This document shows positions 1 to 64,000 of a stretch of 64,000 bases of DNA, in pieces; the stretch's first letter is position 1; the number at the start of each line of letters is the position of its first letter. The position numbers and the translations under genes are program-made. This DNA comes from Baekduia soli (lineage in GTDB: Bacteria; Actinomycetota; Thermoleophilia; Solirubrobacterales; Solirubrobacteraceae). The notes beneath the pieces are model-generated. The model was given only the letters and a program-made list of their open reading frames with translations. It was not told where the DNA came from and did not search any database. The DNA lies in assembly GCF_007970665.1 (NCBI RefSeq), contig NZ_CP042430.1, positions 558,001 to 622,000 of the forward strand, read 5' to 3'.

Positions 1-257
1 CGGTCGTTGGACAGCGCGATCGCCACGCCGAAGGCGCCGAACACGATCGTCTGGGCAAAGATCCCGCCCATCAGGAACTCCTTGTAGCTGCCCCCGCCGG
101 GGACGGCGATCGCACCGCCGAAGACGAACGCGAACAGCAGCACGAACATCACGGGCTGGATCGTGGCGTCCGAGAGCGCCTCGGGCTGGCGGCGCATGTG
201 CTTCAGGCCGCGGCGCGCGATGACCCACGTGTCGGACACGAACGTGCTGGACCTCAT
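1..257 (-). CDS. ABC-2 type transporter permease (DrrB-like), 3' part beyond window
   Basis: The frame opens with ATG at 257-255 and runs off the left edge, so only about 85 residues are visible. They show a basic cytoplasmic start (ARRGLKHMRRQPEALSD) followed by a hydrophobic segment (VMFVLLFAFVFGG), then YKEFLMGGIF and a second apolar stretch. This is the usual beginning of DrrB/ABC-2 permeases, the membrane half of drug or lipid exporters. The ATG overlaps the TGA of the upstream ATPase gene in an ATGA, so both halves are translationally coupled and presumably form one exporter. The substrate cannot be read from the sequence. The family call is fairly safe; the rest of the protein is not seen. 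Confidence 0.8.
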   Translation of the reverse strand, partial: MRSSTFVSDTWVIARRGLKHMRRQPEALSDATIQPVMFVLLFAFVFGGAIAVPGGGSYKEFLMGGIFAQTIVFGAFGVAIALSND

Positions 258-1225
258 GCGCGCCCCTCCACCTCGTCGGGGGCCGGCGCGCCGGTCAGGA
301 TCACGAACGCGTCGTCCAGCGTCGGCTGGCGCAGGCCGAGGTCCTCGATCTCGACGCCGGCGTCGGCGATGGCCGAGGCCAGCTCGGCGATGGCGGCCAC
401 GCCGCCCTCGGCGGGGGCGGTGGCCGAGCGCCCCGCGCGGTCGACGACCGGGGCGGCGCCGGCGACCCGGCCGAGGATCTCCGCCACGTCGTCGAGGTCG
501 CCGGGATCGACCACGACGACGTGGAGCTGGTCGCCGCCGACCTGGCGCTTGAGGCTGCGCGCGTCCCCGCGCGCGATGACCCGGCCGTGGTCGACGACGA
601 CGATGTCGTCGGCCAGCCGGTCGGCCTCCTCGAGGTACTGGGTCGTCAGCAGGATCGTCGCGCCGCCGGCCACCAGGCCGTCGAGGACCTCCCACAGGTC
701 GTTGCGGGCACGGGGGTCCAGGCCGGTGGTCGGCTCGTCGAGGAAGAGGATCTCGGGCTCGGCGACGAGCGTGGCGGCGAGGTCGAGCCGGCGGCGCATG
801 CCGCCGGAGTAGTCGCGCGCGAGCTTGTCCCCGGCGTCGGTCAGCGAGAACTGCGCGAGCAGGTCGGTGGCGCGGCGCAGGGACGCGCGGCGCCCGAGGT
901 GGTGCAGCTCGCCGATCATCGTGAGGTTCTCGTGGCCGGTCAGCAGGCCGTCGACCGTCGCGTCCTGGGCGGCCAGGCCGATGCTGCGCCGCACCCCGAC
1001 GGGGTCGGTGCGGATGTCATGGCCGGCGACGCTCGCGGTGCCGGCGTCGGGCTTGGTGAGGGTCGTCAGGACGCGCACGGCCGTGGTCTTGCCGGCGCCG
1101 TTGGGGCCCAGCAGCGCGCACACCGCGCCGCGGGCGACGTCTAGGTCCACGCCGTCCAGCGCGCGCTTGTCCCCGTAGCGCTTCACGAGCCCGTGGGCCT
1201 CGATCGCGTTCGTGGTGGTCGTCAT
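254..1225 (-). CDS. ABC transporter ATP-binding protein (DrrA-like)
   Basis: A 323-residue nucleotide-binding subunit of an exporter. From the ATG at 1225 it shows Walker A GPNGAGKTT (residues 40-48), the ABC signature YSGGMRRR, Walker B ILFLDEPTTGLD and the switch-region TTQYLEEAD typical of DrrA (daunorubicin-resistance type) ATPases. It also has a C-terminal extension of about 100 residues ending in LRQPTLDDAFVILTG, which is characteristic of this subfamily. A GTG at 1246 could extend it by seven residues; I prefer 1225 because GAGGG lies upstream. It is coupled by ATGA to the permease at the left edge. A second, distinct ABC exporter of the same class lies at 44818-47368. The substrate is unknown. 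Confidence 0.93.
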   Translation of the reverse strand: MTTTTNAIEAHGLVKRYGDKRALDGVDLDVARGAVCALLGPNGAGKTTAVRVLTTLTKPDAGTASVAGHDIRTDPVGVRRSIGLAAQDATVDGLLTGHENLTMIGELHHLGRRASLRRATDLLAQFSLTDAGDKLARDYSGGMRRRLDLAATLVAEPEILFLDEPTTGLDPRARNDLWEVLDGLVAGGATILLTTQYLEEADRLADDIVVVDHGRVIARGDARSLKRQVGGDQLHVVVVDPGDLDDVAEILGRVAGAAPVVDRAGRSATAPAEGGVAAIAELASAIADAGVEIEDLGLRQPTLDDAFVILTGAPAPDEVEGRA

Positions 1226-1297
1226 CGGCCCGGGACCCTCGCACACGACCCGTCGGCCACCAGGGGGCTACCTCCACCTCTGCCCCACCTCGGCGCG

Positions 1298-2080
1298 TCA
1301 GGACCCGGGCGGGGCGTCGGCGCGCGCCGCCGCACCCGGGCCGGGGACGTTGCGGAAGCGGAACGGCCCGGGCTCGCGCGCGGGCTGGACGAACCACGCC
1401 TCGCCCGTGCCGCCGCCGGCGAGGATGCGCAGCACGGCGTCGGCGACCTCCTCGGCGGGGATCAGGGTGACCCGGGTGCTCGACAGCATGTCGCGGATCG
1501 GGTCGATGATCCGCGACTCCGCGAAGGCGGGGCACAGCGCGTTGTAGGTGATGTTGTCGGCCTGCAGCACAGGCCCGAGGGAGCGGGCCAGCCCGACGAC
1601 CGCGTGCTTGTTGGCGGCGTAGAGCGGGTCGAAGGGCACCGCGGTCAGCCCGGCCAGCGAGGCGGTGGCCACGATCGCGCCGCCGCCGCGCGCCTTCAGC
1701 GCGGGCAGCACCGCGTGGGTGCCGAACACCACGCCGTCGAGGTTGGCGCCGTTGGCGCGCCGGTACAGCGCGAGGTCGAAGTCCTCGCCGACGCCGCACC
1801 CGGTCATGACGCCCGCGTTGAGGAACGCGATGTCGACGCCGCCGCAGCGGTCCACCGCGAACTGCACCATGGCGCGGTCGGCCTCCATGTCCGAGACGTC
1901 GCAGACGACGGCGTGGCCGCCCACGAGGGCGGCGACCTCATCGGCGCCGCGGGCGTCGAGGTCGGCCACGACCACCTCCGCGCCCGCGCCGGCCAGCGCG
2001 AGCGCCGTGGCGCGCCCGATCCCGCTCGCGCCGCCGGTGACGATCGCGACCTTGTCGCGCAGGTCCACCTCCGTGGCCAT
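1298..2080 (-). CDS. Short-chain dehydrogenase/reductase
   Basis: A 260-residue classical SDR. The N-terminus carries the NAD(P)-binding glycine motif TGGASGIG; an acidic residue after strand 2 (VVADLD) points to NAD(H) preference. NAG (FLNAGV) follows in the middle, then an ASLAG serine region and the catalytic YAANK. The C-terminal extension (PGPFRFRNVPGPG) is longer than in minimal SDRs and has no assigned role. The gene begins directly after the TAG of the upstream MDR gene with no gap, so the two oxidoreductases are probably one transcript. Both could act on the same small organic compound, but the substrate cannot be deduced. Confidence 0.88.
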   Translation of the reverse strand: MATEVDLRDKVAIVTGGASGIGRATALALAGAGAEVVVADLDARGADEVAALVGGHAVVCDVSDMEADRAMVQFAVDRCGGVDIAFLNAGVMTGCGVGEDFDLALYRRANGANLDGVVFGTHAVLPALKARGGGAIVATASLAGLTAVPFDPLYAANKHAVVGLARSLGPVLQADNITYNALCPAFAESRIIDPIRDMLSSTRVTLIPAEEVADAVLRILAGGGTGEAWFVQPAREPGPFRFRNVPGPGAAARADAPPGS

Positions 2081-3088
<1,008 letters not shown>

Positions 3089-3300
3089 AGCGTCTCCTGT
3101 CGATGCGCCGGCGCGGTACCACGCCGTACCCAGGTACTTACCAGGACGCCGCGCGTCGTGCCGTCACGCGCCGCGGCCCCGCAACGCCGCGCCCAGCACT
3201 GGACGCGGCGGGGCCCGGCTGACATATCGGTGCTGGCACCGCGACACCGGCCCCCATGCCGTGTTGGCAGGTTCGGATGAAACCCCGATCGGGAGGCACG
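3089..3300. other. Intergenic region between divergent genes
   Basis: This 212-base stretch separates the leftward MDR gene from the rightward secreted protein and must hold both promoters. I see Shine-Dalgarno sites at each end (AGGAG before 3088, GGGAGG at 3290-3295) and a TTGGCA at 3264-3269 that could be a -35 box, but no convincing -10 partner. No open frame here looks like a gene. Confidence 0.5.
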
Positions 3301-4272
3301 ATGCACCACAGGACCTCGAGACGCGCAGGGCGCGCCCTGGCGCTCATCATCATGATCTTGGCCGTGCCGGCCGCCGCGGCACAGGCGGCCGCGACGCCTC
3401 CCGGCGCCACGACGGGCAGCGCCGCGAACGTCGCCCAGCAGACCGCGCGCCTCATCGGCGCCGTCGACCCCAACGGCGCGCAGACCAGCTACCAGTTCCA
3501 GTACGGCACCACGACCGCCTACGGCGCCGTGACCCCGCCGGTCACCATCAGCGGCGACGGCCGCCGGACGGTGACGGCCGACCTGGCCAACCTCGCGCCC
3601 GCGACGGTCTACCACTACCGGCTGATCGCCCGCAACGCCAAGGGCCTGACCAAGGGCCTGGACCGCAACTTCAAGACGCGCATCCAGCCGCTCGGCGTCA
3701 CGTTCGCCGCCACGCCGAACCCCGAGCCCTTCGGCGGCACCACGGTGCTCGCGGGCCAGCTCACGGGGACCGGCAACGCCGGTCGCGACGTGCTGCTGCA
3801 GAGCAACCCGTTCCCCTACACCCAGGGCTTCAAGGACGTGGGCAACCGCGTCGTGACCGACGCCGCGGGCAACTTCACCTTCAACCTGCTGCAGGTGCCG
3901 TTCAACACCCAGTACCGGGTGACGCTGCCCGACAAGCCGTCGGTCGTCAGCCCGATCGTCGTCGTCAGCGTCCAGGTCAAGGTGAGCACGCACCTCGGCA
4001 CGACCACGGTGACCCGCGGGCACAAGCTCACGTTCTCCGGGGCGGTCACGCCGGCCGCCGACGGCACGCCGATCGCGATCCAGAAGAAGCGCGGCACGAC
4101 CTGGGTGACGGTCGCCGGCACGGTGGCGCGCCACCACAGCGCGTCATCGTCGCGCTACAGCAAGAAGGTCACGATCCACAGCGGCGGGACCTACCGGGTC
4201 TACGCGGGCGTGGCCAACGGCAGCTACGTGCCCAACACGGGGCGCGAGGTCACCATCCACACCCACCGCTGA
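3301..4272 (+). CDS. Secreted protein with fibronectin type III-like domain
   Basis: A 323-residue exported protein. The ATG at 3301 follows GGGAGG closely; an in-frame ATG at 3256 lacks a comparable site. The N-terminus is a signal peptide: basic start (HHRTSRRAGRA), hydrophobic core (LALIIMILAVPAA) and an AQAAA cleavage region. Residues of roughly 40-115 form an FN3-like beta domain (AANVAQQTARLIGAVDPNG, TSYQFQYGTTTAYG, LAPATVYHYRLIARN), a form common in actinobacterial surface proteins. Two further beta-rich segments follow, the last near 240-320 resembling a Big/Ig-like fold. There is no catalytic motif and no anchor. It is probably a secreted or cell-surface structural protein. Confidence 0.75.
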   Translation: MHHRTSRRAGRALALIIMILAVPAAAAQAAATPPGATTGSAANVAQQTARLIGAVDPNGAQTSYQFQYGTTTAYGAVTPPVTISGDGRRTVTADLANLAPATVYHYRLIARNAKGLTKGLDRNFKTRIQPLGVTFAATPNPEPFGGTTVLAGQLTGTGNAGRDVLLQSNPFPYTQGFKDVGNRVVTDAAGNFTFNLLQVPFNTQYRVTLPDKPSVVSPIVVVSVQVKVSTHLGTTTVTRGHKLTFSGAVTPAADGTPIAIQKKRGTTWVTVAGTVARHHSASSSRYSKKVTIHSGGTYRVYAGVANGSYVPNTGREVTIHTHR

Positions 4273-4306
4273 CCGCGACGGGGTCCGGCGCTGGCATCCT
4301 GGGCCG

Positions 4307-5128
4307 GTGCCGGACCCCCGACCGCTCCTGGCCCACCTGGGCCTGACCCACCGCCCGGCCGCCGACGCCGAGGGGCTGCGGGCGGTGCACCGCGCCTACG
4401 TGTCGCGGGTGCCCTACGAGGCGCTCGCGGTGCAGCTCGGCGAGGCCGGGCCGCTGGACCCCGAGGCGCTGGCCGCCCGGATCCTGAGCGGCCGCGGCGG
4501 CTACTGCTTCGAGGTCAACACGGTGCTGCACGACCTGCTCACCGCATTGGGCTTCGCCGTGCAGCGCCGCGCGGCGATCGTCGGTGACCGCGGCGCCCAC
4601 GCCCGCGGCGAGCCGGTCAACCACCTGGCGCTCGTGGTGACCGCCGCCGGCGGCGAGTACCTCGCCGACGCAGGGTGGGGCGAGGGCCCCCTGGACCCCG
4701 TCCCGCTGCGCCCCGGCGCCTTCCGCGTGGGCCCGCTGGCCTGGGAGGTCGCCCGCGAGGACGGCGGCTGGTGGGTCGGCCAGCACCGCTGGGGGTCCAG
4801 CCCGGGGTTCCGGTTCGCCGACGGCGCGCTGGACCTCGCGGCCTTCGCGCCCCACCACGAGCGCCTCTCGGCCCGGCCGGACTCGCCGTTCGTGCGCACG
4901 CTGGTGGTCCAGCGCCCGCACGCCGACCGGATCGTGACCCTGCGGGCCCGCACCCGCACCGTCCGCGGCCCCGGGCACGACGAGCGCGCCGTGCTGGCCG
5001 GCCCGCAGGACTTCACGGCCGCGCTGCGCGACGACTTCGGGATCCCCGCGGCGGCGCTGGGCCCACGGCGGCTCGCGCGCCTGTGGGCGCTGGCCTGCGC
5101 CCAGCACGAGGCGCACGCCGGCGGCTAG
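4307..5128 (+). CDS. nat: Arylamine N-acetyltransferase
   Basis: A 273-residue NAT that transfers acetyl groups from acetyl-CoA to aromatic amines, hydrazines or related acceptors through a cysteine intermediate. The full catalytic triad is visible: Cys67 in RGGYCFE, His106 in VNHLAL and Asp121 in ADAGWG. Length and motif spacing match the family. The start is a GTG with no Shine-Dalgarno sequence. Its TAG stop at 5126-5128 is also the beginning of a TAGCGT hexamer that looks like the -10 box of the next gene. Some actinobacterial NATs form amides in antibiotic synthesis, but no biosynthetic neighbours occur here, so a xenobiotic or housekeeping role is more likely. Confidence 0.93.
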   Translation: MPDPRPLLAHLGLTHRPAADAEGLRAVHRAYVSRVPYEALAVQLGEAGPLDPEALAARILSGRGGYCFEVNTVLHDLLTALGFAVQRRAAIVGDRGAHARGEPVNHLALVVTAAGGEYLADAGWGEGPLDPVPLRPGAFRVGPLAWEVAREDGGWWVGQHRWGSSPGFRFADGALDLAAFAPHHERLSARPDSPFVRTLVVQRPHADRIVTLRARTRTVRGPGHDERAVLAGPQDFTAALRDDFGIPAAALGPRRLARLWALACAQHEAHAGG

Positions 5129-5137
5129 CGTGCCGGC

Positions 5138-5788
5138 ATGGACATCGTCATCGCCGGCGGCCACGGCCAGATCGCCCTGCACCTCGCACGCCTGCTCGCC
5201 GAGCGCGGCGACCGCGTCCGCGGCCTCATCCGCAACCCGGCCCACGCCGCCGACGTGCAGGCCAGGGGCGCCGAGGCCGGCGTGTGCGACCTCGAGGCCC
5301 TCGACGTCGACGCCATCGCCGCCGCCATCGGCACGGCCGACGCCTTCGTCTTCGCGGCGGGCGCCGGGCCCGGCAGCGGCCCGCAGCGCAAGTGGACCGT
5401 CGACTACGCCGGGGCGGTCAAGGGCATGGAGGCCTGCCGACGCAACGGCATCGGCCGCTACGTCATCGTCAGCTCGATCAACGCCGATCCCGAGGCCGAC
5501 GACGACGGCGGGTCCGGGACCTACCTGCGCGCGAAGGGCCAGGCCGACAAGAAGCTGACCGAGAGCGGGCTGGCGTACACGATCGTGCGCCCGGGGCGCC
5601 TCACCGACGACGGGCCGACGGGGCACGTCCGGGCCGCGACGGGCACCGGGGGCGGCGAGATCCCCCGCGCCGACGTGGCGGCCGTGGTGGCCGAGGTCCT
5701 CGCGACCCCGGCCACCTCCGGCCTGGCCTTCGAGCTCGTCTCGGGCCCGGACCCGATCCCCGCCGCGCTGGCCGCGCTGGCCGGCTGA
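5138..5788 (+). CDS. NAD(P)-binding protein, atypical SDR (YwnB/NmrA-like)
   Basis: A 216-residue Rossmann-fold protein starting MDIVIAGGHGQIA, the GGxGxIA form of the nucleotide-binding loop seen in atypical SDRs (YwnB, SDR_a5). The core continues with VRGLIRNP, FVFAAGAGPGSG, YVIVSSI and a YLRAKGQAD segment in place of a classical YxxxK. Such proteins are reductases or redox-sensing regulators. The ATG is preceded by TAGCGT at 5126-5131, six bases before the start, and by no Shine-Dalgarno sequence, so a leaderless transcript is likely. Confidence 0.8.
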   Translation: MDIVIAGGHGQIALHLARLLAERGDRVRGLIRNPAHAADVQARGAEAGVCDLEALDVDAIAAAIGTADAFVFAAGAGPGSGPQRKWTVDYAGAVKGMEACRRNGIGRYVIVSSINADPEADDDGGSGTYLRAKGQADKKLTESGLAYTIVRPGRLTDDGPTGHVRAATGTGGGEIPRADVAAVVAEVLATPATSGLAFELVSGPDPIPAALAALAG

Positions 5789-5834
5789 CCGCGACCGGGC
5801 GACGCCGGAGCCCGCGATGGGGTAGACCCACCGC

Positions 5835-7007
5835 GTGCCCGCGCCCGCCGACACGCCTCCCGCCCTGCGCGGCCTCGTCGACGCGGCCGCCGCGCTCGTG
5901 CGCCGGTCCTCCAGCGGGCGGGTGATCCTGGCGCGGACGGCGGCGATCGCCGACGCCGCCGCGCTGCCCGGCGCCGACCCGGAGCTCGCGGCGCGCCTGG
6001 AGCAGGCCCGCACGGAGGTGTCGGCCCCCCTGCGCCCCGCAGAGATCGAGCGCACGCTCAAGGCCGCCTGGGGCGCCGCGCCCCGGCGGGTCCTCGACGC
6101 GCTGGACCCCGAGCCACTGGCCGTCGGCCCCGCCGCCCAGGTCCACCGCGCCACCCACGAGGGCCGCGACGTCGCGCTGAAGGTCCTGCGGCCCGGGCTG
6201 GCCGCCGCGGTGCGCTCGGACCTGGCGCTCCTCGACCTCCTCGCGACCCCGCTGCGCCAGGTCTTCGGGGCGATGGACGCCGGCGCCGTCCTGCGCGAGC
6301 TGCGCGAGACCGCCCTCGACGAGCTCGACCTCGAGCACGAGGCCTCCACCCAGCGGGCGGCGCGCCGCATCCTGCGCCCGGTCGCGGGCCTGGTCGTGCC
6401 GGCCCCGGTCATGGACCTCTGCGGCCCCGAGGTGCTGGCCACCGAGCTGCTGGAGGGCCCGACCCTCGTGACGACCCGCCCGGCCGACCCGGCGGCGGTG
6501 GCCCGGACCCTGGTGGCCGCGCACGTCACCGCCGCCCGCGCCGGGCTCGCGCTCACCGACCCGCGGCCGAGCCACGTCGTGCTGCTGGACGACGGCCGCG
6601 TCGGCCTCCTGGGCACCGGCGTCGGGCGGACCGCCGACCGGTCGCGGGTCGACGCCGCGCTGCAGGCGCTCCTGCACCTGCGCGCCGGCGACCAGGACGC
6701 GTTCGCCGCGGTGCTGGCCGGGCCGCTCGGCGTCCTGCCGGCCGCGGAGGCGCTGCAGGCCTACGCCCTGACCGGCGAGGTCGCGGGCGAGCTGCTCACG
6801 GGCCGCGCGCTGCTGGACGCCGCCGCCCTGGCCGAGGCGGGCCGCCGCGGCGGCGGGCAGGTGCGCGGCGGCCTCGCCCTGGCGGCGGCCGCTCGCCCGG
6901 CGCCCGCGGACCTCGGCCCGGTCCGCTCGGTCGCGCAGCTCACCGCGCTGCTGGCGCGGCTGGGCGCGGAGGAGGACTGGGGCGCGCTGATCCTGGAGGC
7001 CGCCTGA
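5835..7007 (+). CDS. Degenerate ABC1/UbiB-family kinase-like protein
   Basis: A 390-residue protein related to the ABC1/UbiB/COQ8 atypical kinases. AAQVHRA (near 102), the lysine of VALKVLRPG (Lys116) and the acidic DELDLEHEAS (from 162) match the N-lobe and family-specific helix. The C-lobe is eroded: the family's HADPHPGN is LTDPRPSH here (Asp242 kept, Asn replaced by His), and the DFG is replaced by LLGTG, so the metal-binding aspartate is missing. The KxGQ motif is also not seen. The GTG start has TAGACC seven bases upstream. It stands alone between an SDR and a sterol-desaturase gene, not beside quinone genes. A pseudokinase or nucleotide-binding scaffold is more likely than an active enzyme. 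Confidence 0.72.
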   Translation: MPAPADTPPALRGLVDAAAALVRRSSSGRVILARTAAIADAAALPGADPELAARLEQARTEVSAPLRPAEIERTLKAAWGAAPRRVLDALDPEPLAVGPAAQVHRATHEGRDVALKVLRPGLAAAVRSDLALLDLLATPLRQVFGAMDAGAVLRELRETALDELDLEHEASTQRAARRILRPVAGLVVPAPVMDLCGPEVLATELLEGPTLVTTRPADPAAVARTLVAAHVTAARAGLALTDPRPSHVVLLDDGRVGLLGTGVGRTADRSRVDAALQALLHLRAGDQDAFAAVLAGPLGVLPAAEALQAYALTGEVAGELLTGRALLDAAALAEAGRRGGGQVRGGLALAAAARPAPADLGPVRSVAQLTALLARLGAEEDWGALILEAA

Positions 7008-7013
7008 GCGCGG

Positions 7014-7877
7014 TCAGCCGCGCGTGGAGGACGACAGGTCGAGGTCGGGCTCGCCCGCCGGCCGCCAGCCCGGCCCGTGCCAGGCCAGGGCCAAGCGCGT
7101 GCGCCACGACCGGGCGCGGCGCACGTCGCGCCACAGGCCGGCGTACTCGCCGAACGCGACGCGCACCGGGTTGTAGGTGTCGATGTCGGTCGTCAGGCCG
7201 TAGCGGACGCGCTCCCCCTCGGGCTCGAACGTGCCGAACAGGCGGTCCCAGATCACGAGGATGCCGCCGTAGTTCTTGTCCAGGTACTGCTCGTTGGACC
7301 CGTGGTGCACGCGGTGGTGCGACGGGGTGTTCAGGACGGCCTCCAGCGGGGGCGGCAGGCGCACGATGCGCTCCGTGTGGATCCAGAACTGGTAGATGAG
7401 GCTCCAGGCCTGGGCCAGGAGCACCATCCACGGCGCGAAGCCCACGAGCGGCAGCCACAGCCAGAACGGCGCGTAGGTCATGGGCACCCAGGTCTGGCGC
7501 AGCGCGGTGCTCAGGTTGTAGTGCCGGCTGGAGTGGTGCACGACGTGGCTGGCCCAGAAGAGCCGGCTCTCGTGCGAGACGCGGTGGAACCAGTAGTAGG
7601 ACAGGTCGTCGGCGAAGAACAGCGCGACCCACACGAGCGGGTTGTCGGCCGAGAGGTGCCACGGCGCCAGGGCATAGAGCCCGGCGTAGGCCGCGACCAC
7701 CACGAGCTTCCACACCACGTTGATCGCGACGTTGCCGATCCCCATGAGCAGCGACGTGCGCGTGTCGCGCAGGTCGTAGCCGATGAGGCCGTCCTCCTCC
7801 AGGTGGCGGTAGGACAGGAACTCGACGATGAGCAGCAGGACGAAGAACGGGATCGCGTAGTACAGGACCTCGGCCAC
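7014..7877 (-). CDS. Sterol desaturase/fatty acid hydroxylase family membrane enzyme
   Basis: A 287-residue integral membrane di-iron enzyme. Membrane segments occur near residues 5-20, 45-70, 78-92 and 130-160. The histidine clusters that bind the two irons are all present: HRVSHE, HVVHHS, then HHRVHHG near the C-terminal third. The family hydroxylates or desaturates fatty acyl chains, sterols or carotenoids with O2. The gene lies 10 bases downstream of a FadR-like regulator in the same direction, so it is probably co-transcribed with it and under fatty-acyl control. That context favours a lipid acyl substrate. It converges with the ABC1-like gene with six bases between stops. Confidence 0.88.
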   Translation of the reverse strand: MAEVLYYAIPFFVLLLIVEFLSYRHLEEDGLIGYDLRDTRTSLLMGIGNVAINVVWKLVVVAAYAGLYALAPWHLSADNPLVWVALFFADDLSYYWFHRVSHESRLFWASHVVHHSSRHYNLSTALRQTWVPMTYAPFWLWLPLVGFAPWMVLLAQAWSLIYQFWIHTERIVRLPPPLEAVLNTPSHHRVHHGSNEQYLDKNYGGILVIWDRLFGTFEPEGERVRYGLTTDIDTYNPVRVAFGEYAGLWRDVRRARSWRTRLALAWHGPGWRPAGEPDLDLSSSTRG

Positions 7878-7887
7878 GACGATTCAC

Positions 7888-8589
7888 CTACACCTTGGTG
7901 ATCGAGCGGTCGAGCAGGTCGCGCGCCACGGCGTGCGCGGCGCCGTCGTCGCCGGCGGCGATGGCGGCGGCCAGGGCGCGGACCGCGTCCCCGTCGGCGA
8001 CCTCGGCGCCGACGAGCGCCGCGTCGAAGGACAGCAGGCGCTGACCGGCGACGAGCGTGTTCAGCGCCAGTCGGTAGGCCAGGTTGCCCGAGCCCTCGAC
8101 GATGGCGTCCCACAGCACGTCGTAGATCGCGGTGCGCACGGCAGGGTCGCCGGCGGCGGCCAGCGCCTCGGCGCGGGCGACCAGCGCGGCGCGCGTGGCG
8201 GCGTCGGCGCGGACGGCGCACAGGCGCGCGGCGTCGGCGCCGATGCAGGCGCGCATCTCCAGCGTGGCCCGCGGCAGGCCGAGGGCGGGCGGCGCCTCGC
8301 CGTCGGCGCCGAGGGCGAGCAGGAGCTCCAGGCCGCCGTGGCGGCGCCAGTCGCGGACGCGCGTCGCGCCGCCCTGGCTGATCGCGACCAGCCCGGCCTG
8401 CTGAAGGCGCTTGAGCGCCTCGCGCACGGCGTGGCGGCTGGCGCCGAGGCCCTCGCTGAGCTGGCGCTCGGAGGGCAGCGGATCGCCGGGCGCGTGCGTG
8501 CCGTCGAGGATCGCGCGGCGCAGCTCGCGATGGATCTCCGAGGAGCGGGTGCGCGGCCCCGCGGTCGCGACTGGTCCAACCAGTGCCAT
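7888..8589 (-). CDS. GntR/FadR-family transcriptional regulator
   Basis: A 233-residue regulator. Residues 17-80 form the GntR winged helix (IHRELRRAILDG, PGDPLPSERQLSEGLG, SRHAVREALKRLQQAGLV). The helical C-terminal domain resembles that of FadR proper more than the FCD type: the segment IYDVLWDAIVEGSGNLAYRL aligns by eye with the acyl-CoA-binding domain of Escherichia coli FadR. Two FadR-like palindromes (8570-8584 and 8592-8606) flank and cover the start codon, so autoregulation is likely. The ATG at 8589 has a TACAAC hexamer seven bases upstream, inside the second palindrome. The downstream partner is the membrane hydroxylase. Acyl-CoA as ligand is inferred, not shown. Confidence 0.85.
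   Translation of the reverse strand: MALVGPVATAGPRTRSSEIHRELRRAILDGTHAPGDPLPSERQLSEGLGASRHAVREALKRLQQAGLVAISQGGATRVRDWRRHGGLELLLALGADGEAPPALGLPRATLEMRACIGADAARLCAVRADAATRAALVARAEALAAAGDPAVRTAIYDVLWDAIVEGSGNLAYRLALNTLVAGQRLLSFDAALVGAEVADGDAVRALAAAIAAGDDGAAHAVARDLLDRSITKV
8570..8584. promoter_or_regulatory. FadR-type operator, site A
   Basis: The 15 bases ACTGGTCCAACCAGT are a near-perfect inverted repeat containing TGGT-N3-ACCA, the core of FadR-family operators. It lies inside codons 2-7 of the regulator gene. Its centre is 22 bases (two helical turns) from that of site B, which would place two dimers on the same DNA face. Confidence 0.7.
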
Positions 8590-8591
8590 CG

Positions 8592-8606
8592 ACTGGTTGT
8601 ACCAGA
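8592..8606. promoter_or_regulatory. FadR-type operator, site B, overlapping the -10 region
   Basis: ACTGGTTGTACCAGA has the same TGGT-N3-ACCA core as site A. On the minus strand it includes TACAAC, the probable -10 hexamer of the regulator gene, so binding here would block transcription of the regulator and hydroxylase. Confidence 0.7.
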
Positions 8607-8790
8607 TGCGCGGACGGCCGCGCCGGCATGGACCCGCGACCAGGACCGCGCCGCGGCGTCGGTGCACTGCGCGCCGGGGCGGGAGCGCGAGGCCGGGCGC
8701 GTGGCCTGGGCCGGGTGATCCTGCGGCCGGTCACGGCGCCGCGGGCGCCGACGAGATCGCGCCCGGCAAGCCGGGACGCCTACCGTGGGG

Positions 8791-8809
8791 CGCCGTGGTC
8801 ACCACGGCG
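8791..8809. promoter_or_regulatory. Palindrome spanning the start codon of the DMT permease gene
   Basis: CGCCGTGGTCACCACGGCG has two perfect 9-base arms around one central base and covers the GTG start at 8795. It could be an operator or an mRNA hairpin that occludes the start; coding constraint in GC-rich DNA could also produce it. Confidence 0.4.
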
Positions 8810-9730
8810 CCCCCCGCCACCCCGCTGGAGCGGCTCGCCGCGCGCCCGCGCGCGATGGCCGTGCTCGGCGCGCTGACCATCATGTGGTCCTCGATCCTCA
8901 TGCGCCTGGCCGACGTGGCGCCGTCCACGGCCGCGGTGTTCCGCTGTGGCTACGCGCTCCCCGTGCTGGTCGTCGTCGCCCGCGCCGAGGACCGCCGGCT
9001 CGGCGTGCGGCCGCGGCGCACGCGCTGGGCCGCCGCCGCCGCCGGCGTCCTGTTCGCCGCCGACCTCATCTTCTGGGACTACGCGATCCAGGACGTCGGC
9101 GCGGGCCTGGCGACCGTGATGGCCAACCTCCAGGTCCTGCTCGTGCCGCTCATCGCCTGGGCCGTGCTCGGCGAGCGCCCCGGCCGCCGCCTCCTGGCGC
9201 TGCTGCCGCTCATGCTCGCGGGGATCCTGCTCATCTCGGGGGCACTGGAGTCCGGCGCCTACGGCGACCGGCCGGCGCAGGGCGTGGCGTTCGGGGTGGC
9301 CACGGGCCTGACCTACGCCGGCTTCATCCTGCTCCTGCGCTCCAGCGGGGCCGACCTGCGCCGGCCGGCCGGGCCGCTGCTGGACGCGACCGCGGTGGCG
9401 ACGGTGGCGGCGATCCTGGCCGGCCTGGCCATCGGCGACCTCGACGTCGTGCCGTCGTGGCCCGCGCACGGGTGGCTGCTGCTGCTGGCCCTCAGCGCCC
9501 AGGTCGTCGGGTGGCTGCTCATCTCCGCCACGCTCCCGCGCCTGCCCGCCGCGATCACCTCGCTGCTGCTCACGATCCAGCCCGTCGGCTCCGTCGTCCT
9601 GGCCGCCGTCATCTTCGGCGAGCACCCCAGCGCGCTGCAGCTCTGCGGGGTGGTGGCGATCCTCGCGGGGCTCGTGCTGGCCACGCGGCGGCGAGCCGCC
9701 TCCCTGCGGGGATCGGAAGGGCTACCGTGA
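8795..9730 (+). CDS. EamA/DMT-family transporter
   Basis: A 311-residue inner-membrane permease with ten predicted hydrophobic segments in two EamA repeats. The first repeat runs from AVLGALTIMWSSILMRLA to about AGILLISGAL, the second from VAFGVATGLTYAGFILLL to VVAILAGLVLATRRR. Such proteins export or exchange metabolites such as amino acids; the substrate is unknown. I take the GTG at 8795 because a TACCGT hexamer (8781-8786) lies eight bases before it and the first membrane segment follows soon after. No regulator is adjacent apart from the FadR-like gene transcribed away from it. Confidence 0.85.
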   Translation: MVTTAPPATPLERLAARPRAMAVLGALTIMWSSILMRLADVAPSTAAVFRCGYALPVLVVVARAEDRRLGVRPRRTRWAAAAAGVLFAADLIFWDYAIQDVGAGLATVMANLQVLLVPLIAWAVLGERPGRRLLALLPLMLAGILLISGALESGAYGDRPAQGVAFGVATGLTYAGFILLLRSSGADLRRPAGPLLDATAVATVAAILAGLAIGDLDVVPSWPAHGWLLLLALSAQVVGWLLISATLPRLPAAITSLLLTIQPVGSVVLAAVIFGEHPSALQLCGVVAILAGLVLATRRRAASLRGSEGLP

Positions 9731-9737
9731 CGGGGTC

Positions 9738-9995
9738 ATGAACGCCGTGCGCATCTGGCTGCCGGTGGCCATCCTCGTGGCCGGGGTGGCGCTGGTCATC
9801 GCGCGCGGCGGCGACGAGACCTCCCTGGAGGGCGCGTCGGCGCTCTGGGGCGCCGGGCTCAGCGTCGCGCTGCTGAACTGGCTGCACCGCGTCGGGGTCG
9901 CCGGGGACCGCACGCGCGACGACGAGGACCGGGCCCGCGCCTACTTCGACCGTCACGGCCACTGGCCGGACGAGGAGCCGCCGCCACGCCGCTGA
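9738..9995 (+). CDS. Small two-segment membrane protein, unknown function
   Basis: An 85-residue protein that I do not recognise. It has two hydrophobic stretches (WLPVAILVAGVALVIA near 7-22 and SALWGAGLSVALLNWLH near 34-50). The acidic-basic cytoplasmic tail includes DDEDRARAYFDRHGHWPDE, a tail style found on many small actinobacterial membrane proteins. A TACCGT hexamer (9723-9728) sits nine bases before the ATG and there is no Shine-Dalgarno sequence, so the transcript is probably leaderless and separate from the DMT gene seven bases upstream. Confidence 0.65.
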   Translation: MNAVRIWLPVAILVAGVALVIARGGDETSLEGASALWGAGLSVALLNWLHRVGVAGDRTRDDEDRARAYFDRHGHWPDEEPPPRR

Positions 9996-10088
9996 CCCGT
10001 CCTGTGGCGCACCGCGGTCCCGGGCGCGTCAGGCCGGCGACGGAACCGCTCCACTTCGGGCCTCAGGTGTCGTTAATCGGGATGTCCC

Positions 10089-11087
10089 ATGCTGGGTGAC
10101 GCCGTCCGCTCCGCGAACCACGCGCTCGACCTGCTGCTGCACCGCGCGGCCAGCGTCGACCCGCTCCTGGCGCTCCTCGGCGTCGTCCTCTACCTCGTCG
10201 CCCAGGCCGTGCGCACGCTGGGCTGGCACACGATCCTGCGGGCGGCCTACCCGGGCGTGCCGACCCTGCGCCGGCGCAACACGATGGCCGCCTACCTGGC
10301 GGGCGCGGGGCTCAACGGCATCATCCCGGCCCGCGGCGGCGACATCGTCAAGCTCTGGCTGCTGCACCGCCGCATCCCCGGCGCGCGCTACCCCACCCTG
10401 GCCGCGACGTTCGTCCCCGAGACGATCTTCGAGACCGCGTTCGGCTCGGCCCTCGTCGTCTGGGCGCTCACCCGCGGCTTCCTGCCCGTGCCGGTCTCGC
10501 CCGGCGAGCTGCCGCACGTCGACGTGTCGCTGATCATCGAGCACCCGGTGCTGTCGGCGATCGTCGGCGCCGCGGTCCTGGGCGCCGGGTACGGCCTCTA
10601 CCGGCTCCTGCGCCGGCGCGTCGCCGACCTCGCGGCCCGCCTGGCCCAGGGCGTGGCGATCCTGCGCCGGCCCCGCGACTTCGTGACGGGCGTGGCGACC
10701 TGGCAGGCCCTCGCGCGTCTCATCCGCCTCGGGTCGCTCGCCGTGTTCATGCAGGCCTTCTCGCTGCCCGTGACGCCGGAGACCGTCGTGCTCGTCATGG
10801 CCGCCCAGGGCGGCGGCCGCATCATCCCGCTGGCGCCGGCGAGCGCCGGGCTGCGCCTGGCCATGCTGAGCTACGGCTTCGTGGAGACCACGGGGCACGC
10901 GGTCGACATCGCCGAGATCACCACGTTCACGTTCGGCGTGGGCGCGCTGCTCATGGTCGTCGGGCTCGTCGTCGCGATGGGAGCGCTCGGCGCCGAGCTC
11001 GACACCCGCTCGCCGCGCCACGCGCTGGCCACCGCGCGCGAGGCGATCGCCCGCCACCGCGCGGCCGAGGCCAACGCGAACGCCTGA
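10089..11087 (+). CDS. LPG synthase-type transmembrane protein (UPF0104 family)
   Basis: A 332-residue membrane protein of the lysylphosphatidylglycerol-synthase transmembrane (flippase-like) family, without the cytoplasmic aminoacyl-transfer domain of MprF. Hydrophobic segments are spread over the whole length, with family-type sequences RRRNTMAAYLAGAGLNGIIPARGGDIVKL (shown here only as a region, residues about 60-90) and GGGRIIPLAPASAG near 235. The first contains the conserved glycine-rich loop with an Arg and Asp. Family members are thought to move lipids or sugar lipids. It ends directly before the first double-hairpin repeat and converges with the L,D-transpeptidase gene. Confidence 0.8.
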   Translation: MLGDAVRSANHALDLLLHRAASVDPLLALLGVVLYLVAQAVRTLGWHTILRAAYPGVPTLRRRNTMAAYLAGAGLNGIIPARGGDIVKLWLLHRRIPGARYPTLAATFVPETIFETAFGSALVVWALTRGFLPVPVSPGELPHVDVSLIIEHPVLSAIVGAAVLGAGYGLYRLLRRRVADLAARLAQGVAILRRPRDFVTGVATWQALARLIRLGSLAVFMQAFSLPVTPETVVLVMAAQGGGRIIPLAPASAGLRLAMLSYGFVETTGHAVDIAEITTFTFGVGALLMVVGLVVAMGALGAELDTRSPRHALATAREAIARHRAAEANANA

Positions 11088-11152
11088 CGAACGCCGGCCA
11101 GAGGGCCGGGTTCGTTCAGCGGGTGTCGGCCCCGGGGCCCGAACCCGCGGCC
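11088..11152. repeat. Double-hairpin repeat, copy 1 (probable bidirectional terminator)
   Basis: A 65-base element that begins at the base after the TGA of the LPG-synthase-like gene and lies between convergent genes. Hairpin 1 pairs CGAAC-CCGGCC with GGCCGG-GTTCG (one bulged G). Hairpin 2 pairs GCGGGT with ACCCGC around a GC-rich inner stem. The same element, identical at 56 of 65 positions, recurs at 19586-19650. There is no U-tract, as is common for actinobacterial terminators. Confidence 0.75.
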
Positions 11153-11161
11153 GCGTGGGTC

Positions 11162-12142
11162 CTAGCGGATCAGCACCGGCGTGCCGACGGGCACGCGCGG
11201 GAACAGGTCCTTGACGTCGGCGACGTGCATGCGGATGCAGCCGTGCGACGCGGCCGAGCCGATGGAGTAGTCCTCGCCCGTGCCGTGGATCCCGACGCCG
11301 TTGACGATGCCCATCCAGCGGGCCTTGAGCGGGTTGGCGGCCGAGCCGCCCTGCACCGTCGTGCCCTGCAGCTCCCCGGCCCACGGGCTGTTGGGGACCG
11401 ACCACACCGGGTCGACCTGCTTGTCGGCGATGTGGAACAGGCCCGACGGCGTCGGGTAGGCCGGCTGGCCGACCGCCACGCTGTAGGCCTTGAAGAACTT
11501 CAGGCGCTTGAACAGCCGCAGCTTGAAGTGCGCCTTGTCGACCGTGATGACCGTGCCGTAGACGCGGGCCAGGTCGTTGGCGTTGATCTTCGGCGAGACC
11601 TTCTGCAGGACGGCGTGGACGTGGCGCGGGGCCGCGACCCCGTCGTCCAGCGCAGCGTCGATCTGCGCGGCGACGGTCTTCTGGTCCAGCGCCCGGCCGT
11701 GGACGGCGCGCCTGCGGTAGATGTGGGTCAGGGTGATCCGGACCGTCGCGTTGCGCGGCGGCTTGGCGACCTTGGCCGCCACGCCGGCGACGAACGCCCG
11801 CACGGCCAGGCGCGAGTGGGTGAGCTTGAGCCCCACATCGCCGGGCGCCTTGGCGCGCAGCGCGCGCTTGGCCGTCGTCAGCGAGTCGAAGGTGAGCTTG
11901 GCGTCGGCGGCCTTCAGGGCGAAGGGCCGCCCCGCGGCGCCGAGCACGAGATCGGCGTTGACGCGCGGCGCGATGGCCGCCTCCAGCCGCGCCTGGGCGT
12001 CGGCCAGGGTCGCACCGGAGAGGTCGACGCCACCGGCGCTGACGCCGGCGGGGACATTGCTCGGATCGGCCGCGGAGGCCGAGGCGGGCAGGGCCGCGGC
12101 GGCGGCGAGGGCCAGGAGGACGAGGGCACGGGCGCGCGACAT
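11162..12142 (-). CDS. L,D-transpeptidase (YkuD domain), secreted
   Basis: A 326-residue cell-wall enzyme that forms or exchanges 3-3 peptidoglycan cross-links. It has a signal peptide (SRARALVLLALAAAAALPASASA), then a VanW/PG-binding-4 type domain at about 30-150 (VSAGGVDLSGATLADAQARL). The YkuD domain follows at about 200-326, with its catalytic signature in HGTGEDYSIGSAASHGCIRM: His before, and the nucleophile Cys in SHGC. The C-terminus VPVGTPVLIR is typical. The ATG is preceded by TAGCCT (12151-12156) eight bases upstream and by no Shine-Dalgarno sequence, so the message is probably leaderless. It stands alone between convergent and co-directional neighbours. Confidence 0.92.
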   Translation of the reverse strand: MSRARALVLLALAAAAALPASASAADPSNVPAGVSAGGVDLSGATLADAQARLEAAIAPRVNADLVLGAAGRPFALKAADAKLTFDSLTTAKRALRAKAPGDVGLKLTHSRLAVRAFVAGVAAKVAKPPRNATVRITLTHIYRRRAVHGRALDQKTVAAQIDAALDDGVAAPRHVHAVLQKVSPKINANDLARVYGTVITVDKAHFKLRLFKRLKFFKAYSVAVGQPAYPTPSGLFHIADKQVDPVWSVPNSPWAGELQGTTVQGGSAANPLKARWMGIVNGVGIHGTGEDYSIGSAASHGCIRMHVADVKDLFPRVPVGTPVLIR

Positions 12143-12211
12143 GGCGGCCCAGGCTAGCGGCGGAGCCCCCGCGCGTGCGCAAGCGGCGCTGCGCGCCGGA
12201 CCACCGTCCGG

Positions 12212-13759
12212 TCAGTGCCCGTGCGTGACGAAGTCCTTCCGCCGGACGAGCACGAGCGCCCCCACCGCGCCGACGAGCGCGACGATCCCCGCGATGAGCA
12301 GGATCTCGCTCAGCGCCCCCGTGTAGCCCGTCAGGAACGCCTCGCGCAGCGGCCCGACGACCCGCGGGTCGCCCTGGACGAGGATCTCGGGCGGGGGCAG
12401 GCGCACGCTCCCGGGCGGCCGGCCGGACGCCGCCAGCGCGTCGGTGACGCGCCCGGTCACCGACGACTGGAAGATCGCGCCGAGAGCGGCGATGCCCGTC
12501 GCGATCCCCACCTGGCGGAACGTGCTGTTGACGCCCGAGGCCATCCCCGTGCGCCGCGGATCGACGACGCCGACCGCGCTGGAGGCGATCGCGGGGTTGG
12601 TCAGCCCGATCCCGGCGCCGGCGACCAGGAAGCCGGGCAGCAGGTGCGTCCAGGAGGAGCCCGCGTGCAGCCCGGTCATCAGCAGCAGGCCGAGGCCGAC
12701 GAGCCCGAGGCCGCCGCCGAGCAGCAGCCGCACCGGCACGCGCTCGGTCAGGTTGCCCGACACGGCGGCGAACACGAACGACAGCAGGGTGATGGGCAGG
12801 AAGCGCAGCCCGGCGTCCAGGGGCGCGTACCCGAGGCTGTTCTGCACGTAGAGCGTCAGGTACAGGAACATCGCGAACATCGAGGCCGACAGGCAGAAGG
12901 CCACGAGCGAGGCGCCGACGAACGTCGGCTTGCGCAGCAGCGAGAGGTCGAACATCGGCCGCTCCTGGCGGCCCTCGACCGCCACGAACGCGACGAGGAG
13001 GACGGCCGCCAGCGCGAAGAGCCCGAGGATGAGCCCGCTGCCCCAGCCCTCGCTGTTGCCCCGCACCAGGGCGAAGATCAGCGCGAACAGGCCGCCGGAG
13101 AGCGTCACGAGGCCGGCCCAGTCGATCCGCGCGGCGTTCGGGTCCCGGCTCTCGGTGACCGTGCGCAGCGACACGGCGATCGCCGCGACGCCGATCGGCA
13201 GGTTGACGAAGAAGATCGACTGCCAGCTGACGTGCTCGACGAGGACCCCGCCGACGAGCGGGCCGACCGCGACGGAGGCGCCGGTCGTCGCCCCCCAGAT
13301 CCCCAGCGCGGTGCCGCGCTCCCTGCCGCGGAACGCGGAGGCCAGCAGCGCCAGCGAGGTGGCGAACATCGCGGCCCCGCCGATGCCCTGCAGGCCGCGC
13401 GAGAGGTTGAGCGCCAGCGGCGACGTCGAGAGCCCGCACAGCAGCGAGGCGACCGTGAAGAGGCCGAGGCCGAGCACGAAGACCCGGCGGCGCCCGAAGC
13501 GGTCGGCCAGCGAGCCGGCGGTGAGCAGGAACGAGGCCAGCGTCAGCGCGTAGGCGTCGACGACCCACTGCAGGTCCTGGAACGACGCGCCGAGGTCGTC
13601 GCGGATCGTCGGGATCGCGACGTTGACGATCGTGATGTCCAGCAGCAGCATGAACGTGGCCACGCAGACCGCGCCCAGCGTCCACCAGCGCATGGGGTCC
13701 GGGCCGTCCTGCGCGGGCGCGCGCCCGCCGGGTCCCGGGGCGGCGACATCGTGGCTCAT
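12212..13759 (-). CDS. MFS transporter, DHA2 (EmrB/QacA-like) family
   Basis: A 515-residue drug:H+ antiporter with about 14 membrane segments. The motif-A loop ADRFGRRRVFV lies between segments 2 and 3, LDITIVNVAIP marks segment 1 (the D-x-T-[IV]-V-N motif of DHA2), and GPLVGGVLVEHVSWQSIFFVNLPIG is the family's antiporter motif C region (residues about 150-175). I start at ATG 13759; a TTG four codons upstream is possible. TAGTTG lies nine bases before the ATG. No local repressor controls it obviously: the GntR gene upstream is separated by about 55 bases and belongs with the EamA gene. Substrates are probably hydrophobic drugs or metabolites. Confidence 0.92.
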   Translation of the reverse strand: MSHDVAAPGPGGRAPAQDGPDPMRWWTLGAVCVATFMLLLDITIVNVAIPTIRDDLGASFQDLQWVVDAYALTLASFLLTAGSLADRFGRRRVFVLGLGLFTVASLLCGLSTSPLALNLSRGLQGIGGAAMFATSLALLASAFRGRERGTALGIWGATTGASVAVGPLVGGVLVEHVSWQSIFFVNLPIGVAAIAVSLRTVTESRDPNAARIDWAGLVTLSGGLFALIFALVRGNSEGWGSGLILGLFALAAVLLVAFVAVEGRQERPMFDLSLLRKPTFVGASLVAFCLSASMFAMFLYLTLYVQNSLGYAPLDAGLRFLPITLLSFVFAAVSGNLTERVPVRLLLGGGLGLVGLGLLLMTGLHAGSSWTHLLPGFLVAGAGIGLTNPAIASSAVGVVDPRRTGMASGVNSTFRQVGIATGIAALGAIFQSSVTGRVTDALAASGRPPGSVRLPPPEILVQGDPRVVGPLREAFLTGYTGALSEILLIAGIVALVGAVGALVLVRRKDFVTHGH

Positions 13760-13814
13760 CGGGCCAGTCAACTACCCGGCCCGGCCGGACGCCATGTCCA
13801 CGGCGCCGCCCGGC

Positions 13815-14459
13815 TCAGCGCGCCGCGGTCAGCATCCCGTCGACGACCGTCGCCGCGGAGGCGCGCAGGTGGGCGCGCACCGCCTCGGGCCCGTCGCGCT
13901 CGATCGCCTCCAGCAGCTCGAGGTGCTCGGCGGCCAGGCGGGCGAAGGTGTAGTGCGGGCGGACGCGCAGGAGGAAGAGGCGCGTCTGCGCGCTGAGGCG
14001 GTCGTGCACGGCCTCCAGGCGAGGCGAGCGCGCGGCCCGCACGAGCGCGGTGTGCAGGTCGGCGTGAGCGCGCGAGACCGTCGACCAGCGCGGCCGCGCG
14101 CGCCGCGCGGCGCGCGCGAGGACCTCGGCGGCCTCGTGCACCGAGCCCGGCAGACGCCCGTCGTTGCGGGCCAGCGCGAGGTGCGCGGCCTCGACCTCCA
14201 GCGCGGTGCGCAGCTCGTAGAGCGCGATGATCGCCTCGGCGTCCAGGCCGGCGACCCGCGCGCCGCGGTGGGGCCGGATCTCGACCAGGCCCTCGTCGGC
14301 CAGCGTGCGCAGCGCCGCGCGAACGGTGTGGCGCGCGACGCCGTGGCGGGTCACGAGCTCGGCCTCGACGAGCCGCGCCCCCGAGGACAGCTGGGCGTCG
14401 AGGATCTGCTCGCGCAGCAGCCCGGCCACGCGCTCGGCCGCCAGGGCCGGGGCGCTCAC
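13815..14459 (-). CDS. GntR-family regulator with FCD domain
   Basis: A 214-residue FadR-subfamily regulator. The winged helix spans residues 5-70 (VAGLLREQILDAQLSSGARL, HTVRAALRTLADEGLV, PHRGARVA). The all-helical FCD ligand-binding domain follows (LYELRTALEVEAAHLA, then HADLHTALVRAA with the usual metal-binding Asp/His pattern, and AEHLELLEAIERDG). The GTG start overlaps the TGA of the EamA transporter gene (GTGA), so the two are translationally coupled. A TTGT-N3-ACAA palindrome at the head of the operon (15346-15360) fits the FCD-GntR operator consensus, suggesting autoregulation in response to a carboxylate ligand related to the transported compound. Confidence 0.88.
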   Translation of the reverse strand: MSAPALAAERVAGLLREQILDAQLSSGARLVEAELVTRHGVARHTVRAALRTLADEGLVEIRPHRGARVAGLDAEAIIALYELRTALEVEAAHLALARNDGRLPGSVHEAAEVLARAARRARPRWSTVSRAHADLHTALVRAARSPRLEAVHDRLSAQTRLFLLRVRPHYTFARLAAEHLELLEAIERDGPEAVRAHLRASAATVVDGMLTAAR

Positions 14460-15358
14460 ACCGGCACCTCGGCCGGGGCGGGCGCCGTCCGCGCCCGCGG
14501 CAGGGCCAGCACGGCCAGGCCGCCGAGGATGACCAGGATCCCGGCGACCGCCAGGGCGCCGGGGCGCTCGCCGAGCACGACGGCGCCGAGCACCGCGGCG
14601 GTCACCGGCTCGCCGAGCGTGAGGGTGGCGACCTCGCTGGCCGGCAGGTGGCGCAGCCCGCGCGCGAAGAGCAGATAGGCCACGGCGGTGGGGATCGCCC
14701 CGAGCCACAGCGCCATGGCCGCGCCGCCGGCGCTCGCGACCCAGGAGAGGTCGCCGAGGACGAGCACGGGCACGAGCAGGACCGCACCCCAGCCGAACGC
14801 GCAGGCCATGACGGACTCCACGGCGTGGCCGGCGTCCAGCAGGCGCTTGGCGGCCAGGGTGAACAGCGCGTAGGAGGCGCCGGCGCCGACGGCCAGCGCG
14901 ACGCCCGGCGCCGAGACCTGCGACCCGCCGCCGGCCAGGGCGAGGAGGGCGACGCCGGCGCAGGCCAGGGTCGTCGCCGCCAGCCACGCGCGCCCGGGCG
15001 GGCGGCGGTCCAGCAGCCACCCCCCGGCGCCGGCCAGCGCGGGGGCGCTGCCCAGCGCGACGACGGTGCCGACCGCCACCCCGGTGTCCTTGACGGCCGC
15101 GAAGAAGCAGAGCTGGTAGCCCGCGACCCCGAGCGCGGCGACCGCGGCGGGCCCGCGTGCCCAGCGGGCCGCGGGCTCGCGCGCGACCGCACGCCGGACG
15201 AGCAGCAGGAGCACGGCGCCGACCGCGATGCGCGCGGCGCCGACGGTCACGGCCGAGGCGTCGGGCCCGAGGGCCTGGGCGGTGCCGGTGGTGCCGAAGC
15301 AGAGCGCGGCGAGCAGGACGTTGAGGCGTGCGGCCGGGATCCGGCGATTGTTCCACAA
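14456..15358 (-). CDS. EamA/DMT-family transporter
   Basis: A 300-residue permease with ten hydrophobic segments in two EamA repeats, beginning with ARLNVLLAALCFGTTGTAQAL and ending LAVAGILVILGGLAVLALP. It is coupled to the GntR gene by GTGA. The only available start is a TTG at 15358-15356; no ATG or GTG exists in frame nearby, and the first membrane segment begins ten residues in. That TTG lies inside the GATTGT-TCC-ACAATC palindrome, so repressor binding would cover the start region. The substrate is not deducible; the regulator pairing suggests a small organic acid or amino-acid derivative. Confidence 0.82.
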   Translation of the reverse strand: MWNNRRIPAARLNVLLAALCFGTTGTAQALGPDASAVTVGAARIAVGAVLLLLVRRAVAREPAARWARGPAAVAALGVAGYQLCFFAAVKDTGVAVGTVVALGSAPALAGAGGWLLDRRPPGRAWLAATTLACAGVALLALAGGGSQVSAPGVALAVGAGASYALFTLAAKRLLDAGHAVESVMACAFGWGAVLLVPVLVLGDLSWVASAGGAAMALWLGAIPTAVAYLLFARGLRHLPASEVATLTLGEPVTAAVLGAVVLGERPGALAVAGILVILGGLAVLALPRARTAPAPAEVPV

Positions 15359-15360
15359 TC
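15346..15360. promoter_or_regulatory. Operator-like palindrome of the EamA-GntR operon
   Basis: GATTGTTCCACAATC has 6-base arms around TCC and fits the TNGT-N3-ACNA consensus of FadR-subfamily GntR proteins. It overlaps the TTG start of the EamA gene, and the only nearby GntR gene is its operon partner. Confidence 0.65.
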
Positions 15361-15452
15361 CATGCGGATCGTGCGACGACCCTCGGGAGATCCGGCGGGA
15401 TCGCGGCGCCGAGTGTCAGATCTGCGGCGCCGGTGCGACCCCTCTGCCCACC

Positions 15453-16484
15453 ATGCCGGGTCCGTCCGCTCTCCGTGTCACCTTGCCCGCCGTGCTCGTC
15501 CGCGACTTCGAACACGGCCTCGACCTCGACCAGGTCCTGCTGGTCCGGGAGGCCGACCGGCGGCAGCGCCGCGACGGCGGCGAGTTCCTGAAGCTGACGC
15601 TCGGCGACCGCACGGGCGGCGTGGCCGCGATGATCTGGGAGGACATCGCGCCGGCCCTCGAGCTGTGCCGCGCAGGATCGCCCGTGCACGTCGTCGGGCG
15701 CTTCGAGGTCCACCAGCGCTGGGGCGCGCAGATCACGATCCGCGCGCTGCGCCCGGCGCTGGACGGCACGTTCGATCCCGCCGAGCTCAAGGACGGCCCG
15801 CCGCGCGAGGTGGGCCAGATGGAGGCCGACCTGCGCGAGCTCGTCGGCACGGTCCAGGACCCCTACCTGCGTCGGCTGCTGGACGCCTTCTTCGGCGAGG
15901 GCTCCGAGACGTGGGCGCTGTACCGGATCGCGCCCGCGGCCAAGCACTACCACCAGGCCTATCTGCACGGCCTCCTGGAGCACAGCCTCACCGTGGCGCA
16001 GGCCGTCAGCGCGATCAGCGCGACGTTCCCGGGCATCGACCGCGACGTCGCCGTGACGGGCGCGTTGCTGCACGACATCGGCAAGTTGGAGGCCTACACC
16101 TGCGACGCGCCGATCGACATGACCGACGCCGGCCGCCTGCAGGGCGAGATCCCGCTGGGCTACTACCGCGTGCGCCGGGTGATCGAGGACCTCGTGGGCT
16201 TTCCCGCGGGCCTGGCGCAGAGCGTGCTGCACATCATCCTGGCCCACCACGGCGCGCTGGCCCACGGCTCGCCGGTGGTTCCGTGCACGCGCGAGGCCAC
16301 GCTCGTGCACATGATCGACAACCTCGGCGGGCGGCTGGGCTCGTTCGACCGCCTGGAGAAGGAGCTGTCCCCCGGCGCCGCGTGGTCGTCCTACGACCGC
16401 GCGCTGGGCTCGGGCGCCTACTTCGGCTCGGGAGAGGCGATCACCGCGCAGGACCGGCGCCCCGGCGCTGCCGAGGCGGCCTGA
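15453..16484 (+). CDS. OB-fold/HD-domain 3'-5' exoribonuclease, YhaM-like
   Basis: A 343-residue protein with an N-terminal OB-fold nucleic-acid-binding domain (about 5-105: VLLVREADRRQRRDGGEFLKL, GDRTGGVAAMIWE) and a metal-dependent HD hydrolase domain (about 160-310). The metal ligands are visible in HGLLEHSLTVA, in HDIGK and in ILAHHGALAHGS. The layout is that of YhaM, a 3'-5' exonuclease acting on RNA and single-stranded DNA. The chosen ATG at 15453 removes a long, low-complexity in-frame extension. It has neither Shine-Dalgarno nor a clear TANNNT. It converges with the small HisKA gene at 16504. Confidence 0.85.
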   Translation: MPGPSALRVTLPAVLVRDFEHGLDLDQVLLVREADRRQRRDGGEFLKLTLGDRTGGVAAMIWEDIAPALELCRAGSPVHVVGRFEVHQRWGAQITIRALRPALDGTFDPAELKDGPPREVGQMEADLRELVGTVQDPYLRRLLDAFFGEGSETWALYRIAPAAKHYHQAYLHGLLEHSLTVAQAVSAISATFPGIDRDVAVTGALLHDIGKLEAYTCDAPIDMTDAGRLQGEIPLGYYRVRRVIEDLVGFPAGLAQSVLHIILAHHGALAHGSPVVPCTREATLVHMIDNLGGRLGSFDRLEKELSPGAAWSSYDRALGSGAYFGSGEAITAQDRRPGAAEAA

Positions 16485-16503
16485 GCCGCGGCGCGCCCGT
16501 CGC

Positions 16504-16740
16504 TCAGCGCGACAGCCGGTCCTCGCGCTCGGAGTCCAGGATGTCCTTCATCTCGCGTCCGGCCGCGGCGATGCGCCCGAGGTACTCCGTGCGCTTGGCG
16601 TCATCGAGCTTGGCGGCGCTGCGGTCCAGCAGCTCGGCGAAGCCCTGCACGATGGTCAGCGGGGTGCGCAGGTCGTGCACCAGCCGGGCGAGGCGCTCGT
16701 CGGGGTCGATGGGCCAGCCGCCGGCGCCGTCCGGGCTCAT
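16504..16740 (-). CDS. Stand-alone HisKA (dimerisation/phosphoacceptor) domain protein
   Basis: A 78-residue protein consisting almost only of a histidine-kinase DHp domain. RLVHDLRTPLTIVQGFAELL carries the H-box with the phosphoacceptor histidine followed by D-L-R-T-P, and a second helix (AKRTEYLGRIAAAGREMKDIL) completes the hairpin. No ATPase (HATPase_c) domain, sensor or membrane segment exists, and the next gene downstream is on the other strand, so this is not merely a truncated gene whose remainder lies nearby. Its ATG overlaps the TGA of the response-regulator gene (ATGA). It may act as a phosphotransfer or phosphatase partner of that regulator, fed by a kinase elsewhere. Confidence 0.75.
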   Translation of the reverse strand: MSPDGAGGWPIDPDERLARLVHDLRTPLTIVQGFAELLDRSAAKLDDAKRTEYLGRIAAAGREMKDILDSEREDRLSR

Positions 16741-17378
16741 CGCTCGTCGCGTGTGGAGTCCAGGGCGATCTCGCCGCGCTCCAGGGCGATCGCGATCGCG
16801 TGCACCCGGTTGCGCGCCTGCAGCTTGCGGATCACGTTGCGCACATGGGTCCGGACGGTCTCGACCGACACGGTGATCTTGTCGCCGATCGCCTCGGCGG
16901 TCATCCCCTCGGCCATGAGGTGCATGATCTCGCGCTCGCGCGGCGAGAGCTGGGGGACGTGGGCCGTGGCGCGCGGCGAGAGCAGGATGCGGTCCAGCCG
17001 CGGGTCGACGTAGGAGCCGCCGCCGGCCACCCGCTCGATCGCGGCCATGAGCTCGTCCATCGAGCCGGCCTTGAGCGCGTAGCCGCGGGCACCCGAGTCC
17101 AGCCCGTCGTAGAGCAGCTCGGCGTCGGCGTCGCCCGTGTAGAGGATGACGCCGAGGTCGGGGCGGCGGGCCAGCAGCTCCCGCGTGAGGTCGATGCCGC
17201 TGCCGTCGGGCAGCTGGATGTCGACGATCGCGACGTCGGGCTCGGCGTGGTCGACGAGGTCCACCCCGGCCGCCACGTTGCCCGCGGCGCCCACGACCTC
17301 GACGCCTCCGTGCTGCAGCAGCGCGACCAGGCCCTCACGCAGGGCCTCGTGGTCGTCGACGATCACGAGCTTGGTCAT
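16737..17378 (-). CDS. NarL/LuxR-family response regulator
   Basis: A 213-residue two-domain regulator. The receiver domain (1-120) shows VIVDDHEALREG, the phosphoacceptor aspartate in VAIVDIQLPDGSG, the Thr/Ser of VILYTGD and the lysine of GYALKAGS. The LuxR-type HTH (about 145-205) reads LSPREREIMHLMAEGMTAEAI and VSVETVRTHVRNVIRKLQARNR. TACGGT at 17388-17393, nine bases before the ATG, suggests a leaderless message. Its partner is the lone HisKA domain encoded immediately downstream; no complete sensor kinase is linked. The divergent neighbour is pafBC. Confidence 0.92.
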   Translation of the reverse strand: MTKLVIVDDHEALREGLVALLQHGGVEVVGAAGNVAAGVDLVDHAEPDVAIVDIQLPDGSGIDLTRELLARRPDLGVILYTGDADAELLYDGLDSGARGYALKAGSMDELMAAIERVAGGGSYVDPRLDRILLSPRATAHVPQLSPREREIMHLMAEGMTAEAIGDKITVSVETVRTHVRNVIRKLQARNRVHAIAIALERGEIALDSTRDER

Positions 17379-17524
17379 GAGGGGCGAACCGTACACGGCG
17401 CCCGGGGCCGGTGGTGGATCCGGACGCGCCGGACGCGCTCCTCGCGACGAATCGCGGAAAGAGCGGGCGGAGTTCTGCAACGAACGGCCCATCGCGGGGT
17501 CCGGGGTCGTATCTTCGTCGGTCT

Positions 17525-19582
17525 ATGGCGAAGGACACCGAGAAGCTCATCCGGCAGCTCTCGCTCATCTCGTACCTCATGGCCGAGCGCCGGCCGGTCA
17601 CCGCGCTCGAGATCCGCAGGGACGTGGAGGGCTACAGCGGGATGAACGAGGACGCCTTCGCCCGTCGCTTCTACGCCGACCGCGCCGAGCTCGAGTCCCT
17701 GGGCATCCAGCTCACGGTCGAGAAGCCGGCCGACGGGGTCGCCGAGCAGGAGAACTACTCCCTGCGGCCCGAGAACTTCCACCTGCCCGCGATCGCGTTC
17801 ACGGACGAGGAGCTCGCCGGCCTGCAGTTCGCGCTGACGCTGCTCGACGGCGAGTTCGCCTACGCCGAGCCGCTGCGCCTGGCCCTGCAGCAGATCTCCT
17901 GGGGGCGCCCGAGCCCGCTCAACGCGCCCGACCAGGGGTCGGTGGCGCTCGGCGTCACGGCCTCGGCCGGCGGCCACGAGCTGTCCCAGCGGCTGGCCAA
18001 GATCGAGACCGCGATCTTCCGCAACAAGACGATCACGTTCGACTACTACACGATGGAGCGCGACACGGTCGGCGCGCGCAAGGTCGATCCGTACCACCTG
18101 CTGTTCCAGGGCGGTCAGTTCTACCTCCTGGGTCGTGCCCACGAGCGCGACGCGATCCGCGTCTTCCGGCTGTCGCGCATCCGCGGCAAGGTCGCCTACG
18201 CGACCAAGGCCGAGCACGACTTCAAGCGCCCCACCGACTTCGACCCGCGCTCCTACGCCACGCGCGCGGACTGGCAGTTCGGGACCACGCAGGGCGAGGC
18301 CGAGATCTGGGTCTCCGATCGCATCGCCTGGCAGGTCGAGCGCCACTTCGGCCGCTTCGGGTCGGTGCGCCCGGCCGACGACGGCACGGGCGACATCGTC
18401 TTCGCCACCGAGTACGCGTCGGTGCGCCAGCTGGCCGCCTGGGTCCTGCGCCTCGGCGAGCACGCCCGGGTCCTGGGGCCCGACGAGCTCGTGCGCGACG
18501 TCGCCGAGCGCGTCGAGCTGCTGCACGACCGCCACACGGGCGAGCTGGACCTCGCCGCGGCCGTGCCTCCCTCGGCGGACGACGAGGCCCCCGACGCGCC
18601 CGGCCCACCGCGCCGCGAGACGGCGATCCGGCCCGAGCGCTTCGCCCGCCTGGTGACGCTCGCCTCGATCCTCATCGAGGCCGGCCGCGCCGATCGCCGC
18701 CTCGAGCTCACCGAGGTCATGGACGCGCTGCAGATCTCCGACGCCGAGCTGCGCGAGGACGTCGCCGTGCTCAACGTCGTCAACTTCGGCGGCGGCTCCT
18801 ACGTCCTGTACGCCGAGGTCCACGACGACGGAACGATCGAGGTCGATCCCGAGCCGTACTCCGACAACTTCGCGCGGCCCGCCCGCCTGCTGCCCGTCGA
18901 GGCCAAGGCCCTCGTCGCCGCGATCGACCTCATCGGCGACCACCTGCCCGAGGGGGCGCTGAACTCGGCGCGGGACAAGATCGTCGCGGCGCTGGGCGCC
19001 GACCCGATGGAGCAGGGGCTGCAGGTCGCCTCGGGTGCCGGCGACGACTCGGCCATCGCCCGCGTCGTGTCGCGCGCCATCGCCGGCTCCCAGCTCCTGC
19101 GCCTGGAGTACTACAAGGCCAACGAGGACGAGTTCTCCGAGCGCGTCGTGGAGCCCTACGCGCTCATCAACGGGCGCGAGGGCTGGTACGTCGCCTCCTA
19201 TGACCCGGCCCGCGAGGCCGTCCGCCACTTCCGGCTGGACCGCGTCAAGACGGCCGAGGCGACGGGCGAGACGTTCACGCCGCGCCCCGAGGTCGATCCC
19301 GCCGCCGACGTGGAGGGCTGGCCGCGCACGGGCGAGGTCGAGGCCTCCCGCGTGGCCCGCGTGTGGATCTCGCCGGACCGCGCGCGCTGGTCGCGCGAGC
19401 AGCGCAGGGTCTCCCACGAGCTGGCCGACGGCTCCATCGTCGTCGAGCTGCCCTACAAGGGCACGGACTGGCTCGTGCGCGAGGTCCTGGCCGAGGCCGG
19501 CGACGCCGCCGTGATCTCGCCGCCCGAGGCGCGCGAGGCCGTCCGCACCGCGGTCGATCGCCTGCGGCTCGCGGTTCGCTAG
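17525..19582 (+). CDS. pafBC: Fused PafB-PafC WYL-domain DNA-damage regulator
   Basis: A 685-residue single protein carrying two PafB/PafC-like units. Unit 1 (about 1-325) has an HTH (LIRQLSLISYLMAERRPVTA), a WYL domain (ITFDYYTMERDTVGARKVDPY with the YLLGRAHERDAIRVFRLSRI core) and a WCX tail. Unit 2 (about 370-685) repeats this: FARLVTLASILIEAG, then LRLEYYKANEDEFSERVVEPY and a final WCX region. PafBC is the SOS-independent activator of DNA-damage genes in actinobacteria; a natural fusion is known from Arthrobacter. No proteasome genes are adjacent here. TATCTT (17510-17515) nine bases before the ATG indicates a leaderless transcript. The double-hairpin repeat copy 2 follows its TAG. Confidence 0.88.
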   Translation: MAKDTEKLIRQLSLISYLMAERRPVTALEIRRDVEGYSGMNEDAFARRFYADRAELESLGIQLTVEKPADGVAEQENYSLRPENFHLPAIAFTDEELAGLQFALTLLDGEFAYAEPLRLALQQISWGRPSPLNAPDQGSVALGVTASAGGHELSQRLAKIETAIFRNKTITFDYYTMERDTVGARKVDPYHLLFQGGQFYLLGRAHERDAIRVFRLSRIRGKVAYATKAEHDFKRPTDFDPRSYATRADWQFGTTQGEAEIWVSDRIAWQVERHFGRFGSVRPADDGTGDIVFATEYASVRQLAAWVLRLGEHARVLGPDELVRDVAERVELLHDRHTGELDLAAAVPPSADDEAPDAPGPPRRETAIRPERFARLVTLASILIEAGRADRRLELTEVMDALQISDAELREDVAVLNVVNFGGGSYVLYAEVHDDGTIEVDPEPYSDNFARPARLLPVEAKALVAAIDLIGDHLPEGALNSARDKIVAALGADPMEQGLQVASGAGDDSAIARVVSRAIAGSQLLRLEYYKANEDEFSERVVEPYALINGREGWYVASYDPAREAVRHFRLDRVKTAEATGETFTPRPEVDPAADVEGWPRTGEVEASRVARVWISPDRARWSREQRRVSHELADGSIVVELPYKGTDWLVREVLAEAGDAAVISPPEAREAVRTAVDRLRLAVR

Positions 19583-19585
19583 CGG

Positions 19586-19650
19586 CGAACGCCGGCCCAG
19601 GGGCCGGGTTCGCTCGGCGGGTGTCGGCCCGGAGGGCCGATCCCGCGGCC
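19586..19650. repeat. Double-hairpin repeat, copy 2
   Basis: This copy starts four bases after the TAG of pafBC. Hairpin 1 is CGAAC-CCGGCC / GGCCGG-GTTCG; hairpin 2 pairs GCGGG with CCCGC and TCGGCCC with GGGCCGA around GGA. Differences from copy 1 fall mainly in loops, and where they fall in stem 2 the pairing is largely kept, which argues for selection on structure. Here both flanking genes run rightward, so it is not restricted to convergent gene ends. Confidence 0.75.
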
Positions 19651-19730
19651 CGATCCGTGGCCGACGGCCCCTGGCCGGCCGCATAGGGCGCACGCGGCGG
19701 CGCGCCCACGCTCGTTACCCTGCCTCGCCG

Positions 19731-20219
19731 GTGAGCCGCCGCGACCAGATCACGATGGACGACGACGAGGTGCTCGCGTTCCTGCGCGAGGAGCGCGTCG
19801 TGACGTGCGCGACCAACGGCCCGCGCGGCTTCCCGCACCTCATGCCGCTCTGGTACGTCGTGCGGCCGTCGCCCGCGCCGGATCCGCCGCGGATCTGGGC
19901 CTGGACGTTCGCCAAGTCCCAGAAGGTCCGCAACCTGGAGCGCGACCCGCGCGCCACGCTGCAGGTCGAGGCCGGCGACGAGTACCACCTGCTGCGCGGC
20001 GTGATGCTCGAGACCGAGGTCGTCGTGCACCGTGACGTCGAGGCCGTCGGGGCGTTGGGGCTGGAGATCCTGCAGCGCTACAGCGGCGCGCCCGCCGGCG
20101 AGCTCGACGAAGGGGCGCGCGCGATGGTGCGCAAGCAGGCCGCCAAGCGGGTCGGGCTCGAGTTCGTCGAGCGCGGCCGCGCCACCTGGGACCACCGCAA
20201 GCTGGGGAACGTGTACTGA
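19731..20219 (+). CDS. Pyridoxamine 5'-phosphate oxidase-fold (split beta-barrel) protein
   Basis: A 162-residue flavin or F420-binding type protein. It opens MDDDEVLAFLREERVVTCAT, then GFPHLMPLWYVV, AKSQKVRNLERDPRATLQVE and a C-terminal strand region, matching the PPOX family that includes F420-dependent reductases and heme- or biliverdin-binding proteins; the exact cofactor cannot be read. The GTG is preceded by TACCCT (19716-19721) nine bases upstream. Its TGA shares a base with the ATG of rmlA (TGATG), so translation is coupled to the sugar-nucleotide gene, an odd pairing with no evident metabolic link. Confidence 0.78.
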   Translation: MSRRDQITMDDDEVLAFLREERVVTCATNGPRGFPHLMPLWYVVRPSPAPDPPRIWAWTFAKSQKVRNLERDPRATLQVEAGDEYHLLRGVMLETEVVVHRDVEAVGALGLEILQRYSGAPAGELDEGARAMVRKQAAKRVGLEFVERGRATWDHRKLGNVY

Positions 20220-21292
20220 TGCTGCCGCTCAAGGGCCTGATCCTCTCCGGGGGCAAGGGCACCCGCCTGCGCCCCATCACCCACACGAGCGCCAAGCAGC
20301 TCGTCCCCGTGGCCAACCGGCCCGTGCTCTTCTACGGCATCGACGCCATGGCGCAGGCCGGGATCCGCGAGATCGGGATCATCATCGCCCCCGAGACCGG
20401 CGACGAGATCCGCGAGGTCGCCGGCGACGGCTCCGCGTTCGGCGTGCAGATCACCTACATCCTGCAGGACGAGCCCGCCGGCCTGGCCCACGCGGTGCTG
20501 ACCGCCGAGCCGTTCCTCGGCGACAGCCCGTTCGTGATGTACCTCGGGGACAACCTGCTGCAGGGCGGCATCGACGACCTGGTCACGGCGTTCCGGGCCA
20601 ACGCGCCCGACGCTCTCATCCTGCTCACGCCCGTGCCCGACCCCGAGCACTACGGCGTCGCCGAGCTCGACGGCGACCGGGTCGTCGCGCTGGCCGAGAA
20701 GCCGCCCGAGCCCAAGACCGACCTCGCCCTCGTCGGCGTCTACATGTTCACGCCGCTCATCCACGAGGCGGCGCGCGCGATCGAGCCGTCGGCCCGCGGC
20801 GAGCTCGAGATCACGGACGCCATCCAGCACCTCGTCGACACCGGCCGCCGTGTCGAGCCCCACATCGTGCAGGGCTGGTGGAAGGACACCGGCCGCCTGG
20901 ACGACATGCTGGAGGCCAACCGCCTCATCCTCGACCGCCTGGCCCACCGCGTCGACGGCGAGCTCGTCGACTCGCAGGTCGAGGGCCGCGTCGTCATCGA
21001 GGCCGGCGCCCGCCTGGAGCGCGCCACCGTCCGCGGGCCCGCGGTCATCGGCGCGGGCGCGCGGCTGACCGACTGCTACATCGGCCCGTACTCGGCGATC
21101 GGCGAGGACTGCGTCGTGGAGCGCGCCGAGATCGAGCACTCGATCCTGCTCGCCGGCTCCTCGGTCCGCCACCTCGACGGGCGCATGGAGTCCTCGCTGC
21201 TGGGCCGCAACGTCACGATCTCGCGCGGCGACCGCCAGCCCAAGGCCTTCCGCTTCATGGTCGGCGACAACTCGGACATCGAGATCCTGTGA
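20219..21292 (+). CDS. rmlA: Glucose-1-phosphate thymidylyltransferase, long form
   Basis: A 357-residue nucleotidyltransferase that makes dTDP-glucose from glucose-1-phosphate and dTTP, the first step to dTDP-rhamnose. GLILSGGKGTRLRPIT is the nucleotide-binding signature, KQLVPVANRPVLFY follows, and YLGDNLLQGG holds the metal-binding aspartate. VKDTG-type WWKDTGRLDDMLEAN lies near 225. From about 245 a left-handed beta-helix extension (ERATVRGPAVIGAGARL, YIGPYSAIGEDCVVE) marks the long RmlA form found in archaea and actinobacteria. It is coupled to the PPOX gene by TGATG and is followed, after 97 bases, by rmlD and rmlB. Confidence 0.93.
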   Translation: MLPLKGLILSGGKGTRLRPITHTSAKQLVPVANRPVLFYGIDAMAQAGIREIGIIIAPETGDEIREVAGDGSAFGVQITYILQDEPAGLAHAVLTAEPFLGDSPFVMYLGDNLLQGGIDDLVTAFRANAPDALILLTPVPDPEHYGVAELDGDRVVALAEKPPEPKTDLALVGVYMFTPLIHEAARAIEPSARGELEITDAIQHLVDTGRRVEPHIVQGWWKDTGRLDDMLEANRLILDRLAHRVDGELVDSQVEGRVVIEAGARLERATVRGPAVIGAGARLTDCYIGPYSAIGEDCVVERAEIEHSILLAGSSVRHLDGRMESSLLGRNVTISRGDRQPKAFRFMVGDNSDIEIL

Positions 21293-21389
21293 TGACTCGT
21301 GGACGAACGGCGGAGCGGTCTTTGCCCTCCCGCAGCCGGAGCCGTGAGGACTGGAGCGCAGCGGCCACCTCCACGGCGACGAGGGGCGC

Positions 21390-22232
21390 ATGAAGCTCCT
21401 CGTGACCGGCGCGGCCGGCATGCTCGGCCACCGGGTCGTCGCCGAGGCCCGGGCGCGGGGCTGGGACGCGGTGGGCATCGACCTCGCCGAGGCCGACCTC
21501 ACCGACCCCGCCCAGGCCCAGGACGCCGTCGAGGAGCACGCGCCCGAGGCCGTCGTGCACTGCGCGGCGTTCGTCGACGTCGACGGCGCCGAGGAGCACG
21601 AGGACGCCGCGCGGCGCGTCAACGTCGACGCCTCGGCCAACGTCGCCGCAGCGGCCGCGATGCTCGGGGCCCGCATCGTCGCGGTGTCCACCGACTACGT
21701 CTTCGACGGCACGCTCACCGACCGCCCCTACGTCGAGTCCGACCCCACCGCCCCGCTCGGCGTCTACGGCCGTACGAAGCTCGCGGGTGAGCAGGCCGTC
21801 GCCGGCCACAACCCCGACCACGCCATCGCCCGCACCGCGTGGCTGTTCGGCGCCGGCGGCAGGTCGTTCCCCGAGACGATGCTCACGCTGGCCGCCGACC
21901 GCGACGCCGTCGCCGTCGTGACCGACCAGGTCGGGTCGCCGACCTGGACCGGGCACCTCGCGCCCGCCCTGCTGGACCTCGCCGCCGCGACCGCGACCGG
22001 CGTGTTCCACACCGCGGGCGGCGGGCGGTGCTCCTGGCACGAGCTGACCGTCGAGCTGTTCCGCGCGGCGGACGTCACCTGCCGCGTGCAGGAGACCACC
22101 GCCGCCGAGTTCCGCCGGCCCGCCCCGCGCCCGGCGTGGAGCGTGCTCGGCACCGAGCGCGACGAGACCCCCCGCCTGCCGCCGTGGCAGGAGGGCGTCG
22201 CGGCGTTCCTGTCCGAGAGGGAGACCACGTGA
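21390..22232 (+). CDS. rmlD: dTDP-4-dehydrorhamnose reductase
   Basis: A 280-residue extended SDR that reduces dTDP-4-keto-L-rhamnose to dTDP-L-rhamnose. [12 protein letters not shown] is the nucleotide-binding loop, [20 protein letters not shown] the family signature, STDYVFDG the serine region and YGRTKLAGE the catalytic Tyr-Lys. SYRT-type [11 protein letters not shown] follows. A GAGGGG before the ATG serves as ribosome site. Its TGA overlaps the GTG of rmlB (GTGA). The usual rmlC epimerase gene is missing from this cluster. Confidence 0.92.
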
Positions 22233-23227
22233 AGCTGCTCGTCAGCGGCGGAGCCGGGTTCATCGGCTCCAACTTCGTCCGCCAGCGCGTCAACGACCAC
22301 CGCGACGAGGTGGTGGTCCTCGACAAGCTGACCTACGCCGGCCGGCCCGAGAACCTCCAGGACCTCGGCGACGCCGTCACGCTGGTGCAGGGCGCGATCG
22401 AGGACCCCGCCAAGGTGGCCCAGGCCATCGGCGACGGCGTCGACGCGATCGTCAACTTCGCCGCCGAGACCCACGTCGACCGCTCGATCAGCGGCCCCGA
22501 GGCGTTCGTGGAGACCAACGTGCGCGGCTCGCTCGTCCTCCTGGAGGCCGCGCGCGAGCACGGCGTCGGGCGCTACGTCCAGATCTCCACCGACGAGGTG
22601 TACGGGTCGATCGAGGAGGGCTCGTTCACCGAGGAGTCGCCGCTGGTGACCTCCTCGCCCTACAGCGCGTCGAAGGCCGGCGCCGACCTGCTCGTGCAGA
22701 GCTACCTGCACACCTACGGGCTCGAGACCGTCATCTGCCGCGGCTCGAACAACTACGGGCCCTACCAGTACCCCGAGAAGCTCATCCCGCTCATGGTGCT
22801 CAACGCCCTGCACGGCGACAAGCTGCCGGTCTACGGCGACGGGCTCAACGTCCGCAACTGGCTCTTCGTGGAGGACTTCGGCCGCGGGATCTCCCACGTG
22901 CTGGCCCACGGCACGCCGGGCGAGGTCTACAACGTCGGCGGCCCGGACGAGTGCACGAACATCGAGGTCGTGCGCGAGATCCTCGCCCAGACCGGCAACG
23001 ACGAGTCGCTCATCGAGTACGTCACCGACCGTCCCGGTCACGACCGCCGCTACAGCCTGGGCTCCGAGAAGGTCCGGGCGCTGGGCTGGGAGGCGCAGGT
23101 GCGCTTCGCCGAGGGCCTGCGGCGCACCGTGGCGTGGTACCGCGACAACGCCTGGTGGTGGGAGCCGATCCGCTCCGGGGAGTACCGCGAGTACTACGAG
23201 CGCCACTACGGGCGCTCGCTCGGCTGA
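22229..23227 (+). CDS. rmlB: dTDP-glucose 4,6-dehydratase
   Basis: A 332-residue extended SDR converting dTDP-glucose to dTDP-4-keto-6-deoxyglucose with bound NAD+. [13 protein letters not shown] is the NAD loop, [10 protein letters not shown] the family signature, [24 protein letters not shown] (catalytic Asp-Glu) and [11 protein letters not shown] (Tyr-Lys) follow, with [14 protein letters not shown] and the C-terminal RPGHDRRY all present. The GTG start lies in a GTGA overlap with rmlD. Gene order rmlA-rmlD-rmlB without rmlC means dTDP-rhamnose synthesis needs an epimerase elsewhere. Confidence 0.95.
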
Positions 23228-23238
23228 CCCCAGGGGGG

Positions 23239-23676
23239 CTAGGGGTTGGGCGCTCGCCGGCCCAGCGAGCTGATCTTCCAGGCCGAGCCGACCTTCTGCA
23301 GGGTCAGCGTGTCCGTGCGCTCCTGACCGCCGCCCGAGGAGGTCACCAGCGCGCTGGCGGTGCTCCCGCTCACGGTGACCTTCTCGACCTGCAGTTCGAA
23401 CGTGTCGGCATCGTCCAGCGCGGTCTTCAGCCCCGACTCGCACGAGCTCCTGGTGACCTTGGAGATCGTGTCGACCAGCGCGGGGGCCAGGATCCGGCTG
23501 CAGATCCTGCCCGAGTCGCGCTTGGCGCCGGCCTTCTGGAGGTCCTCCACGGTCTGGGCCACGGCCTTCTGGTCGCCCTGGAAGTCCTTGGCGGAGTCCT
23601 TGGTCGTCTGACCGCACGCGCTGAGCGCGGCGGCGGACGCCACGAGCAGGGCGATGAGGAGACGGGGTGCGGCCAT
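23239..23676 (-). CDS. Putative lipoprotein, unknown function
   Basis: A 145-residue exported protein with a lipobox: basic start (AAPRLLI), hydrophobic core [11 protein letters not shown] and LSAC at the predicted acylated cysteine (residue 21). The mature part is a small alpha+beta domain ([20 protein letters not shown] near 40-58, [20 protein letters not shown], then [17 protein letters not shown]), a fold pattern like the NTF2/DUF4878-type lipoproteins. Two cysteines near 58 and 79 could form a disulfide. TAGGCT (23686-23691) lies nine bases before the ATG. It is divergent from the TetR gene with 34 bases between. Confidence 0.75.
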
Positions 23677-23710
23677 CGGGGCAAGAGCCTATCTAGGATG
23701 CGTGGCTGGC

Positions 23711-24367
23711 ATGGCCGACTCCGACGTCCCCCGCCCGCCAACGGTCGTCCCGCGCGGCCGCCACGCACCGCCGCTGGAGGTCCGCCTGGACGTCCAGCGC
23801 CGGCGCCTGTTCGAGGCCGCCGCGACCGTGTTCGCGCGCCGGGGCTTCGCCGAGGCCACGGCCGAGGCCATCAGCCGCGAGGCCGGCATGTCCAAGGCCA
23901 CGTTCTACGAGCACTTCGCCAACAAGGAGGAGTGCATCCTCGCGCTGTTCGACGAGGCCGCCACGGAGGTCATGCGCCAGATGGCGCTGGCCGCCGACCA
24001 GGAGACCACGAGCTACCCCGAGCACCTGCGCCAGGGGACGCGCGCGTTCCTGCGCACGCTGGCCGAGTGGCCCGACGCCGCGCAGACGCTGCTGGTGGAG
24101 ATCATCGGCGCCGGCCCGCGCGCCACCGAGCGTCGCGACGCCATCCTCGACCAGTTCGCCGAGGCCATCCACCACAACAACGCGACGGTCGCGCCGCGCT
24201 ACGGCGCGCCGACGTTCGCCTCGCGCGACGACGCGTTCGCGTGCGTCGGGGCGATCGTCGAGCTCGCCTCGCGCCAGCTGCGCACCGGCACGCCCGCCGA
24301 CATCCGCGAGCTCGAGCCGGTCATCGACCGGCTCATGCTGGGCATCCTCGAGCAAGCCGGCGCGTGA
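23711..24367 (+). CDS. TetR-family transcriptional regulator
   Basis: A 218-residue regulator. The HTH lies at about 28-75: [20 protein letters not shown], then [20 protein letters not shown] and [13 protein letters not shown]. The C-terminal ligand domain is variable and gives no clue to the effector. An in-frame GTG at 23702 is an alternative start; TAGGAT at 23694-23699 precedes both. It overlaps the uracil-DNA glycosylase gene by GTGA, and the lipoprotein gene is divergent, so it may regulate either side. Confidence 0.88.
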
Positions 24368-25047
24368 CCCTGGAGGCGCTGGAGGCCGACGTCACGGCCT
24401 GCCGGCGCTGCCCGCGCCTCGTGGCCTGGCGCGAGGAGGTGGCCGCCGTCAGGCGCGCGGCGTTCGCCGACCAGATCTACTGGGGCCGGCCGATCCCCGG
24501 CTTCGGCGACCCCGCCGCGCGGGTGCTGATCCTGGGCCTGGCCCCCGCCGCCCACGGCGCCAACCGCACGGGCCGGGTGTTCACGGGCGACCGGTCGGGC
24601 GACTTCCTGTTCGCCGCGCTGCACCGCACCGGCTTCGCCAACCAGCCGACGTCGACGCACCGCGGCGACGGCCTGCGGCTCACGGGCGCCTGGATCACCG
24701 CCGCGGTGCGCTGCGCGCCGCCGGCCAACAAGCCGACGCCGCAGGAGCGCGACACCTGCCTGCCGTGGACGGTCGCCGAGCTGGGGCACGTCTCCGCGGT
24801 CCGCGTGATCGTCTGCCTCGGCGCGTTCGCGTGGGACGCCGCGCTGCGCCTGCGCGTCGCGCTCGGCCACCCGCGCGCGCGCCCGCGCCCGAAGTTCGGC
24901 CACGGTGCGCTCTGGTACGACGACGCCGGCACGGGCCCGGCGCTGCTGGGCACCTACCACCCCAGCCAGCAGAACACGTTCACCGGCGTCCTGACCGAGA
25001 GCATGCTCGACGACGTCCTGCGCACCGCACGCGACGTGGCCGGGTAG
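24364..25047 (+). CDS. Uracil-DNA glycosylase, family 5 (UdgB-like)
   Basis: A 227-residue Fe-S uracil/hypoxanthine-DNA glycosylase of base-excision repair. Motif A is [14 protein letters not shown], with Ala-rich GLAPA in place of the catalytic Asp/Asn of other families, as expected for family 5; FTGDRSG follows it. Motif C is [10 protein letters not shown]. Cysteines for the 4Fe-4S cluster lie in CRRCP near the N-terminus, in AAVRCAPP and in RDTCLPW. The GTG start overlaps the TetR stop in GTGA, so regulator and enzyme are translationally coupled, an unusual pairing for a repair enzyme. Confidence 0.9.
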
Positions 25048-25068
25048 GGGTTCTACCCTGGGTGGCCC

Positions 25069-28000
25069 GTGTCCCTCGCCGCCTTCAGCCCCGCCACGCA
25101 GGACTGGTTCGCGCGCGCCTTCGCGGGACCGACCCCGGTGCAGGAGCAGGCGTGGCCGGCGATCGCCACGGGCGAGCACGTCCTCATCAGCGCGCCGACC
25201 GGCAGCGGCAAGACGCTCGCCGCGTTCCTGTGGTCGCTGGATCGCCTGGCCACGACGCCGCGCGCGGACGGCACGGGCGTCCGGGTCGTCTACGTGTCCC
25301 CGCTCAAGGCGCTGAGCTACGACGTCGAGCGCAACCTCCAGGCGCCGCTGGTCGGCATCGGCGCCGACCTGCGCGTCGGGATCCGCACGGGCGACACGCC
25401 GCAGAAGGAGCGCGCGCAGATGCGGCGCACGCCGCCCGACGTGCTCATCACCACGCCCGAATCGCTCTACCTCATGCTGACCTCGCAGGCGCGCGACATC
25501 CTGCGCGACGTCGAGGCGGTCATCGTCGACGAGATCCACGCCGTGGCCTCGACCAAGCGCGGCGCGCACCTGGCGCTCACGCTCGAGCGCCTGGCCGCGG
25601 GCGTGCAGTCCGAGCACGGGCGCGACCCGCAGCGCATCGGGCTGTCGGCCACGCAGAACCCGCTGGAGGAGGTCGGGCGCTTCATGGTCGGCCCGCGGCG
25701 CTCGTGCACCGTGGTCGACACGGGGATCCGCAAGCCGCTGGACCTGCGCATCCAGGTGCCGGTCGAGTCGATGATCGAGCCTGAGCAGTCCACGGGCCAC
25801 CTCGACCCGCTGGACCCGGTCGTCGGCGGCGAGAGCACCCGCAAGTCGATCTGGCCGGCGATGTACCCGCAGATCCTGGAGCTCGTCCGCGAGCACCGCT
25901 CGACGATCGTCTTCGTCAACAATCGCCGCGGCGCCGAGCGCCTGGCGCTGCGGCTCAACGAGCTGGCCGCCAAGGAGTACGAGGAGGCCGCCGGCGAGGG
26001 CGGCCCGTCGGCAGCGTTCACCGAGATCGCACGCGCCCACCACGGCTCCCTGGCCCGCGAGGAGCGCCTCATCGTCGAGGAGCAGCTCAAGGCCGGGCAG
26101 CTGCCCTGCCTCGTGGCGACCTCGTCGCTGGAGCTCGGCATCGACATGGGCGCCGTCGACCTCGTGCTGCAGGTCGAGTCCCCCAAGTCGGTCGCCCGCG
26201 GCCTGCAGCGCATCGGCCGCGCCGGGCACTCCGTCGGCGACACGTCCAAGGGCCGCATCTTCCCCAAGTTCCGCGCCGACCTGCTCGAGTGCGCCGTCGT
26301 GGTGCGTCTCATGCGCGAGGGCCGCATCGAGCCCACCGTCGTGCCACGCAATCCGCTCGACGTGCTGTGCCAGCACATCGTCGCCATCGCGGCCTCCGTC
26401 GAGGAGGACGGGCCGGTCCTCGTCGACGACCTGTACGCCCTGGTCACCAGGACCTACACCTACGCCGAGCTGTCGCGCGAGCTGCTGGAGAACGTCCTGG
26501 ACATGCTCGACGGGCGCTACCCGAGCCAGGAGTTCGGCGAGCTGCGCGCCCGCGTGGTCTGGGACCGCGTGGCGGGCACGATCCGGGCCCGCAAGGGGGC
26601 GCGCCAGCTCGCGGTCACCAACGCGGGCACGATCCCCGACCGCGGCCTGTACGCCGTCGTGCTGCCCGACGGCCGCCGCGTCGGCGAGCTCGACGAGGAG
26701 ATGGTCTACGAGGCGCGGCCCGGCCAGGTGTTCCTGCTCGGCGCCAGCTCGTGGCGCATCGAGGAGATCCAGCGCGACCGCGTCGTGGTCTCGCCGGCGC
26801 CGGGCGTCCCGGGCGCGGTGCCGTTCTGGAAGGGCGACTCCGTGGAGCGCCCGAAGGAGCTGGGCCGCGCGATCGGCGCGTTCAGCCGCTGGGCCGTCGA
26901 CCAGACCGAGGCGCTGCTCGTCGCCGACTACGACCTCGACCCGCTCGCCGCGCGCAACCTCCTGGACTTCCTGCGCGAGCAGCAGGAGGCCACCCGGGTC
27001 ATCCCCAGCGACCGCACGATCGTCGTCGAGCGCTTCCGCGACGAGATCGGCGACTGGCGCCTGTGCGTCCTCAGCCCGTTCGGCGGCCGCGTGCACGCCG
27101 CCTGGGCGCTGGCGCTGAGCGCGAAGATCCGCGACGAGGTCGGCCTGGAGTCCGACGCGATCTGGTCCGACGACGGCATCATCGTCCACCTGCCCGACGC
27201 CGACGAGCCCCCAGGCGCCGAGCTGGTCCTGCTGGACCCCGACGACATCGAGGACCGCGTCGTGGCCGAGCTGGGCTCCTCGGCGCTGTTCGGCGCGCGG
27301 TTCCGCGAGAACGCCGGCCGCGCGCTGCTCATCCCCCGCGCCTACCCCGGCAAGCGCACCCCGCTGTGGCAGCAGCGCCTGAAGGCCCAGTCCCTGCTCG
27401 AGGTCGCCAAGCAGTACAACGACTTCCCCATCATCCTGGAGACCTATCGCGAGTGCCTGCGCGACGTCCTCGACGTCCCGGGCCTGCAGGACCTCCTGGG
27501 CGCGCTGCACAGCCGCGAGCTCTCGCTCGTGGAGGTCGAGACCCGGACCGCCTCGCCGTTCGCCTCGTCGTTGTTGTTCGACTACGTCGCGACCTACATG
27601 TACGAGGGCGACACGCCCAACGCCGAGCGCCGGGCCGCGGCGCTGTCGCTGGACCGCGACCTGCTGCGCGAGCTGCTCGGGCAGGAGGAGTTGCGCGACC
27701 TCATCGACGCCGACGCGCTCGTCGCCGTCGAGGACGACCTCCAGCACCGCTCGCAGCGCACGCAGGCCACCGACCGCGACGGGCTGGCCGACGTGCTGCG
27801 CCGCGTCGGCGACCTGTCGCGCGACGAGGTCCGCACGCGCGTGCTGGCCGACCTGGACGCCGATGCGATGCTCGCGGCGCTCGTCGACGAGCGCCGCGCG
27901 GTGGTGCTGCGCGTCGGCGGCGAGCCGCGCTGGATCGCCGCCGACGACGCCGGGCTGTACCGCGACGCGTTCGGCGCGGTCCCGCCCGGCGGGCTGCCCG

Positions 28001-29550
28001 CGGCGTTCCTCGTGTCCGTCGAGGACCCGATGCAGCGCCTGCTGGCCCGCTACGCCCGCACGCACGGGCCGTTCACGACCGCGGAGGTCCGTGCGCGCTA
28101 CGGCGTCGACCCGTCGGGCGCCCTGAAGGCGCTGGAGGCCGCCGGCGACCTGCTGCGCGGCGAGCTGCGTCCCGGCGGGACCGAGCGCGAGTGGTGCGAC
28201 CCCGACATCCTGCGCCGCGTCCGGCGCGCGTCGCTCGCCGTCCTGCGCAAGGAGATCGAGGCGACCGACCAGCGCGCGCTGGCCGCCTTCCTGCCGTCGT
28301 GGCAGGGCGTGGACCGCCACCCGCCCGCGGGTGCCGGGGTCGACCGCCTGCGCGAGATCCTCGTGCCGCTGCAGGGCCTCGCGCTGCCCGCCGACGCCTG
28401 GGAGCGCGACGTGCTGCCGCGCCGCTGCGGCGCGTACTCGCCGACGTGGATGGACCAGCTCTGCGCCTCGGGCGAGGTCGTCTGGGTCGGCGCCGGCGCG
28501 CTGGGGCGCAACTCGGGCCGCGTCGCCCTGTACTTCCGCGAGGACGCCGAGGCGCTCGGCCCGCCGTCGGCGCGCGGGCGCAGCGCGGCGCTCGAGGCGC
28601 CCGACGGCCCCGAGCACGTCCTGCTGCGCGAGCGCCTGGAGCGCTCGCCGTGCTTCTTCACCGACTTCCTGGCCGAGCTGCCGCTGGCGCCCGAGCAGGT
28701 CCAGGAGGCGCTCTGGGATCTCGTGTGGGCCGGCGAGGTGACCAACGACGCGTTCGCGCCGCTGCGCGCGCCGCGCCTCACGCTCGCCCGCGCCCAGCGC
28801 ACGGCGCTCGAACGCCGCAGCAGGCGCGCCGGCACCCGCTTCGGCTCGCGCCGGGGCACGGGCTCGGCCGCCCAGGTCCAGGGCCGCTGGTCGCTGACCG
28901 CGCCGCTCTTCGGGGCCCAGGGCGCCGCGGCGGGCGCCGACCGGCGGCGCACGACCGCCGAGCTGCTGCTGGAGCGCCACGGGATCGTCACGCGCGAGCA
29001 CGTGCTGGCCGAGGGCGTGCCCGGCGGGTTCTCCTCGCTCTACGACGCCCTGTCCTCGCTGGAGACCCTCGGCGTCTGCCGGCGCGGCTACTTCGTCGAG
29101 GGCCTGGGCGGCGCGCAGTTCGCGCTGCCGGGCGCGGTCGAGCGCCTGCGCACCCAGGCCGATCGCGCGGACGAGGCCCCGCCGATCGTGCTCGCCGCCA
29201 CCGACCCCGCCCAGCCCTACGGGGCCGCGCTGCCGTGGCCGGCGCGCCGCGACGGCGGCGACCGGGCCAAGCCGGCGCGCGCGGCCGGCGCCTACGTCGT
29301 GCTGGCCGGCGCCGAGCCCGCGCTGTACGTCGAGCGCGGCGGCCGCGGCCTGCAGGTGCTGACCGAGCGCGACGACCCGCGGCTGCGGCCGGCGCTGGAG
29401 GCGCTGGCGGCGTTCGTCACCGCCGACCGGCGCCACAAGCTCTCGCTCGAGCGCGTCGACGGCGAGCCGGTCGTCGGGTCCGACCTCGAGGCCGTGCTCA
29501 TCGAGGTCGGCTTCCGGGCCGGGCCCCGCAAGCTGACCCTGAGCGCCTAG
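25069..29550 (+). CDS. lhr: Large Lhr-family ATP-dependent helicase
   Basis: A 1493-residue superfamily 2 helicase of the long Lhr type, a 3'-5' translocase on single-stranded DNA that unwinds RNA:DNA hybrids and acts in DNA repair. Motif I APTGSGKT (42-49), motif Ia SPLKAL, motif II DEIH (154-157), motif III LSATQNP, and motifs V/VI around SLELGIDMGAVD and GRAGHSVG are all intact. The winged-helix and Lhr-specific core follow to about residue 850, and the C-terminal extension of about 600 residues (YSPTWMDQL, LLLERHGIVTREHVLAEG) is the part found in actinobacterial and proteobacterial Lhr. TACCCT (25054-25059) precedes the GTG by nine bases. A Nudix gene follows after four bases. Confidence 0.95.
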   Translation: MSLAAFSPATQDWFARAFAGPTPVQEQAWPAIATGEHVLISAPTGSGKTLAAFLWSLDRLATTPRADGTGVRVVYVSPLKALSYDVERNLQAPLVGIGADLRVGIRTGDTPQKERAQMRRTPPDVLITTPESLYLMLTSQARDILRDVEAVIVDEIHAVASTKRGAHLALTLERLAAGVQSEHGRDPQRIGLSATQNPLEEVGRFMVGPRRSCTVVDTGIRKPLDLRIQVPVESMIEPEQSTGHLDPLDPVVGGESTRKSIWPAMYPQILELVREHRSTIVFVNNRRGAERLALRLNELAAKEYEEAAGEGGPSAAFTEIARAHHGSLAREERLIVEEQLKAGQLPCLVATSSLELGIDMGAVDLVLQVESPKSVARGLQRIGRAGHSVGDTSKGRIFPKFRADLLECAVVVRLMREGRIEPTVVPRNPLDVLCQHIVAIAASVEEDGPVLVDDLYALVTRTYTYAELSRELLENVLDMLDGRYPSQEFGELRARVVWDRVAGTIRARKGARQLAVTNAGTIPDRGLYAVVLPDGRRVGELDEEMVYEARPGQVFLLGASSWRIEEIQRDRVVVSPAPGVPGAVPFWKGDSVERPKELGRAIGAFSRWAVDQTEALLVADYDLDPLAARNLLDFLREQQEATRVIPSDRTIVVERFRDEIGDWRLCVLSPFGGRVHAAWALALSAKIRDEVGLESDAIWSDDGIIVHLPDADEPPGAELVLLDPDDIEDRVVAELGSSALFGARFRENAGRALLIPRAYPGKRTPLWQQRLKAQSLLEVAKQYNDFPIILETYRECLRDVLDVPGLQDLLGALHSRELSLVEVETRTASPFASSLLFDYVATYMYEGDTPNAERRAAALSLDRDLLRELLGQEELRDLIDADALVAVEDDLQHRSQRTQATDRDGLADVLRRVGDLSRDEVRTRVLADLDADAMLAALVDERRAVVLRVGGEPRWIAADDAGLYRDAFGAVPPGGLPAAFLVSVEDPMQRLLARYARTHGPFTTAEVRARYGVDPSGALKALEAAGDLLRGELRPGGTEREWCDPDILRRVRRASLAVLRKEIEATDQRALAAFLPSWQGVDRHPPAGAGVDRLREILVPLQGLALPADAWERDVLPRRCGAYSPTWMDQLCASGEVVWVGAGALGRNSGRVALYFREDAEALGPPSARGRSAALEAPDGPEHVLLRERLERSPCFFTDFLAELPLAPEQVQEALWDLVWAGEVTNDAFAPLRAPRLTLARAQRTALERRSRRAGTRFGSRRGTGSAAQVQGRWSLTAPLFGAQGAAAGADRRRTTAELLLERHGIVTREHVLAEGVPGGFSSLYDALSSLETLGVCRRGYFVEGLGGAQFALPGAVERLRTQADRADEAPPIVLAATDPAQPYGAALPWPARRDGGDRAKPARAAGAYVVLAGAEPALYVERGGRGLQVLTERDDPRLRPALEALAAFVTADRRHKLSLERVDGEPVVGSDLEAVLIEVGFRAGPRKLTLSA

Positions 29551-29554
29551 CGCC

Positions 29555-29977
29555 ATGGGGTCGCGCAAGCCCGTGCGGGCCGCCGGCGGCCTCGTCGTCG
29601 ACGACGCGGGTCAGGTCGTCGTCGTGCACCGCCCGCGCTACGACGACTGGTCGCTGCCCAAGGGCAAGCTCGAGCGCGGCGAGGACCACGAGGCGGCCGC
29701 CCTGCGCGAGGTCGCCGAGGAGACGGCGCTGCGCTGCGCGCTGGTGCAGGAGCTGGCCCCCGAGGCCTACATCGACCACCGCGGCCGGCCGAAGACCGTG
29801 CGCTGGTGGCGCATGTCGGTGCTGGAGGACCTCGGGTTCGTGCCGGGCGAGGAGGTCGACGAGCTGCGCTGGCTGGCCCCCGCCGACGCGGCGGCGCTGC
29901 TGACCTACGAGCACGACCGCCGCCTCGTTCTCGCGCTGGGCCGCGCCGGGGCCGCGCCGCGGGCCGGCGGTCACTGA
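29555..29977 (+). CDS. Nudix hydrolase
   Basis: A 140-residue MutT/Nudix pyrophosphohydrolase. The Nudix box reads GKLERGEDHEAAALREVAEE followed by TAL. All metal-binding glutamates (REVAEE) are in place, but the usual glycine after the box glutamates is alanine, a tolerated change. Substrate specificity (nucleoside triphosphates, ADP-ribose, capped RNA) cannot be read. It begins four bases after the Lhr stop, so the two are co-transcribed, and its end overlaps the convergent FGGY kinase gene by seven bases. Confidence 0.88.
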   Translation: MGSRKPVRAAGGLVVDDAGQVVVVHRPRYDDWSLPKGKLERGEDHEAAALREVAEETALRCALVQELAPEAYIDHRGRPKTVRWWRMSVLEDLGFVPGEEVDELRWLAPADAAALLTYEHDRRLVLALGRAGAAPRAGGH

Positions 29978-31392
29978 AGCTCCAGCGCCGCGGCGGCGAA
30001 CGTCCTCCAGGCCGCGCGCCGGGCCTCCCGCGCCACGGCGTCCAGCCGCGGCGCGATGCGCTGCGTCGCCGGCAGCAGCGCGGCGAGGTCGCGCGGGTCG
30101 GCCAGCAGGCCGGCGCCCACGAGCGCCAGGCCCGCCGCGCCGGCGACCGTGGCGTCGGCGCCCGCCCGCTCGACGGGCACGCCGAGCAGGTCGGCCTGCA
30201 GCCCGGGCAGCAGCGGGTCGTTGGTCAGGCCGCCGTCGATCCGCAGGACCTCGACGCCCCCGAGCGCCTCGACGATGTCCGCGACGCGGTGCGCGACGGC
30301 GTCCAGCGCGGCGCGCGCGAGGTGCGCGGGCGTCGTGCCCGCGGTCATCCCGGCCAGCACGGCGCGGGCCTGCGGCTGCCACCACGGCGCCCCGGCGCCC
30401 GCGAGGGCCGGCAGCAGGCGCACGCCCCCGCTGTCGGGCACCCCGGCCGCCAGGGCGGCGAGCGCCGCCGCGTCGGGGGCCAGGCCGAGCGTCGCGCTCA
30501 TCCAGTCCAGCAGCGCCCCGGCGGCGAACACGCCGCCGTCCAGCGCGTACTCCACACGGCCGGCGGCCTCCCAGGCCACCGTCGGCAGCAGACCGGGCGC
30601 GCGGCGCGGCCGGTCCCCCGCGTGGGCCAGGACGAAGACCCCGGTGCCGTAGGTGGCCTTCGCGGCGCCCGGCGTCACGCACGCGGCGCCCGCCAACGGG
30701 GCCTGCTGGTCGCAGACGCGGGCGCGCAGCGGCAGGTCCACGGGCCAGCGCGGGTGCGAGAGCACGCCCAGGTCGCCGGCCGTCGGCGCGACGGCGGGCA
30801 GCGCGTCGCGCGGAACCCCGAACGCGGCGCACAGCTCCGCGCTGAAGCCGACCTCGCCGAGGACCTGCAGCGCCGTGCGCGACGCCGTGCCGGCGTCGGT
30901 CCCCGAGCCCGCGCCGAGGCGGTCGCACAGGAACGCGTCGACGGTCCCCAGCCGCACCGCGGGGCCGGCCTCGCGCGCCAGCCAGGCCAGCTTGGGCGCC
31001 GAGAAGTAGGGGTCGGGCGGCAGGCCCGTGCGCGCCAGCAGCGCCGGGTCGACGGCGTCGTAGGCCTCGGCGCCGCGCTTGTCCTGCCAGACGACGATCG
31101 GCGAGCGCGGCGCGCCCGTCGCGGCGTCCCAGGCCAGGACGGACTCGCCCTGGTGGTCCAGGCCGCAGGCGACCACGGGCCGCCCGGCGGCGGCCTCCAG
31201 GACCTCGGCGACCGCGTCGACGACGGCCTCCAGGACCTCGAGCGGGTCCTGCTCGACGCGCCCGGGCGAGGGATGGGCCACGGCGACGCGCCGGCGCGTC
31301 ATGGCCACGGGGCGCAGCCGCCGGTCGAACATCGCGACCTTGACCGCGGTGGTCCCGTCGTCGATGCCCAGGACGAGCCCGTCGGAGCTCAT
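29971..31392 (-). CDS. FGGY-family carbohydrate kinase (glycerol kinase-like)
   Basis: A 473-residue sugar or polyol kinase. The N-terminal ATPase fold has GLVLGIDDGTTAVKVAMFD (phosphate-1 loop) and VEQDPLEVLEAV, an adaptation of glycerol kinase's WVEHDP. VVWQDKRGAE resembles the glycerol kinase IVWQDRR substrate loop. The C-terminal domain has ATYGTGVFVLAH, DGGVFAAGALLDWM and RIDGGLTNDPLLPGLQADLL, the FGGY-type signature. Glycerol or a related polyol is the likely substrate because the next gene upstream is GlpA-like and coupled by ATGA. Exact specificity is uncertain. Confidence 0.85.
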   Translation of the reverse strand: MSSDGLVLGIDDGTTAVKVAMFDRRLRPVAMTRRRVAVAHPSPGRVEQDPLEVLEAVVDAVAEVLEAAAGRPVVACGLDHQGESVLAWDAATGAPRSPIVVWQDKRGAEAYDAVDPALLARTGLPPDPYFSAPKLAWLAREAGPAVRLGTVDAFLCDRLGAGSGTDAGTASRTALQVLGEVGFSAELCAAFGVPRDALPAVAPTAGDLGVLSHPRWPVDLPLRARVCDQQAPLAGAACVTPGAAKATYGTGVFVLAHAGDRPRRAPGLLPTVAWEAAGRVEYALDGGVFAAGALLDWMSATLGLAPDAAALAALAAGVPDSGGVRLLPALAGAGAPWWQPQARAVLAGMTAGTTPAHLARAALDAVAHRVADIVEALGGVEVLRIDGGLTNDPLLPGLQADLLGVPVERAGADATVAGAAGLALVGAGLLADPRDLAALLPATQRIAPRLDAVAREARRAAWRTFAAAALELQ

Positions 31393-32456
31393 CCCAGCGC
31401 CCGGTGCTCGGCCGCGCGCCGGTACCACGGCCCGGCCGGGACCCGGCCCCACCCACCCGGTCCTCCGCGCAGCTCGGCCTCCGGGCCGTCGGCGCCCGCC
31501 AGGGCGGCGACGCGCTCGGCGATGGCCAGCGCGGCCGTCAGCCCCGTCGAGCGGATCGCCGCGGCGTGCACGAGCGCCGGGTCGGCCTCCGAGCGGCGCA
31601 CGACGTAGTTGGCGCCGCCACGCCCCGCGGGACGCAGGCCGGCGTAGGCGAAGACGGGCTCGGCGCCGTCCAGCGCCGGGTACAGCGAGACGGCCTGGCC
31701 GAGCAGCTCGCCGCGGGCCTCCGGGCGGACCGACCAGTCCTCCTCGTCGAGGTCGACGGCGGTCGGCCCGGCGATCGTGCGCCCGTCCAGCGTCCCGAAG
31801 ACGAGCACGCCCTTCGTGCGCTTCGTCGGGACGGGCAGCAGGATCTGCGGAGGCGGCGTGACGTCGAACACGAGGAACTCGCCCTTGCGCGGATGCACGT
31901 CGAAGCTGTCGTCCCCGTGCAGGCGGGCGACCCGGCCGGCGCCCAGGCCCGCCGCGTTGACCACCAGGTCGGCGTCGGCGACCCGCCCGGTCACGGCCGT
32001 GCCGGTGGCGATCCGCGCGCCGTGGCGCTGCGCCGCGGCGCCCAGCGCGAGCACGAACGCGACGGGGTCGGTGAGGCCCTCGCCCGGGACCTCGAGGCGC
32101 CCGTCGTCGCCGATCACGACCGTCACGCCGTTGCGTGCGGCGCCCTGCGCCAGCGTCGCGACCGTCTCGCGCTCGGCGTCGTCGCGCGGCGTCAGGACGG
32201 CGCCCGTGGCGGCGAACGGCACACCCAGGGCGGCCAGCACCGGCGGGCGCAGGACCGCGGCGCGCAGGATCAGCTCGGTCTCGAGCTCGCCGGGCACGGA
32301 GTCGAAGCCGGTGTGCAGGATCCCCGAGTTGGTGCCGCTGGCCCCCAGGCCCAGCGCGGGCGCCGCCTCGCGCAGCTCGACGCCGGCGCCGCGGCGCGCG
32401 AGGGCCAGCGCGCAGGCGGTCCCCACGATGCCCCCTCCGACGACGACGGCACGCAT
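31389..32456 (-). CDS. FAD-dependent oxidoreductase (GlpA/LhgO-like)
   Basis: A 355-residue DAO-fold flavoenzyme. AVVVGGGIVGTACALALARR is the FAD-binding loop, and ASGTNSGILHTGFDS with PGELE matches the active-site region of GlpA-type glycerol-3-phosphate dehydrogenases and L-2-hydroxyglutarate oxidases. HPRKGEFLVF and GVLVFGTLDGRTIAGPTA follow; the C-terminus holds IRSTGLTAALAIAERV. The adjacent kinase favours glycerol-3-phosphate oxidation to dihydroxyacetone phosphate, but the protein is shorter than canonical GlpA (no C-terminal helical domain). TACGGT (32463-32468) lies six bases before the ATG, giving a leaderless start to the two-gene operon. Confidence 0.82.
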   Translation of the reverse strand: MRAVVVGGGIVGTACALALARRGAGVELREAAPALGLGASGTNSGILHTGFDSVPGELETELILRAAVLRPPVLAALGVPFAATGAVLTPRDDAERETVATLAQGAARNGVTVVIGDDGRLEVPGEGLTDPVAFVLALGAAAQRHGARIATGTAVTGRVADADLVVNAAGLGAGRVARLHGDDSFDVHPRKGEFLVFDVTPPPQILLPVPTKRTKGVLVFGTLDGRTIAGPTAVDLDEEDWSVRPEARGELLGQAVSLYPALDGAEPVFAYAGLRPAGRGGANYVVRRSEADPALVHAAAIRSTGLTAALAIAERVAALAGADGPEAELRGGPGGWGRVPAGPWYRRAAEHRALG

Positions 32457-32526
32457 GGGCGCACCGTACCGGCGTGTCCGCGCGGCGGCGATCGGCGCGC
32501 GGCCCCCCGCCGTACCCTCGAAGGCG

Positions 32527-33306
32527 ATGCCGGAGGGCGACACCATCCACTACGCGGCCAACCGGATCCGCCCGATCCTCGCCGGCGTCGCGCCGGACGA
32601 GGTCCGCACGCCGCACGCGCGCTTCGGGCGCGACCGCTGGCCGGAGCGCCTGCAGGGCCGGGTCGTGGAGGCCGTCGAGGCCCACGGCAAGCACCTCTTC
32701 CTGCGCTTCGAGGGCGACCTGACGATCCACTCGCACCTGCGCATGACCGGAGCGTGGCGCGTACACGCCGACGGCGCACGCTGGGCGCGGGCGCCGCGGC
32801 GCGCGTGGCTCGTGCTGCGCGCGCGGGGCCAGGACGTGGTGCAGTTCGACGGCCCCGTCCTCGAGCTGCTGTCGGAGACCCGGCGGCGCTTCGACCTGCG
32901 CCTGGCCACGCTGGGGCCCGACATCATCAAGGAGGACTTCGACGAGCGCGTCTTCCTGCGGCGCCTGCGCGAGGACGACCCCACGCGGCCCATCGGCGAC
33001 GCCATCCTGGACCAGCGCACGATCGCCGGGATCGGCAACCTGTGGAAGGCCGAGTCGTGCTTTTTGGCCCAGATCGACCCGTGGCGCCCGTCGGGCGAGG
33101 TCAGCGACGACGAGGCCCTGCGCATCGTCCACGAGGCGCGCCCGCGGATGCAGCGCTCGGCGGTGGACGGCAACCAGACGCGCTTCAAGGCCATCTACGG
33201 CAAGGCCGGGCAGGTCTGCCCGCGCTGCGGCGAGGCCAAGATCCAGCAGCGCGGGCAGTGGGACGACAACCGCCGGACATACTGGTGTCCCGCATGCCAG
33301 AGATGA
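32527..33306 (+). CDS. Fpg/Nei-family DNA glycosylase (Nei2-like)
   Basis: A 259-residue bifunctional base-excision enzyme. The N-terminal catalytic PEGDT (proline nucleophile after Met removal, then Glu) marks endonuclease VIII rather than Fpg (PELPE). HGKHLFLRF carries the conserved lysine, AGIGNLWKAESCF the helix-two-turn-helix Asn, and the C-terminal zinc finger has CPRCG and CPACQ. It removes oxidised bases from DNA. TACCCT (32513-32518) precedes the ATG by eight bases. The ATGA overlap couples it to the GDPD gene, although the two have no obvious functional link. Confidence 0.9.
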   Translation: MPEGDTIHYAANRIRPILAGVAPDEVRTPHARFGRDRWPERLQGRVVEAVEAHGKHLFLRFEGDLTIHSHLRMTGAWRVHADGARWARAPRRAWLVLRARGQDVVQFDGPVLELLSETRRRFDLRLATLGPDIIKEDFDERVFLRRLREDDPTRPIGDAILDQRTIAGIGNLWKAESCFLAQIDPWRPSGEVSDDEALRIVHEARPRMQRSAVDGNQTRFKAIYGKAGQVCPRCGEAKIQQRGQWDDNRRTYWCPACQR

Positions 33307-34019
33307 CGCCCACCCCCCGCCCGACCCGTCGCATCGGCCACAAGGGGGCCGACCACATCGCGCCCGGCAACACGACGGCGAGCTTCGACGCCGCGATCGC
33401 CCACGGCTGCGACATGGTCGAGTTCGACGTGCTGCCCGAGCATCCCGACCGCAGCGGCGGCCTCGTGCTGGCCCACGACTTCAAGGCGCTGGCCCAGCGG
33501 ACCCCCCTGACGCTCGAGGAGGGCCTCGACCACCTGTGCACCGCGCCGTTCGAGGGCATCGAGCTCAACCTCGACCTCAAGCTCGCCGGCTACGAGGAGC
33601 GGGTCATCGCCGCGCTGCGCGAGCGCGACATGGAGGCGCGGACGCTCATCTCCACGATGGAGGTCGAGTCGCTGCCGGTCGTGCGCGCCGCCTCCGACGC
33701 CGTGCGGCTCGGCTGGTCGGTGCCCCGCGCCCGCCGCGACTACCTGGCCAACCGGGCGACCAAGCTCGCCGCCCTGCTCTACATCCGCGTGCTGCAGCGC
33801 ACGGTGCCGCGGGCCGTGGCCCGCGCGATGCGCGCCGGCGAGATCGACGCCGCGATGTCGCACTGGTCGCTCGTCACCCCGCACTTCGTGCGCACGGTCC
33901 GCGCCGCCGGCGGTGAGCTGTACGTGTGGACCGTCGACGACGCGCAGCGCATCCGCCGCCTCGAGGCGATGGGCGTCACGGGCATCACGACCAACGATCC
34001 GCGCCTGTTCGACGCGTAG
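33303..34019 (+). CDS. Glycerophosphodiester phosphodiesterase
   Basis: A 238-residue TIM-barrel GDPD releasing glycerol-3-phosphate from glycerophosphodiesters. IGHKGADHIAPGNTTASF corresponds to the HRG...PENT start, with His kept but HRG changed to HKG and PEN to PGN. MVEFDV holds the metal-binding Glu-Asp, LVLAHD the second histidine and IELNLDLK the third acidic ligand. GVTGITTNDPRL is the normal C-terminus. There is no signal peptide, so it acts inside the cell, and the product could feed the divergently encoded GlpA-like oxidase. Its TAG stop doubles as the start of the TAGGCT hexamer before the cupin gene. Confidence 0.88.
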   Translation: MTPTPRPTRRIGHKGADHIAPGNTTASFDAAIAHGCDMVEFDVLPEHPDRSGGLVLAHDFKALAQRTPLTLEEGLDHLCTAPFEGIELNLDLKLAGYEERVIAALRERDMEARTLISTMEVESLPVVRAASDAVRLGWSVPRARRDYLANRATKLAALLYIRVLQRTVPRAVARAMRAGEIDAAMSHWSLVTPHFVRTVRAAGGELYVWTVDDAQRIRRLEAMGVTGITTNDPRLFDA

Positions 34020-34028
34020 GCTCCGCAC

Positions 34029-34547
34029 ATGGCGACCGCCGACCAGCGCTTCGGGATGCCCGACGGCAGCGTGTACATCGTGCGCCGGCCCGCGGCCGAG
34101 ACGGGCGGCGAGGCCGTCGAGATGGAGTTCGTGCTGCCGGCGCGCTGCGTGGCGCCGCCGCCGCACGTGCACCCGAGCCAGACCGAGGAGTACGAGGTGC
34201 TGGAGGGCACGCTGGACGTCATCGTCGACGGGCACCGCACCACCCTGCGCGAGGGCGAGCGCGCGACGGTGCCCGTGGCCGCCCTGCACACGTTCGCCAA
34301 CCGCTCCGGGAGGACGGTCCGCGTGCGCAACTGGCACCGCCCGGCCCTGCGCTTCGAGGACTACATCGAGCGCACGAGCACCACGCTGCGCGAGGCCGGC
34401 GTGCGCCGCAGGCGCGACCCGCGCATCGCGCTCCACGTCTCCATGGTCATGTTCGAGTTCGCCGAGACGCTGGCGCCCGGGCGCCGCCGCGAGCGCGTCC
34501 CCATGCGCGTCCTGGCCCTGCTCGGCCGCCGGCTCAGGGCTGGATGA
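34029..34547 (+). CDS. Cupin-domain protein
   Basis: A 172-residue protein with one cupin barrel at about 25-110. Motif 1 reads PPPHVHPSQTEEYEVLEG with two histidines and a glutamate, motif 2 VPVAALHTFANRSG with the third histidine, so a metal site is intact. The C-terminal 60 residues (EDYIERTSTTLREAG, VMFEFAETLAPGRRRERV) are helical and basic. The function is not known; enzymes and binding proteins share this fold. TAGGCT (34017-34022) six bases before the ATG overlaps the GDPD stop. The 3' end overlaps the convergent gene by 14 bases. Confidence 0.78.
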   Translation: MATADQRFGMPDGSVYIVRRPAAETGGEAVEMEFVLPARCVAPPPHVHPSQTEEYEVLEGTLDVIVDGHRTTLREGERATVPVAALHTFANRSGRTVRVRNWHRPALRFEDYIERTSTTLREAGVRRRRDPRIALHVSMVMFEFAETLAPGRRRERVPMRVLALLGRRLRAG

Positions 34548-35058
34548 CGCACTCGGCGGCGCTGGCGCCCGCCGGGTCGGAGCCGATCGTGCCGCGGTGC
34601 CCGGCCGAGGTCACCCTGCGCGCCTTGCGCACGACCTTCTTGCCCTTGCGCCACTCGAAGCTGACCACGCCGCGCAGCCGGTAGGTCTGCCCCGCCGGCG
34701 GCGGCGTGATCGCGAAGTTCCACCCCGACTCGCGGCGGCGGTACTTCGCCGGGCCGACGGAGCGGAACCCCGAGTCGGCGGTGGCGTCCCCGTTGGCCCA
34801 CTGGCCGGCCGACACCTTGAAGTACTGGACCATGAACCGCATGTACATCCGCTCGCCCAGGCGCCCCGAGCCGGGCATGGACGCGCGGATGCCGATCGTG
34901 TCCGGGTGCTTGGCCGTGTCGCAGACGTTGATCGTGGCCCACAGCAGCCTGGAGTGCGTGAGCGCCGACGTGGGCGGGTCCGTCGCAGCCCCGGCGGCGG
35001 CCGGCGCCGCGACGCCGAGGAGGGCGGCGACGGCGAGGGCGCGGCGGCGGGCGGGCAC
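34534..35058 (-). CDS. Secreted protein of unknown function
   Basis: A 174-residue exported protein that I do not recognise. From the GTG at 35058 it has an Arg-rich start (PARRRALA), hydrophobic core AVAALLGVAAPAAAGAA and a probable cleavage after GAA. The mature domain contains LLWATINVCDTAKHPDTIGI, MYMRFMVQYFKVSAGQW, RESGWNFAITPPPAGQTYRL and FEWRKGKKVV, a beta-rich pattern seen repeatedly in secreted Thermoleophilia proteins as far as I can judge. Two cysteines may bond. TACATT (35065-35070) six bases before the GTG supports this start over longer frames that would overlap the sigma factor gene. Confidence 0.7.
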   Translation of the reverse strand: MPARRRALAVAALLGVAAPAAAGAATDPPTSALTHSRLLWATINVCDTAKHPDTIGIRASMPGSGRLGERMYMRFMVQYFKVSAGQWANGDATADSGFRSVGPAKYRRRESGWNFAITPPPAGQTYRLRGVVSFEWRKGKKVVRKARRVTSAGHRGTIGSDPAGASAAECVIQP

Positions 35059-35122
35059 GCGCGCAATGTACCGGGGTGTGATGGATCGCCCGCGCGGCCG
35101 TAGTGTCGTCGTGGGATCAGTC

Positions 35123-35650
35123 ATGGAGCTCTCCACCTCCGAACCGCCGGGCGCCGGGTTCGATGCGCTGTACCGCGCCACGGCGTCCGACGTGTTCGCC
35201 TACGTCATGACGCTGCTGCGCGACCGCGCGGCGGCCGAGGACGTCACCGCGGCCGCGTTCGAGCGGGCGTTCCGGCGCAGCTCGACGTTCGACGCGCGCC
35301 GGGGCACCCGGCGCGCCTGGCTGTTCGGCATCGCGCGCCACGCGGCGCTCGACGAGCTGCGCCGTCGGCGGCGCGCGGCGGCGCTGCTGGCCGACCCGGC
35401 CGACCCGGCCGACCCCGGCGCGCCGGCGCCCGCCGGCGAGGACGAGGAGGTCGCGCTGCGCCGGGCCGCCGTGCGCACCGCGCTGGCCGGGATGGAGGCG
35501 CGCGACCGCGAGCTCATCGCCCTGAAGTTCCACGCCGGCCTGTCCAACGCCGAGATCGCCCGGGTCCTGGGCGTCTCGGAGACCAACGCCGGCACGCGCG
35601 TGCACCGCGCCGTCTCCAAGCTGCGAAAGGCCTGCCATGAGCCCGCTTGA
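35123..35650 (+). CDS. ECF-type RNA polymerase sigma factor
   Basis: A 175-residue sigma-70 family factor with only regions 2 and 4. Region 2 spans about 12-78 (FDALYRATASDVFAYVMTLL, AEDVTAAAFERAF, GTRRAWLFGIARHAALDEL). Region 4 spans 115-170 (LAGMEARDRELIALKFHAGL, NAEIARVLGVSETNAGTRVH). The linker is Pro/Ala-rich. The next gene starts 14 bases before this stop codon, so the DUF4349 membrane protein is translated with it and may be its anti-sigma factor. An in-frame GTG at 35111 is an alternative start; TAGTGT lies at 35101-35106. Confidence 0.9.
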   Translation: MELSTSEPPGAGFDALYRATASDVFAYVMTLLRDRAAAEDVTAAAFERAFRRSSTFDARRGTRRAWLFGIARHAALDELRRRRRAAALLADPADPADPGAPAPAGEDEEVALRRAAVRTALAGMEARDRELIALKFHAGLSNAEIARVLGVSETNAGTRVHRAVSKLRKACHEPA

Positions 35651-36776
35651 GCCGCCCCCCGACGCCGAGCTCGAGCTCCTGGCCGCCGACCTGCGGGCCC
35701 TGCGCCCGCAGCCCGACCCCGGGTTCCTGGCGTCCCTGCAGGCCCGGGTCGACGCCGGGTTCCCGGACCCCGCGTCCCCGGCGTCGCGGGGGCCGCGCCG
35801 CCTGCGGGTGCCCGCGGGCTGGCGCCGGCCGCGGATCCTCGTCCCCGGCGTGGGCGCCGCGCTGGCCGCCGCGATCGTCGCGCTGGTCATCCTGCTTCCG
35901 AGCCCGGGCGACGGCGGCGACCAGGCGTCGTCCTCGCGCCCCGCCGTGGGCACCGCGGTGGCCCCCGAGGCCGCCGACTCCGCGGCGTCGTCGTCGGGCT
36001 CGGCGAGCAGCTCGGCGTCCGTGGCGCCCCAGGCGTCCTCCGGCACGGCGAAGGCCGCCCCCGCGCCGTCGTCGTCGGCGCCGCCGGTCGCGTCGCGCAA
36101 GGTCCAGCGCGCGGTCCAGCTCACGCTGACCCCGGCGGCCGCCGACGTGCAGGGCACGGCCGACGGCGTCGTGCGCGAGACGCAGGCCTCCGGCGGCTAC
36201 GTCCAGGCCTCGCAGGTCGACACGCGCGACGGCGGCGGCAGCGCGTCGTTCACGCTGCGGATCCCGACCGCGCAGCTCGACGCGGCCCTGGCGCGCCTGT
36301 CCAAGCTGGCCCACGTCGGCTCGCTGACGCAGGACGGCGCCGACATCACGGCCGCGTTCACGTCGGCGCAGGCGCGCCTGAGCGATGCCCGGGCCCAGCG
36401 CGCCGCGCTCCTGCAGGCCCTCGGCCGCGCGCAGACCGACCGCCAGGTGGCCGCCCTGCGGGCCCGCCTGCGCGACAGCCGCACCGAGATCAGCCGCCGT
36501 CAGGCCGCGCTGGACGCCGTGCGGCGCCGCGCCGACCTCTCGACGGTGCAGGTCGAGGTGCAGGGCACGGGCGCACCGGCCCACCACGGCGGCGGCGCGT
36601 GGACGCCGCGCGACGCGCTGCGCGACGCCGGCCGCGTCCTGCAGGTGGCCGCCGGCGTGGCGCTCGTGACCGGCGCCGTCCTCGTGCCGCTGGGGCTGCT
36701 GGCCGCCGCGGCCGCGATGGCCGGGCACGGCGTGCGCCGGCGCCGCCGGGAGGGCGCGCTGGATCGCGCGGCCTGA
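35637..36776 (+). CDS. DUF4349 membrane protein, candidate anti-sigma factor
   Basis: A 379-residue protein. Residues 1-70 are cytoplasmic and charged (LELLAADLRALRPQPDPGFL), segment 1 lies at about 77-93 (GVGAALAAAIVALVILL), and a Ser/Ala/Pro-rich linker of about 60 residues follows outside. The DUF4349 domain (about 155-320) has an RAVQLTLTPAAADVQGTADG start, the GGYVQAS core and a central coiled coil (AQARLSDARAQRAALLQALG, RTEISRRQAALDAV). A second membrane segment near 345-368 precedes an Arg-rich end. Overlap with the sigma gene suggests membrane sequestration of the sigma factor by the N-terminal segment; this is inference, since no canonical zinc anti-sigma motif is present. Confidence 0.8.
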   Translation: MSPLEPPPDAELELLAADLRALRPQPDPGFLASLQARVDAGFPDPASPASRGPRRLRVPAGWRRPRILVPGVGAALAAAIVALVILLPSPGDGGDQASSSRPAVGTAVAPEAADSAASSSGSASSSASVAPQASSGTAKAAPAPSSSAPPVASRKVQRAVQLTLTPAAADVQGTADGVVRETQASGGYVQASQVDTRDGGGSASFTLRIPTAQLDAALARLSKLAHVGSLTQDGADITAAFTSAQARLSDARAQRAALLQALGRAQTDRQVAALRARLRDSRTEISRRQAALDAVRRRADLSTVQVEVQGTGAPAHHGGGAWTPRDALRDAGRVLQVAAGVALVTGAVLVPLGLLAAAAAMAGHGVRRRRREGALDRAA

Positions 36777-36811
36777 GGGCCGGCGCGCGGTGCGCAACTA
36801 GACTGCGCGGG

Positions 36812-37504
36812 GTGTCCACGACCGCGCAGAGCATCGAGCTGCTGGCCCAGGTGCCGGTGTTCGAGGCCCTGGCCCCGGCCGACCTGCTCGCGGTCGCCGA
36901 GGTCGCGGTCCCCCGCCAGTTCCCCGCCGGGCAGGTCATCTTCCGCGAGGGCGACTCCAGCGACACGTGCTACGTGCTCAGCCGCGGCCACGTGCGGGCG
37001 GTGCGCGAGAACATCGACGGCCGCACGATCGCGCTGGCCCACTTCGGTCCCGGCGACATCTTCGGCGAGCTGGCGATGTTCGACGACGAACGACGCTCGG
37101 CGACGATCGAGACGCTCGACGAGGTCGAGGCGATCGGGATCCTGGGCCAGGACATGCGCCGGCTGCTGCGCGAGCACCCCGACATCTCCGTCAAGCTCGT
37201 CATCGCGCTGGGCCGGCGCCTGCGCGAGGCCAACGAGCGCCTGTCCCGGCAGTCCTTCCAGACCGTCCAGAGCCGCGTCGCCGGGGTCCTGGGCCAGCTC
37301 GTGCGCCAGGCCCAGGCCGAGGGCGCCGGCCAGACCGACGTCCTCGTGACGATCACCCAGGCCGAGATCGCCCAGCTCGCCGGGTCCTCGCGCGAGTCGG
37401 CCAGCCGCTTCCTCGCCGTGCTCGAGCGGGCCGGCGTGGTGTCGCAGGGCCGCGGGCGCCTGACCGTCCACGACCCCCCGGCGCTCGAGCGCTACGTCTA
37501 CTGA
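36812..37504 (+). CDS. Crp/Fnr-family transcriptional regulator
   Basis: A 230-residue regulator with a cyclic-nucleotide-binding-type N-terminal barrel (about 10-125: LAQVPVFEALAPADLLAVAE, GQVIFREGDSSDTCYVLSRG, FGPGDIFGELAMFDDERRSA) and a Crp-type HTH (about 170-225: ITQAEIAQLAGSSRESASRF). FGELAM and the following RRSA match the phosphate-binding cassette of true cNMP binders. TAGACT (36799-36804) seven bases before the GTG suggests a leaderless message. Its TGA shares a base with the ATG of the Nudix gene (TGATG). Confidence 0.92.
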   Translation: MSTTAQSIELLAQVPVFEALAPADLLAVAEVAVPRQFPAGQVIFREGDSSDTCYVLSRGHVRAVRENIDGRTIALAHFGPGDIFGELAMFDDERRSATIETLDEVEAIGILGQDMRRLLREHPDISVKLVIALGRRLREANERLSRQSFQTVQSRVAGVLGQLVRQAQAEGAGQTDVLVTITQAEIAQLAGSSRESASRFLAVLERAGVVSQGRGRLTVHDPPALERYVY

Positions 37505-37953
37505 TGGCGCGCTCCGGCGGGGCGTCGGCACCGTCCGAGCACTCGGCCGGCGGGGTCGTGGTCCGCGACGGCGCCGACTGCGTGGTCATCGTCCCGACAC
37601 GCCGCGCGGCGAGCGGGTCACGTGTTGTGGCGCTTCCCAAGGGCCACGTGGACCCCGGCGAGACGCCGCCGCAGGCCGCTGCGCGCGAGGTGCGCGAGGA
37701 GGCCGGCGTCCACGCGCGCCTGGTCGACCCCCTGGGCTCGGTGCGCTACTGGTACATGCGGGACGGGCGCCGCATCGCCAAGCGCGTCGACTTCTTCCTG
37801 TTCGCCTACGTCTGGGGCGACGTCGGCGACCACGACCACGAGGTCGAGCGGGCGTTCTGGATGCCCCTCCAGGAGGCGGCACAGGCCCTCTCCTACGAGG
37901 GCGAGCGCCAGATGGCGGCCCGTGCCCTGTCGCGCATGGTCCCCGACGGGTAG
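37504..37953 (+). CDS. Nudix hydrolase
   Basis: A 149-residue Nudix protein with a canonical box GHVDPGETPPQAAAREVREE followed by AGV. The HSAGGVVVRDG start and the later RYWYMRDGRRIAKRVDFFLF resemble the branch that hydrolyses diadenosine polyphosphates or related nucleotides, though specificity is not certain. It is coupled to the Crp/Fnr gene by TGATG. Its TAG stop (37951-37953) begins TAGTCT, the probable -10 of the ASCH gene. Confidence 0.88.
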   Translation: MARSGGASAPSEHSAGGVVVRDGADCVVIVPTRRAASGSRVVALPKGHVDPGETPPQAAAREVREEAGVHARLVDPLGSVRYWYMRDGRRIAKRVDFFLFAYVWGDVGDHDHEVERAFWMPLQEAAQALSYEGERQMAARALSRMVPDG

Positions 37954-37966
37954 TCTCCGCCGTCGG

Positions 37967-38365
37967 ATGCAGGTGCTGAACTTCTACTCCACGATCTTCG
38001 CCGACCAGCTCAAGCGCGGGCGCAAGACGGCGACGATCCGCCTGGGCGACAAGTCCCACAAGTACAAGAAGAACCAGGCGGTGATGGTGACGATCGGCTA
38101 CCAGCACTCGCCGCGGGAGAAGATCTTCGACGCGGTCATCGACCAGGTCGAGGTCAAGCGCGTGCGCGAGCTGACGCCGCGCGACATCGAGCACGACAAC
38201 CCGGAGTTCCGCCGCCACGAGGAGATGATCCACTTCCTCGAGCAGATCTACGGCAAGAAGGTCACGATGGAGGACATCGTCACGGTCGTGCGGTTCTCGC
38301 AGATCATCGTCCACCCCCCGTCCTTCACGGACGCCCGCCTCGGCATCGGCGGGGCCCAGAACTAG
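37967..38365 (+). CDS. ASCH-domain protein (putative RNA-binding)
   Basis: A 132-residue single-domain protein. VLNFYSTIFADQLKRGRKTATIRLGDKSH carries the ASCH signature (residues about 3-31: the G-x-K-T-x-T-[IL]-R core), and VMVTIGYQHSP and the RELTPRDIEHDNPEFRRHEE segment follow. The fold is related to PUA domains and is thought to bind RNA or modified nucleotides. It is unusually lysine-rich for this GC-rich genome. TAGTCT (37951-37956) lies ten bases before the ATG and overlaps the Nudix stop codon. Confidence 0.8.
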   Translation: MQVLNFYSTIFADQLKRGRKTATIRLGDKSHKYKKNQAVMVTIGYQHSPREKIFDAVIDQVEVKRVRELTPRDIEHDNPEFRRHEEMIHFLEQIYGKKVTMEDIVTVVRFSQIIVHPPSFTDARLGIGGAQN

Positions 38366-38390
38366 CTTCGGCACGGCACGGCGGGGCACC

Positions 38391-38780
38391 GTGCTACGCG
38401 TCTTCATCGCCGACGACTCGCTGGGGTTCGGGACGCTCGCGGCCGCCTGGCTCGAGGTCCACGACGACATCGAGGTCGTCGGCGCGGTCCGCAGCGCGGC
38501 CGAGGCCCTCGAGGCCGTCGTGCCGGCGGCGCCCGACGTCGTGATCCTGGATCGCCTGCTGCCCCAGCCCGAGCACTCGCTGGAGGTCCTCGCCCACGTG
38601 CGCCGGCATCTCCCGGGCGCCGCCGTGCTGCTCGTCTCCGGGATGCCCGACGACGAACTGGGCCAGGAGGCGGCGCGGACGGGAGCCGACGGGCATGTGA
38701 GCAAGGCCGCCAACGCCGAGGCGCTCACCCAGGCCGTCCGGCGGGTGGCCGCCCGGGGCCCCGGCCCGGCACCCTCCTGA
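38391..38780 (+). CDS. Single-domain response regulator
   Basis: A 129-residue receiver domain without an output domain. IADDS gives the acidic pair, VVILDRLLP the phosphoacceptor aspartate (about residue 49), LLVSGM the Ser/Thr and GHVSKAAN the lysine. Such CheY-like proteins act by binding partners or as phosphate relays. No kinase is adjacent. The GTG start is 25 bases after the ASCH gene, without a clear Shine-Dalgarno sequence or nearby TANNNT. Confidence 0.85.
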   Translation: MLRVFIADDSLGFGTLAAAWLEVHDDIEVVGAVRSAAEALEAVVPAAPDVVILDRLLPQPEHSLEVLAHVRRHLPGAAVLLVSGMPDDELGQEAARTGADGHVSKAANAEALTQAVRRVAARGPGPAPS

Positions 38781-38806
38781 CCGCGCCGGAGCGGCGGCGC
38801 GTCCGC

Positions 38807-39427
38807 TCAGCGCTCGCCGGGCGGGGCGACCGAGGTCGTCGGCGCCGGTGCCGACGGGAACGCCGCGGCCAGATGGCCGCCCGCCGGGGCGGTGACGGCG
38901 GGCCCGGCCGCCGTGCTGCCCGGCCGGCAGGCCAGCAGCCCGCCGGCCAGCGCCAACCCGCAGGAGCCGACGGCCATCCACAGGCCGCTGCCGACCTTGA
39001 TCACGTCCGCCGCGGCCGCACCGCCGGGGCGCACGACGACGTGCTCGACCGAGACGGCCAGGCCGACGGCGGCGGCGGCCGCGATCCCCCGGCCGGCGGC
39101 CGTCGCGTCGACGCTCACCGACGGGCCGAAGGCGCCGGCCGCCCCCACGACGAGCGCCACGACGGCGATCGCCGCGACGCAGAGCACGACGTCGGCCCCG
39201 CGGAGCTCCTGCCACCCCGAGGCCTCCAGGCGGGACGGCAGCACGGCGAGGAGGCCCTTGGCGAACGCGTTGAGCGGCGACGGGGTCTGGTCCAGCTGGC
39301 CGCCCAGGGTGTCGCGGAAGGCCTGCGTAAGCTCGATCCGATACCACGGCCGCCAGAGGGATGCGAGGGCGACGAACGCCCCCGCGAGCGCCACGATGTG
39401 CCCTCCGCGCAGTCCTTGCGTCCTCAT
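38807..39427 (-). CDS. Membrane protein, unknown function
   Basis: A 206-residue protein that I cannot assign. From the ATG at 39427 it has hydrophobic segments near 12-25 ([16 protein letters not shown]), 70-90 ([20 protein letters not shown]), 102-118 and 135-155 ([19 protein letters not shown]). [19 protein letters not shown] after segment 1 resembles the extracellular loop of small actinobacterial four-helix membrane proteins. The C-terminus is Pro/Ala-rich. An in-frame ATG at 39439 is an alternative start. It is divergent from groES, and the CIRCE-bearing region lies between them. Confidence 0.65.
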
Positions 39428-39488
39428 GCGGACACCCATCGGCGCGGAAGCGTGTGAGGACCAGAGGGGCGGACGAATGGCCGACGAC

Positions 39489-39515
39489 CTGGCACTCAGA
39501 TGTGAAGAGTGCCAG
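39489..39515. promoter_or_regulatory. CIRCE element 1 (HrcA operator)
   Basis: CTGGCACTC and GAGTGCCAG form 9-base perfect arms separated by nine bases, the geometry of CIRCE (TTAGCACTC-N9-GAGTGCTAA) with GC-adapted ends. It lies just upstream of the -35 box of groES. Confidence 0.93.
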
Positions 39516-39522
39516 CGAGCAG

Positions 39523-39550
39523 TTGACGACGGCCTCGCGAACGCTAGGAT
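39523..39550 (+). promoter_or_regulatory. groESL promoter
   Basis: TTGACG (39523-39528) and TAGGAT (39545-39550) with a 16-base spacer form a housekeeping sigma-A type promoter. Transcription should start near 39557, giving an untranslated leader of about 85 bases. The two CIRCE elements flank this promoter. Confidence 0.85.
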
Positions 39551-39563
39551 GGTCGCAGGACGC

Positions 39564-39588
39564 TGGCACTCGCCCGATGCGAGTGCCA
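39564..39588. promoter_or_regulatory. CIRCE element 2 (HrcA operator)
   Basis: TGGCACTC and GAGTGCCA form perfect 8-base arms with a nine-base spacer, located just downstream of the predicted transcription start. Together with element 1 it would let HrcA repress groESL before heat stress. hrcA itself is not in the window. Confidence 0.93.
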
Positions 39589-39642
39589 ATCGGTACGGCG
39601 TCATCGTTGCAGTTGTCCGTCACCTCAACGGAGGTCACCAGA

Positions 39643-39936
39643 ATGAAGCTCAAGCCTCTCGGCGATCGTCTGATCGTGCGGGCCATCGAGGAGGAGGAGA
39701 AGACCGCCAGCGGCCTCGTCCTCCCCGACACGGCCAAGGAAAAGCCCCAGAAGGGCGAGGTCATCGCCGTCGGCGACGGCCGCTACGACGAGGACGGGGA
39801 GAAGCGCATCCCCCTCGACGTGTCGCAGGGCGACACGGTCCTCTACAGCAAGTACGGCGGCACGGAGATCAAGGTCGACGGCGAGGACCTGCTGGTCCTT
39901 CGCGAGTCCGACGTCCTCGCCAAGGTCGAGAACTAG
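39643..39936 (+). CDS. groES: Co-chaperonin GroES
   Basis: A 97-residue Hsp10. [20 protein letters not shown] is the classic start, [18 protein letters not shown] contains the mobile loop that binds GroEL, and [20 protein letters not shown] the roof and core strands. GGAGG at 39630-39634 is a strong ribosome site. It is the first gene of groESL, under one promoter and two CIRCE sites, and groEL follows after eight bases. Confidence 0.98.
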
Positions 39937-39944
39937 GAGATTTC

Positions 39945-41570
39945 ATGGCTCACAAGGAACTGAAGTACAGCGGCGAGGCACGCAAGGCCCTCGAGGCCGG
40001 CGTCGACGCCGTCGCCAACGCCGTCAAGGTGACGCTCGGCCCCAAGGGCCGCTACGTCGTCCTCGACAAGAAGTTCGGCGCCCCCACCATCACGAACGAC
40101 GGCGTGACCATCGCTCGTGAGATCGAGGTCGAGGACGTCTTCCAGAACCAGGGCGCCCAGCTCGTCCGCGAGGTCGCCACGGCGACCAACGACGTCGCCG
40201 GCGACGGCACGACGACCGCGACCGTGCTCGCCCAGGCGATCGTCCGCAACGGCCTCAAGAACGTCTCGGCCGGCGCCAACCCGATCGCGCTCAAGCGCGG
40301 CATCGAGGTCGCCGTCGAGCAGATCGTCGACAACATCCGCAAGCTCTCCAAGCCCGTCCAGGGCAAGGAGCAGATCGCCCGCGTGGCGACCATCTCCGCC
40401 GGCGACGAGGAGATCGGCGACGTCATCGCCGACGCCATCGAGAAGGTGGGCAAGGACGGCGTCGTCAACGTCGAGGAGGGCCAGACGTTCGGCATGGACC
40501 TCGAGTTCACCGAGGGCATGCAGTTCGACAAGGGCTACGTCTCGCCCTACATGGTCACCGACCAGGAGCGCATGGAGGCGGTCCTCGAGGACCCCTACAT
40601 CCTGATCGCCAACCAGAAGATCGGCTCCGTCCGCGACGTGCTGCCGGTCCTGGAGCAGGTCATCCAGTCGGGCCGTCCGATCCTCATCATCGCCGAGGAC
40701 GTCGAGGGCGAGGCCCTCGCGACGCTCGTCGTCAACAAGCTGCGCGGCACGTTCACCGGCGTGGCCGTCAAGGCCCCCGGCTTCGGCGATCGCCGCAAGC
40801 GCATGCTCGAGGACATCGCCATCCTGACGGGCGGCGAGGTCATCACCGAGGAGATGGGCCTCAAGCTCGAGAACACGCAGCTCTCACAGCTCGGCCGCGC
40901 CCGCCGCGTCGTCGTCGCCAAGGACAACACGACGATCGTCGACGGCTCGGGTGACGCGGAGGCCATCAAGGGCCGCATCAACCAGATCAAGGCCGAGATC
41001 GAGAACACCGACTCGGACTTCGATCGGGAGAAGCTCCAGGAGCGCCTCGCCAAGCTCTCCGGCGGCGTCGCCGTCGTGAAGGTCGGCGCGGCCACCGAGA
41101 CGGAGATGAAGGAGAAGAAGCACCGCGTCGAGGACGCGCTGCAGGCCACCCGCGCGGCCCTCGAGGAGGGCATCGTGCCCGGCGGCGGCGTCGCGCTGCT
41201 GCAGGCCTCCGTCGGCGTCAACGCCGACTCGGTGGAGGACGAGGACGAGCGCACCGGCGCCCGCATCATCCTGCGCTCGCTGGAGGAGCCCCTCCGTCAG
41301 ATCGCGGAGAACGCCGGCCTCGAGGGCTCGGTCGTCGTGGCCGACGTCCGCAAGGCCAAGAAGGGCTACGGCCTCAACGCCGCGACCGGTGAGATCGTCG
41401 ACCTCGTCGCCGCCGGCGTGATCGACCCCGCCATGGTGACGCGCTCGGCGCTGCAGAACGCGGCGTCCATCGCCAAGAACATCCTGACCACCGAGGCGAT
41501 CGTCGCCGAGATCCCCGACAAGGACGGCGGCGGGGGCGGCGGGATGCCCGACATGGGCGGCATGATGTAG
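39945..41570 (+). CDS. groEL: Chaperonin GroEL
   Basis: A 541-residue Hsp60 subunit. [20 protein letters not shown] (nucleotide pocket), [19 protein letters not shown] with the catalytic aspartate of GDGTT, and [16 protein letters not shown] are intact. The C-terminus ends in a Gly/Met-rich tail ([14 protein letters not shown]), which marks the housekeeping, cavity-lining type rather than the His-tailed actinobacterial paralogue. AGGAGA precedes the ATG. The operon ends in a series of hairpins at 41576-41665. Confidence 0.98.
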
Positions 41571-41575
41571 ACCCA

Positions 41576-41626
41576 TTCCCTGACGGGAATCGGCTCAGCG
41601 AGCAATGGCCTGGCCGCCATGCTCGC
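41576..41626 (+). other. Two small hairpins after groEL
   Basis: ATTCCC-TGAC-GGGAAT (41576-41591) is a 6-bp hairpin two bases-plus after the stop region, and 41600-41626 pairs CGAGC and ATGGC with GCCAT and GCTCG around CTGGCC. They precede the main terminator and may protect the 3' end of the mRNA. Confidence 0.5.
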
Positions 41627-41636
41627 GACGGCTCTG

Positions 41637-41665
41637 GAGGGCCCGGCGTTCGCGCCGGGCCCTCC
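41637..41665 (+). terminator. groESL terminator
   Basis: GGAG-GCCCGGCG pairs with CGCCGGGC-CTCC across a TTCG tetraloop, with one bulged base. UUCG-closed GC stems are very stable. The stretch GTCGTTTCGT follows, a weak T-rich tail. The next gene starts at 41696. Confidence 0.85.
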
Positions 41666-41695
41666 GTCGTTTCGTGGATGGGGTAGGACTGGGGC

Positions 41696-42307
41696 GTGCT
41701 CTTCTACGAACCGGCCGACCGCCCACGCGACCTGCTGCCCCACGACCCGTTCAAGGCGCTCGTGGCCCCGCGGCCCATCGGCTGGGTCTCGACGCGCGGT
41801 CGCGACGGCGCGGTGAACCTCGCGCCCTACAGCTTCTTCAACGCGGTGTGCGACCGGCCCCCGATGCTGGCCTTCTCCAGCGCCGGGCGCAAGGACTCCA
41901 TGACCTTCGCGACCGAGTCGGGCGAGTTCGTGTGGAACCTGCCGACCTACGACCTGCGCGAGGCGATGAACGAGACCTCGGCCGCGCTGTCGCGCGGCGA
42001 GAGCGAGTTCGCACGGGCCGGCCTCGAGCTCGCGCCCTGCCGCCTGGTGGCCGCGCCGCGCGTGGCCGCCAGCCCGTGCGCGCTGGAGTGCCGGGTCGTC
42101 CACACCGTCGAGCTGCACGACGTCGACGGCGCCAGCGCCGACCACCACGTCGTGTTCGGGCAGGTCGTCGGTGTCCACCTCGACGAGGCCTGCATCAGCG
42201 ACGGGATGGTCGACACCGCGGCGTTGCGACCCATCTCGCGCTGCGGCTACACCGACCGCTACGCGGTGGCGGACACGTTCTTCTCCATGGCCCGGCCCGC
42301 CGCGTAG
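41696..42307 (+). CDS. Flavin reductase-like (FMN-binding split barrel) protein
   Basis: A 203-residue protein of the DIM6/NTAB flavin reductase-like family. PHDPFKALVAPRPIGWVSTR and VNLAPYSFFNAVCDRPPMLA are the family hallmarks that bind FMN, and GEFVWNLPTYDLREAMNETS follows. Family members are FMN reductases or oxygenase partners; the substrate is unknown. The GTG at 41696 has TAGGAC (41684-41689) six bases upstream. Its TAG stop begins the TAGGCT hexamer preceding the cupin gene. Confidence 0.87.
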   Translation: MLFYEPADRPRDLLPHDPFKALVAPRPIGWVSTRGRDGAVNLAPYSFFNAVCDRPPMLAFSSAGRKDSMTFATESGEFVWNLPTYDLREAMNETSAALSRGESEFARAGLELAPCRLVAAPRVAASPCALECRVVHTVELHDVDGASADHHVVFGQVVGVHLDEACISDGMVDTAALRPISRCGYTDRYAVADTFFSMARPAA

Positions 42308-42318
42308 GCTCGACCGCC

Positions 42319-42702
42319 ATGGACTACACCATCAAGAACCTGCGCGACGTCGACGACATGGCGCCCAAGTTCGGCTTCGGCGGCGTCCAGGAGGCCCGCT
42401 TCGCGCGCGAGGATCTCGGCGCCAGCGACACCGGCCTGGCCTTCCACCGCGTCAAGCCGGGCTGCCGCCAGGGCTTCGCCCACCGCCACGAGGCGGCGGA
42501 GGAGATCTACGTCGTGCTGTCGGGCAGCGGCCGCGTCAAGCTCGGCGACGACATCACGCCGGTGCGCCCGCTGGACGCGATCCGCGTCGCGCCGGCGGTG
42601 GCGCGGGCCTTCGAGGCCGGCGACGACGGTCTCGAGCTCCTGGTGTTCGGGCCCCACGTCGACAAGGACGGCGAGATCGTCGAAGGGGACTTCTGGGCCT
42701 AG
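42319..42702 (+). CDS. Cupin-domain protein
   Basis: A 127-residue small cupin. Motif 1 is GFAHRHEAAEEIYVVLSGSG with two His and Glu residues. In motif 2 (AIRVAPAVARAFEAG) the usual histidine is replaced by arginine, so the metal site is incomplete. TAGGCT (42305-42310) eight bases before the ATG overlaps the previous stop. It is followed immediately by a hairpin and converges with the His-tailed protein gene. Confidence 0.8.
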   Translation: MDYTIKNLRDVDDMAPKFGFGGVQEARFAREDLGASDTGLAFHRVKPGCRQGFAHRHEAAEEIYVVLSGSGRVKLGDDITPVRPLDAIRVAPAVARAFEAGDDGLELLVFGPHVDKDGEIVEGDFWA

Positions 42703-42732
42703 GCGGGTGCCGGCCCAGGGGGCCCGGCCCGC
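42703..42732. terminator. Hairpin after the cupin gene, related to the double-hairpin repeat
   Basis: It starts at the base after the TAG. GCGGG pairs with CCCGC, and an inner CCGG-CCC stem pairs with GGG-CCGG (one bulge). Its first half, GCGGGTGCCGGCCC, differs at one base from the second hairpin of the repeats at 11088 and 19586, so this may be a half-copy. It lies between convergent genes. Confidence 0.6.
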
Positions 42733-42755
42733 CGCCGCCTGGGCCGGCCGCGCCC

Positions 42756-43190
42756 TCAGTGCTCGTGGCCGTGGCCGCCGTGGTCGTGGTCGTGGCCGCC
42801 GTGGTCCTCGGCGGTCATCGCCTCCAGCAGCGACATCGCCGCGAGCTGGGCCGGCGTGCCCGCGATCGAGCCGTCGGCCATCTCCTCGAGCTGGGGCGCG
42901 AACGTCACGTGCACGCTGACCTCGTCGCCGCCGGAGTCCTCCAGGACGATGACCGCGCGGCCGGCGCCGGGCAGCGCCGCGGCGTCGGCGAGCGCGACCC
43001 GCGCCGCGCTGAGCACCTCGACGGCCAGCTCGCGCCAGTGCTCGACGGCCTCGGCCTGCTCGTCGGCGCCCATGCCGGCGAGGTGGTGCTGGTTGCGCGC
43101 CGCCAGCGCGGCGACGCCCGCCTCCACCGAGCGCGTGCCCAGCAGCGCGTCGGCGTCGATGGTGACGGGTCCCTCGGGCTCGGACGACAT
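42756..43190 (-). CDS. Hypothetical protein with His-rich C-terminal tail
   Basis: A 144-residue soluble protein of unknown function. The body is mainly helical (VEAGVAALAARNQHHLAGMG, EHWRELAVEVLSAARVALAD), with a strand pair VIVLEDSGGDEVSVHVTFAP near 79-98. The last 15 residues are HGGHDHDHGGHGHEH, a metal-binding type tail as in nickel or zinc handling proteins. No metal transport gene is nearby. Neither a Shine-Dalgarno sequence nor TANNNT is clear before the ATG. Confidence 0.65.
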   Translation of the reverse strand: MSSEPEGPVTIDADALLGTRSVEAGVAALAARNQHHLAGMGADEQAEAVEHWRELAVEVLSAARVALADAAALPGAGRAVIVLEDSGGDEVSVHVTFAPQLEEMADGSIAGTPAQLAAMSLLEAMTAEDHGGHDHDHGGHGHEH

Positions 43191-43222
43191 GGCGCCATGG
43201 TGGCAGACCGGCGCCGATCGCC

Positions 43223-44064
43223 TCAGCCGCCTCCCAGCACCTCGCCGACGCCCCTCAGCCGCGTCCGCAGGAGCCCGCGTGCCCGCGTGCAGTCCAGCGT
43301 GCAGTCGCCGGGCCGCCCCGGGGGCCGCGAACCGGCCGCCAGGCCCGCGGGATCCAGCCCGGCGGCGACGACGACCAGCCGCGCGAACGCATGGCGGTCG
43401 ACCGCGTCGGCGCCGGCGACGTGCAGGACGCCGGCCTCCGACCGCGCCGCGATCTCGAGCAGCGCACCGGCCAGGTCGCCGACCTGCACCGGGCAGCGGA
43501 TCTCGTCGGCGAAGAACGTCACGTCGCGCCGGCCGGCGGCCGCGGCCAGCGCGACCTCCTCGTGCCTGGAGCGCGGCGCGCCCGGGCCGCCGTAGAGCAG
43601 GGAGGTCCGGACCGCCAGCGCGCCGGGGTGCTCGTGCGCGACGGCGGCCTCGGCGTCGGCCTTCAGCCGGCCGTAGGCGGTGACGGGCGCGACGGGTCCT
43701 CCTCGCGCAGCGGCCGCCCGAGGTCGCCGGTGAACACGGCGTCGGAGGACAGGTGCACGAGCCGCGCCCCGCAGGCCGCCGCCGCGGCCGCGACGTGGCG
43801 CGCGCCGCCGGTGGTGACCGCCGCGGCCTGGTCGCCGTCCTGGACGTAGGCCGTGTGGATCACCGCGTCGGGCGCCTCGGCGGTCAGCAGCGCACGGACC
43901 GCCGCGGCGTCGCGGACGTCGAGCGGCGCGGTGCGCCACGGCGCGCCGCCGGGCGGCCGGTGGCGCAGCCAGGTCCCGACGACCTCCCAGCCCGCGGCGT
44001 GCGCGGCGGGCGCCAGCGCCCCGCCGAGGTGGCCCGAGACACCGGTGATCAGGAGCTTGGGCAC
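43223..44064 (-). pseudogene. RmlD-like SDR (sugar nucleotide-binding protein) with a one-base frameshift
   Basis: The coding sequence is split between two frames. From the GTG at 44064 the first part reads LLITGVSGHLGGALAPAAHA (NAD-binding loop), AVIHTAYVQDGDQA and VHLSSDAVFTGDLGRPLREED. The frame then shifts at about 43694-43697, and the second part continues VTAYGRLKADAEAAV (catalytic YxxxK) through VRTSLLYGG and [15 protein letters not shown] to the stop at 43223. Adding one base restores a 280-residue RmlD-superfamily protein. TATCGT (44074-44079) precedes the GTG by nine bases. Either the gene is freshly broken or a G was lost from the GGG run during sequencing; conservation of both halves fits the latter. 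Confidence 0.8.
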
Positions 44065-44072
44065 GCGTCGCC

Positions 44073-44079
44073 TACGATA
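44073..44079. promoter_or_regulatory. Overlapping divergent -10 hexamers
   Basis: TACGATA contains TACGAT on the plus strand (44073-44078, six bases before GTG 44085) and TATCGT on the minus strand (44079-44074, nine bases before GTG 44064). Both starts lack Shine-Dalgarno sites, so one DNA site may serve as the -10 box of two leaderless genes. Confidence 0.55.
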
Positions 44080-44084
44080 GGCCG

Positions 44085-44804
44085 GTGCCCGAGGGAACGG
44101 TCGTGAGCCTCGCCCGCTGGCCGGTGAAGTCGCTGGCGGGGGAGCCCGCCGAGAGCCTGCGGCTGGACCGGCGCGGCATCGCCGGCGACCGCGCCCACGC
44201 CCTGTTCGACGAGCACAAGGGCGCGCCGCGGCGGCTCACGGTCCGCCAGGCGCCCGGGATGCTGCGCTGGGCCGCCGCCTACCCGGGGCTGCCGGGCGAC
44301 GCGCTGGACCCCTGCGCCGTGCCGCTGCCGCAGATCACGGCGCCCGGCGGCGCGACCTACGCCTGGGACGACCCGGCGCTGCCCGCCGCGCTGGCCGACG
44401 ACCTCGGCCGCGCGGTCGCGCTGCGCCGCGACGAGGCGCTCATGCAGGACCTCGGCGACTCGGTGCTCGTCACGACCCGGGCCACGCTGGAGGCCGTGTC
44501 GGAGGCGCTCGGCCGCCCGCTGGACCTGCGGCGCTTCCGCACGAACATCCACGTCGTGCTGGACGCCGAGGCCTACGCCGAGGAGCGCTGGCCGGGCCGG
44601 CGGCTGCGCGTCGGCGAGGCCGTGCTCGACCTGCTGCACCCGTGCGAGCGCTGTGTGATCCCCACGCGCGACCCCGACACCACGGCCAAGGACGCCGAGA
44701 TCCTGCGCTGGCTGACGCGCGAGCGCGCGGGCCTGTTCGGGATCAACGCGCGGGCCCGGGGACCCGGGCGGGTCGCGGTCGGCGACCCCGTGGCGCTGCT
44801 GTAG
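44085..44804 (+). CDS. MOSC-domain protein
   Basis: A 239-residue molybdenum-cofactor sulfurase C-terminal-domain protein. The N-terminal MOSC_N beta barrel (VVSLARWPVKSLAGEPAESL, RGIAGDRAHALFD) is followed by the MOSC domain proper, with RFRTNIHVVLDAEAYAEERW and LDLLHPCERCVIPTRDPDT, where the conserved cysteine sits in HPCERC. Related proteins (YcbX/mARC type) use Mo cofactor to reduce N-hydroxylated compounds. It is leaderless by sequence, with TACGAT upstream, and divergent from the RmlD-like gene. Confidence 0.88.
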   Translation: MPEGTVVSLARWPVKSLAGEPAESLRLDRRGIAGDRAHALFDEHKGAPRRLTVRQAPGMLRWAAAYPGLPGDALDPCAVPLPQITAPGGATYAWDDPALPAALADDLGRAVALRRDEALMQDLGDSVLVTTRATLEAVSEALGRPLDLRRFRTNIHVVLDAEAYAEERWPGRRLRVGEAVLDLLHPCERCVIPTRDPDTTAKDAEILRWLTRERAGLFGINARARGPGRVAVGDPVALL

Positions 44805-44817
44805 GGCTCTGGGCGAG

Positions 44818-45597
44818 TCATACGCCGCGCTCCACGCGGCGCAGCCCCGTCATCGCCCACGCCGTCAGCACCGCGGTGAGCCCCACGGCGCATCCGAAGG
44901 ACAGCGCGACGCTCGTGGGCTGCCCGGAGATGAAGCCCCGGCCCGCCTCGACGATCGCCGTGAGCGGATTCCAGGAGGCGACCGCCTCGATCCAGCCCGT
45001 CAGCAGGTCCAGCGGGACGTACACCGGGGCGAGGAACAGCACGAGGAAGATCGGGATCTGCATGACCGGCCCCGCCTGCACGGTCTTGGCCCGCAGCGCG
45101 ATGCCGACGGCCCACAGCGTCGCGGCGGCGTTGAGGATGATCGCCAGGCCCAGCAGCCCCACGAGGTCGACGCCCGAGCCGTCGATCCGCATCCCGCCGA
45201 CCAGGCCCGCGACCGTCACCGCCACGCCGGTCAGCGCGAAGCGTCCGATGGCCGACAGGACGTAGCCGAGCACGAGCCCCGAGCGGTGCGGCGCGGCCAG
45301 CAGCAGCCGCCGCGCGAAGCCGTTCTCGAAGTCGAAGGCCACCGCGAAGCCGGTGAACACGCCGCCGAACGCGGCCGACTGCAGGAAGACGAACACGAAC
45401 TGGAACGACGTGTAGCCCGACGGGAAGTCGAAGCCGGGCACGTCGGCGACGCGCGACAGGCCGCCGGCGAAGGACACCAGGAACAACAGCGGGAACAGCA
45501 TGGCGGGGATGAACAGCGCCGGGTTCTTGATGGCCGTGAGCATGTAGCGGCGGAAGACCGCCAGGGCCACGTGCAGGGACCCGCGCAGCGCCGTCAC
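44818..45597 (-). CDS. ABC-2 type transporter permease (second permease)
   Basis: A 259-residue DrrB-like membrane protein with six hydrophobic segments (NPALFIPAMLFPLLFLVSFA at 25-44; VLGYVLSAIGRFALTGVAVT near 118; VMQIPIFLVLFLAPVYVPLD near 178). The family sequence WIEAVASWNPLTAIVEAGRG is near 200. The GTG overlaps the stop of the first permease (GTGA). With the ATPase at 46370 and the first permease it would form a heterodimeric exporter. It is the last gene of the P450-TetR-ABC operon. Confidence 0.9.
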   Translation of the reverse strand: MTALRGSLHVALAVFRRYMLTAIKNPALFIPAMLFPLLFLVSFAGGLSRVADVPGFDFPSGYTSFQFVFVFLQSAAFGGVFTGFAVAFDFENGFARRLLLAAPHRSGLVLGYVLSAIGRFALTGVAVTVAGLVGGMRIDGSGVDLVGLLGLAIILNAAATLWAVGIALRAKTVQAGPVMQIPIFLVLFLAPVYVPLDLLTGWIEAVASWNPLTAIVEAGRGFISGQPTSVALSFGCAVGLTAVLTAWAMTGLRRVERGV

Positions 45598-46373
45598 GTG
45601 CGCTCCATCCGCGTGGCCAGGCCGCGCGAGGCCGCCCACAGGCCCAGCACCGCGATGGCGATCCCGGCGGCGAACCCGCGCCACAGCGCGGTGCCGTCCC
45701 ATCCCGTGATGACCAGGCTGCGCAGCCCCTCGACGAGGTAGGACACGGGGTTCCAGGAGGCGACGGTGCGGAACCAGCCCACCGCGATGAGGTCGCGGGG
45801 CAGGCTCATCGACGACAGGAAGAACAGGACGAAGATCAGCGGGAACAGGCCCTGCACGGCCTGCGAGGAGCCGCTCTGGGCGGCGAAGAACGCGCCGATC
45901 GACGCGAACGCGAGCGCGACGAGCAGCGCGAGGACGAGCAGCACGAGCACGCCGGCCACGCCCGAGCGGAAGTCGACGCCGAGGGCCAGGCCGACGGCGA
46001 GGTAGGCCAGCGACCCGACGAGCGCCATGAGCAGCGCTCCGGCCATCTGGCCGATGAGCAGCGCGCCGCCGCGCAGCGGCGTGAGCTGCAGGCGGTTCAG
46101 GAAGCCCGTCTCGATGTCGTTGGCCAGCTCGGTGCCGGCGGTCGTCGACGAGAACAGCGCGCCCTGCATGAACGGCACGGTGATCGCGAAGTCCAGGTAG
46201 TCCTTCGTCGGGAACCCGGGGATCTTCGTGGCCGACGACAGGCCGCTGGCGTTGACGGCCAGCAGGAACAGGGGGAAGACGATCGTGGGCACCACGAGCG
46301 CGGGCTGGCGCAGCGTGCGGCGCACCGAGCGGCGCGCCAGCAGCCCGACCTCGCCCAGCAGGCCGCCGCTCAC
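45594..46373 (-). CDS. ABC-2 type transporter permease (first permease)
   Basis: A 259-residue DrrB-like protein with six membrane segments. LRQPALVVPTIVFPLFLLAV begins segment 1, ELANDIETGFLNRLQLTPLR is the cytoplasmic coupling helix region that contacts the ATPase, and LFPLIFVLFFLSSMSLPRDL and TVASWNPVSYLVEGLR complete the pattern. Both ends are GTGA overlaps, with the ATPase before and the second permease after, so expression is tightly coupled. Its coupling helix differs from the sister permease, supporting a heterodimer. Confidence 0.9.
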   Translation of the reverse strand: MSGGLLGEVGLLARRSVRRTLRQPALVVPTIVFPLFLLAVNASGLSSATKIPGFPTKDYLDFAITVPFMQGALFSSTTAGTELANDIETGFLNRLQLTPLRGGALLIGQMAGALLMALVGSLAYLAVGLALGVDFRSGVAGVLVLLVLALLVALAFASIGAFFAAQSGSSQAVQGLFPLIFVLFFLSSMSLPRDLIAVGWFRTVASWNPVSYLVEGLRSLVITGWDGTALWRGFAAGIAIAVLGLWAASRGLATRMERT

Positions 46374-47368
46374 GCGGCCCCCACCTGCTCGCCGTCCTCG
46401 TCGCCCGCCGCGGCCCCGGCGCCCTCCAGCGAGCGGCCGGTCTTGGCCAGGAACACGTCGTCCAGCGAGGGCTGGTGCAGGGCGAGGCTGGCCACGACGA
46501 TCCCCTCGGCGTCCAGTGCGCGGACGACCTCGGCCAGCGCCTGAGGGCCGCCGGCCAGCCGAGCCGCGACGCCCGCCGGCGAGGCGCCGGCCTCGTCGCC
46601 GAAGCCGGCCAGGACGCGCGCGGCGTCGGCGCGGCGCGCGGCGTCGGCGGGCCGGACCTCGACGGTCGAGGCGCCGATCTCGGCCTTGAGCGCCTCGGGC
46701 GTGCCCTCGGCGACGATGCGGCCGCGGTCGATGATCGCGATGCGGTCGGCCAGGACGTCGGCCTCCTCGAGGTACTGCGTCGTGAGGAAGACGGTCACGC
46801 CGTCGTCGGTGGCCAGGCGGCGCACCTCCTCCCAGAGGGCGCTGCGGCTCTGGGGGTCCAGGCCCGTGGTGGGCTCGTCGAGGAACAGGATCGACGGGTG
46901 GTGCACGAGCGCGAGCGCGAGGTCCAGCCGGCGCTTCATCCCGCCCGAGTAGCCGCCGACCTTGCGGTCGGCCGCCTCCGTCAGCCCGACCCGCGCGAGC
47001 AGCTCCACGGCGCGCTTGCGCCGCAGCGCCCGGCCCATGCCGTGCAGGCCGCCCTGGAGGTCGAAGTGCTCGCGCCCGGTCAGGTAGGCGTCGAGCGCGG
47101 CCTCCTGCAGCGCCGCGCCGATGCGCCGGCGCACCGCGGGGCCCTGGGTGGCGACGTCGAGGCCCGCGACGCGTGCGCTGCCCGCGGTGGGCGGCAGCAG
47201 CGTCGTGAGCATGTGCACCGTCGTGGACTTGCCCGCCCCGTTGGGCCCCAGGAAGCCGTAGATCTCGCCGGGGGCGACCTCGAGGTCGATCCCGTCGACG
47301 GCGCGGATGCCGCCCTTGAACTCCCGAACCAGTCCGCGGACCTCGATGCCGTTGTCGGGACCGGGCAT
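46370..47368 (-). CDS. ABC transporter ATP-binding protein (DrrA-like)
   Basis: A 332-residue exporter ATPase. Walker A GPNGAGKST (about 41-49), Q-loop AALQEAALDAYLTGREHF, signature YSGGMKRRLDLALAL, Walker B ILFLDEPTTGLDPQ and H-loop region TTQYLEEAD are intact. The C-terminal part ends with ASLALHQPSLDDVFLAKTGR, the DrrA-type hallmark. TAGGGT on the minus strand (47382-47377), eight bases before the ATG, begins with the TAG stop of the TetR gene and could be an internal promoter. Otherwise it belongs to the operon headed by the P450. Confidence 0.94.
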   Translation of the reverse strand: MPGPDNGIEVRGLVREFKGGIRAVDGIDLEVAPGEIYGFLGPNGAGKSTTVHMLTTLLPPTAGSARVAGLDVATQGPAVRRRIGAALQEAALDAYLTGREHFDLQGGLHGMGRALRRKRAVELLARVGLTEAADRKVGGYSGGMKRRLDLALALVHHPSILFLDEPTTGLDPQSRSALWEEVRRLATDDGVTVFLTTQYLEEADVLADRIAIIDRGRIVAEGTPEALKAEIGASTVEVRPADAARRADAARVLAGFGDEAGASPAGVAARLAGGPQALAEVVRALDAEGIVVASLALHQPSLDDVFLAKTGRSLEGAGAAAGDEDGEQVGAA

Positions 47369-47379
47369 GCCTGCGAACC

Positions 47380-48012
47380 CTAGCGCGGCGCCCGCGCGCC
47401 CCCGGCCGCCCCGATCGTGAACAATCCGAGCATCGACGAGAACAGCTCGTCGGGCACGGTGTCGGGCTGCACGAGGCGCTCGAAGGCGACCCCGTTGGCC
47501 ATCGCCAGGACCATCGTCGCCAGCTGCTCGTACGGCACCCCGGGATCGAGGCCGCCGGCCTCGCCGCGCCGGCGCAGCAGCTCGGCCATCCGCTCGCGCA
47601 TCGCGGCGTAGCGCGGCAGGAGCTGAGCGCGGAACGTCGCGTCGCGCGAGGCGTGCAGCCCGGCCTCGATGAACAGCCGCGACCACTCGGGGTCCAGGTT
47701 GAGGTGCTCCACGAAGTCGCGCCCCGCCGCGCGCGCCTGCTCCACGGGCGCCTCGTCCGTCGACAGCGCGCGGTCCAGCTCGGCCAGGCGCGCGGCGAAG
47801 CGCACGTCCATCATCTCCAGGAAGAGCTCCTCCTTGGAGGCGAAGTTCGCGTACACGGCCCCCTTGGTGAAGCCGGCGTCGGCGGCGACCTCGTCGACCG
47901 AGGCCTGCGCGAGGCCCCGGCGCGCGAAGACGCGCGCGGCCGCGTCGAGCAGGCAGCGCCGCGTGTGCTCCTGGCGCTGCTTGCGGGTCGGGACCCCGGC
48001 GGCGCGGGTCAC
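47380..48012 (-). CDS. TetR-family repressor of the P450-ABC operon
   Basis: A 210-residue TetR regulator. The HTH spans about 10-60: HTRRCLLDAAARVFARRGLA, VDEVAADAGFTKGAVYANFA, SKEELFLEMM. The C-terminal domain (EWSRLFIEAGLHASRDATFR, YEQLATMVLAMANGVAFERL) is of the common TetR_C type for hydrophobic ligands. The GTG overlaps the P450 stop (GTGA), so it is made together with the enzyme. The 38-bp palindrome at 49341-49378 before the P450 gene is the obvious operator. Confidence 0.9.
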   Translation of the reverse strand: MTRAAGVPTRKQRQEHTRRCLLDAAARVFARRGLAQASVDEVAADAGFTKGAVYANFASKEELFLEMMDVRFAARLAELDRALSTDEAPVEQARAAGRDFVEHLNLDPEWSRLFIEAGLHASRDATFRAQLLPRYAAMRERMAELLRRRGEAGGLDPGVPYEQLATMVLAMANGVAFERLVQPDTVPDELFSSMLGLFTIGAAGGARAPR

Positions 48013-49340
48013 GCGGCCGACGGCATCGCGACGTCCGGCGCGACCCGCGTGGCCACGACCTCGCCGCCACGGTCGGGCACGAGCGTGATGACCCGGCGCC
48101 CGACGTGCTCGTTGGCCGGCTGCGACGGCGCCAGCCGGACCTGCGAGACCAGGACGCCGAGGACCGCCCGCAGCTCGGTCTCGGCGAAGCTCGCGCCCAG
48201 GCAGCGGCGGACCCCGCCGCCGAAGGGCAGGAAGGTGTAGGGGTTGGTCCGCACCCCCAGCCAGCGCTCGGGCCGGAAGGCCATCGGCTCGGGGTAGAGG
48301 TCGCCGCGCCGGTGCACGAGGTGGATGCTCGGCGCCACCTTCGTGCCGGCCGGCATCGCGATCCCGCCGATGGTCTGGGGCTGCGTGAGCCGGCGCCCGA
48401 CGAACGGCAGCACCGGGCGCAGGCGCAGCGTCTCGCGGATGACGGCGTCCACGTACTCCTCGCCGCCGGCGCGCGCCTCCTCGGTCAGGCGCTCGAGTGC
48501 TGCCCGGTGGCGCGTGAGCCGCTCGACCGCCCAGGCCAGCGCGGTCGCCGTCGTCTCGTGCCCGGCGACGAGCAGCGTGACGAGCTCGTCGCGCAGCTCG
48601 GCGTCGTCCATCGGGCTGCCGTCGTCGTGGCGGGCGAGCAGCAGCATGGACAGGACGTCGTCGCGGTCGGCGAGGTCGTCGCGGCGGCGGTGGTCGGCGA
48701 TGACCTCGGCGATGACCGCGTCGACGGGGTCCAGGAGGGAGGCGAAGATCCGGCGGCGCTCGGCCCGGATCGGCCCGTTGACCAGCAGCCGGCGCATCTC
48801 CCTCGGCGTGGCCGTCGTCTCGAGGAAGTGCGTCAGCCGGGTGCGCAGGCGGGCCAGGCGCGGATCGCCCTCGTCGACGCCGAAGACGATGCGCATGATG
48901 ACCTCGAGGGTGAGGGCCTGCATGCGGGGCTGGACGGCGAACGGCACCCCCGTGGGCCACCCGGCGATCTCGCGCTCGGCGATCTCGCGCATGAGCCCGA
49001 CGTGGCGGCGCATCTTCCCGCCGTGGAAGGGCGGCAGCAGGAGCTTGCGCTGCGAGAGGTGGGCGGCGTCGTCGAGGAGCAGCACCGACTTGTGCCCCAG
49101 GAAGGGCAACAGGATGATGTTGGCCTCGCCGGCGTGGTAGACGGCCGGGTCGCCGGTGAAGACCTGCTTGACGTCGGCGGGGTCGGCGAGCACGACGAAC
49201 GTGTCGCGCCCGATCTTGATGCGGAAGACGTCGCCGAAGGCGGCGTGGGCCCGCTCCACGAACGGGAGCGGGCGGCTTGTCCAGCCGAGGGTCTGCATGG
49301 CCCGCGGCATGCGCGGGCCGGGGATCGTCGCGGTTGCCAT
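48009..49340 (-). CDS. Cytochrome P450
   Basis: A 443-residue soluble monooxygenase. The I-helix oxygen-binding motif is VAGHETTATALAW, the K-helix ExxR is RETLRLRP, and the heme loop FLPFGGGVRRCLGASFA holds the cysteine ligand. FRPERW precedes the heme loop. The N-terminus lacks a membrane anchor. No ferredoxin or reductase lies in the operon. It heads five overlapping genes ending in an ABC exporter, which suggests modification and export of the same hydrophobic compound, sensed by the TetR protein. The ATG is directly preceded by the palindromic operator, inside which TACCGT (49351-49356) is a plausible -10. Confidence 0.95.
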   Translation of the reverse strand: MATATIPGPRMPRAMQTLGWTSRPLPFVERAHAAFGDVFRIKIGRDTFVVLADPADVKQVFTGDPAVYHAGEANIILLPFLGHKSVLLLDDAAHLSQRKLLLPPFHGGKMRRHVGLMREIAEREIAGWPTGVPFAVQPRMQALTLEVIMRIVFGVDEGDPRLARLRTRLTHFLETTATPREMRRLLVNGPIRAERRRIFASLLDPVDAVIAEVIADHRRRDDLADRDDVLSMLLLARHDDGSPMDDAELRDELVTLLVAGHETTATALAWAVERLTRHRAALERLTEEARAGGEEYVDAVIRETLRLRPVLPFVGRRLTQPQTIGGIAMPAGTKVAPSIHLVHRRGDLYPEPMAFRPERWLGVRTNPYTFLPFGGGVRRCLGASFAETELRAVLGVLVSQVRLAPSQPANEHVGRRVITLVPDRGGEVVATRVAPDVAMPSAA

Positions 49341-49378
49341 GACGTACCGGACGGTATTCGCATACCGTCCGGTATGTC
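49341..49378. promoter_or_regulatory. 38-bp palindromic operator of the P450-TetR-ABC operon
   Basis: Two 17-base arms (49341-49357 and 49362-49378) around TCGC are complementary at 16 of 17 positions. Each arm contains a smaller palindrome, TACCG-N2-CGGTA, so two TetR dimers could bind side by side. It lies immediately upstream of the P450 ATG and overlaps the likely promoter, which is ideal for repression. Confidence 0.85.
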
Positions 49379-49396
49379 AACGCCGGAGGGTCCTAC

Positions 49397-50482
49397 CTAG
49401 GCCGGGAGCGGCCGCGGCGCGTGGCCGGCGTACAGCGCGGTCGGGCGGATGAGCCGCGCCTCGCGCTTCTGCTCGAGGATGTGGGCCGACCAGCCCGCCA
49501 CGCGCGCGCAGGTGAACATCGGGGTGAACAGCTCCGGCGGCACCTCGGCGGTGTCGAGCACGACGGCCGACCAGAACTCGACGTTCGTGGCCAGCACGCG
49601 GTCGGGGCGCCGCGCGGCCAGCTCGGCCAGGGCGGCCTTCTCGAGGGCCTCGGCGACCGCGTAGCGCTCCGAGCCGATCTCCTGCGCGGTGCGGCGCAGC
49701 ACACGGGCCCGCGGGTCCTCGGCCCGGTAGACGCGATGGCCGAAGCCCATGAGGCGCTCGCCGCGATCCAGCGCGTCCTTGACCCAGCGGTCGGCGTCGC
49801 CGAGCTCCTGGACCTCGTCGAGCATCTTCAGCACGCGCGAGGGCGCACCGCCATGCAGCGGACCGCTCAGCGCGCCGATGGCGGCCGACAGGGCCGCGGC
49901 GACGTCGGCGCCCGTGGACGCCACGACGCGCGCGGTGAACGTCGAGGCGTTCATGCCGTGCTCGGCGGCCGAGATCCAATAGGCGTCGATGGCCTTGGCG
50001 TGGTCGGGATGGGCCTCGCCGCGCCAGCGGATGAGAAAGCGCTCGGCCAGCGTCGAGCCCCGGTCGACCTCGGACTGCGGGACCCACGGGCGGCCGAGCC
50101 CGCGGGCGCTCTGGGCCACGAAGCTCAGGGCCATCGCCGAGGCGCGGGCGAGGTCGTCGCGCGCCTGCTCGTCGCTGATGTCGATGAGCTGGCGGAAGCC
50201 CCACTCGGGGGCCAGCGCGGCGATCGCGGCTTGGACGTCGACGCGCGAGTCGCCCGAGCGGACGGTCAGCGGATGCTGCTCGGCCGGGGCCAGGCCGGGT
50301 GCGAGCGCGTCGTCGACGAGCAGGCCCCAGACCTGCTCGTAGGGCACGGCGCCGACGAGGTCCTCGATGTCGACCCCGCGGTAGCGCAGCGCGCCACCCT
50401 CCTTGTCGGGCTCGGCGATCTCGGTCGCGAACGCGACCACGCCCTCCAGACCCGACTGCACTCCCTCGATGACGTTGCTCAT
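49397..50482 (-). CDS. Citrate synthase family protein
   Basis: A 361-residue enzyme of the short citrate synthase type (citrate synthase 2/2-methylcitrate synthase group). It condenses acetyl-CoA or propionyl-CoA with oxaloacetate. The catalytic residues are visible: His in SAAEHGMNASTF, His in SGPLHGGAPSRV, and Asp in the VEFWSAVVLDTAEVP region. GFGHRVYRAEDPRAR binds CoA and citrate. The usual N-terminal domain of long citrate synthases is absent. It is coupled by ATGA to a CGNR zinc-finger gene, an unusual association that suggests dedicated control rather than housekeeping TCA use. Confidence 0.9.
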   Translation of the reverse strand: MSNVIEGVQSGLEGVVAFATEIAEPDKEGGALRYRGVDIEDLVGAVPYEQVWGLLVDDALAPGLAPAEQHPLTVRSGDSRVDVQAAIAALAPEWGFRQLIDISDEQARDDLARASAMALSFVAQSARGLGRPWVPQSEVDRGSTLAERFLIRWRGEAHPDHAKAIDAYWISAAEHGMNASTFTARVVASTGADVAAALSAAIGALSGPLHGGAPSRVLKMLDEVQELGDADRWVKDALDRGERLMGFGHRVYRAEDPRARVLRRTAQEIGSERYAVAEALEKAALAELAARRPDRVLATNVEFWSAVVLDTAEVPPELFTPMFTCARVAGWSAHILEQKREARLIRPTALYAGHAPRPLPA

Positions 50483-51129
50483 GCTGGCTCCTGGGTTCGT
50501 TGACGCTCACGCGCGCGGTGGCGGCGGGCCTTGGCCTCGTTGCCGCAGGTGCGCATGGAGCACCAGCGCCGGCGGCCCGCCGGGGAACGGTCGAAGAAGC
50601 GCCCGCTGCAGGTCTCGGACTCGCAGATGCGCATGCGGTCGCGCTCACCGGTGCCGAGCATCCGCGCCGCGTCCAGCGCGACCATGCCCAGCGCGCGGCG
50701 GGGCGAGTCGGCGGCGGCGCGCTCGGTCAACAGCGTCGCGCCGCCGTCGGCCACGAGCTGGGGGCGCGCGCCCGCGAACACGAGCCAGTCGTCGACGACG
50801 CGCACGGCCGGCGCGGGCGGCGGGCGGCCCTCGATGCCGGCCACGATGAGCGTGTCGATGGCCTCGCGCAGCTCGCGGGCGCCGAGCAGCACGGACCCGG
50901 GCACGGCCACGGGGTGCTCCATGACCCCGGCGCGCACGAGCCAGGCCGACAGGTCCTCCGGCGTGACGAGGGTCTCGACGCTGCGGCGCCAGCGCTCGCG
51001 GTGCGTGTTGACGAAGTCGACCGCCGGGCGGCCGCCCGACCAGTACCACCAGGGGGCGCCGGAGGCGAGGGGCAGGACGAGGTCGGCGGGGAGGTCGCGA
51101 TCGGTGATAACCCCATGATAGCGCTCCAT
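50479..51129 (-). CDS. CGNR zinc-finger regulator with ABATE domain
   Basis: A 216-residue putative transcription factor. The ABATE domain starts with WSGGRPAVDFVNTHRERWRR, followed by LSAWLVRAGVM and ARELREAIDTLIVAG. The C-terminal CGNR zinc finger has cysteines in RICESETCSGRFFD and RRWCSMRTCGNEAKARRH, with the CGN signature. ABATE is thought to bind stress-related ligands and the zinc finger DNA. The ATG at 51129 lies within the palindrome 51108-51136, which suggests autoregulation. It is followed by citrate synthase (ATGA) and divergent from an amidase gene. Confidence 0.85.
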   Translation of the reverse strand: MERYHGVITDRDLPADLVLPLASGAPWWYWSGGRPAVDFVNTHRERWRRSVETLVTPEDLSAWLVRAGVMEHPVAVPGSVLLGARELREAIDTLIVAGIEGRPPPAPAVRVVDDWLVFAGARPQLVADGGATLLTERAAADSPRRALGMVALDAARMLGTGERDRMRICESETCSGRFFDRSPAGRRRWCSMRTCGNEAKARRHRARERQRTQEPA

Positions 51130-51136
51130 GGGGTTA
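51108..51136. promoter_or_regulatory. Palindrome at the CGNR gene start, candidate operator
   Basis: TAACCCCATG (51108-51117) and CATGGGGTTA (51127-51136) are perfect 10-base arms with a nine-base spacer. It covers the start codon of the CGNR gene and lies about 35 bases before the predicted amidase -10 box (51171-51176), so one protein could control both directions. Confidence 0.7.
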
Positions 51137-51182
51137 CGGTTGCCCGGAGCGGGTGCCGACGTCGCCGGGGTAGGGTCCGCCC

Positions 51183-52619
51183 ATGTCCGCCGCCGCAGGG
51201 TCCGACCTGCTCCTCCGCCCCGTCGACGAGCTCGCCGCGCTCATCCACGGCGGCGACCTGCGCGCCCGTGACCTCGTGCAGGCGTCGCTGGACCGCATCG
51301 AGGAGCTCAACCCCTCGCTGAACGCCTTCGTCGACGTGTTCGCCCAGGACGCGCTCGCCGAGGCCGACGCCATCGGCCCCGAGGACTCGCGCCCGTTCGC
51401 GGGCGTCCCCATCGCCGTCAAGAACAACCGCGCCGTGCAGGGCCGGCGGCTGACCTTCGCCTCGGCGTTCGCCGGCGACTTCATCGCGCCCTACGACCAC
51501 AATGTCGTCGCACGCCTGAAGGCGGCGGGCTTCGTCATCGTCGGCACGACGACGCTGCCGGAGTGGGGCATCCTGCCCACGACGGAGACCGCGCGCTTCG
51601 GGCCGACGCGCAACCCGTGGGACCAGTCGCGCACGACGGGCGGCTCCTCCGGCGGGTCGGCCGCGGCCGTGGCGGCGGGCATGGTGCCGATCGCCCACGC
51701 CAACGACGGCGGCGGCTCGACGCGCATCCCCGCCGCCTGCTGTGGGCTCGTCGGGCTCAAGCCCCAGCGCGGGCGCATCTCGCTGGCGCCCGAGATCGGC
51801 CAGGCCTTCCTGGTCCAGGACGGGGTGCTGACGCGGACCGTGCGCGAGACCGCCGAGCTCCTCGACCTCCTCGCCGGGCCCACCCTGGGCGACATGAGCT
51901 GGGCGCCGCCGCCGGCCGAGCCGTTCGCGGTCGCCGCGAGCCGCGAGCCCGGCCGCCGGCGCATCGCGATGACCACGCTGCCCCCGGTGCCCGACGTCGA
52001 GGTCGACGCCGAGGCCGTCCAGGCCGTCCAGGACGCCGCGGCGCTGCTCGAGTCCCTCGGCCACGAGGTCGTCGAGGCCGACCCGCCGTGGGTCGACGCG
52101 ACGCTCGAGCAGGCCTTCGTGCTGTCGTTCGGCCCGGCCGTGTGCACGCAGATCCGGCTCGCCGCGATGATCACGGGGCGCGAGCCGACGGCCGCCGACA
52201 TGGAGCCGCTGAGCTGGGCGCTGTACGAGCTGTGCAAGAGCGTGGACTCGATCAGCGCGCTGCTGGCCGAGTTCCAGCTGCACGCCGCCGGCCGCGCGCT
52301 GATCTGCTGGGTCGCGGGCTACGACGCCCTGCTGACCCCCGCGCTGGCCGAGGCGCCCGTCCCCCTGGGCACGCTGGACCCGATGGACGCCGAGAACCCG
52401 CTGGGCGCCATGGCGCGGGCGGCGCGCTTCACGCCGTTCACGCCGGCGCTGAACATCAGCGGCCAGCCGGCGATCTCGCTGCCGCTCTACCAGCGCGAGG
52501 ACGGGCTGCCGCTGGCCGTGCAGCTCATCGGCCAGCCCGCGGGCGAGGGCGAGCTGCTGGCGCTCGCCGCGCAGGTCGAGGCCGCCCACCCCTGGGCCGA
52601 CCGGCGCCCGACGCTCTAG
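51183..52619 (+). CDS. Amidase (amidase signature family)
   Basis: A 478-residue amidase hydrolysing carboxamides. The Ser-cisSer-Lys triad is visible: Lys in PIAVKNN, the cis-serine and the nucleophile in TTGGSSGGSAAAVAAG, with the G-rich signature continuing to NDGGGSTRIPAACCGLVGLK. TLPEWGILPTTET and the C-terminal FTPALNISGQPAISLPLYQR match the family. Substrate unknown. TAGGGT (51171-51176) six bases before the ATG indicates a leaderless message. Its divergent partner is the CGNR-citrate synthase operon. Confidence 0.93.
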   Translation: MSAAAGSDLLLRPVDELAALIHGGDLRARDLVQASLDRIEELNPSLNAFVDVFAQDALAEADAIGPEDSRPFAGVPIAVKNNRAVQGRRLTFASAFAGDFIAPYDHNVVARLKAAGFVIVGTTTLPEWGILPTTETARFGPTRNPWDQSRTTGGSSGGSAAAVAAGMVPIAHANDGGGSTRIPAACCGLVGLKPQRGRISLAPEIGQAFLVQDGVLTRTVRETAELLDLLAGPTLGDMSWAPPPAEPFAVAASREPGRRRIAMTTLPPVPDVEVDAEAVQAVQDAAALLESLGHEVVEADPPWVDATLEQAFVLSFGPAVCTQIRLAAMITGREPTAADMEPLSWALYELCKSVDSISALLAEFQLHAAGRALICWVAGYDALLTPALAEAPVPLGTLDPMDAENPLGAMARAARFTPFTPALNISGQPAISLPLYQREDGLPLAVQLIGQPAGEGELLALAAQVEAAHPWADRRPTL

Positions 52620-52653
52620 CGCCCGCGCCCGCGCCGCGGCCCGACCGGGTCGC

Positions 52654-53111
52654 TCAGCGCGGGTCCTCGTTCTGGGCGTCGGGGCCGTCGATCGGCTCGC
52701 ACTGGGGGTCGGCCTGGCCGGGGCCCGTGCCGGGCCGGCACGTCGGATCCTGCTTGCCGGCGGCCGTGGTCGACGTCGTCGTCGGGCTCGTCGCGGTCGT
52801 CGTCGGGCTCGTCGCGGTCGTCGTCTCCGACGGGTCGGGCGCGGCGCTGCCGCCCGTGGCGGGGGTCGTCGGGGCGGTGATCGTCGCGGTGGGCGCGGCA
52901 GTGCCACCCGCCGACGAGGGCGTCGTCGCGGCCCCGGGCGTGGTCGCGCTCATGTCGGTCGCCGGACCGGCGGGCGCCGTGCCGGTCCCGGCCGGCGCCG
53001 TCGCGGTCGTGGCGGTGGCGGGGCGGCGGCATCGCCGGCGGGCGACGGATCGCTGCCGCCACAGCCCGCGAACGCGCCGCCGGCGGCCCCGATGACCAGG
53101 GCCGCGAGCAC
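52654..53111 (-). pseudogene. Thr-rich lipoprotein gene with a one-base frameshift
   Basis: From the GTG at 53111 the frame gives VLAALVIGAAGGAFAGCGGS, a hydrophobic signal segment ending in a lipobox-like FAGC, then SDPSPAGDAAAP. The frame then breaks near the four-G run at 53020-53023. The neighbouring frame continues ATATTATAPAGTGTAPAG and a Thr/Ser/Ala-rich tail (PTATITAPTTPATGG, two TTTATSP-type repeats) to the stop at 52654. Adding one base restores about 152 residues. Low-complexity Thr-rich tails are typical of actinobacterial surface lipoproteins. The break lies in a homopolymer, so a sequencing error is plausible. The signal lacks an obvious basic N-region, so the true start is uncertain. 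Confidence 0.6.
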
Positions 53112-53156
53112 GGCGGCGCCGCGCGTGTGGAGCGAGGAGGGATGGACGTCACCCCA

Positions 53157-54044
53157 TCACGAGTAGCAGCTGTCGCCCAGCACCGCGGTCATCGGCCGCG
53201 GGTCGACGCCGAGCGCTCGGGCGTCGGCGACGCCGCATGCGCTGATCATGGAGACCTCCATGAGCTCGGCCTGGTCCCACGTCGCCGGGGCCCGCGACCC
53301 CAGGATCGCCTCCGTCGCCCGCAGGACCCGCGAGACGACCGCCGTCGGGACGTGGACGAGCGGGCGCGGGCGGCCCGCGGCCTGCAGGAGGCGCCGGACC
53401 AGCTCGGTGTGGGTCACGACCTCGGGACCCGCGAGCTCGTAGCGCTCGCGCCCGTCGCCGCCCCCGGCGATCAGCGCGGTGACGCACGCGGCGACGTCGG
53501 CGGCCCAGATGGGCTCGAACCGGGCCCGCCCGCGCCCGCTCACCGGCACGACCGGGGCGAGCGCCATGTGGCCCAGCAACGTCATGAACACGTCGCCCGG
53601 GGCGTAGACGAGGGACGGCGCGAGGACGAGGCGCTGCAGGTCGGAGGCCAGGACGGCCTGCTCGGCCAGGGCCTTGGCGCGCAGGAAGCGCGTGCGGTCG
53701 TGGGCGCTGGCCGAGAGCGCGGAGAAGTGGATGAAGCGCTGGACCCCTGCGCGCTCGGCGGCCTGCACCAGCCGCCACGTCGCGATGCCGTTGAGCTCCT
53801 CGATGGACCCGCGCGGCTGGTCGCGGATGGCGGCGGCGAGGTGCACGACGGTCGTGACCCCACGCAGCGCGTTGCGGAACGACGGCGGGTCGGCGAGGTC
53901 CCCGAGCGCGATCTGCACGCGCACGCGGTCCGCGCCCAGACGGCGCGGGTCGCGCACCAGGCAGCGCACCGGCGTGCCGTCCGCGAGCAGGCGCGCCAGC
54001 AGCGTGGAGCCGACCAGGCCGGTGGCACCCGTGAGCAGGAGCAT
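53157..54044 (-). CDS. NAD(P)H-binding protein, atypical SDR (NDUFA9-like)
   Basis: A 295-residue Rossmann protein. LLLTGATGLVGSTLLARLLA is the nucleotide-binding loop (TGATGxxG), LVRDP follows strand 2, and VVHLAAAIRDQPRGSIEELN, FIHFSALSAS and RAKALAEQAV fit the atypical SDR family related to complex I subunit NDUFA9 and YfcH-type epimerases. A classical YxxxK is missing, and FLRAKALAE takes its place. TACCCT (54052-54057) seven bases before the ATG suggests a leaderless message. The function is not predictable beyond nucleotide-sugar, quinone-type or isoprenoid reductase candidates. Confidence 0.82.
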   Translation of the reverse strand: MLLLTGATGLVGSTLLARLLADGTPVRCLVRDPRRLGADRVRVQIALGDLADPPSFRNALRGVTTVVHLAAAIRDQPRGSIEELNGIATWRLVQAAERAGVQRFIHFSALSASAHDRTRFLRAKALAEQAVLASDLQRLVLAPSLVYAPGDVFMTLLGHMALAPVVPVSGRGRARFEPIWAADVAACVTALIAGGGDGRERYELAGPEVVTHTELVRRLLQAAGRPRPLVHVPTAVVSRVLRATEAILGSRAPATWDQAELMEVSMISACGVADARALGVDPRPMTAVLGDSCYS

Positions 54045-54074
54045 CGCCGCAAGGGTAGGCGGCGCGCCGGGCGC

Positions 54075-54233
54075 TCAGCGCAGGACGACGAGCGCGACGC
54101 AGCCCGCGACCGCGGCCAGGTCCGCGAGCAGCCACGCCCGGGTGGCGAGGCGGCGCGGCGCGGCGCGGGGTGACGGCGGCGGCGGGCACGTCGGGGCGAC
54201 GGGCTCGGTGAAGGTTCGTGACGTTGCGTGCAT
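54075..54233 (-). CDS. Possible small single-span membrane protein
   Basis: A 52-residue frame starting at ATG 54233: a Pro-rich N-terminal half (PVAPTCPPPPSPRAAPRR) and one hydrophobic helix (AWLLADLAAVAGCVALVVL) with a positively charged flank and C-terminal Arg. The layout fits a tail-anchored small protein, but short Ala/Val-rich frames are common in GC-rich DNA. A stable hairpin lies eight bases upstream of the start. Confidence 0.35.
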   Translation of the reverse strand: MHATSRTFTEPVAPTCPPPPSPRAAPRRLATRAWLLADLAAVAGCVALVVLR

Positions 54234-54431
54234 CGGTGAGGGCGGCCGACTCCCTCGGCCGCCGCGCATTGTGCGGCGGCGCCGCGGCGGATGCCGGGGA
54301 CGGTGCGAAGTCCTCGCTCTCGGGGTCAAAGCTCGGCGGAACCTGTGCAGCGCCCCCGCCCCGACCGGTCGGGGCCGGCTTTGGCAGAATGCCGCGTCCA
54401 CCCCGTCGAACCCGCACGAGGACCGCGAGAC
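54234..54431 (+). promoter_or_regulatory. Leader and promoter region of the ferredoxin gene
   Basis: This 198-base region before fdxA contains two mutually exclusive hairpins at 54241-54280 and an 18-base palindrome at 54358-54375 (GCCCCGACC mirrored by GGTCGGGGC). TTGGCA with CAGAAT (54385-54390) and a GAGG about 14 bases before the ATG are possible expression signals. No further gene is seen here. Confidence 0.45.
54241..54280 (+). other. Alternative hairpins upstream of fdxA
   Basis: GGCGGCCGA (54241-54249) pairs perfectly with TCGGCCGCC (54255-54263). GCCGCCGC (54258-54265), which overlaps that second arm, pairs perfectly with GCGGCGGC (54273-54280). Only one can form at a time, the geometry of an attenuator, though GC-rich sequence makes chance pairing likely. 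Confidence 0.35.
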
Positions 54432-54695
54432 ATGGCCTACGTCATCACCGAGCCCTGCATCGGCACCAAGGACAACTCCTGCGTGGAGGTCTGCCCGGTC
54501 GACTGCATCCATCCGACGCCCGACGAGCCCGACTACGACTCGGTCGAGATGCTCTACATCGACCCCGAGGAGTGCATCGACTGCGACGCGTGCGTCGAGG
54601 CCTGCCCGGTCGACGCCTGCTTCGCCGAGGACCAGGTCCCCGACGAGTGGGGCAAGTTCGTCCAGATCAACGCGGACTACTTCAAGAAGGCCTGA
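54432..54695 (+). CDS. fdxA: 7Fe ferredoxin
   Basis: An 87-residue 3Fe-4S/4Fe-4S ferredoxin. The first cluster motif is CIGTKDNSCVEVCPVDC (C-x7-C-x3-C-P-x2-C), the seven-iron arrangement, and the second is CIDCDACVEACPVDAC (C-x2-C-x2-C-x3-CP). YVITEPC at the start and the acidic PDEWGKFVQINADYF tail are typical of actinobacterial FdxA. It could serve as electron donor to P450s or other oxidoreductases, although no P450 is adjacent. The ATG has GAGG upstream, spaced rather far. Confidence 0.95.
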   Translation: MAYVITEPCIGTKDNSCVEVCPVDCIHPTPDEPDYDSVEMLYIDPEECIDCDACVEACPVDACFAEDQVPDEWGKFVQINADYFKKA

Positions 54696-54942
54696 CGCCG
54701 CGCACGGGGCGCCCGTGGGTCCCGGGCGCGGGCGCTCGGGGCCAGGCGACATCGAGCTCGTCGCCGCGCCGGCGCACGGTGACGGTCGGCGTCCCCTCCG
54801 CACCAATGCGCCGCACGGGGGACCGCCACCCCGTGCCGGGCTGCCGCCAGGTCGCAGATCGCCGAGTCCGCGGCGCGTTGGGTCCCCAGATGGGGACACA
54901 AGGCGCCACGCGGTCCCGATCGCCCCGGGCGGGGCCGCGGTG
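54696..54942. other. Intergenic region between convergent fdxA and mrp
   Basis: This 247-base stretch contains GC-rich inverted repeats just after the fdxA stop (for example the CGCCCGTGGGTCCCGGGCG area at about 54706-54730) that may terminate transcription. A 75-codon frame on the minus strand has no recognisable features, and I do not call it. Confidence 0.4.
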
Positions 54943-56109
54943 TCAGCCGGCCATCGGCAGCGACATCCCCGAGGGCTTCGGGGGGATGACGTCCAACGTG
55001 GGCGCCGCGGCGGCGGCGAGGACCGGCAGGGCGATCGGCATGAGCGCGATGAGGCCGCGGGCGGCCTGGCGGATCGCCTGCGCCGCCGGGTCGTCGGGGT
55101 TCGTGCCGACCAGCGGCGCGCCCGCGTCGGCCTGCTCGCGCAGCGGCATCGTCAGCGGCACCTTGCCGAGCATGGGGACGTCGAGCTCGTCGGCCAGCTC
55201 CTGGCCGCCGCCCTCGCCGAAGATCGCGAAGCGCTCGCCCGACGGCGTGGTGAACGCGGACATGTTCTCGACGACGCCCGCGATGTCCAGCGACACCTTG
55301 TGGGCCATCTCGGCAGCGCGCCGGGCGACCTTCTGCGCCGTGGGCTGCGGCGTGGTGACGAGCAGGAACTTCGCGTCGGGCAGCAGCTGGGCCAGCGTCA
55401 TCGAGACGTCGCCCGTGCCCGGGGGCAGGTCGACGAGCAGGAAGTCCAGCTCTCCCCAGTCGACGTCCTCCAGGAACTGGGTCAGCGCCTTGTGCAGCAT
55501 GGGCCCGCGCCAGACCACCGCGCTGTCCTCGGCGACGAAGAACCCGATGGACATGATCTTCACGCCGTGGGACTCCAGCGGCAGGATCTTGCGCTCCGGC
55601 GAGACCGGCGGGCGGTCGCTGCCCAGCCCGAACATGCGCGGGATGGAGTAGCCCCAGACGTCGGCGTCCAGGATGCCGACCTTCTTGCCGTCGGCCGCCA
55701 GCGCGGCGGCGAGGTTGGCCGTCAGCGTCGACTTGCCCACGCCGCCCTTGCCCGAGCCGATGCAGATGACGTTCTGCACCTGCGCGAGGGCGCCGCTGGG
55801 CAGGTTGCCGCCGCGGCCGAGCTTGCGCTGCAGGTCGCCCTTCTCGGCGTCGCTGAGCACGTCGAAGGCCACGCTGACCTTCGCGACGCCGAGGTCCTGC
55901 ACGGCCTTGGTGACGCCGTTCTGGAAGTGGCTGCGGATCGGGCAGCCCGGCGTGGTGAGCGACACGGTGACGGCGACGGCGCCGTCGGCGGCGATGTCGA
56001 TCGAGCGGACCATGCCGAGCTCGACGATGTTCTCGTGAAGCTCGGGATCGATGACGGCCGTGAGGGCTTGCTGGATCTCGTCGCGGGAGGGAAGCGGCAT
56101 GTGCACCAT
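54943..56109 (-). CDS. mrp: Mrp/NBP35-family Fe-S cluster carrier ATPase
   Basis: A 388-residue ApbC/Mrp protein. Residues 5-95 are a MIP18/DUF59 domain (IQQALTAVIDPELHENIVEL, VSLTTPGCPIRSHF). The P-loop NTPase follows with the deviant Walker A GSGKGGVGKST, Asp in GILDADVWGYSIPRMFG, and LLVDLPPGTGDVSMTLAQ. The family delivers 4Fe-4S clusters to apo-proteins. The paired CxxC before the C-terminus, found in many members, is not evident: the region reads VENMSAFTTPSGERFAIFG. In-frame ATGs lie at 56109 and 56100, without clear Shine-Dalgarno. It lies beside a ferredoxin gene, convergent to it. Confidence 0.92.
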   Translation of the reverse strand: MVHMPLPSRDEIQQALTAVIDPELHENIVELGMVRSIDIAADGAVAVTVSLTTPGCPIRSHFQNGVTKAVQDLGVAKVSVAFDVLSDAEKGDLQRKLGRGGNLPSGALAQVQNVICIGSGKGGVGKSTLTANLAAALAADGKKVGILDADVWGYSIPRMFGLGSDRPPVSPERKILPLESHGVKIMSIGFFVAEDSAVVWRGPMLHKALTQFLEDVDWGELDFLLVDLPPGTGDVSMTLAQLLPDAKFLLVTTPQPTAQKVARRAAEMAHKVSLDIAGVVENMSAFTTPSGERFAIFGEGGGQELADELDVPMLGKVPLTMPLREQADAGAPLVGTNPDDPAAQAIRQAARGLIALMPIALPVLAAAAAPTLDVIPPKPSGMSLPMAG

Positions 56110-56165
56110 TGTCGCAAAGCTCGGGCACCACCAGACGCCGCCGGTGCGCCTAGCATGCCGCCCGC

Positions 56166-56858
56166 ATGGCGGCCAGTGCCGGGCCGGAGCCCACCATCGA
56201 CCCCTTCGCCCGCCGCGCGGTCGTCCGGCAGGGCCTGTCGGTCGGCCTGGCGACCAGCCTGTACGGCGTCAGCCTCGGCGCGCTCGGCGTCGCGGCGGGG
56301 CTGTCGGTCGGGCAGACGTGCCTGACCTCGCTGCTGCTGTTCAGCGGCGGCTCCCAGTTCGCGCTGGTCGGCGTGCTGGGCGGCGGGGGCAGCGCCGCCG
56401 CCGCGGTCGGCGCGGCCTCGCTGCTGGGGATCCGCAACATGATCTACGGGCTGACGATGGCCACGATCCTGCACCCGCGCGGCGCGCGGCGGCTCGCGGC
56501 GGCGCAGCTGACGATCGACGAGTCGACGGCGGTCGCGGTCGCCCAGCCCCCGGGCCCGGCGCGGCGGCTGGGGTTCTGGGTCACGGGGGCGACGATCTAC
56601 GCGGGGTGGAACGTCGCGACGCTGGTCGGCGCGCTGGCCGGCGACGCGCTGGGGGACCCGCGGCGCTATGGGCTGGACGCCGCGGCCTCCGGGGCGTTCC
56701 TGGGTCTGCTGTGGCCGCGGCTGCGGGCGCGCGAGCCCATCGCGGTGGCGGTCGCGGCGGCGCTCGTGGCCGGTGCGCTGGTGCCCGTGCTGCCCGTGGG
56801 ACTGCCCGTCGTGGCGGCGGCGCTGGTGGCGGTGGCGGCCGGGCTGCGGCGGCGATGA
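56166..56858 (+). CDS. azlC: Branched-chain amino acid exporter, large subunit AzlC
   Basis: A 230-residue membrane protein with about six hydrophobic segments. GLSVGLATSLYGVSLGALGV, LLLFSGGSQFALVGVLGGGG and GIRNMIYGLTMATIL (the conserved R-N-M-x-Y-G-L motif) identify AzlC/YgaZ, which with AzlD exports branched-chain amino acids. TAGCAT (56151-56156) lies nine bases before the ATG. Its TGA overlaps the ATG of azlD (ATGA). Confidence 0.93.
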   Translation: MAASAGPEPTIDPFARRAVVRQGLSVGLATSLYGVSLGALGVAAGLSVGQTCLTSLLLFSGGSQFALVGVLGGGGSAAAAVGAASLLGIRNMIYGLTMATILHPRGARRLAAAQLTIDESTAVAVAQPPGPARRLGFWVTGATIYAGWNVATLVGALAGDALGDPRRYGLDAAASGAFLGLLWPRLRAREPIAVAVAAALVAGALVPVLPVGLPVVAAALVAVAAGLRRR

Positions 56859-57160
56859 CGGCGCTGGGCGCCATCATCGCTGCATCGGCGGCCTGCTACG
56901 GGCTCAAGCTCGCGGGCTACCTCGTGCCGGCCGCATGGCTGTCGCGCGCCTCCGTGGCGCACGTTCTGACGCTGCTGCCGGCCTGCCTGCTCGCCGCGCT
57001 CGTCGTGGTGCAGACGTTCACCTCGGGCGCGGCGCTGGCCCTCGACGCCCGCGCCGCCGGCCTGGCGGCCGCCGCCGCAGCCCTGCTGCTGCGGGCCCCG
57101 TTCCTGGTCGTGGTGATCGTCGCGGCGGCGACGGCGGCGCTGCTGCGCGCCGTGGCGTGA
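56855..57160 (+). CDS. azlD: Branched-chain amino acid exporter, small subunit AzlD
   Basis: A 101-residue membrane protein with three to four hydrophobic segments (AIIAASAACYGLKLAGYLVP, VLTLLPACLLAALVVVQTFT, then AAALLLRAPFLVVVIVAAAT). The R-x-x-P and K-L-A-G-Y-L-V-P type residues fit AzlD/YgaH. It overlaps azlC by ATGA, forming a two-subunit exporter, and is followed by a strong hairpin terminator. Confidence 0.9.
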   Translation: MTALGAIIAASAACYGLKLAGYLVPAAWLSRASVAHVLTLLPACLLAALVVVQTFTSGAALALDARAAGLAAAAAALLLRAPFLVVVIVAAATAALLRAVA

Positions 57161-57188
57161 GCGGGCGCGGCTCGGAGGTCCGCAACGG

Positions 57189-57218
57189 CGACGAGCCGCC
57201 CGGGTGGGCGGCTCGTCG
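57189..57218. terminator. Bidirectional terminator between azlD and the coiled-coil protein gene
   Basis: CGACGAGCCGCCC (57189-57201) and GGGCGGCTCGTCG (57206-57218) make a perfect 13-bp stem with a four-base GGGT loop. It lies between convergent genes and lacks a U-tract. Confidence 0.85.
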
Positions 57219-57253
57219 GGGGGAGGAGGTCCGCGCCGGGGCGCGGGATGCGG

Positions 57254-57838
57254 CTAGACGACGGAGGCGATGCGCTCCTGGACCGTCGTGGCGGCCTTCT
57301 GGCCCGCCGTGCGGCCCGTCTGGACGAGGTTCTCGACGCGCGAGGTGACGAAGTCGGCCTGGGCGGTGACGTCCTTGCCCGTCGTCGAGACCTGCTTGCC
57401 GAGCGACTTGGCGTCGCGCTGCAGGCGCGTGCGGCGCTGCTTGAGGTCGCGCTCGAAGCGGGTGCGGGCGGTGCTGCCACGGCGCTCGAAGCGCTTGAGC
57501 TCGGCCTCGAGGCGGCGGCGGCGGACCTGCAGCTCCTTCTCGGCCGCGGCGCGCGAGCCCAGCGAGGTGCGGAGGCCGTCGACGGCGCCGACGACGGCGT
57601 CCCGGGCGACGAGGGTGGCGCCCAGCGGCACGAGCACAGCGCGCTCTGCGTACTCCTGCACGCGGTCGACCGGGGTCTTGGCGAGCTCACGACGGGTCTC
57701 GGCGGCCATCTTGGCGGCCGTGGTGCGCTTGCGGGCCTCGGCGGCCTGGTTGGCAGAACGCGTGGCCGCGGCCTTCTTGGCGGCGGTCGAGCGCTTCGTC
57801 GCGGCGGTCTTGCGCTGCGTGGTGGCGGTGGTGGCCAT
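57254..57838 (-). CDS. Basic coiled-coil (phasin/histone H1-like) protein behind SOS boxes
   Basis: A 194-residue protein. Residues 1-50 are Ala/Lys/Arg/Thr-rich (TTQRKTAATKRSTAAKKAAA), like histone H1 or HupB tails. A helical region follows (VDRVQEYAERAVLVPLGATL near 57-76), then a long charged coiled coil (ELQVRRRRLEAELKRFERRG through TRLQRDAKSLGKQVS), and a C-terminal amphipathic helix TSRVENLVQTGRTAGQKAAT. It may bind DNA or polymers; the phasin resemblance is by layout only. AGGAG lies before the ATG. On the minus strand, TACAGT (57889-57894) is a likely -10, and two LexA-type boxes lie upstream, suggesting induction by DNA damage. Confidence 0.75.
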   Translation of the reverse strand: MATTATTQRKTAATKRSTAAKKAAATRSANQAAEARKRTTAAKMAAETRRELAKTPVDRVQEYAERAVLVPLGATLVARDAVVGAVDGLRTSLGSRAAAEKELQVRRRRLEAELKRFERRGSTARTRFERDLKQRRTRLQRDAKSLGKQVSTTGKDVTAQADFVTSRVENLVQTGRTAGQKAATTVQERIASVV

Positions 57839-57888
57839 GGTGTGCTCCTGGGGCTAAGGAAGTTAGAACTAAGTGCCGTTCGCCTGAG

Positions 57889-57894
57889 ACTGTA
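57889..57894 (-). promoter_or_regulatory. Probable -10 box of the coiled-coil protein gene
   Basis: Read on the minus strand this is TACAGT, about 51 bases before the ATG. The imperfect SOS box (57899-57912) lies immediately upstream in the spacer region, where LexA would block RNA polymerase. Confidence 0.55.
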
Positions 57895-57898
57895 GCAG

Positions 57899-57912
57899 CG
57901 AACACCTGTTTG
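57899..57912. promoter_or_regulatory. Imperfect SOS box (LexA site)
   Basis: CGAACACCTGTTTG matches the actinobacterial LexA consensus CGAAC-N4-GTTCG at nine of ten fixed positions (GTTTG instead of GTTCG) and adjoins the predicted -10 of the downstream gene. Confidence 0.65.
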
Positions 57913-57940
57913 TACGCATGGCGGTCGTGAAGGTTACGGG

Positions 57941-57956
57941 CCGAACCGATGTTCGG
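57941..57956. promoter_or_regulatory. Perfect SOS box (LexA site)
   Basis: CCGAACCGATGTTCGG is a perfect CGAAC-N4-GTTCG with an extra matching pair on each side. It is centred 42-43 bases from the imperfect box, about four helical turns. A reversed arrangement GTTCG-N4-CGAAC lies at 57962-57975. Confidence 0.75.
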
Positions 57957-58158
57957 GTGGAGTTCGGGGGCGAACGGGCGTTTCTCGGTGCGGCGCGCGG
58001 GGGCCCAACCACTCTGGGTCGAACCGAGCGTGCATATGACACCCCACGCGACCCACGGAGTCGACGCAGGGCGCCTGGTCCGCCACCGAGTCGGATGAGA
58101 CGACCCACGTCACCCGCCGACGACCATTCCTGCCCGCCCCGCCGCCGACGCCCCCGGC
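57957..58158. other. Remaining intergenic sequence upstream of the SOS boxes
   Basis: Together with 57839-57956 this forms a 320-base gap. Apart from the GTTCG-GGGG-CGAAC inverted pair at 57962-57975 I see no gene, RNA structure or repeat; the stretch up to 58158 is less GC-biased than its flanks. Confidence 0.4.
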
Positions 58159-59184
58159 TCAGGCCGCCGGCGCGGTCCGCCGCAGCCATTCGGCCGGCGC
58201 GGCCAGCTCGGCCTTGGACGGCGCGAGCTCCGGCGCCGCCCAGGCGTCGCGCAGGCCGTCGGTGCCCCGCGCCTCCACGACGGCGTCGCAGAACACGCGG
58301 CCCTCGGCGTACTGGCGCATCTTGAGGTCGATGCCCAGCAGGCGGTCGAGGATCCGCAGCAGCGGGGGCCGGTCCTCGCGCCGGCGGTCCATCGCCGCGC
58401 GCAGCCCCTCGACGTCGTCCAGGACCCCGGCGCCCGCGTGGTCCATCGTCCATTCGGCGTGGCCCTCGACGAGGCCCATCGTCCCCTGGACGCGGTCGAG
58501 CAGGAGGCGCCGCTCGCTGCCCATCACCGCGCCGAGCAGGCCGCCCTCGCGCACCGACCCGGCCCACGCCTTGAGGTCGTCGACGCCGAGGCGCAGCAGC
58601 GCGCGCGGGTCGGGCCGCACGTCGAGCGCCGACAGCAGCTCGCGCAGCGTGCCGCCGAGGCGCTCGCGCAGCCACGGCACCGAGCCGAACTGCACCGCGT
58701 GGGTGACCTCGTGCAGCGTGACCCACGTCACGAGCTCGTCGCGGTCGGCCTTCAGCTCGGTCGCCGCCCGGTCCAGGTTGGGTCCGACGAGCATGAGCCG
58801 CGGCGCGACGGAGGCGTCGAGGAGGTCGAGCTCGTACTGGCCGAGGACCCGGCGCGCGAACATCCCCACCATCCCGCCGACCTCGGCGGCGACGACCGCG
58901 CTGACGGCGGCCTGCAGCGCGGCGGGCCCGCCCGTGGACGGCGCCCGGTCCAGCACGGGACCCAGCGTGGAGCGCATCGTCCGCAGGTTCGCGTCGATCC
59001 ACGCCCCGCGGTCGACCCACTCCACCGTGGGCAGCGCGCCCGCGGGGACCAGCCCGGTGGCCGCGACGACCTGGTCGCGCGCGGCATCGGCGCGCTCCTG
59101 CAGGATCGCGGGCGCCACGGAGGCGGGCGCCTGGCCCGCGGTGCTCCGGGCGATCCGGGCGGCCAGCTTCCAGTCGACGTCCAT
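58159..59184 (-). CDS. Zinc-dependent metalloprotease-like protein, DUF2342 (F420-associated)
   Basis: A 341-residue protein of the actinobacterial DUF2342/zincin-2 family. The zinc motif is LHEVTHAVQF (HExxH) near residue 157, with a downstream conserved VEGHAEWTMD that may give the third ligand. MDVDWKLAARIARSTAG and LVGPNLDRAATELKADRDEL are family sequences. The family is found mainly in actinobacteria that make coenzyme F420; proteolysis has not been shown clearly. It starts two bases after the inositol-phosphatase-like gene, so both are one operon. Confidence 0.88.
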   Translation of the reverse strand: MDVDWKLAARIARSTAGQAPASVAPAILQERADAARDQVVAATGLVPAGALPTVEWVDRGAWIDANLRTMRSTLGPVLDRAPSTGGPAALQAAVSAVVAAEVGGMVGMFARRVLGQYELDLLDASVAPRLMLVGPNLDRAATELKADRDELVTWVTLHEVTHAVQFGSVPWLRERLGGTLRELLSALDVRPDPRALLRLGVDDLKAWAGSVREGGLLGAVMGSERRLLLDRVQGTMGLVEGHAEWTMDHAGAGVLDDVEGLRAAMDRRREDRPPLLRILDRLLGIDLKMRQYAEGRVFCDAVVEARGTDGLRDAWAAPELAPSKAELAAPAEWLRRTAPAA

Positions 59185-59186
59185 GC

Positions 59187-60035
59187 TCAGGCCGCCGGCA
59201 GGGTCATGAGGCGGGCCAGCGACTCCGGGGAGCGCGCGGCCACCACCGGATGGCGGGGCTCGAGGTCCAGCGGCGCGGCCAGCGGCCCGTCCTCGCAGCC
59301 GACGAACGCGACGTGCCCGCCGGACTCGCGCACGATGAGCTGGGCCGCGGCGGCATCGACGGCGCGGCAGTTCCACAGGGAGGCCATCCCGTCCACGCGC
59401 GTCGTGGCCACCTGGCACATGGAGACGGCGATCGTCCCCAGCGCCCGCACCCGCCGGGTGCACCGCACGAGCTCGTCGGAGGAGCGCGCCAGCCAGCGCG
59501 GGTCGGCCGACTCGACGGCCAGCAGCTCCAGGCGCCCATCGGGCAGCCGCCGCTCGGGCGGCGGATGGGCGATGCGGACGTCGTCGAGGAACGCGCCGCC
59601 GCCGAGCTCGGCGCGCCACTCCTCCGACGGCCCGAGGTCGTGGACGAAGCCGAAGACCACGTCGGCCATCGTCGGTCCGGTGGCCACCGCGACCGACAGC
59701 GCGTGGTGCGGCAGCCCGCGCTTGGCGTTCAGCGAGCCGTCGATGGGGTCGACGACCACCAGGACGCCCGGGTCGCCGAAGTCGACCACGCCGCGCTCCT
59801 CGGCCACGACGGTGAAGCGCGCCCCCGCGTCGTACAACCCCTGCAGCTCGTCCATGACGCGCTGCTCGGCCTCGGCGTCGATGACGAGCGTCCGGTCGCC
59901 GCCCCCGCCGGTGAGGCCGGTCTCCACCACCCGCTCGGTGCTGGTGGGGTGCTCGCGGAGCACGGACCTGAGTCCCTCGGCCGCGCGCCGACAGGCACCG
60001 AGCCAGTCGTGGGCGAGCACGGGGTGGGCGGTCAT
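59187..60035 (-). CDS. Inositol monophosphatase-family protein
   Basis: A 282-residue Mg2+-dependent sugar phosphatase (IMPase/CysQ/FBPase-IV type). Motifs VVAEERG (metal ligands Glu-Glu), VVVDPIDGSLNAKRG (DPIDG) and the C-terminal NCRAVDAAAAQLIV (Asp of the W-D-x-A-A region, with tryptophan replaced) are present. Substrate unknown. I choose the ATG at 60035 over 60044 because TAGGAT (60050-60045 on the minus strand) lies nine bases upstream, matching the leaderless pattern of this genome, whereas 60044 would follow the hexamer directly. Confidence 0.85.
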   Translation of the reverse strand: MTAHPVLAHDWLGACRRAAEGLRSVLREHPTSTERVVETGLTGGGGDRTLVIDAEAEQRVMDELQGLYDAGARFTVVAEERGVVDFGDPGVLVVVDPIDGSLNAKRGLPHHALSVAVATGPTMADVVFGFVHDLGPSEEWRAELGGGAFLDDVRIAHPPPERRLPDGRLELLAVESADPRWLARSSDELVRCTRRVRALGTIAVSMCQVATTRVDGMASLWNCRAVDAAAAQLIVRESGGHVAFVGCEDGPLAAPLDLEPRHPVVAARSPESLARLMTLPAA

Positions 60036-60043
60036 GAGGGCCA

Positions 60044-60050
60044 TATCCTA
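60044..60050. promoter_or_regulatory. Overlapping divergent -10 hexamers
   Basis: TATCCTA contains TATCCT on the plus strand (60044-60049, six bases before GTG 60056) and TAGGAT on the minus strand (60050-60045, nine bases before ATG 60035). Only 20 bases separate the two starts, exactly as at 44064/44085. Confidence 0.6.
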
Positions 60051-60055
60051 GGGTC

Positions 60056-63000
60056 GTGCCCGCTTCCCCCGGTGCGTTCACGCCCGAGGACCATCACGCC
60101 CGCAGCGCCATGGGCCCGCCCCTGGGCGAGCCGGCGCCTGCGACCGGGCCCGCGGAGGCCGCGGCCGCGGCCTCGGGCACCCCGGCCCTGACCGCCGACC
60201 AGCAGGGCGCGGTCGACCATCGCGGCGGCCCGCTCGTCATCCTCGGCGGGGCCGGCAGCGGGCGCACGCAGGCGCTCGTGGCCCGCTTCGCCGCGCTGGT
60301 GGCCGAGGGCGTCGCGCCCGAGGACATCCTGCTGCTGACCCGCACGGCCGCCGCCGCCGACGCCCTGCACGCCCGCGTCCACGACGCGCTGGGCGACCGG
60401 CCGTTCGAGGAGCTGCCGGTGCTGCCCGTGCACGGGATGTGCGCCCGGCTGCTGCGCGACGAGGCGCTCGAGGCCGGCATCGACCCGTTCGCGGTGACCG
60501 CCACGCCGGCCGACCGCCTCGCCCTGCTGCTGGACCGCGTCGACGAGCTGACGCTGCGCCGCCACGACCTGCGCGGCCGTCCCGCCGCCGTCCTGGGCGC
60601 CGTGCTGGCCCGGATCGACCGCCTCAAGGAGGCCGGCGTGCGCGCGGGGCGCTTCGCCGAGTGGGCTGCGACGCTGGCCGCCGACACCGAGCGCGGCGAG
60701 CGCGAGCGCGAGTTCGCGGGGCTGTTCGAGGCCCACGACCGCCTGCTGCTCGCCCACGGGCTGCTGGACTTCGGCGAGCTCGTGCTGCGCAGCCAGGAGC
60801 TGCTCGAGCGCCGGCCTCACGTCCGCGAGCGCACCGCCGCGCGGTGGCGCCACGTCCTCGTCGACGACCTCGAGGACCTCACCCCCGCCCAGGCCCACGT
60901 CGTCACGCTGCTCGCCGCCGAGCACGGCGACCTGGCCGCGACCGCCGACGACGACCAGGCCGTCGGCGAGCCGCGCGCGGTCGCCGCGCGCCTGCAGGCC
61001 TTCGTCGGGGGCGCGGTCGGCGGGCGCCCCGTGCACGTCGTGCGCCTCTCGCGCAGCCTGCGCTGCCCCGAGCGCATCGTGACCGCCGCCGAGGCCGTCG
61101 TCGCGCCGATCGCCGACCGGCTCGACGAGGCGCCCGACCGCATCGGCTCGGGCGCCGCCGGCGACGTGCGCCTGTGGCGCTGCGCGACGGGCCGCGCCCA
61201 GGCCCAGGGCGTGGCCGCCGCCGTCGAGCGGCTCGTGCGCGAGGGCACGCGCCCCGGGCGGATCGGCGTGCTCGTGCGCAGCGTGCGCAACGAGGGCCAG
61301 GAGCTCGCCGTCGCGCTCGAGGAGCGCGCGCTGCCCTACCGGCTGGCCGGCGCCGCCGCGTTCTTCGGGCAGGCCGAGGTCCGCGACGTCCTGGCGTGGC
61401 TGAGGCTCCTCGTCGACCCGGGCGACGCCGGCGCCGTCGTGCGCGCCCTCGCCCGCCCGCCGATCGAGCTGCACGCGGTCGACCTCGCGCGCTGCATCCA
61501 GATCGCCCGGCGCCGCAAGCTCGACATGGTGTCCGCCCTGGTGGCGGCCACCGAGTCGCCCCAGCTGCCGCCCGAGGCACGCGAGCGCGTGCTCGCCTTC
61601 CTCAAGCTGCACCGCCAGGCCGCCGCCGCGCTGGACACGACGCGCCCCGACCTCTTCGTCCACCGGCTCATCGAGCGCCTGGGCCTGCGCCGCCAGCAGG
61701 TCTTCGCCGCCCAGGCCGACGTCGTCGAGCGCCTCGTCAGCCTCGCCCGCGTCGGCGAGCTGGCCGCCTCCTACGCCCGCCGCGCCCCGCAGGCCACGCC
61801 GCGGGAGTTCGCGCGCTGGCTCGCCGCGGTGGCCGAGGCCGGTGGGATGCACGACGCCGAGGACGAGGACGAGGGCCAGCCCCGCGACGACGCGGTCGCG
61901 GTCCTGCCGCTGCACGCCGCCAAGGGCCTGGAGTTCGACCACGTCTTCGTCTGCGGCCTGCAGGCCTCGCGGATGCCCGGCGCCCGGCGCCAGCTCATCG
62001 AGCCGATCCCCGCCGAGCTGCTCGGCGACGCCGGCGAGGGCGACTCGCGCGAGGAGCACCTCGCCGAGATGCGGCGCGTCCTGCACGTCGCGATGACGCG
62101 CGCCCGGGAGGGCCTGGTCCTCGCCTACGCCGTGGCCTCCGAGCGCGGCTCGCCGCAGCATCCCTCGCCGTTCGCCGAGGAGGCCCGGGCCGCCCTGGGC
62201 GCCGAGTGGGAGGACGTCGAGGAGCAGCTCTTCGGACCCGACGAGGCGCTGCACGCCACGATCGGCCAGCTGCGCGACGAGCTGCTGGCCGACGTCCAGC
62301 AGATCGGCACGCGCCTGGGCGAGCTGCGCCTGGACACCGACCTCGACGTGGCCCACGGCGTCACGCGCTACCTCGAGCTGCTCAAGCTCTCGGCGCTGCT
62401 GGCGCGCCCCACCGGCCAGCCCGTCGCCGACGCGCTGCCCGGCATCAACGCCGCGATCCTGCAGGCCGCGACCGGCCAGCAGCGCGAGATCCTGCAGACC
62501 TCGTCGCTGGACGAGGTGCTCCTCGGGGCCGAGCGCGACGCGGGCGTGCGCGCCGCCGCGACCGCCGCGCGCCACGAGCCCTCGCTCGCGCCGTTCCTGC
62601 CGCGCCGCGGCGACGGGCTGGCGCTGTCGGCCTCCGACATCGAGACCTACCGCACCTGTCCGTTGAAGTACAAGTTCGCCCGCGTGTTCCGGGTGCCGCA
62701 GGAGCCGACGATCAACCAGCGCTTCGGCATCGTCGTCCACCAGGTGCTCGAGCGCTACCACCAGGGCTCCGACCCCCATCAGCCGCGGTCGATCGACGAG
62801 CTGCTGGGCCTGCTGGAGGCGGGCTGGCGGCGCAGCGGCTTCGGTGCCACCGACGAGGAGCGCCAGCTGCGCGGCAAGGCCGAGACCGCGCTGCGCCGCT
62901 ACCACCAGCGCTTCCAGGCCGAGGACGCCGAGCCCATGTGGTTCGAGAAGTCCTTCACCTTCAAGATCGGCCCACACGTGCTGCGCGGCCGCGTCGACCG

Positions 63001-63337
63001 CGTCGACCGGCTGCCCGACGGCCGCTACGAGCTCATCGACTACAAGACGGGGCGCCCGCGGACGGCGGCCCAGCTGCGCGACGACGTGCAGCTGGCGCTC
63101 TACGCCGTGGCCGCGACGCAGGCCTGGGGCCTGGAGGCCTCCCGCCAGTCCTACCTGTACGTGTTGGACGACCGGAAGGTCCCGCTGCCCGACGACGGCG
63201 GTGACGCCGAGTGGATCTCGGAGACCGTGCTGGAGGTCGGCGACGGCATCCTCGGGCAGGGCTTCGAGCCCACGCCCTCCTATGCGGCCTGCTCGATCTG
63301 CGACTACCGCATCGCCTGTCCGGCCTCCGAGCGCTGA
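60056..63337 (+). CDS. UvrD-like helicase with C-terminal RecB-type nuclease (AdnA/AddB-like), atypical Walker A
   Basis: A 1093-residue superfamily 1 helicase fused to a PD-(D/E)XK nuclease, the layout of AdnA/AdnB. Q-motif LTADQQGAV; motif I is GGAGSGRT (64-71) with Arg70 where the catalytic lysine belongs; motif II is LVDDLEDL instead of the usual VDExQD; ADDDQAV corresponds to motif III, KGLEFDHVFVCGLQ to V and RRVLHVAMTRAREGL to VI. The nuclease at about 860-1090 has GRVDRVDRLPDG and LIDYKTG, with Fe-S cysteines in YRTCPLKYKF and CSICDYRIACP. It may be the motor-impaired subunit of a two-subunit end-resection enzyme. The GTG is preceded by TATCCT. Confidence 0.9.
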   Translation: MPASPGAFTPEDHHARSAMGPPLGEPAPATGPAEAAAAASGTPALTADQQGAVDHRGGPLVILGGAGSGRTQALVARFAALVAEGVAPEDILLLTRTAAAADALHARVHDALGDRPFEELPVLPVHGMCARLLRDEALEAGIDPFAVTATPADRLALLLDRVDELTLRRHDLRGRPAAVLGAVLARIDRLKEAGVRAGRFAEWAATLAADTERGEREREFAGLFEAHDRLLLAHGLLDFGELVLRSQELLERRPHVRERTAARWRHVLVDDLEDLTPAQAHVVTLLAAEHGDLAATADDDQAVGEPRAVAARLQAFVGGAVGGRPVHVVRLSRSLRCPERIVTAAEAVVAPIADRLDEAPDRIGSGAAGDVRLWRCATGRAQAQGVAAAVERLVREGTRPGRIGVLVRSVRNEGQELAVALEERALPYRLAGAAAFFGQAEVRDVLAWLRLLVDPGDAGAVVRALARPPIELHAVDLARCIQIARRRKLDMVSALVAATESPQLPPEARERVLAFLKLHRQAAAALDTTRPDLFVHRLIERLGLRRQQVFAAQADVVERLVSLARVGELAASYARRAPQATPREFARWLAAVAEAGGMHDAEDEDEGQPRDDAVAVLPLHAAKGLEFDHVFVCGLQASRMPGARRQLIEPIPAELLGDAGEGDSREEHLAEMRRVLHVAMTRAREGLVLAYAVASERGSPQHPSPFAEEARAALGAEWEDVEEQLFGPDEALHATIGQLRDELLADVQQIGTRLGELRLDTDLDVAHGVTRYLELLKLSALLARPTGQPVADALPGINAAILQAATGQQREILQTSSLDEVLLGAERDAGVRAAATAARHEPSLAPFLPRRGDGLALSASDIETYRTCPLKYKFARVFRVPQEPTINQRFGIVVHQVLERYHQGSDPHQPRSIDELLGLLEAGWRRSGFGATDEERQLRGKAETALRRYHQRFQAEDAEPMWFEKSFTFKIGPHVLRGRVDRVDRLPDGRYELIDYKTGRPRTAAQLRDDVQLALYAVAATQAWGLEASRQSYLYVLDDRKVPLPDDGGDAEWISETVLEVGDGILGQGFEPTPSYAACSICDYRIACPASER

Positions 63338-63347
63338 GCGTCCCGGC

Positions 63348-64000
63348 TCAGCCCAGGAAGCCGAGCAGCAGGCCGAGCACCAGGAACGCGAAGAGCACGA
63401 GCGCGCCGACGGCGAACCACGGGCTCAGCGACGGACCCTTGGCGTGGTGGCGCGGCGGGTCGGGCACCGCGGCGTCGGCCAGCCCTCCGGCCGCCCGCGC
63501 GACCGGCTCGAGGCGCAGGCGCTGCGTGGCGTCGTCGGCCGGCGCGGCCGTCGTCGGCTCGTCGCCGGCGGGCGCGGCCAGCGCGTCGAGGGCCAGGGTG
63601 GGCTCGGGGTCGCCGGCGGGCGGCGCGGCCGCGCGCAGCTCGGCGATCGTCTCCTGGGAGCGGCGGCGCTCCTCGGCCAGCTCGGCGCGCAGGACCTCGA
63701 CGCCCTCGGCCTCGGTGCGCGCGCGGTCCTCGGCGGCCTGCGCGCGGTCCAGCGCCTCGCGCGTGCGCGCCGCCTCGGCCTCCAGGCGCGCCTGGACCTC
63801 GGCGACCCGCGCGTCGCCCGCCGCCTCGGCCTCCTGGCGCCGGGCCTCGGCCGCACGGGCGGCCTCCCCGGCCTGCTCGGCGGCCGCCGTGCGCTCGGCC
63901 TCCCGCGCCTGGTCGACGGCGGCGTCGAGCCCCGCGCGCGCGGCCTCGGCGTCGGCACGCGCCGCCGCGGCCTCGTCCTCGAGCTCCTCGATGCGGCGGC
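63348..64000 (-). CDS. Coiled-coil protein with C-terminal membrane anchor, 5' end beyond window
   Basis: Translated on the minus strand, this frame runs from beyond the right edge to TGA at 63350-63348. The visible N-terminal 120 residues are a dense Ala/Glu/Arg coiled coil (AEEQ-, ARTREALDRAQAAEDRART and similar heptads). A Pro/Ala/Asp-rich linker follows (about 50 residues), and the end is a single hydrophobic helix: SPWFAVGALVLFAFLVLGLL, then LGFLG at the terminus. It is a tail-anchored protein, possibly a cell-division or envelope scaffold; the function is unknown. Over 210 residues are visible and the start is not seen. It converges with the helicase gene, with ten bases between stops. 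Confidence 0.75.
   Translation of the reverse strand, partial: RRIEELEDEAAAARADAEAARAGLDAAVDQAREAERTAAAEQAGEAARAAEARRQEAEAAGDARVAEVQARLEAEAARTREALDRAQAAEDRARTEAEGVEVLRAELAEERRRSQETIAELRAAAPPAGDPEPTLALDALAAPAGDEPTTAAPADDATQRLRLEPVARAAGGLADAAVPDPPRHHAKGPSLSPWFAVGALVLFAFLVLGLLLGFLG

What the first reader, a model, noticed from the sequence alone, without database searches (positions are those of the whole stretch)
57254..57975. Basic coiled-coil protein apparently under SOS control
Seen: a perfect LexA-type box (57941-57956), a near-perfect box (57899-57912) adjoining a TACAGT -10, and a reversed CGAAC pair (57962-57975) upstream of a 194-residue protein with a histone-like Lys/Ala tail and coiled coil. 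Known: LexA in actinobacteria binds CGAAC-N4-GTTCG. Inference: a damage-induced nucleoid-binding or phasin-like protein, not a known member of the SOS regulon.
Basis: partly seen in the sequence, partly recalled or inferred. Interest (0 to 1): 0.6.

Follow-up and report, generated by a model that had tools for sequence, protein, structure and literature searches.

The report
SOS-controlled basic coiled-coil protein gene
A small, very basic, uncharacterised protein found throughout one order of soil actinobacteria (Solirubrobacterales) sits behind a promoter whose LexA-type DNA-damage switch has been conserved across dozens of genera, so it is very probably made when DNA is damaged and may coat or tether DNA.

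Summary
Both LexA-type boxes exist (57942-57955 perfect; 57899-57912 one mismatch); they are the only two window sites scoring >=12 bits with a matrix built solely from lexA promoters of relatives. The "near-perfect" box matters most: it fills the -35/-10 spacer, and 72% of 83 orthologue upstream regions carry a >=14-bit box against 0.3% of shuffles. Of 34 exact matches to GGTTTACAAACNNNTGTTCG in the order, 33 lie in front of this gene and one is cut by a contig end. The perfect box lies exactly 43 bp upstream, a spacing kept in several genera. The same boxes in this genome precede lexA, dinB, dnaE2, uvrA and a UvrD/PcrA helicase. LexA repression is very likely, though unproven. The protein (pI 11.5, long helices, N-terminal Lys/Ala/Thr tail) matches no curated family; it resembles HBHA/MLDS in its modules but with the tail at the other end. 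A nucleoid or DNA-tethering function is inference. The "reversed pair" at 57962-57975 has no support. A 5'UTR palindrome, unique in the genome, is unexplained.

The parts
57254..57838 (-). Gene for a 194-aa basic coiled-coil protein: N-terminal Lys/Ala/Thr tail (about 1-55), conserved AERAVLVPLGATLVARDAV helix (about 64-82), basic coiled coil (about 91-194)
   Evidence: orthologues in 85 of 101 relatives
57845..57849 (-). Ribosome-binding site AGGAG
   Evidence: shortly before the ATG at 57838
57854..57872 (-). 5'UTR element TTAG-TT-CTAA (57863-57872) followed by CCTTAG (57854-57859); function unknown
   Evidence: only TTAGNNCTAA in the 5.2 Mb genome; a form of it upstream of 53 of 83 orthologues against 1% of shuffles
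57889..57894 (-). -10 element TACAGT
   Evidence: TAnnnT at the same place in most orthologues
57899..57912 (-). Promoter-embedded LexA-type operator CAAACAGGTGTTCG, in the -35/-10 spacer
   Evidence: 17.6 bits; conserved in orthologues
57911..57916 (-). -35 position: CGTACA here (weak), TTTACA in most orthologues; overlaps the first two bases of the operator
57933..57937 (-). Conserved GTAAC element (TGTAAC in most orthologues), about 22 bp upstream of the -35; unknown regulator
   Evidence: upstream of 58 of 83 orthologues
57942..57955 (-). Upstream perfect LexA-type operator CGAACATCGGTTCG, 43 bp from the spacer operator
   Evidence: box at 42-44 bp in 12 of 66 orthologue promoters against a mean of 0.36 per offset
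57971..57984 (-). Possible third, degenerate box GAAACGCCCGTTCG (2 mismatches)
   Evidence: a 1-mismatch box at the corresponding place in one close relative (L020) only

Best explanation
The gene is a LexA-repressed member of the SOS regulon of the Solirubrobacterales. A LexA dimer sits on CAAACAGGTGTTCG between the -35 and -10 and blocks RNA polymerase; in this genus and some others a second dimer binds a box 43 bp upstream, about four helical turns, on the same face of the helix. When RecA filaments form on damaged DNA, LexA cleaves itself and the protein is made. Shown here: operators, their place, their conservation, a LexA gene, and the same box at known SOS genes. Inferred: LexA binding and induction. 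The product is an all-helical protein of pI about 11.5 that most likely binds DNA without sequence preference through its Lys/Arg-rich tail and arms, and compacts, bridges or tethers damaged DNA, perhaps to a membrane or inclusion through the conserved hydrophobic helix. This functional step is inference.
For: A matrix made only from lexA promoters scores >=14 bits in 72% of 83 orthologue upstream regions against 0.3% of dinucleotide shuffles, and gives 30 sites in 3,973 promoter positions against 5 in 93,451 positions elsewhere in the same loci. In the order the combined promoter/operator string is found only at this gene: 33 of 34 confirmed, 1 truncated. Where the TTTACA -35 is lost (genus g13: L058, L084, L103) the left half-site becomes perfect CGAAC; genus g45 has two tandem boxes, as expected if the palindrome itself is selected. 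43-bp tandem spacing. Boxes in this genome precede lexA, dinB, dnaE2, uvrA, a UvrD/PcrA helicase, a DinB-like polymerase and an Rv2578c-type gene; recA has a 1-mismatch box. LexA in 94 of 101 relatives, with the same box in 28 of 30 lexA promoters read. Independent parallel: four clostridial ruvC promoters carry the identical arrangement. S. venezuelae LexA binds tCGAAC-N4-GNNCGa, including sites with one degenerate half (PMC9380542). Protein: pI 11.5 here, median 11.6 in the family; long helices. HBHA and MLDS, with similar modules, bind DNA non-specifically, and MLDS protects against UV (PMC10665949; PMC5504291).
Against: No binding or expression data. Some genera keep the gene but have lost the box (f4 g28: L080, L082, L091-L093; g26: L073, L086; also L036), so SOS control is not essential to it. 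Three relatives at least 90% complete lack a detected LexA; two of them (G012, G036) have the box, but these are incomplete draft assemblies. The promoter has two further conserved elements (GTAAC, TTAGNNCTAA), so LexA may be only one input. Orthologues are related, so the percentages are not independent counts. DNA binding by the protein is untested and the structure model has pTM 0.38.
Confidence: 0.68

Rival explanations
1. The conserved palindrome is the operator of another repressor with a LexA-like recognition sequence dedicated to this gene, not of LexA.
For: The promoter holds another single-gene element, and the exact combined string is confined to this gene in the order. Two genomes without detected LexA keep the box.
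Against: The half-sites and preferred central bases match those of the lexA promoters of the same genomes; perfect forms occur upstream of dinB, dnaE2 and uvrA in the same genome; clostridial ruvC promoters have the same arrangement; the confinement of the string is explained by the -35 being fused to the box.
Confidence: 0.1
2. LexA does control the gene, but the product is a phasin-like or lipid-body/membrane scaffold whose task under damage is not DNA binding; its basic arms serve the cell envelope or storage granules.
For: Conserved hydrophobic AERAVLIPVGAAL helix; weak apolipoprotein-type profile matches in 14 of 53 members; HBHA takes part in lipid inclusion formation (PMC6176652, title).
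Against: High net positive charge in all members measured (+14 to +53) with Lys/Ala repeats like those that bind DNA in HBHA and MLDS; weak coiled-coil profile matches are not specific.
Confidence: 0.25
3. The boxes are vestigial or neutral matches in a GC-rich genome.
For: CGAAC and GTTCG are common words at this GC content; 63 sites with up to 2 mismatches against 45 expected.
Against: Enrichment in orthologue promoters over shuffles and over the rest of the same loci, conserved spacing, conserved place in the spacer.
Confidence: 0.03

Closest known systems
LexA/SOS regulon of actinobacteria (e.g. Streptomyces venezuelae, PMC9380542)
   Same: Box sequence, operator in the promoter, LexA and RecA in the genome, same core SOS genes with boxes
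   Different: The gene is not among the S. venezuelae targets listed in the table read and belongs to a family found here only in Solirubrobacterales; operator fused with the -35 and in several genera doubled at 43 bp
HBHA of mycobacteria and MLDS of Rhodococcus (PMC10665949, PMC5504291)
   Same: Module set: short hydrophobic helix, coiled coil, Lys/Ala-rich tail with AKKA; small basic protein
   Different: Tail at the N-terminus instead of the C-terminus; coiled coil itself strongly basic; no matching family model; MLDS is controlled by MLDSR, not LexA
PhaF-type phasins with histone-like tails (from memory)
   Same: Basic Lys/Ala-rich tail plus long helix
   Different: No phasin profile match; no PHA link tested; tail at the other end
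Clostridial ruvC promoters
   Same: Identical TTTACAAACNNNTGTTCG -35/LexA box fusion in front of a DNA-repair gene
   Different: Unrelated gene and phylum; apparently convergent arrangement

Membership tests
SOS (LexA) regulon | LexA-type box overlapping the promoter | tested here: met
   57899-57912 in the -35/-10 spacer
SOS (LexA) regulon | Box conserved upstream of orthologues beyond chance | tested here: met
SOS (LexA) regulon | LexA in the genome with the same box on its own promoter | tested here: met
SOS (LexA) regulon | LexA binds the operator; RecA-dependent induction by DNA damage | not testable with these tools
   needs ChIP, SPR or RNA-seq
HBHA/MLDS | Hydrophobic helix, coiled coil, then C-terminal Lys/Ala/Pro tail | tested here: not met
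   modules present but the tail is N-terminal
HBHA/MLDS | Sequence homology to the family | tested here: inconclusive
   no Pfam or NCBIfam match naming it; no direct profile-profile comparison made
Phasin | Match to a phasin profile | tested here: not met
   none in Pfam or NCBIfam
Histone-like / nucleoid-associated protein | Small, basic, abundant DNA-binding protein | tested here: inconclusive
   small and basic; one member matches HC2 weakly; DNA binding and abundance not testable

The most novel reading that the evidence does not exclude
A whole order of actinobacteria has a dedicated, SOS-induced nucleoid protein of a new family that packs or tethers damaged chromosomes, under a promoter in which the -35 and the LexA operator are fused and, in some genera, backed by a second operator four turns away, with a further single-copy 5'UTR element acting as an independent control.
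Probability: 0.35. Interest if true: 0.7.

Novelty: new member of a known kind. Interest (0 to 1): 0.52.

Why it matters
SOS regulons mostly hold repair and mutagenesis genes; a deeply conserved SOS gene for a histone-like coiled-coil protein would link DNA damage to chromosome packing or tethering in a large, little-studied soil lineage. It gives an uncharacterised protein family a testable role, and it offers a compact case of a promoter fused with a LexA operator that seems to have arisen separately in clostridial ruvC.

Tried and rejected
Family scans with Pfam and NCBIfam: no curated match for the window protein; weak coiled-coil matches among members only. PDB sequence search: nothing convincing, best a designed helical bundle at E 0.01. 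Foldseek against PDB: no match, which says little for long helices. Named-genome protein search with the alignment: no stretch conserved enough; replaced by a DNA pattern scan. The reversed CGAAC pair at 57962-57975 was considered and set aside: its half-sites face the wrong way and it was not seen as a conserved element in the aligned promoters. The anchored column statistics were not used as evidence for the invariant half-site letters, because the anchor pattern selects them. Genomes without a LexA hit were not used as a covariation test, because most are incomplete.

Full report
What is there. The window lies in a 5.2 Mb genome (G000:C1:558001-622000). The gene at 57254-57838 on the minus strand encodes 194 residues with an AGGAG site. 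Upstream on the same strand is a Zincin_2 metallopeptidase gene, whose stop is at about 58159, leaving some 320 bases between. CGAACCGATGTTCG lies at 57942-57955 and CGAACACCTGTTTG at 57899-57912. The genome has 20 CGAACN4GTTCG sites against 2 for the reversed-pattern control.

The regulon in this genome. Genes behind the perfect boxes include lexA, DNA polymerase IV (dinB), an error-prone DnaE2-type polymerase, UvrA, a UvrD/PcrA-type helicase, a protein with weak DinB similarity, and an intein-bearing Rv2578c-type radical SAM protein. recA has a one-mismatch box. This is a recognisable SOS set, so the motif in this genome is most simply read as LexA's. Not every box needs to be functional: one precedes a threonyl-tRNA synthetase gene.

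The promoter. Orthologues were found in 85 of 101 relatives and 83 loci were read. The common plan, 5' to 3', is TGTAAC, about 16 bases, GTTTACAAACNNNTGTTCG, a few bases, TAnnnT, then CTTAGAACTAA-N4-CTTAG. The TTTACA -35 shares its last two bases with the left half of the box, and the right half lies in the spacer, where promoters usually have no sequence demand. That explains why the box has CAAAC where LexA prefers CGAAC. In genus g13, which has lost TTTACA, the box is perfect CGAACN4GTTCG; in family f3 the left half is often AGAAC, and genus g45 has two boxes in tandem. These changes keep the palindrome and shift with the -35, which is the pattern expected under selection for a palindromic operator.

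Numbers. A weight matrix was built only from lexA-promoter sites of relatives. Of 83 upstream regions, 72% reach 14 bits against 0.3% of 1,660 dinucleotide shuffles. Within the first set of orthologue loci, 30 sites lie in 3,973 positions upstream of the gene and 5 in 93,451 positions elsewhere. In the window the only sites of 12 bits or more are the two boxes. Orthologues share ancestry, so these are enrichments, not independent trials. In one search the anchor pattern fixes the half-site letters, so their 100% figures there carry no weight.

Two operators. A second box lies 42-44 bp upstream of the spacer box in 12 of 66 promoters, 10 of them at exactly 43, against a mean of 0.36 per offset, in this genus and several others. 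In the named-genome set 7 of 34 have it (some species overlap with the first set). The window has it: 57942 and 57899.

Specificity. Of 62 exact matches to GGTTTACAAACNNNTGTTCG in 84,980 species genomes, 34 lie in Solirubrobacterales or loosely named records that carry the same gene; 33 have this gene directly downstream, and the last is cut by a contig end 79 bases on. The other 28 are scattered, close to the rough number chance would give (my estimate for 17 fixed bases in 257 billion), but four are promoters of clostridial ruvC with the same arrangement (RuvC domain confirmed for two by Pfam). ruvC is a LexA target in S. venezuelae (PMC9380542). That is an independent sign that the fused string can serve as a LexA operator.

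Loss. Genus g28 of family f4, genus g26 and L036 keep the gene and a form of the TTAG element, and most keep TGTAAC, but lack the box. SOS control is therefore an old but dispensable input.

The protein. No Pfam or NCBIfam family fits. The family is order-specific in a sample of 396 genomes of the phylum, with only weak partial matches elsewhere. All members measured are basic, median pI 11.6, net charge +14 to +53. AlphaFold2 gives helices 4-52, 56-93 and 96-193, mean pLDDT 81, pTM 0.38: helices are credible, their packing is not. The sequence has a Lys/Ala/Thr tail with an AKKA motif, a conserved hydrophobic helix with an invariant glycine (G73), and a basic coiled coil with a conserved FERRG (E118, R120, G121 invariant). 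HBHA has a hydrophobic helix, a coiled coil and an AKKA tail that binds DNA (PMC10665949); MLDS binds DNA through its Lys-rich tail, and cells lacking it suffer more breaks under UV (PMC5504291). Ours has the same parts with the tail moved to the N-terminus. So it may work like them; it is not shown to be one of them.

Verdict. Observation confirmed. SOS control very likely (about 0.85 by my estimate), DNA binding plausible (about 0.55). Ordinary in kind, since it is one more LexA target, but the depth of conservation, the fused and doubled operator and the histone-like product make it worth a bench test.

Noticed in passing
window 57854-57872 (-): Palindromic 5'UTR element TTAGNNCTAA plus CCTTAG just downstream of the -10; the only TTAGNNCTAA in the 5.2 Mb genome, conserved across the order and kept where the LexA box is lost. 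Function unknown: operator of a dedicated regulator, or an RNA element.
   Followed up: partly
window 57933-57937 (-) and orthologues: GTAAC/TGTAAC element at fixed distance upstream of the -35, roughly an inverted repeat with GTTTACA; regulator unknown.
   Followed up: partly
L055, L062, L069, L081, L102, L106: CRP-like TGTGA-N6-TCACA sites in the same promoter region of some orthologues.
   Followed up: no
L176, L186, L226, L229: Clostridial ruvC promoters with the same fused -35/LexA box string, apparently convergent.
   Followed up: partly
L016:1508-3013 (+): Rv2578c-type radical SAM protein with an intein, behind a perfect LexA box overlapping its start.
   Followed up: no
L014: Perfect CGAACGGGCGTTCG upstream of a threonyl-tRNA synthetase gene; chance or real target unclear.
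   Followed up: no
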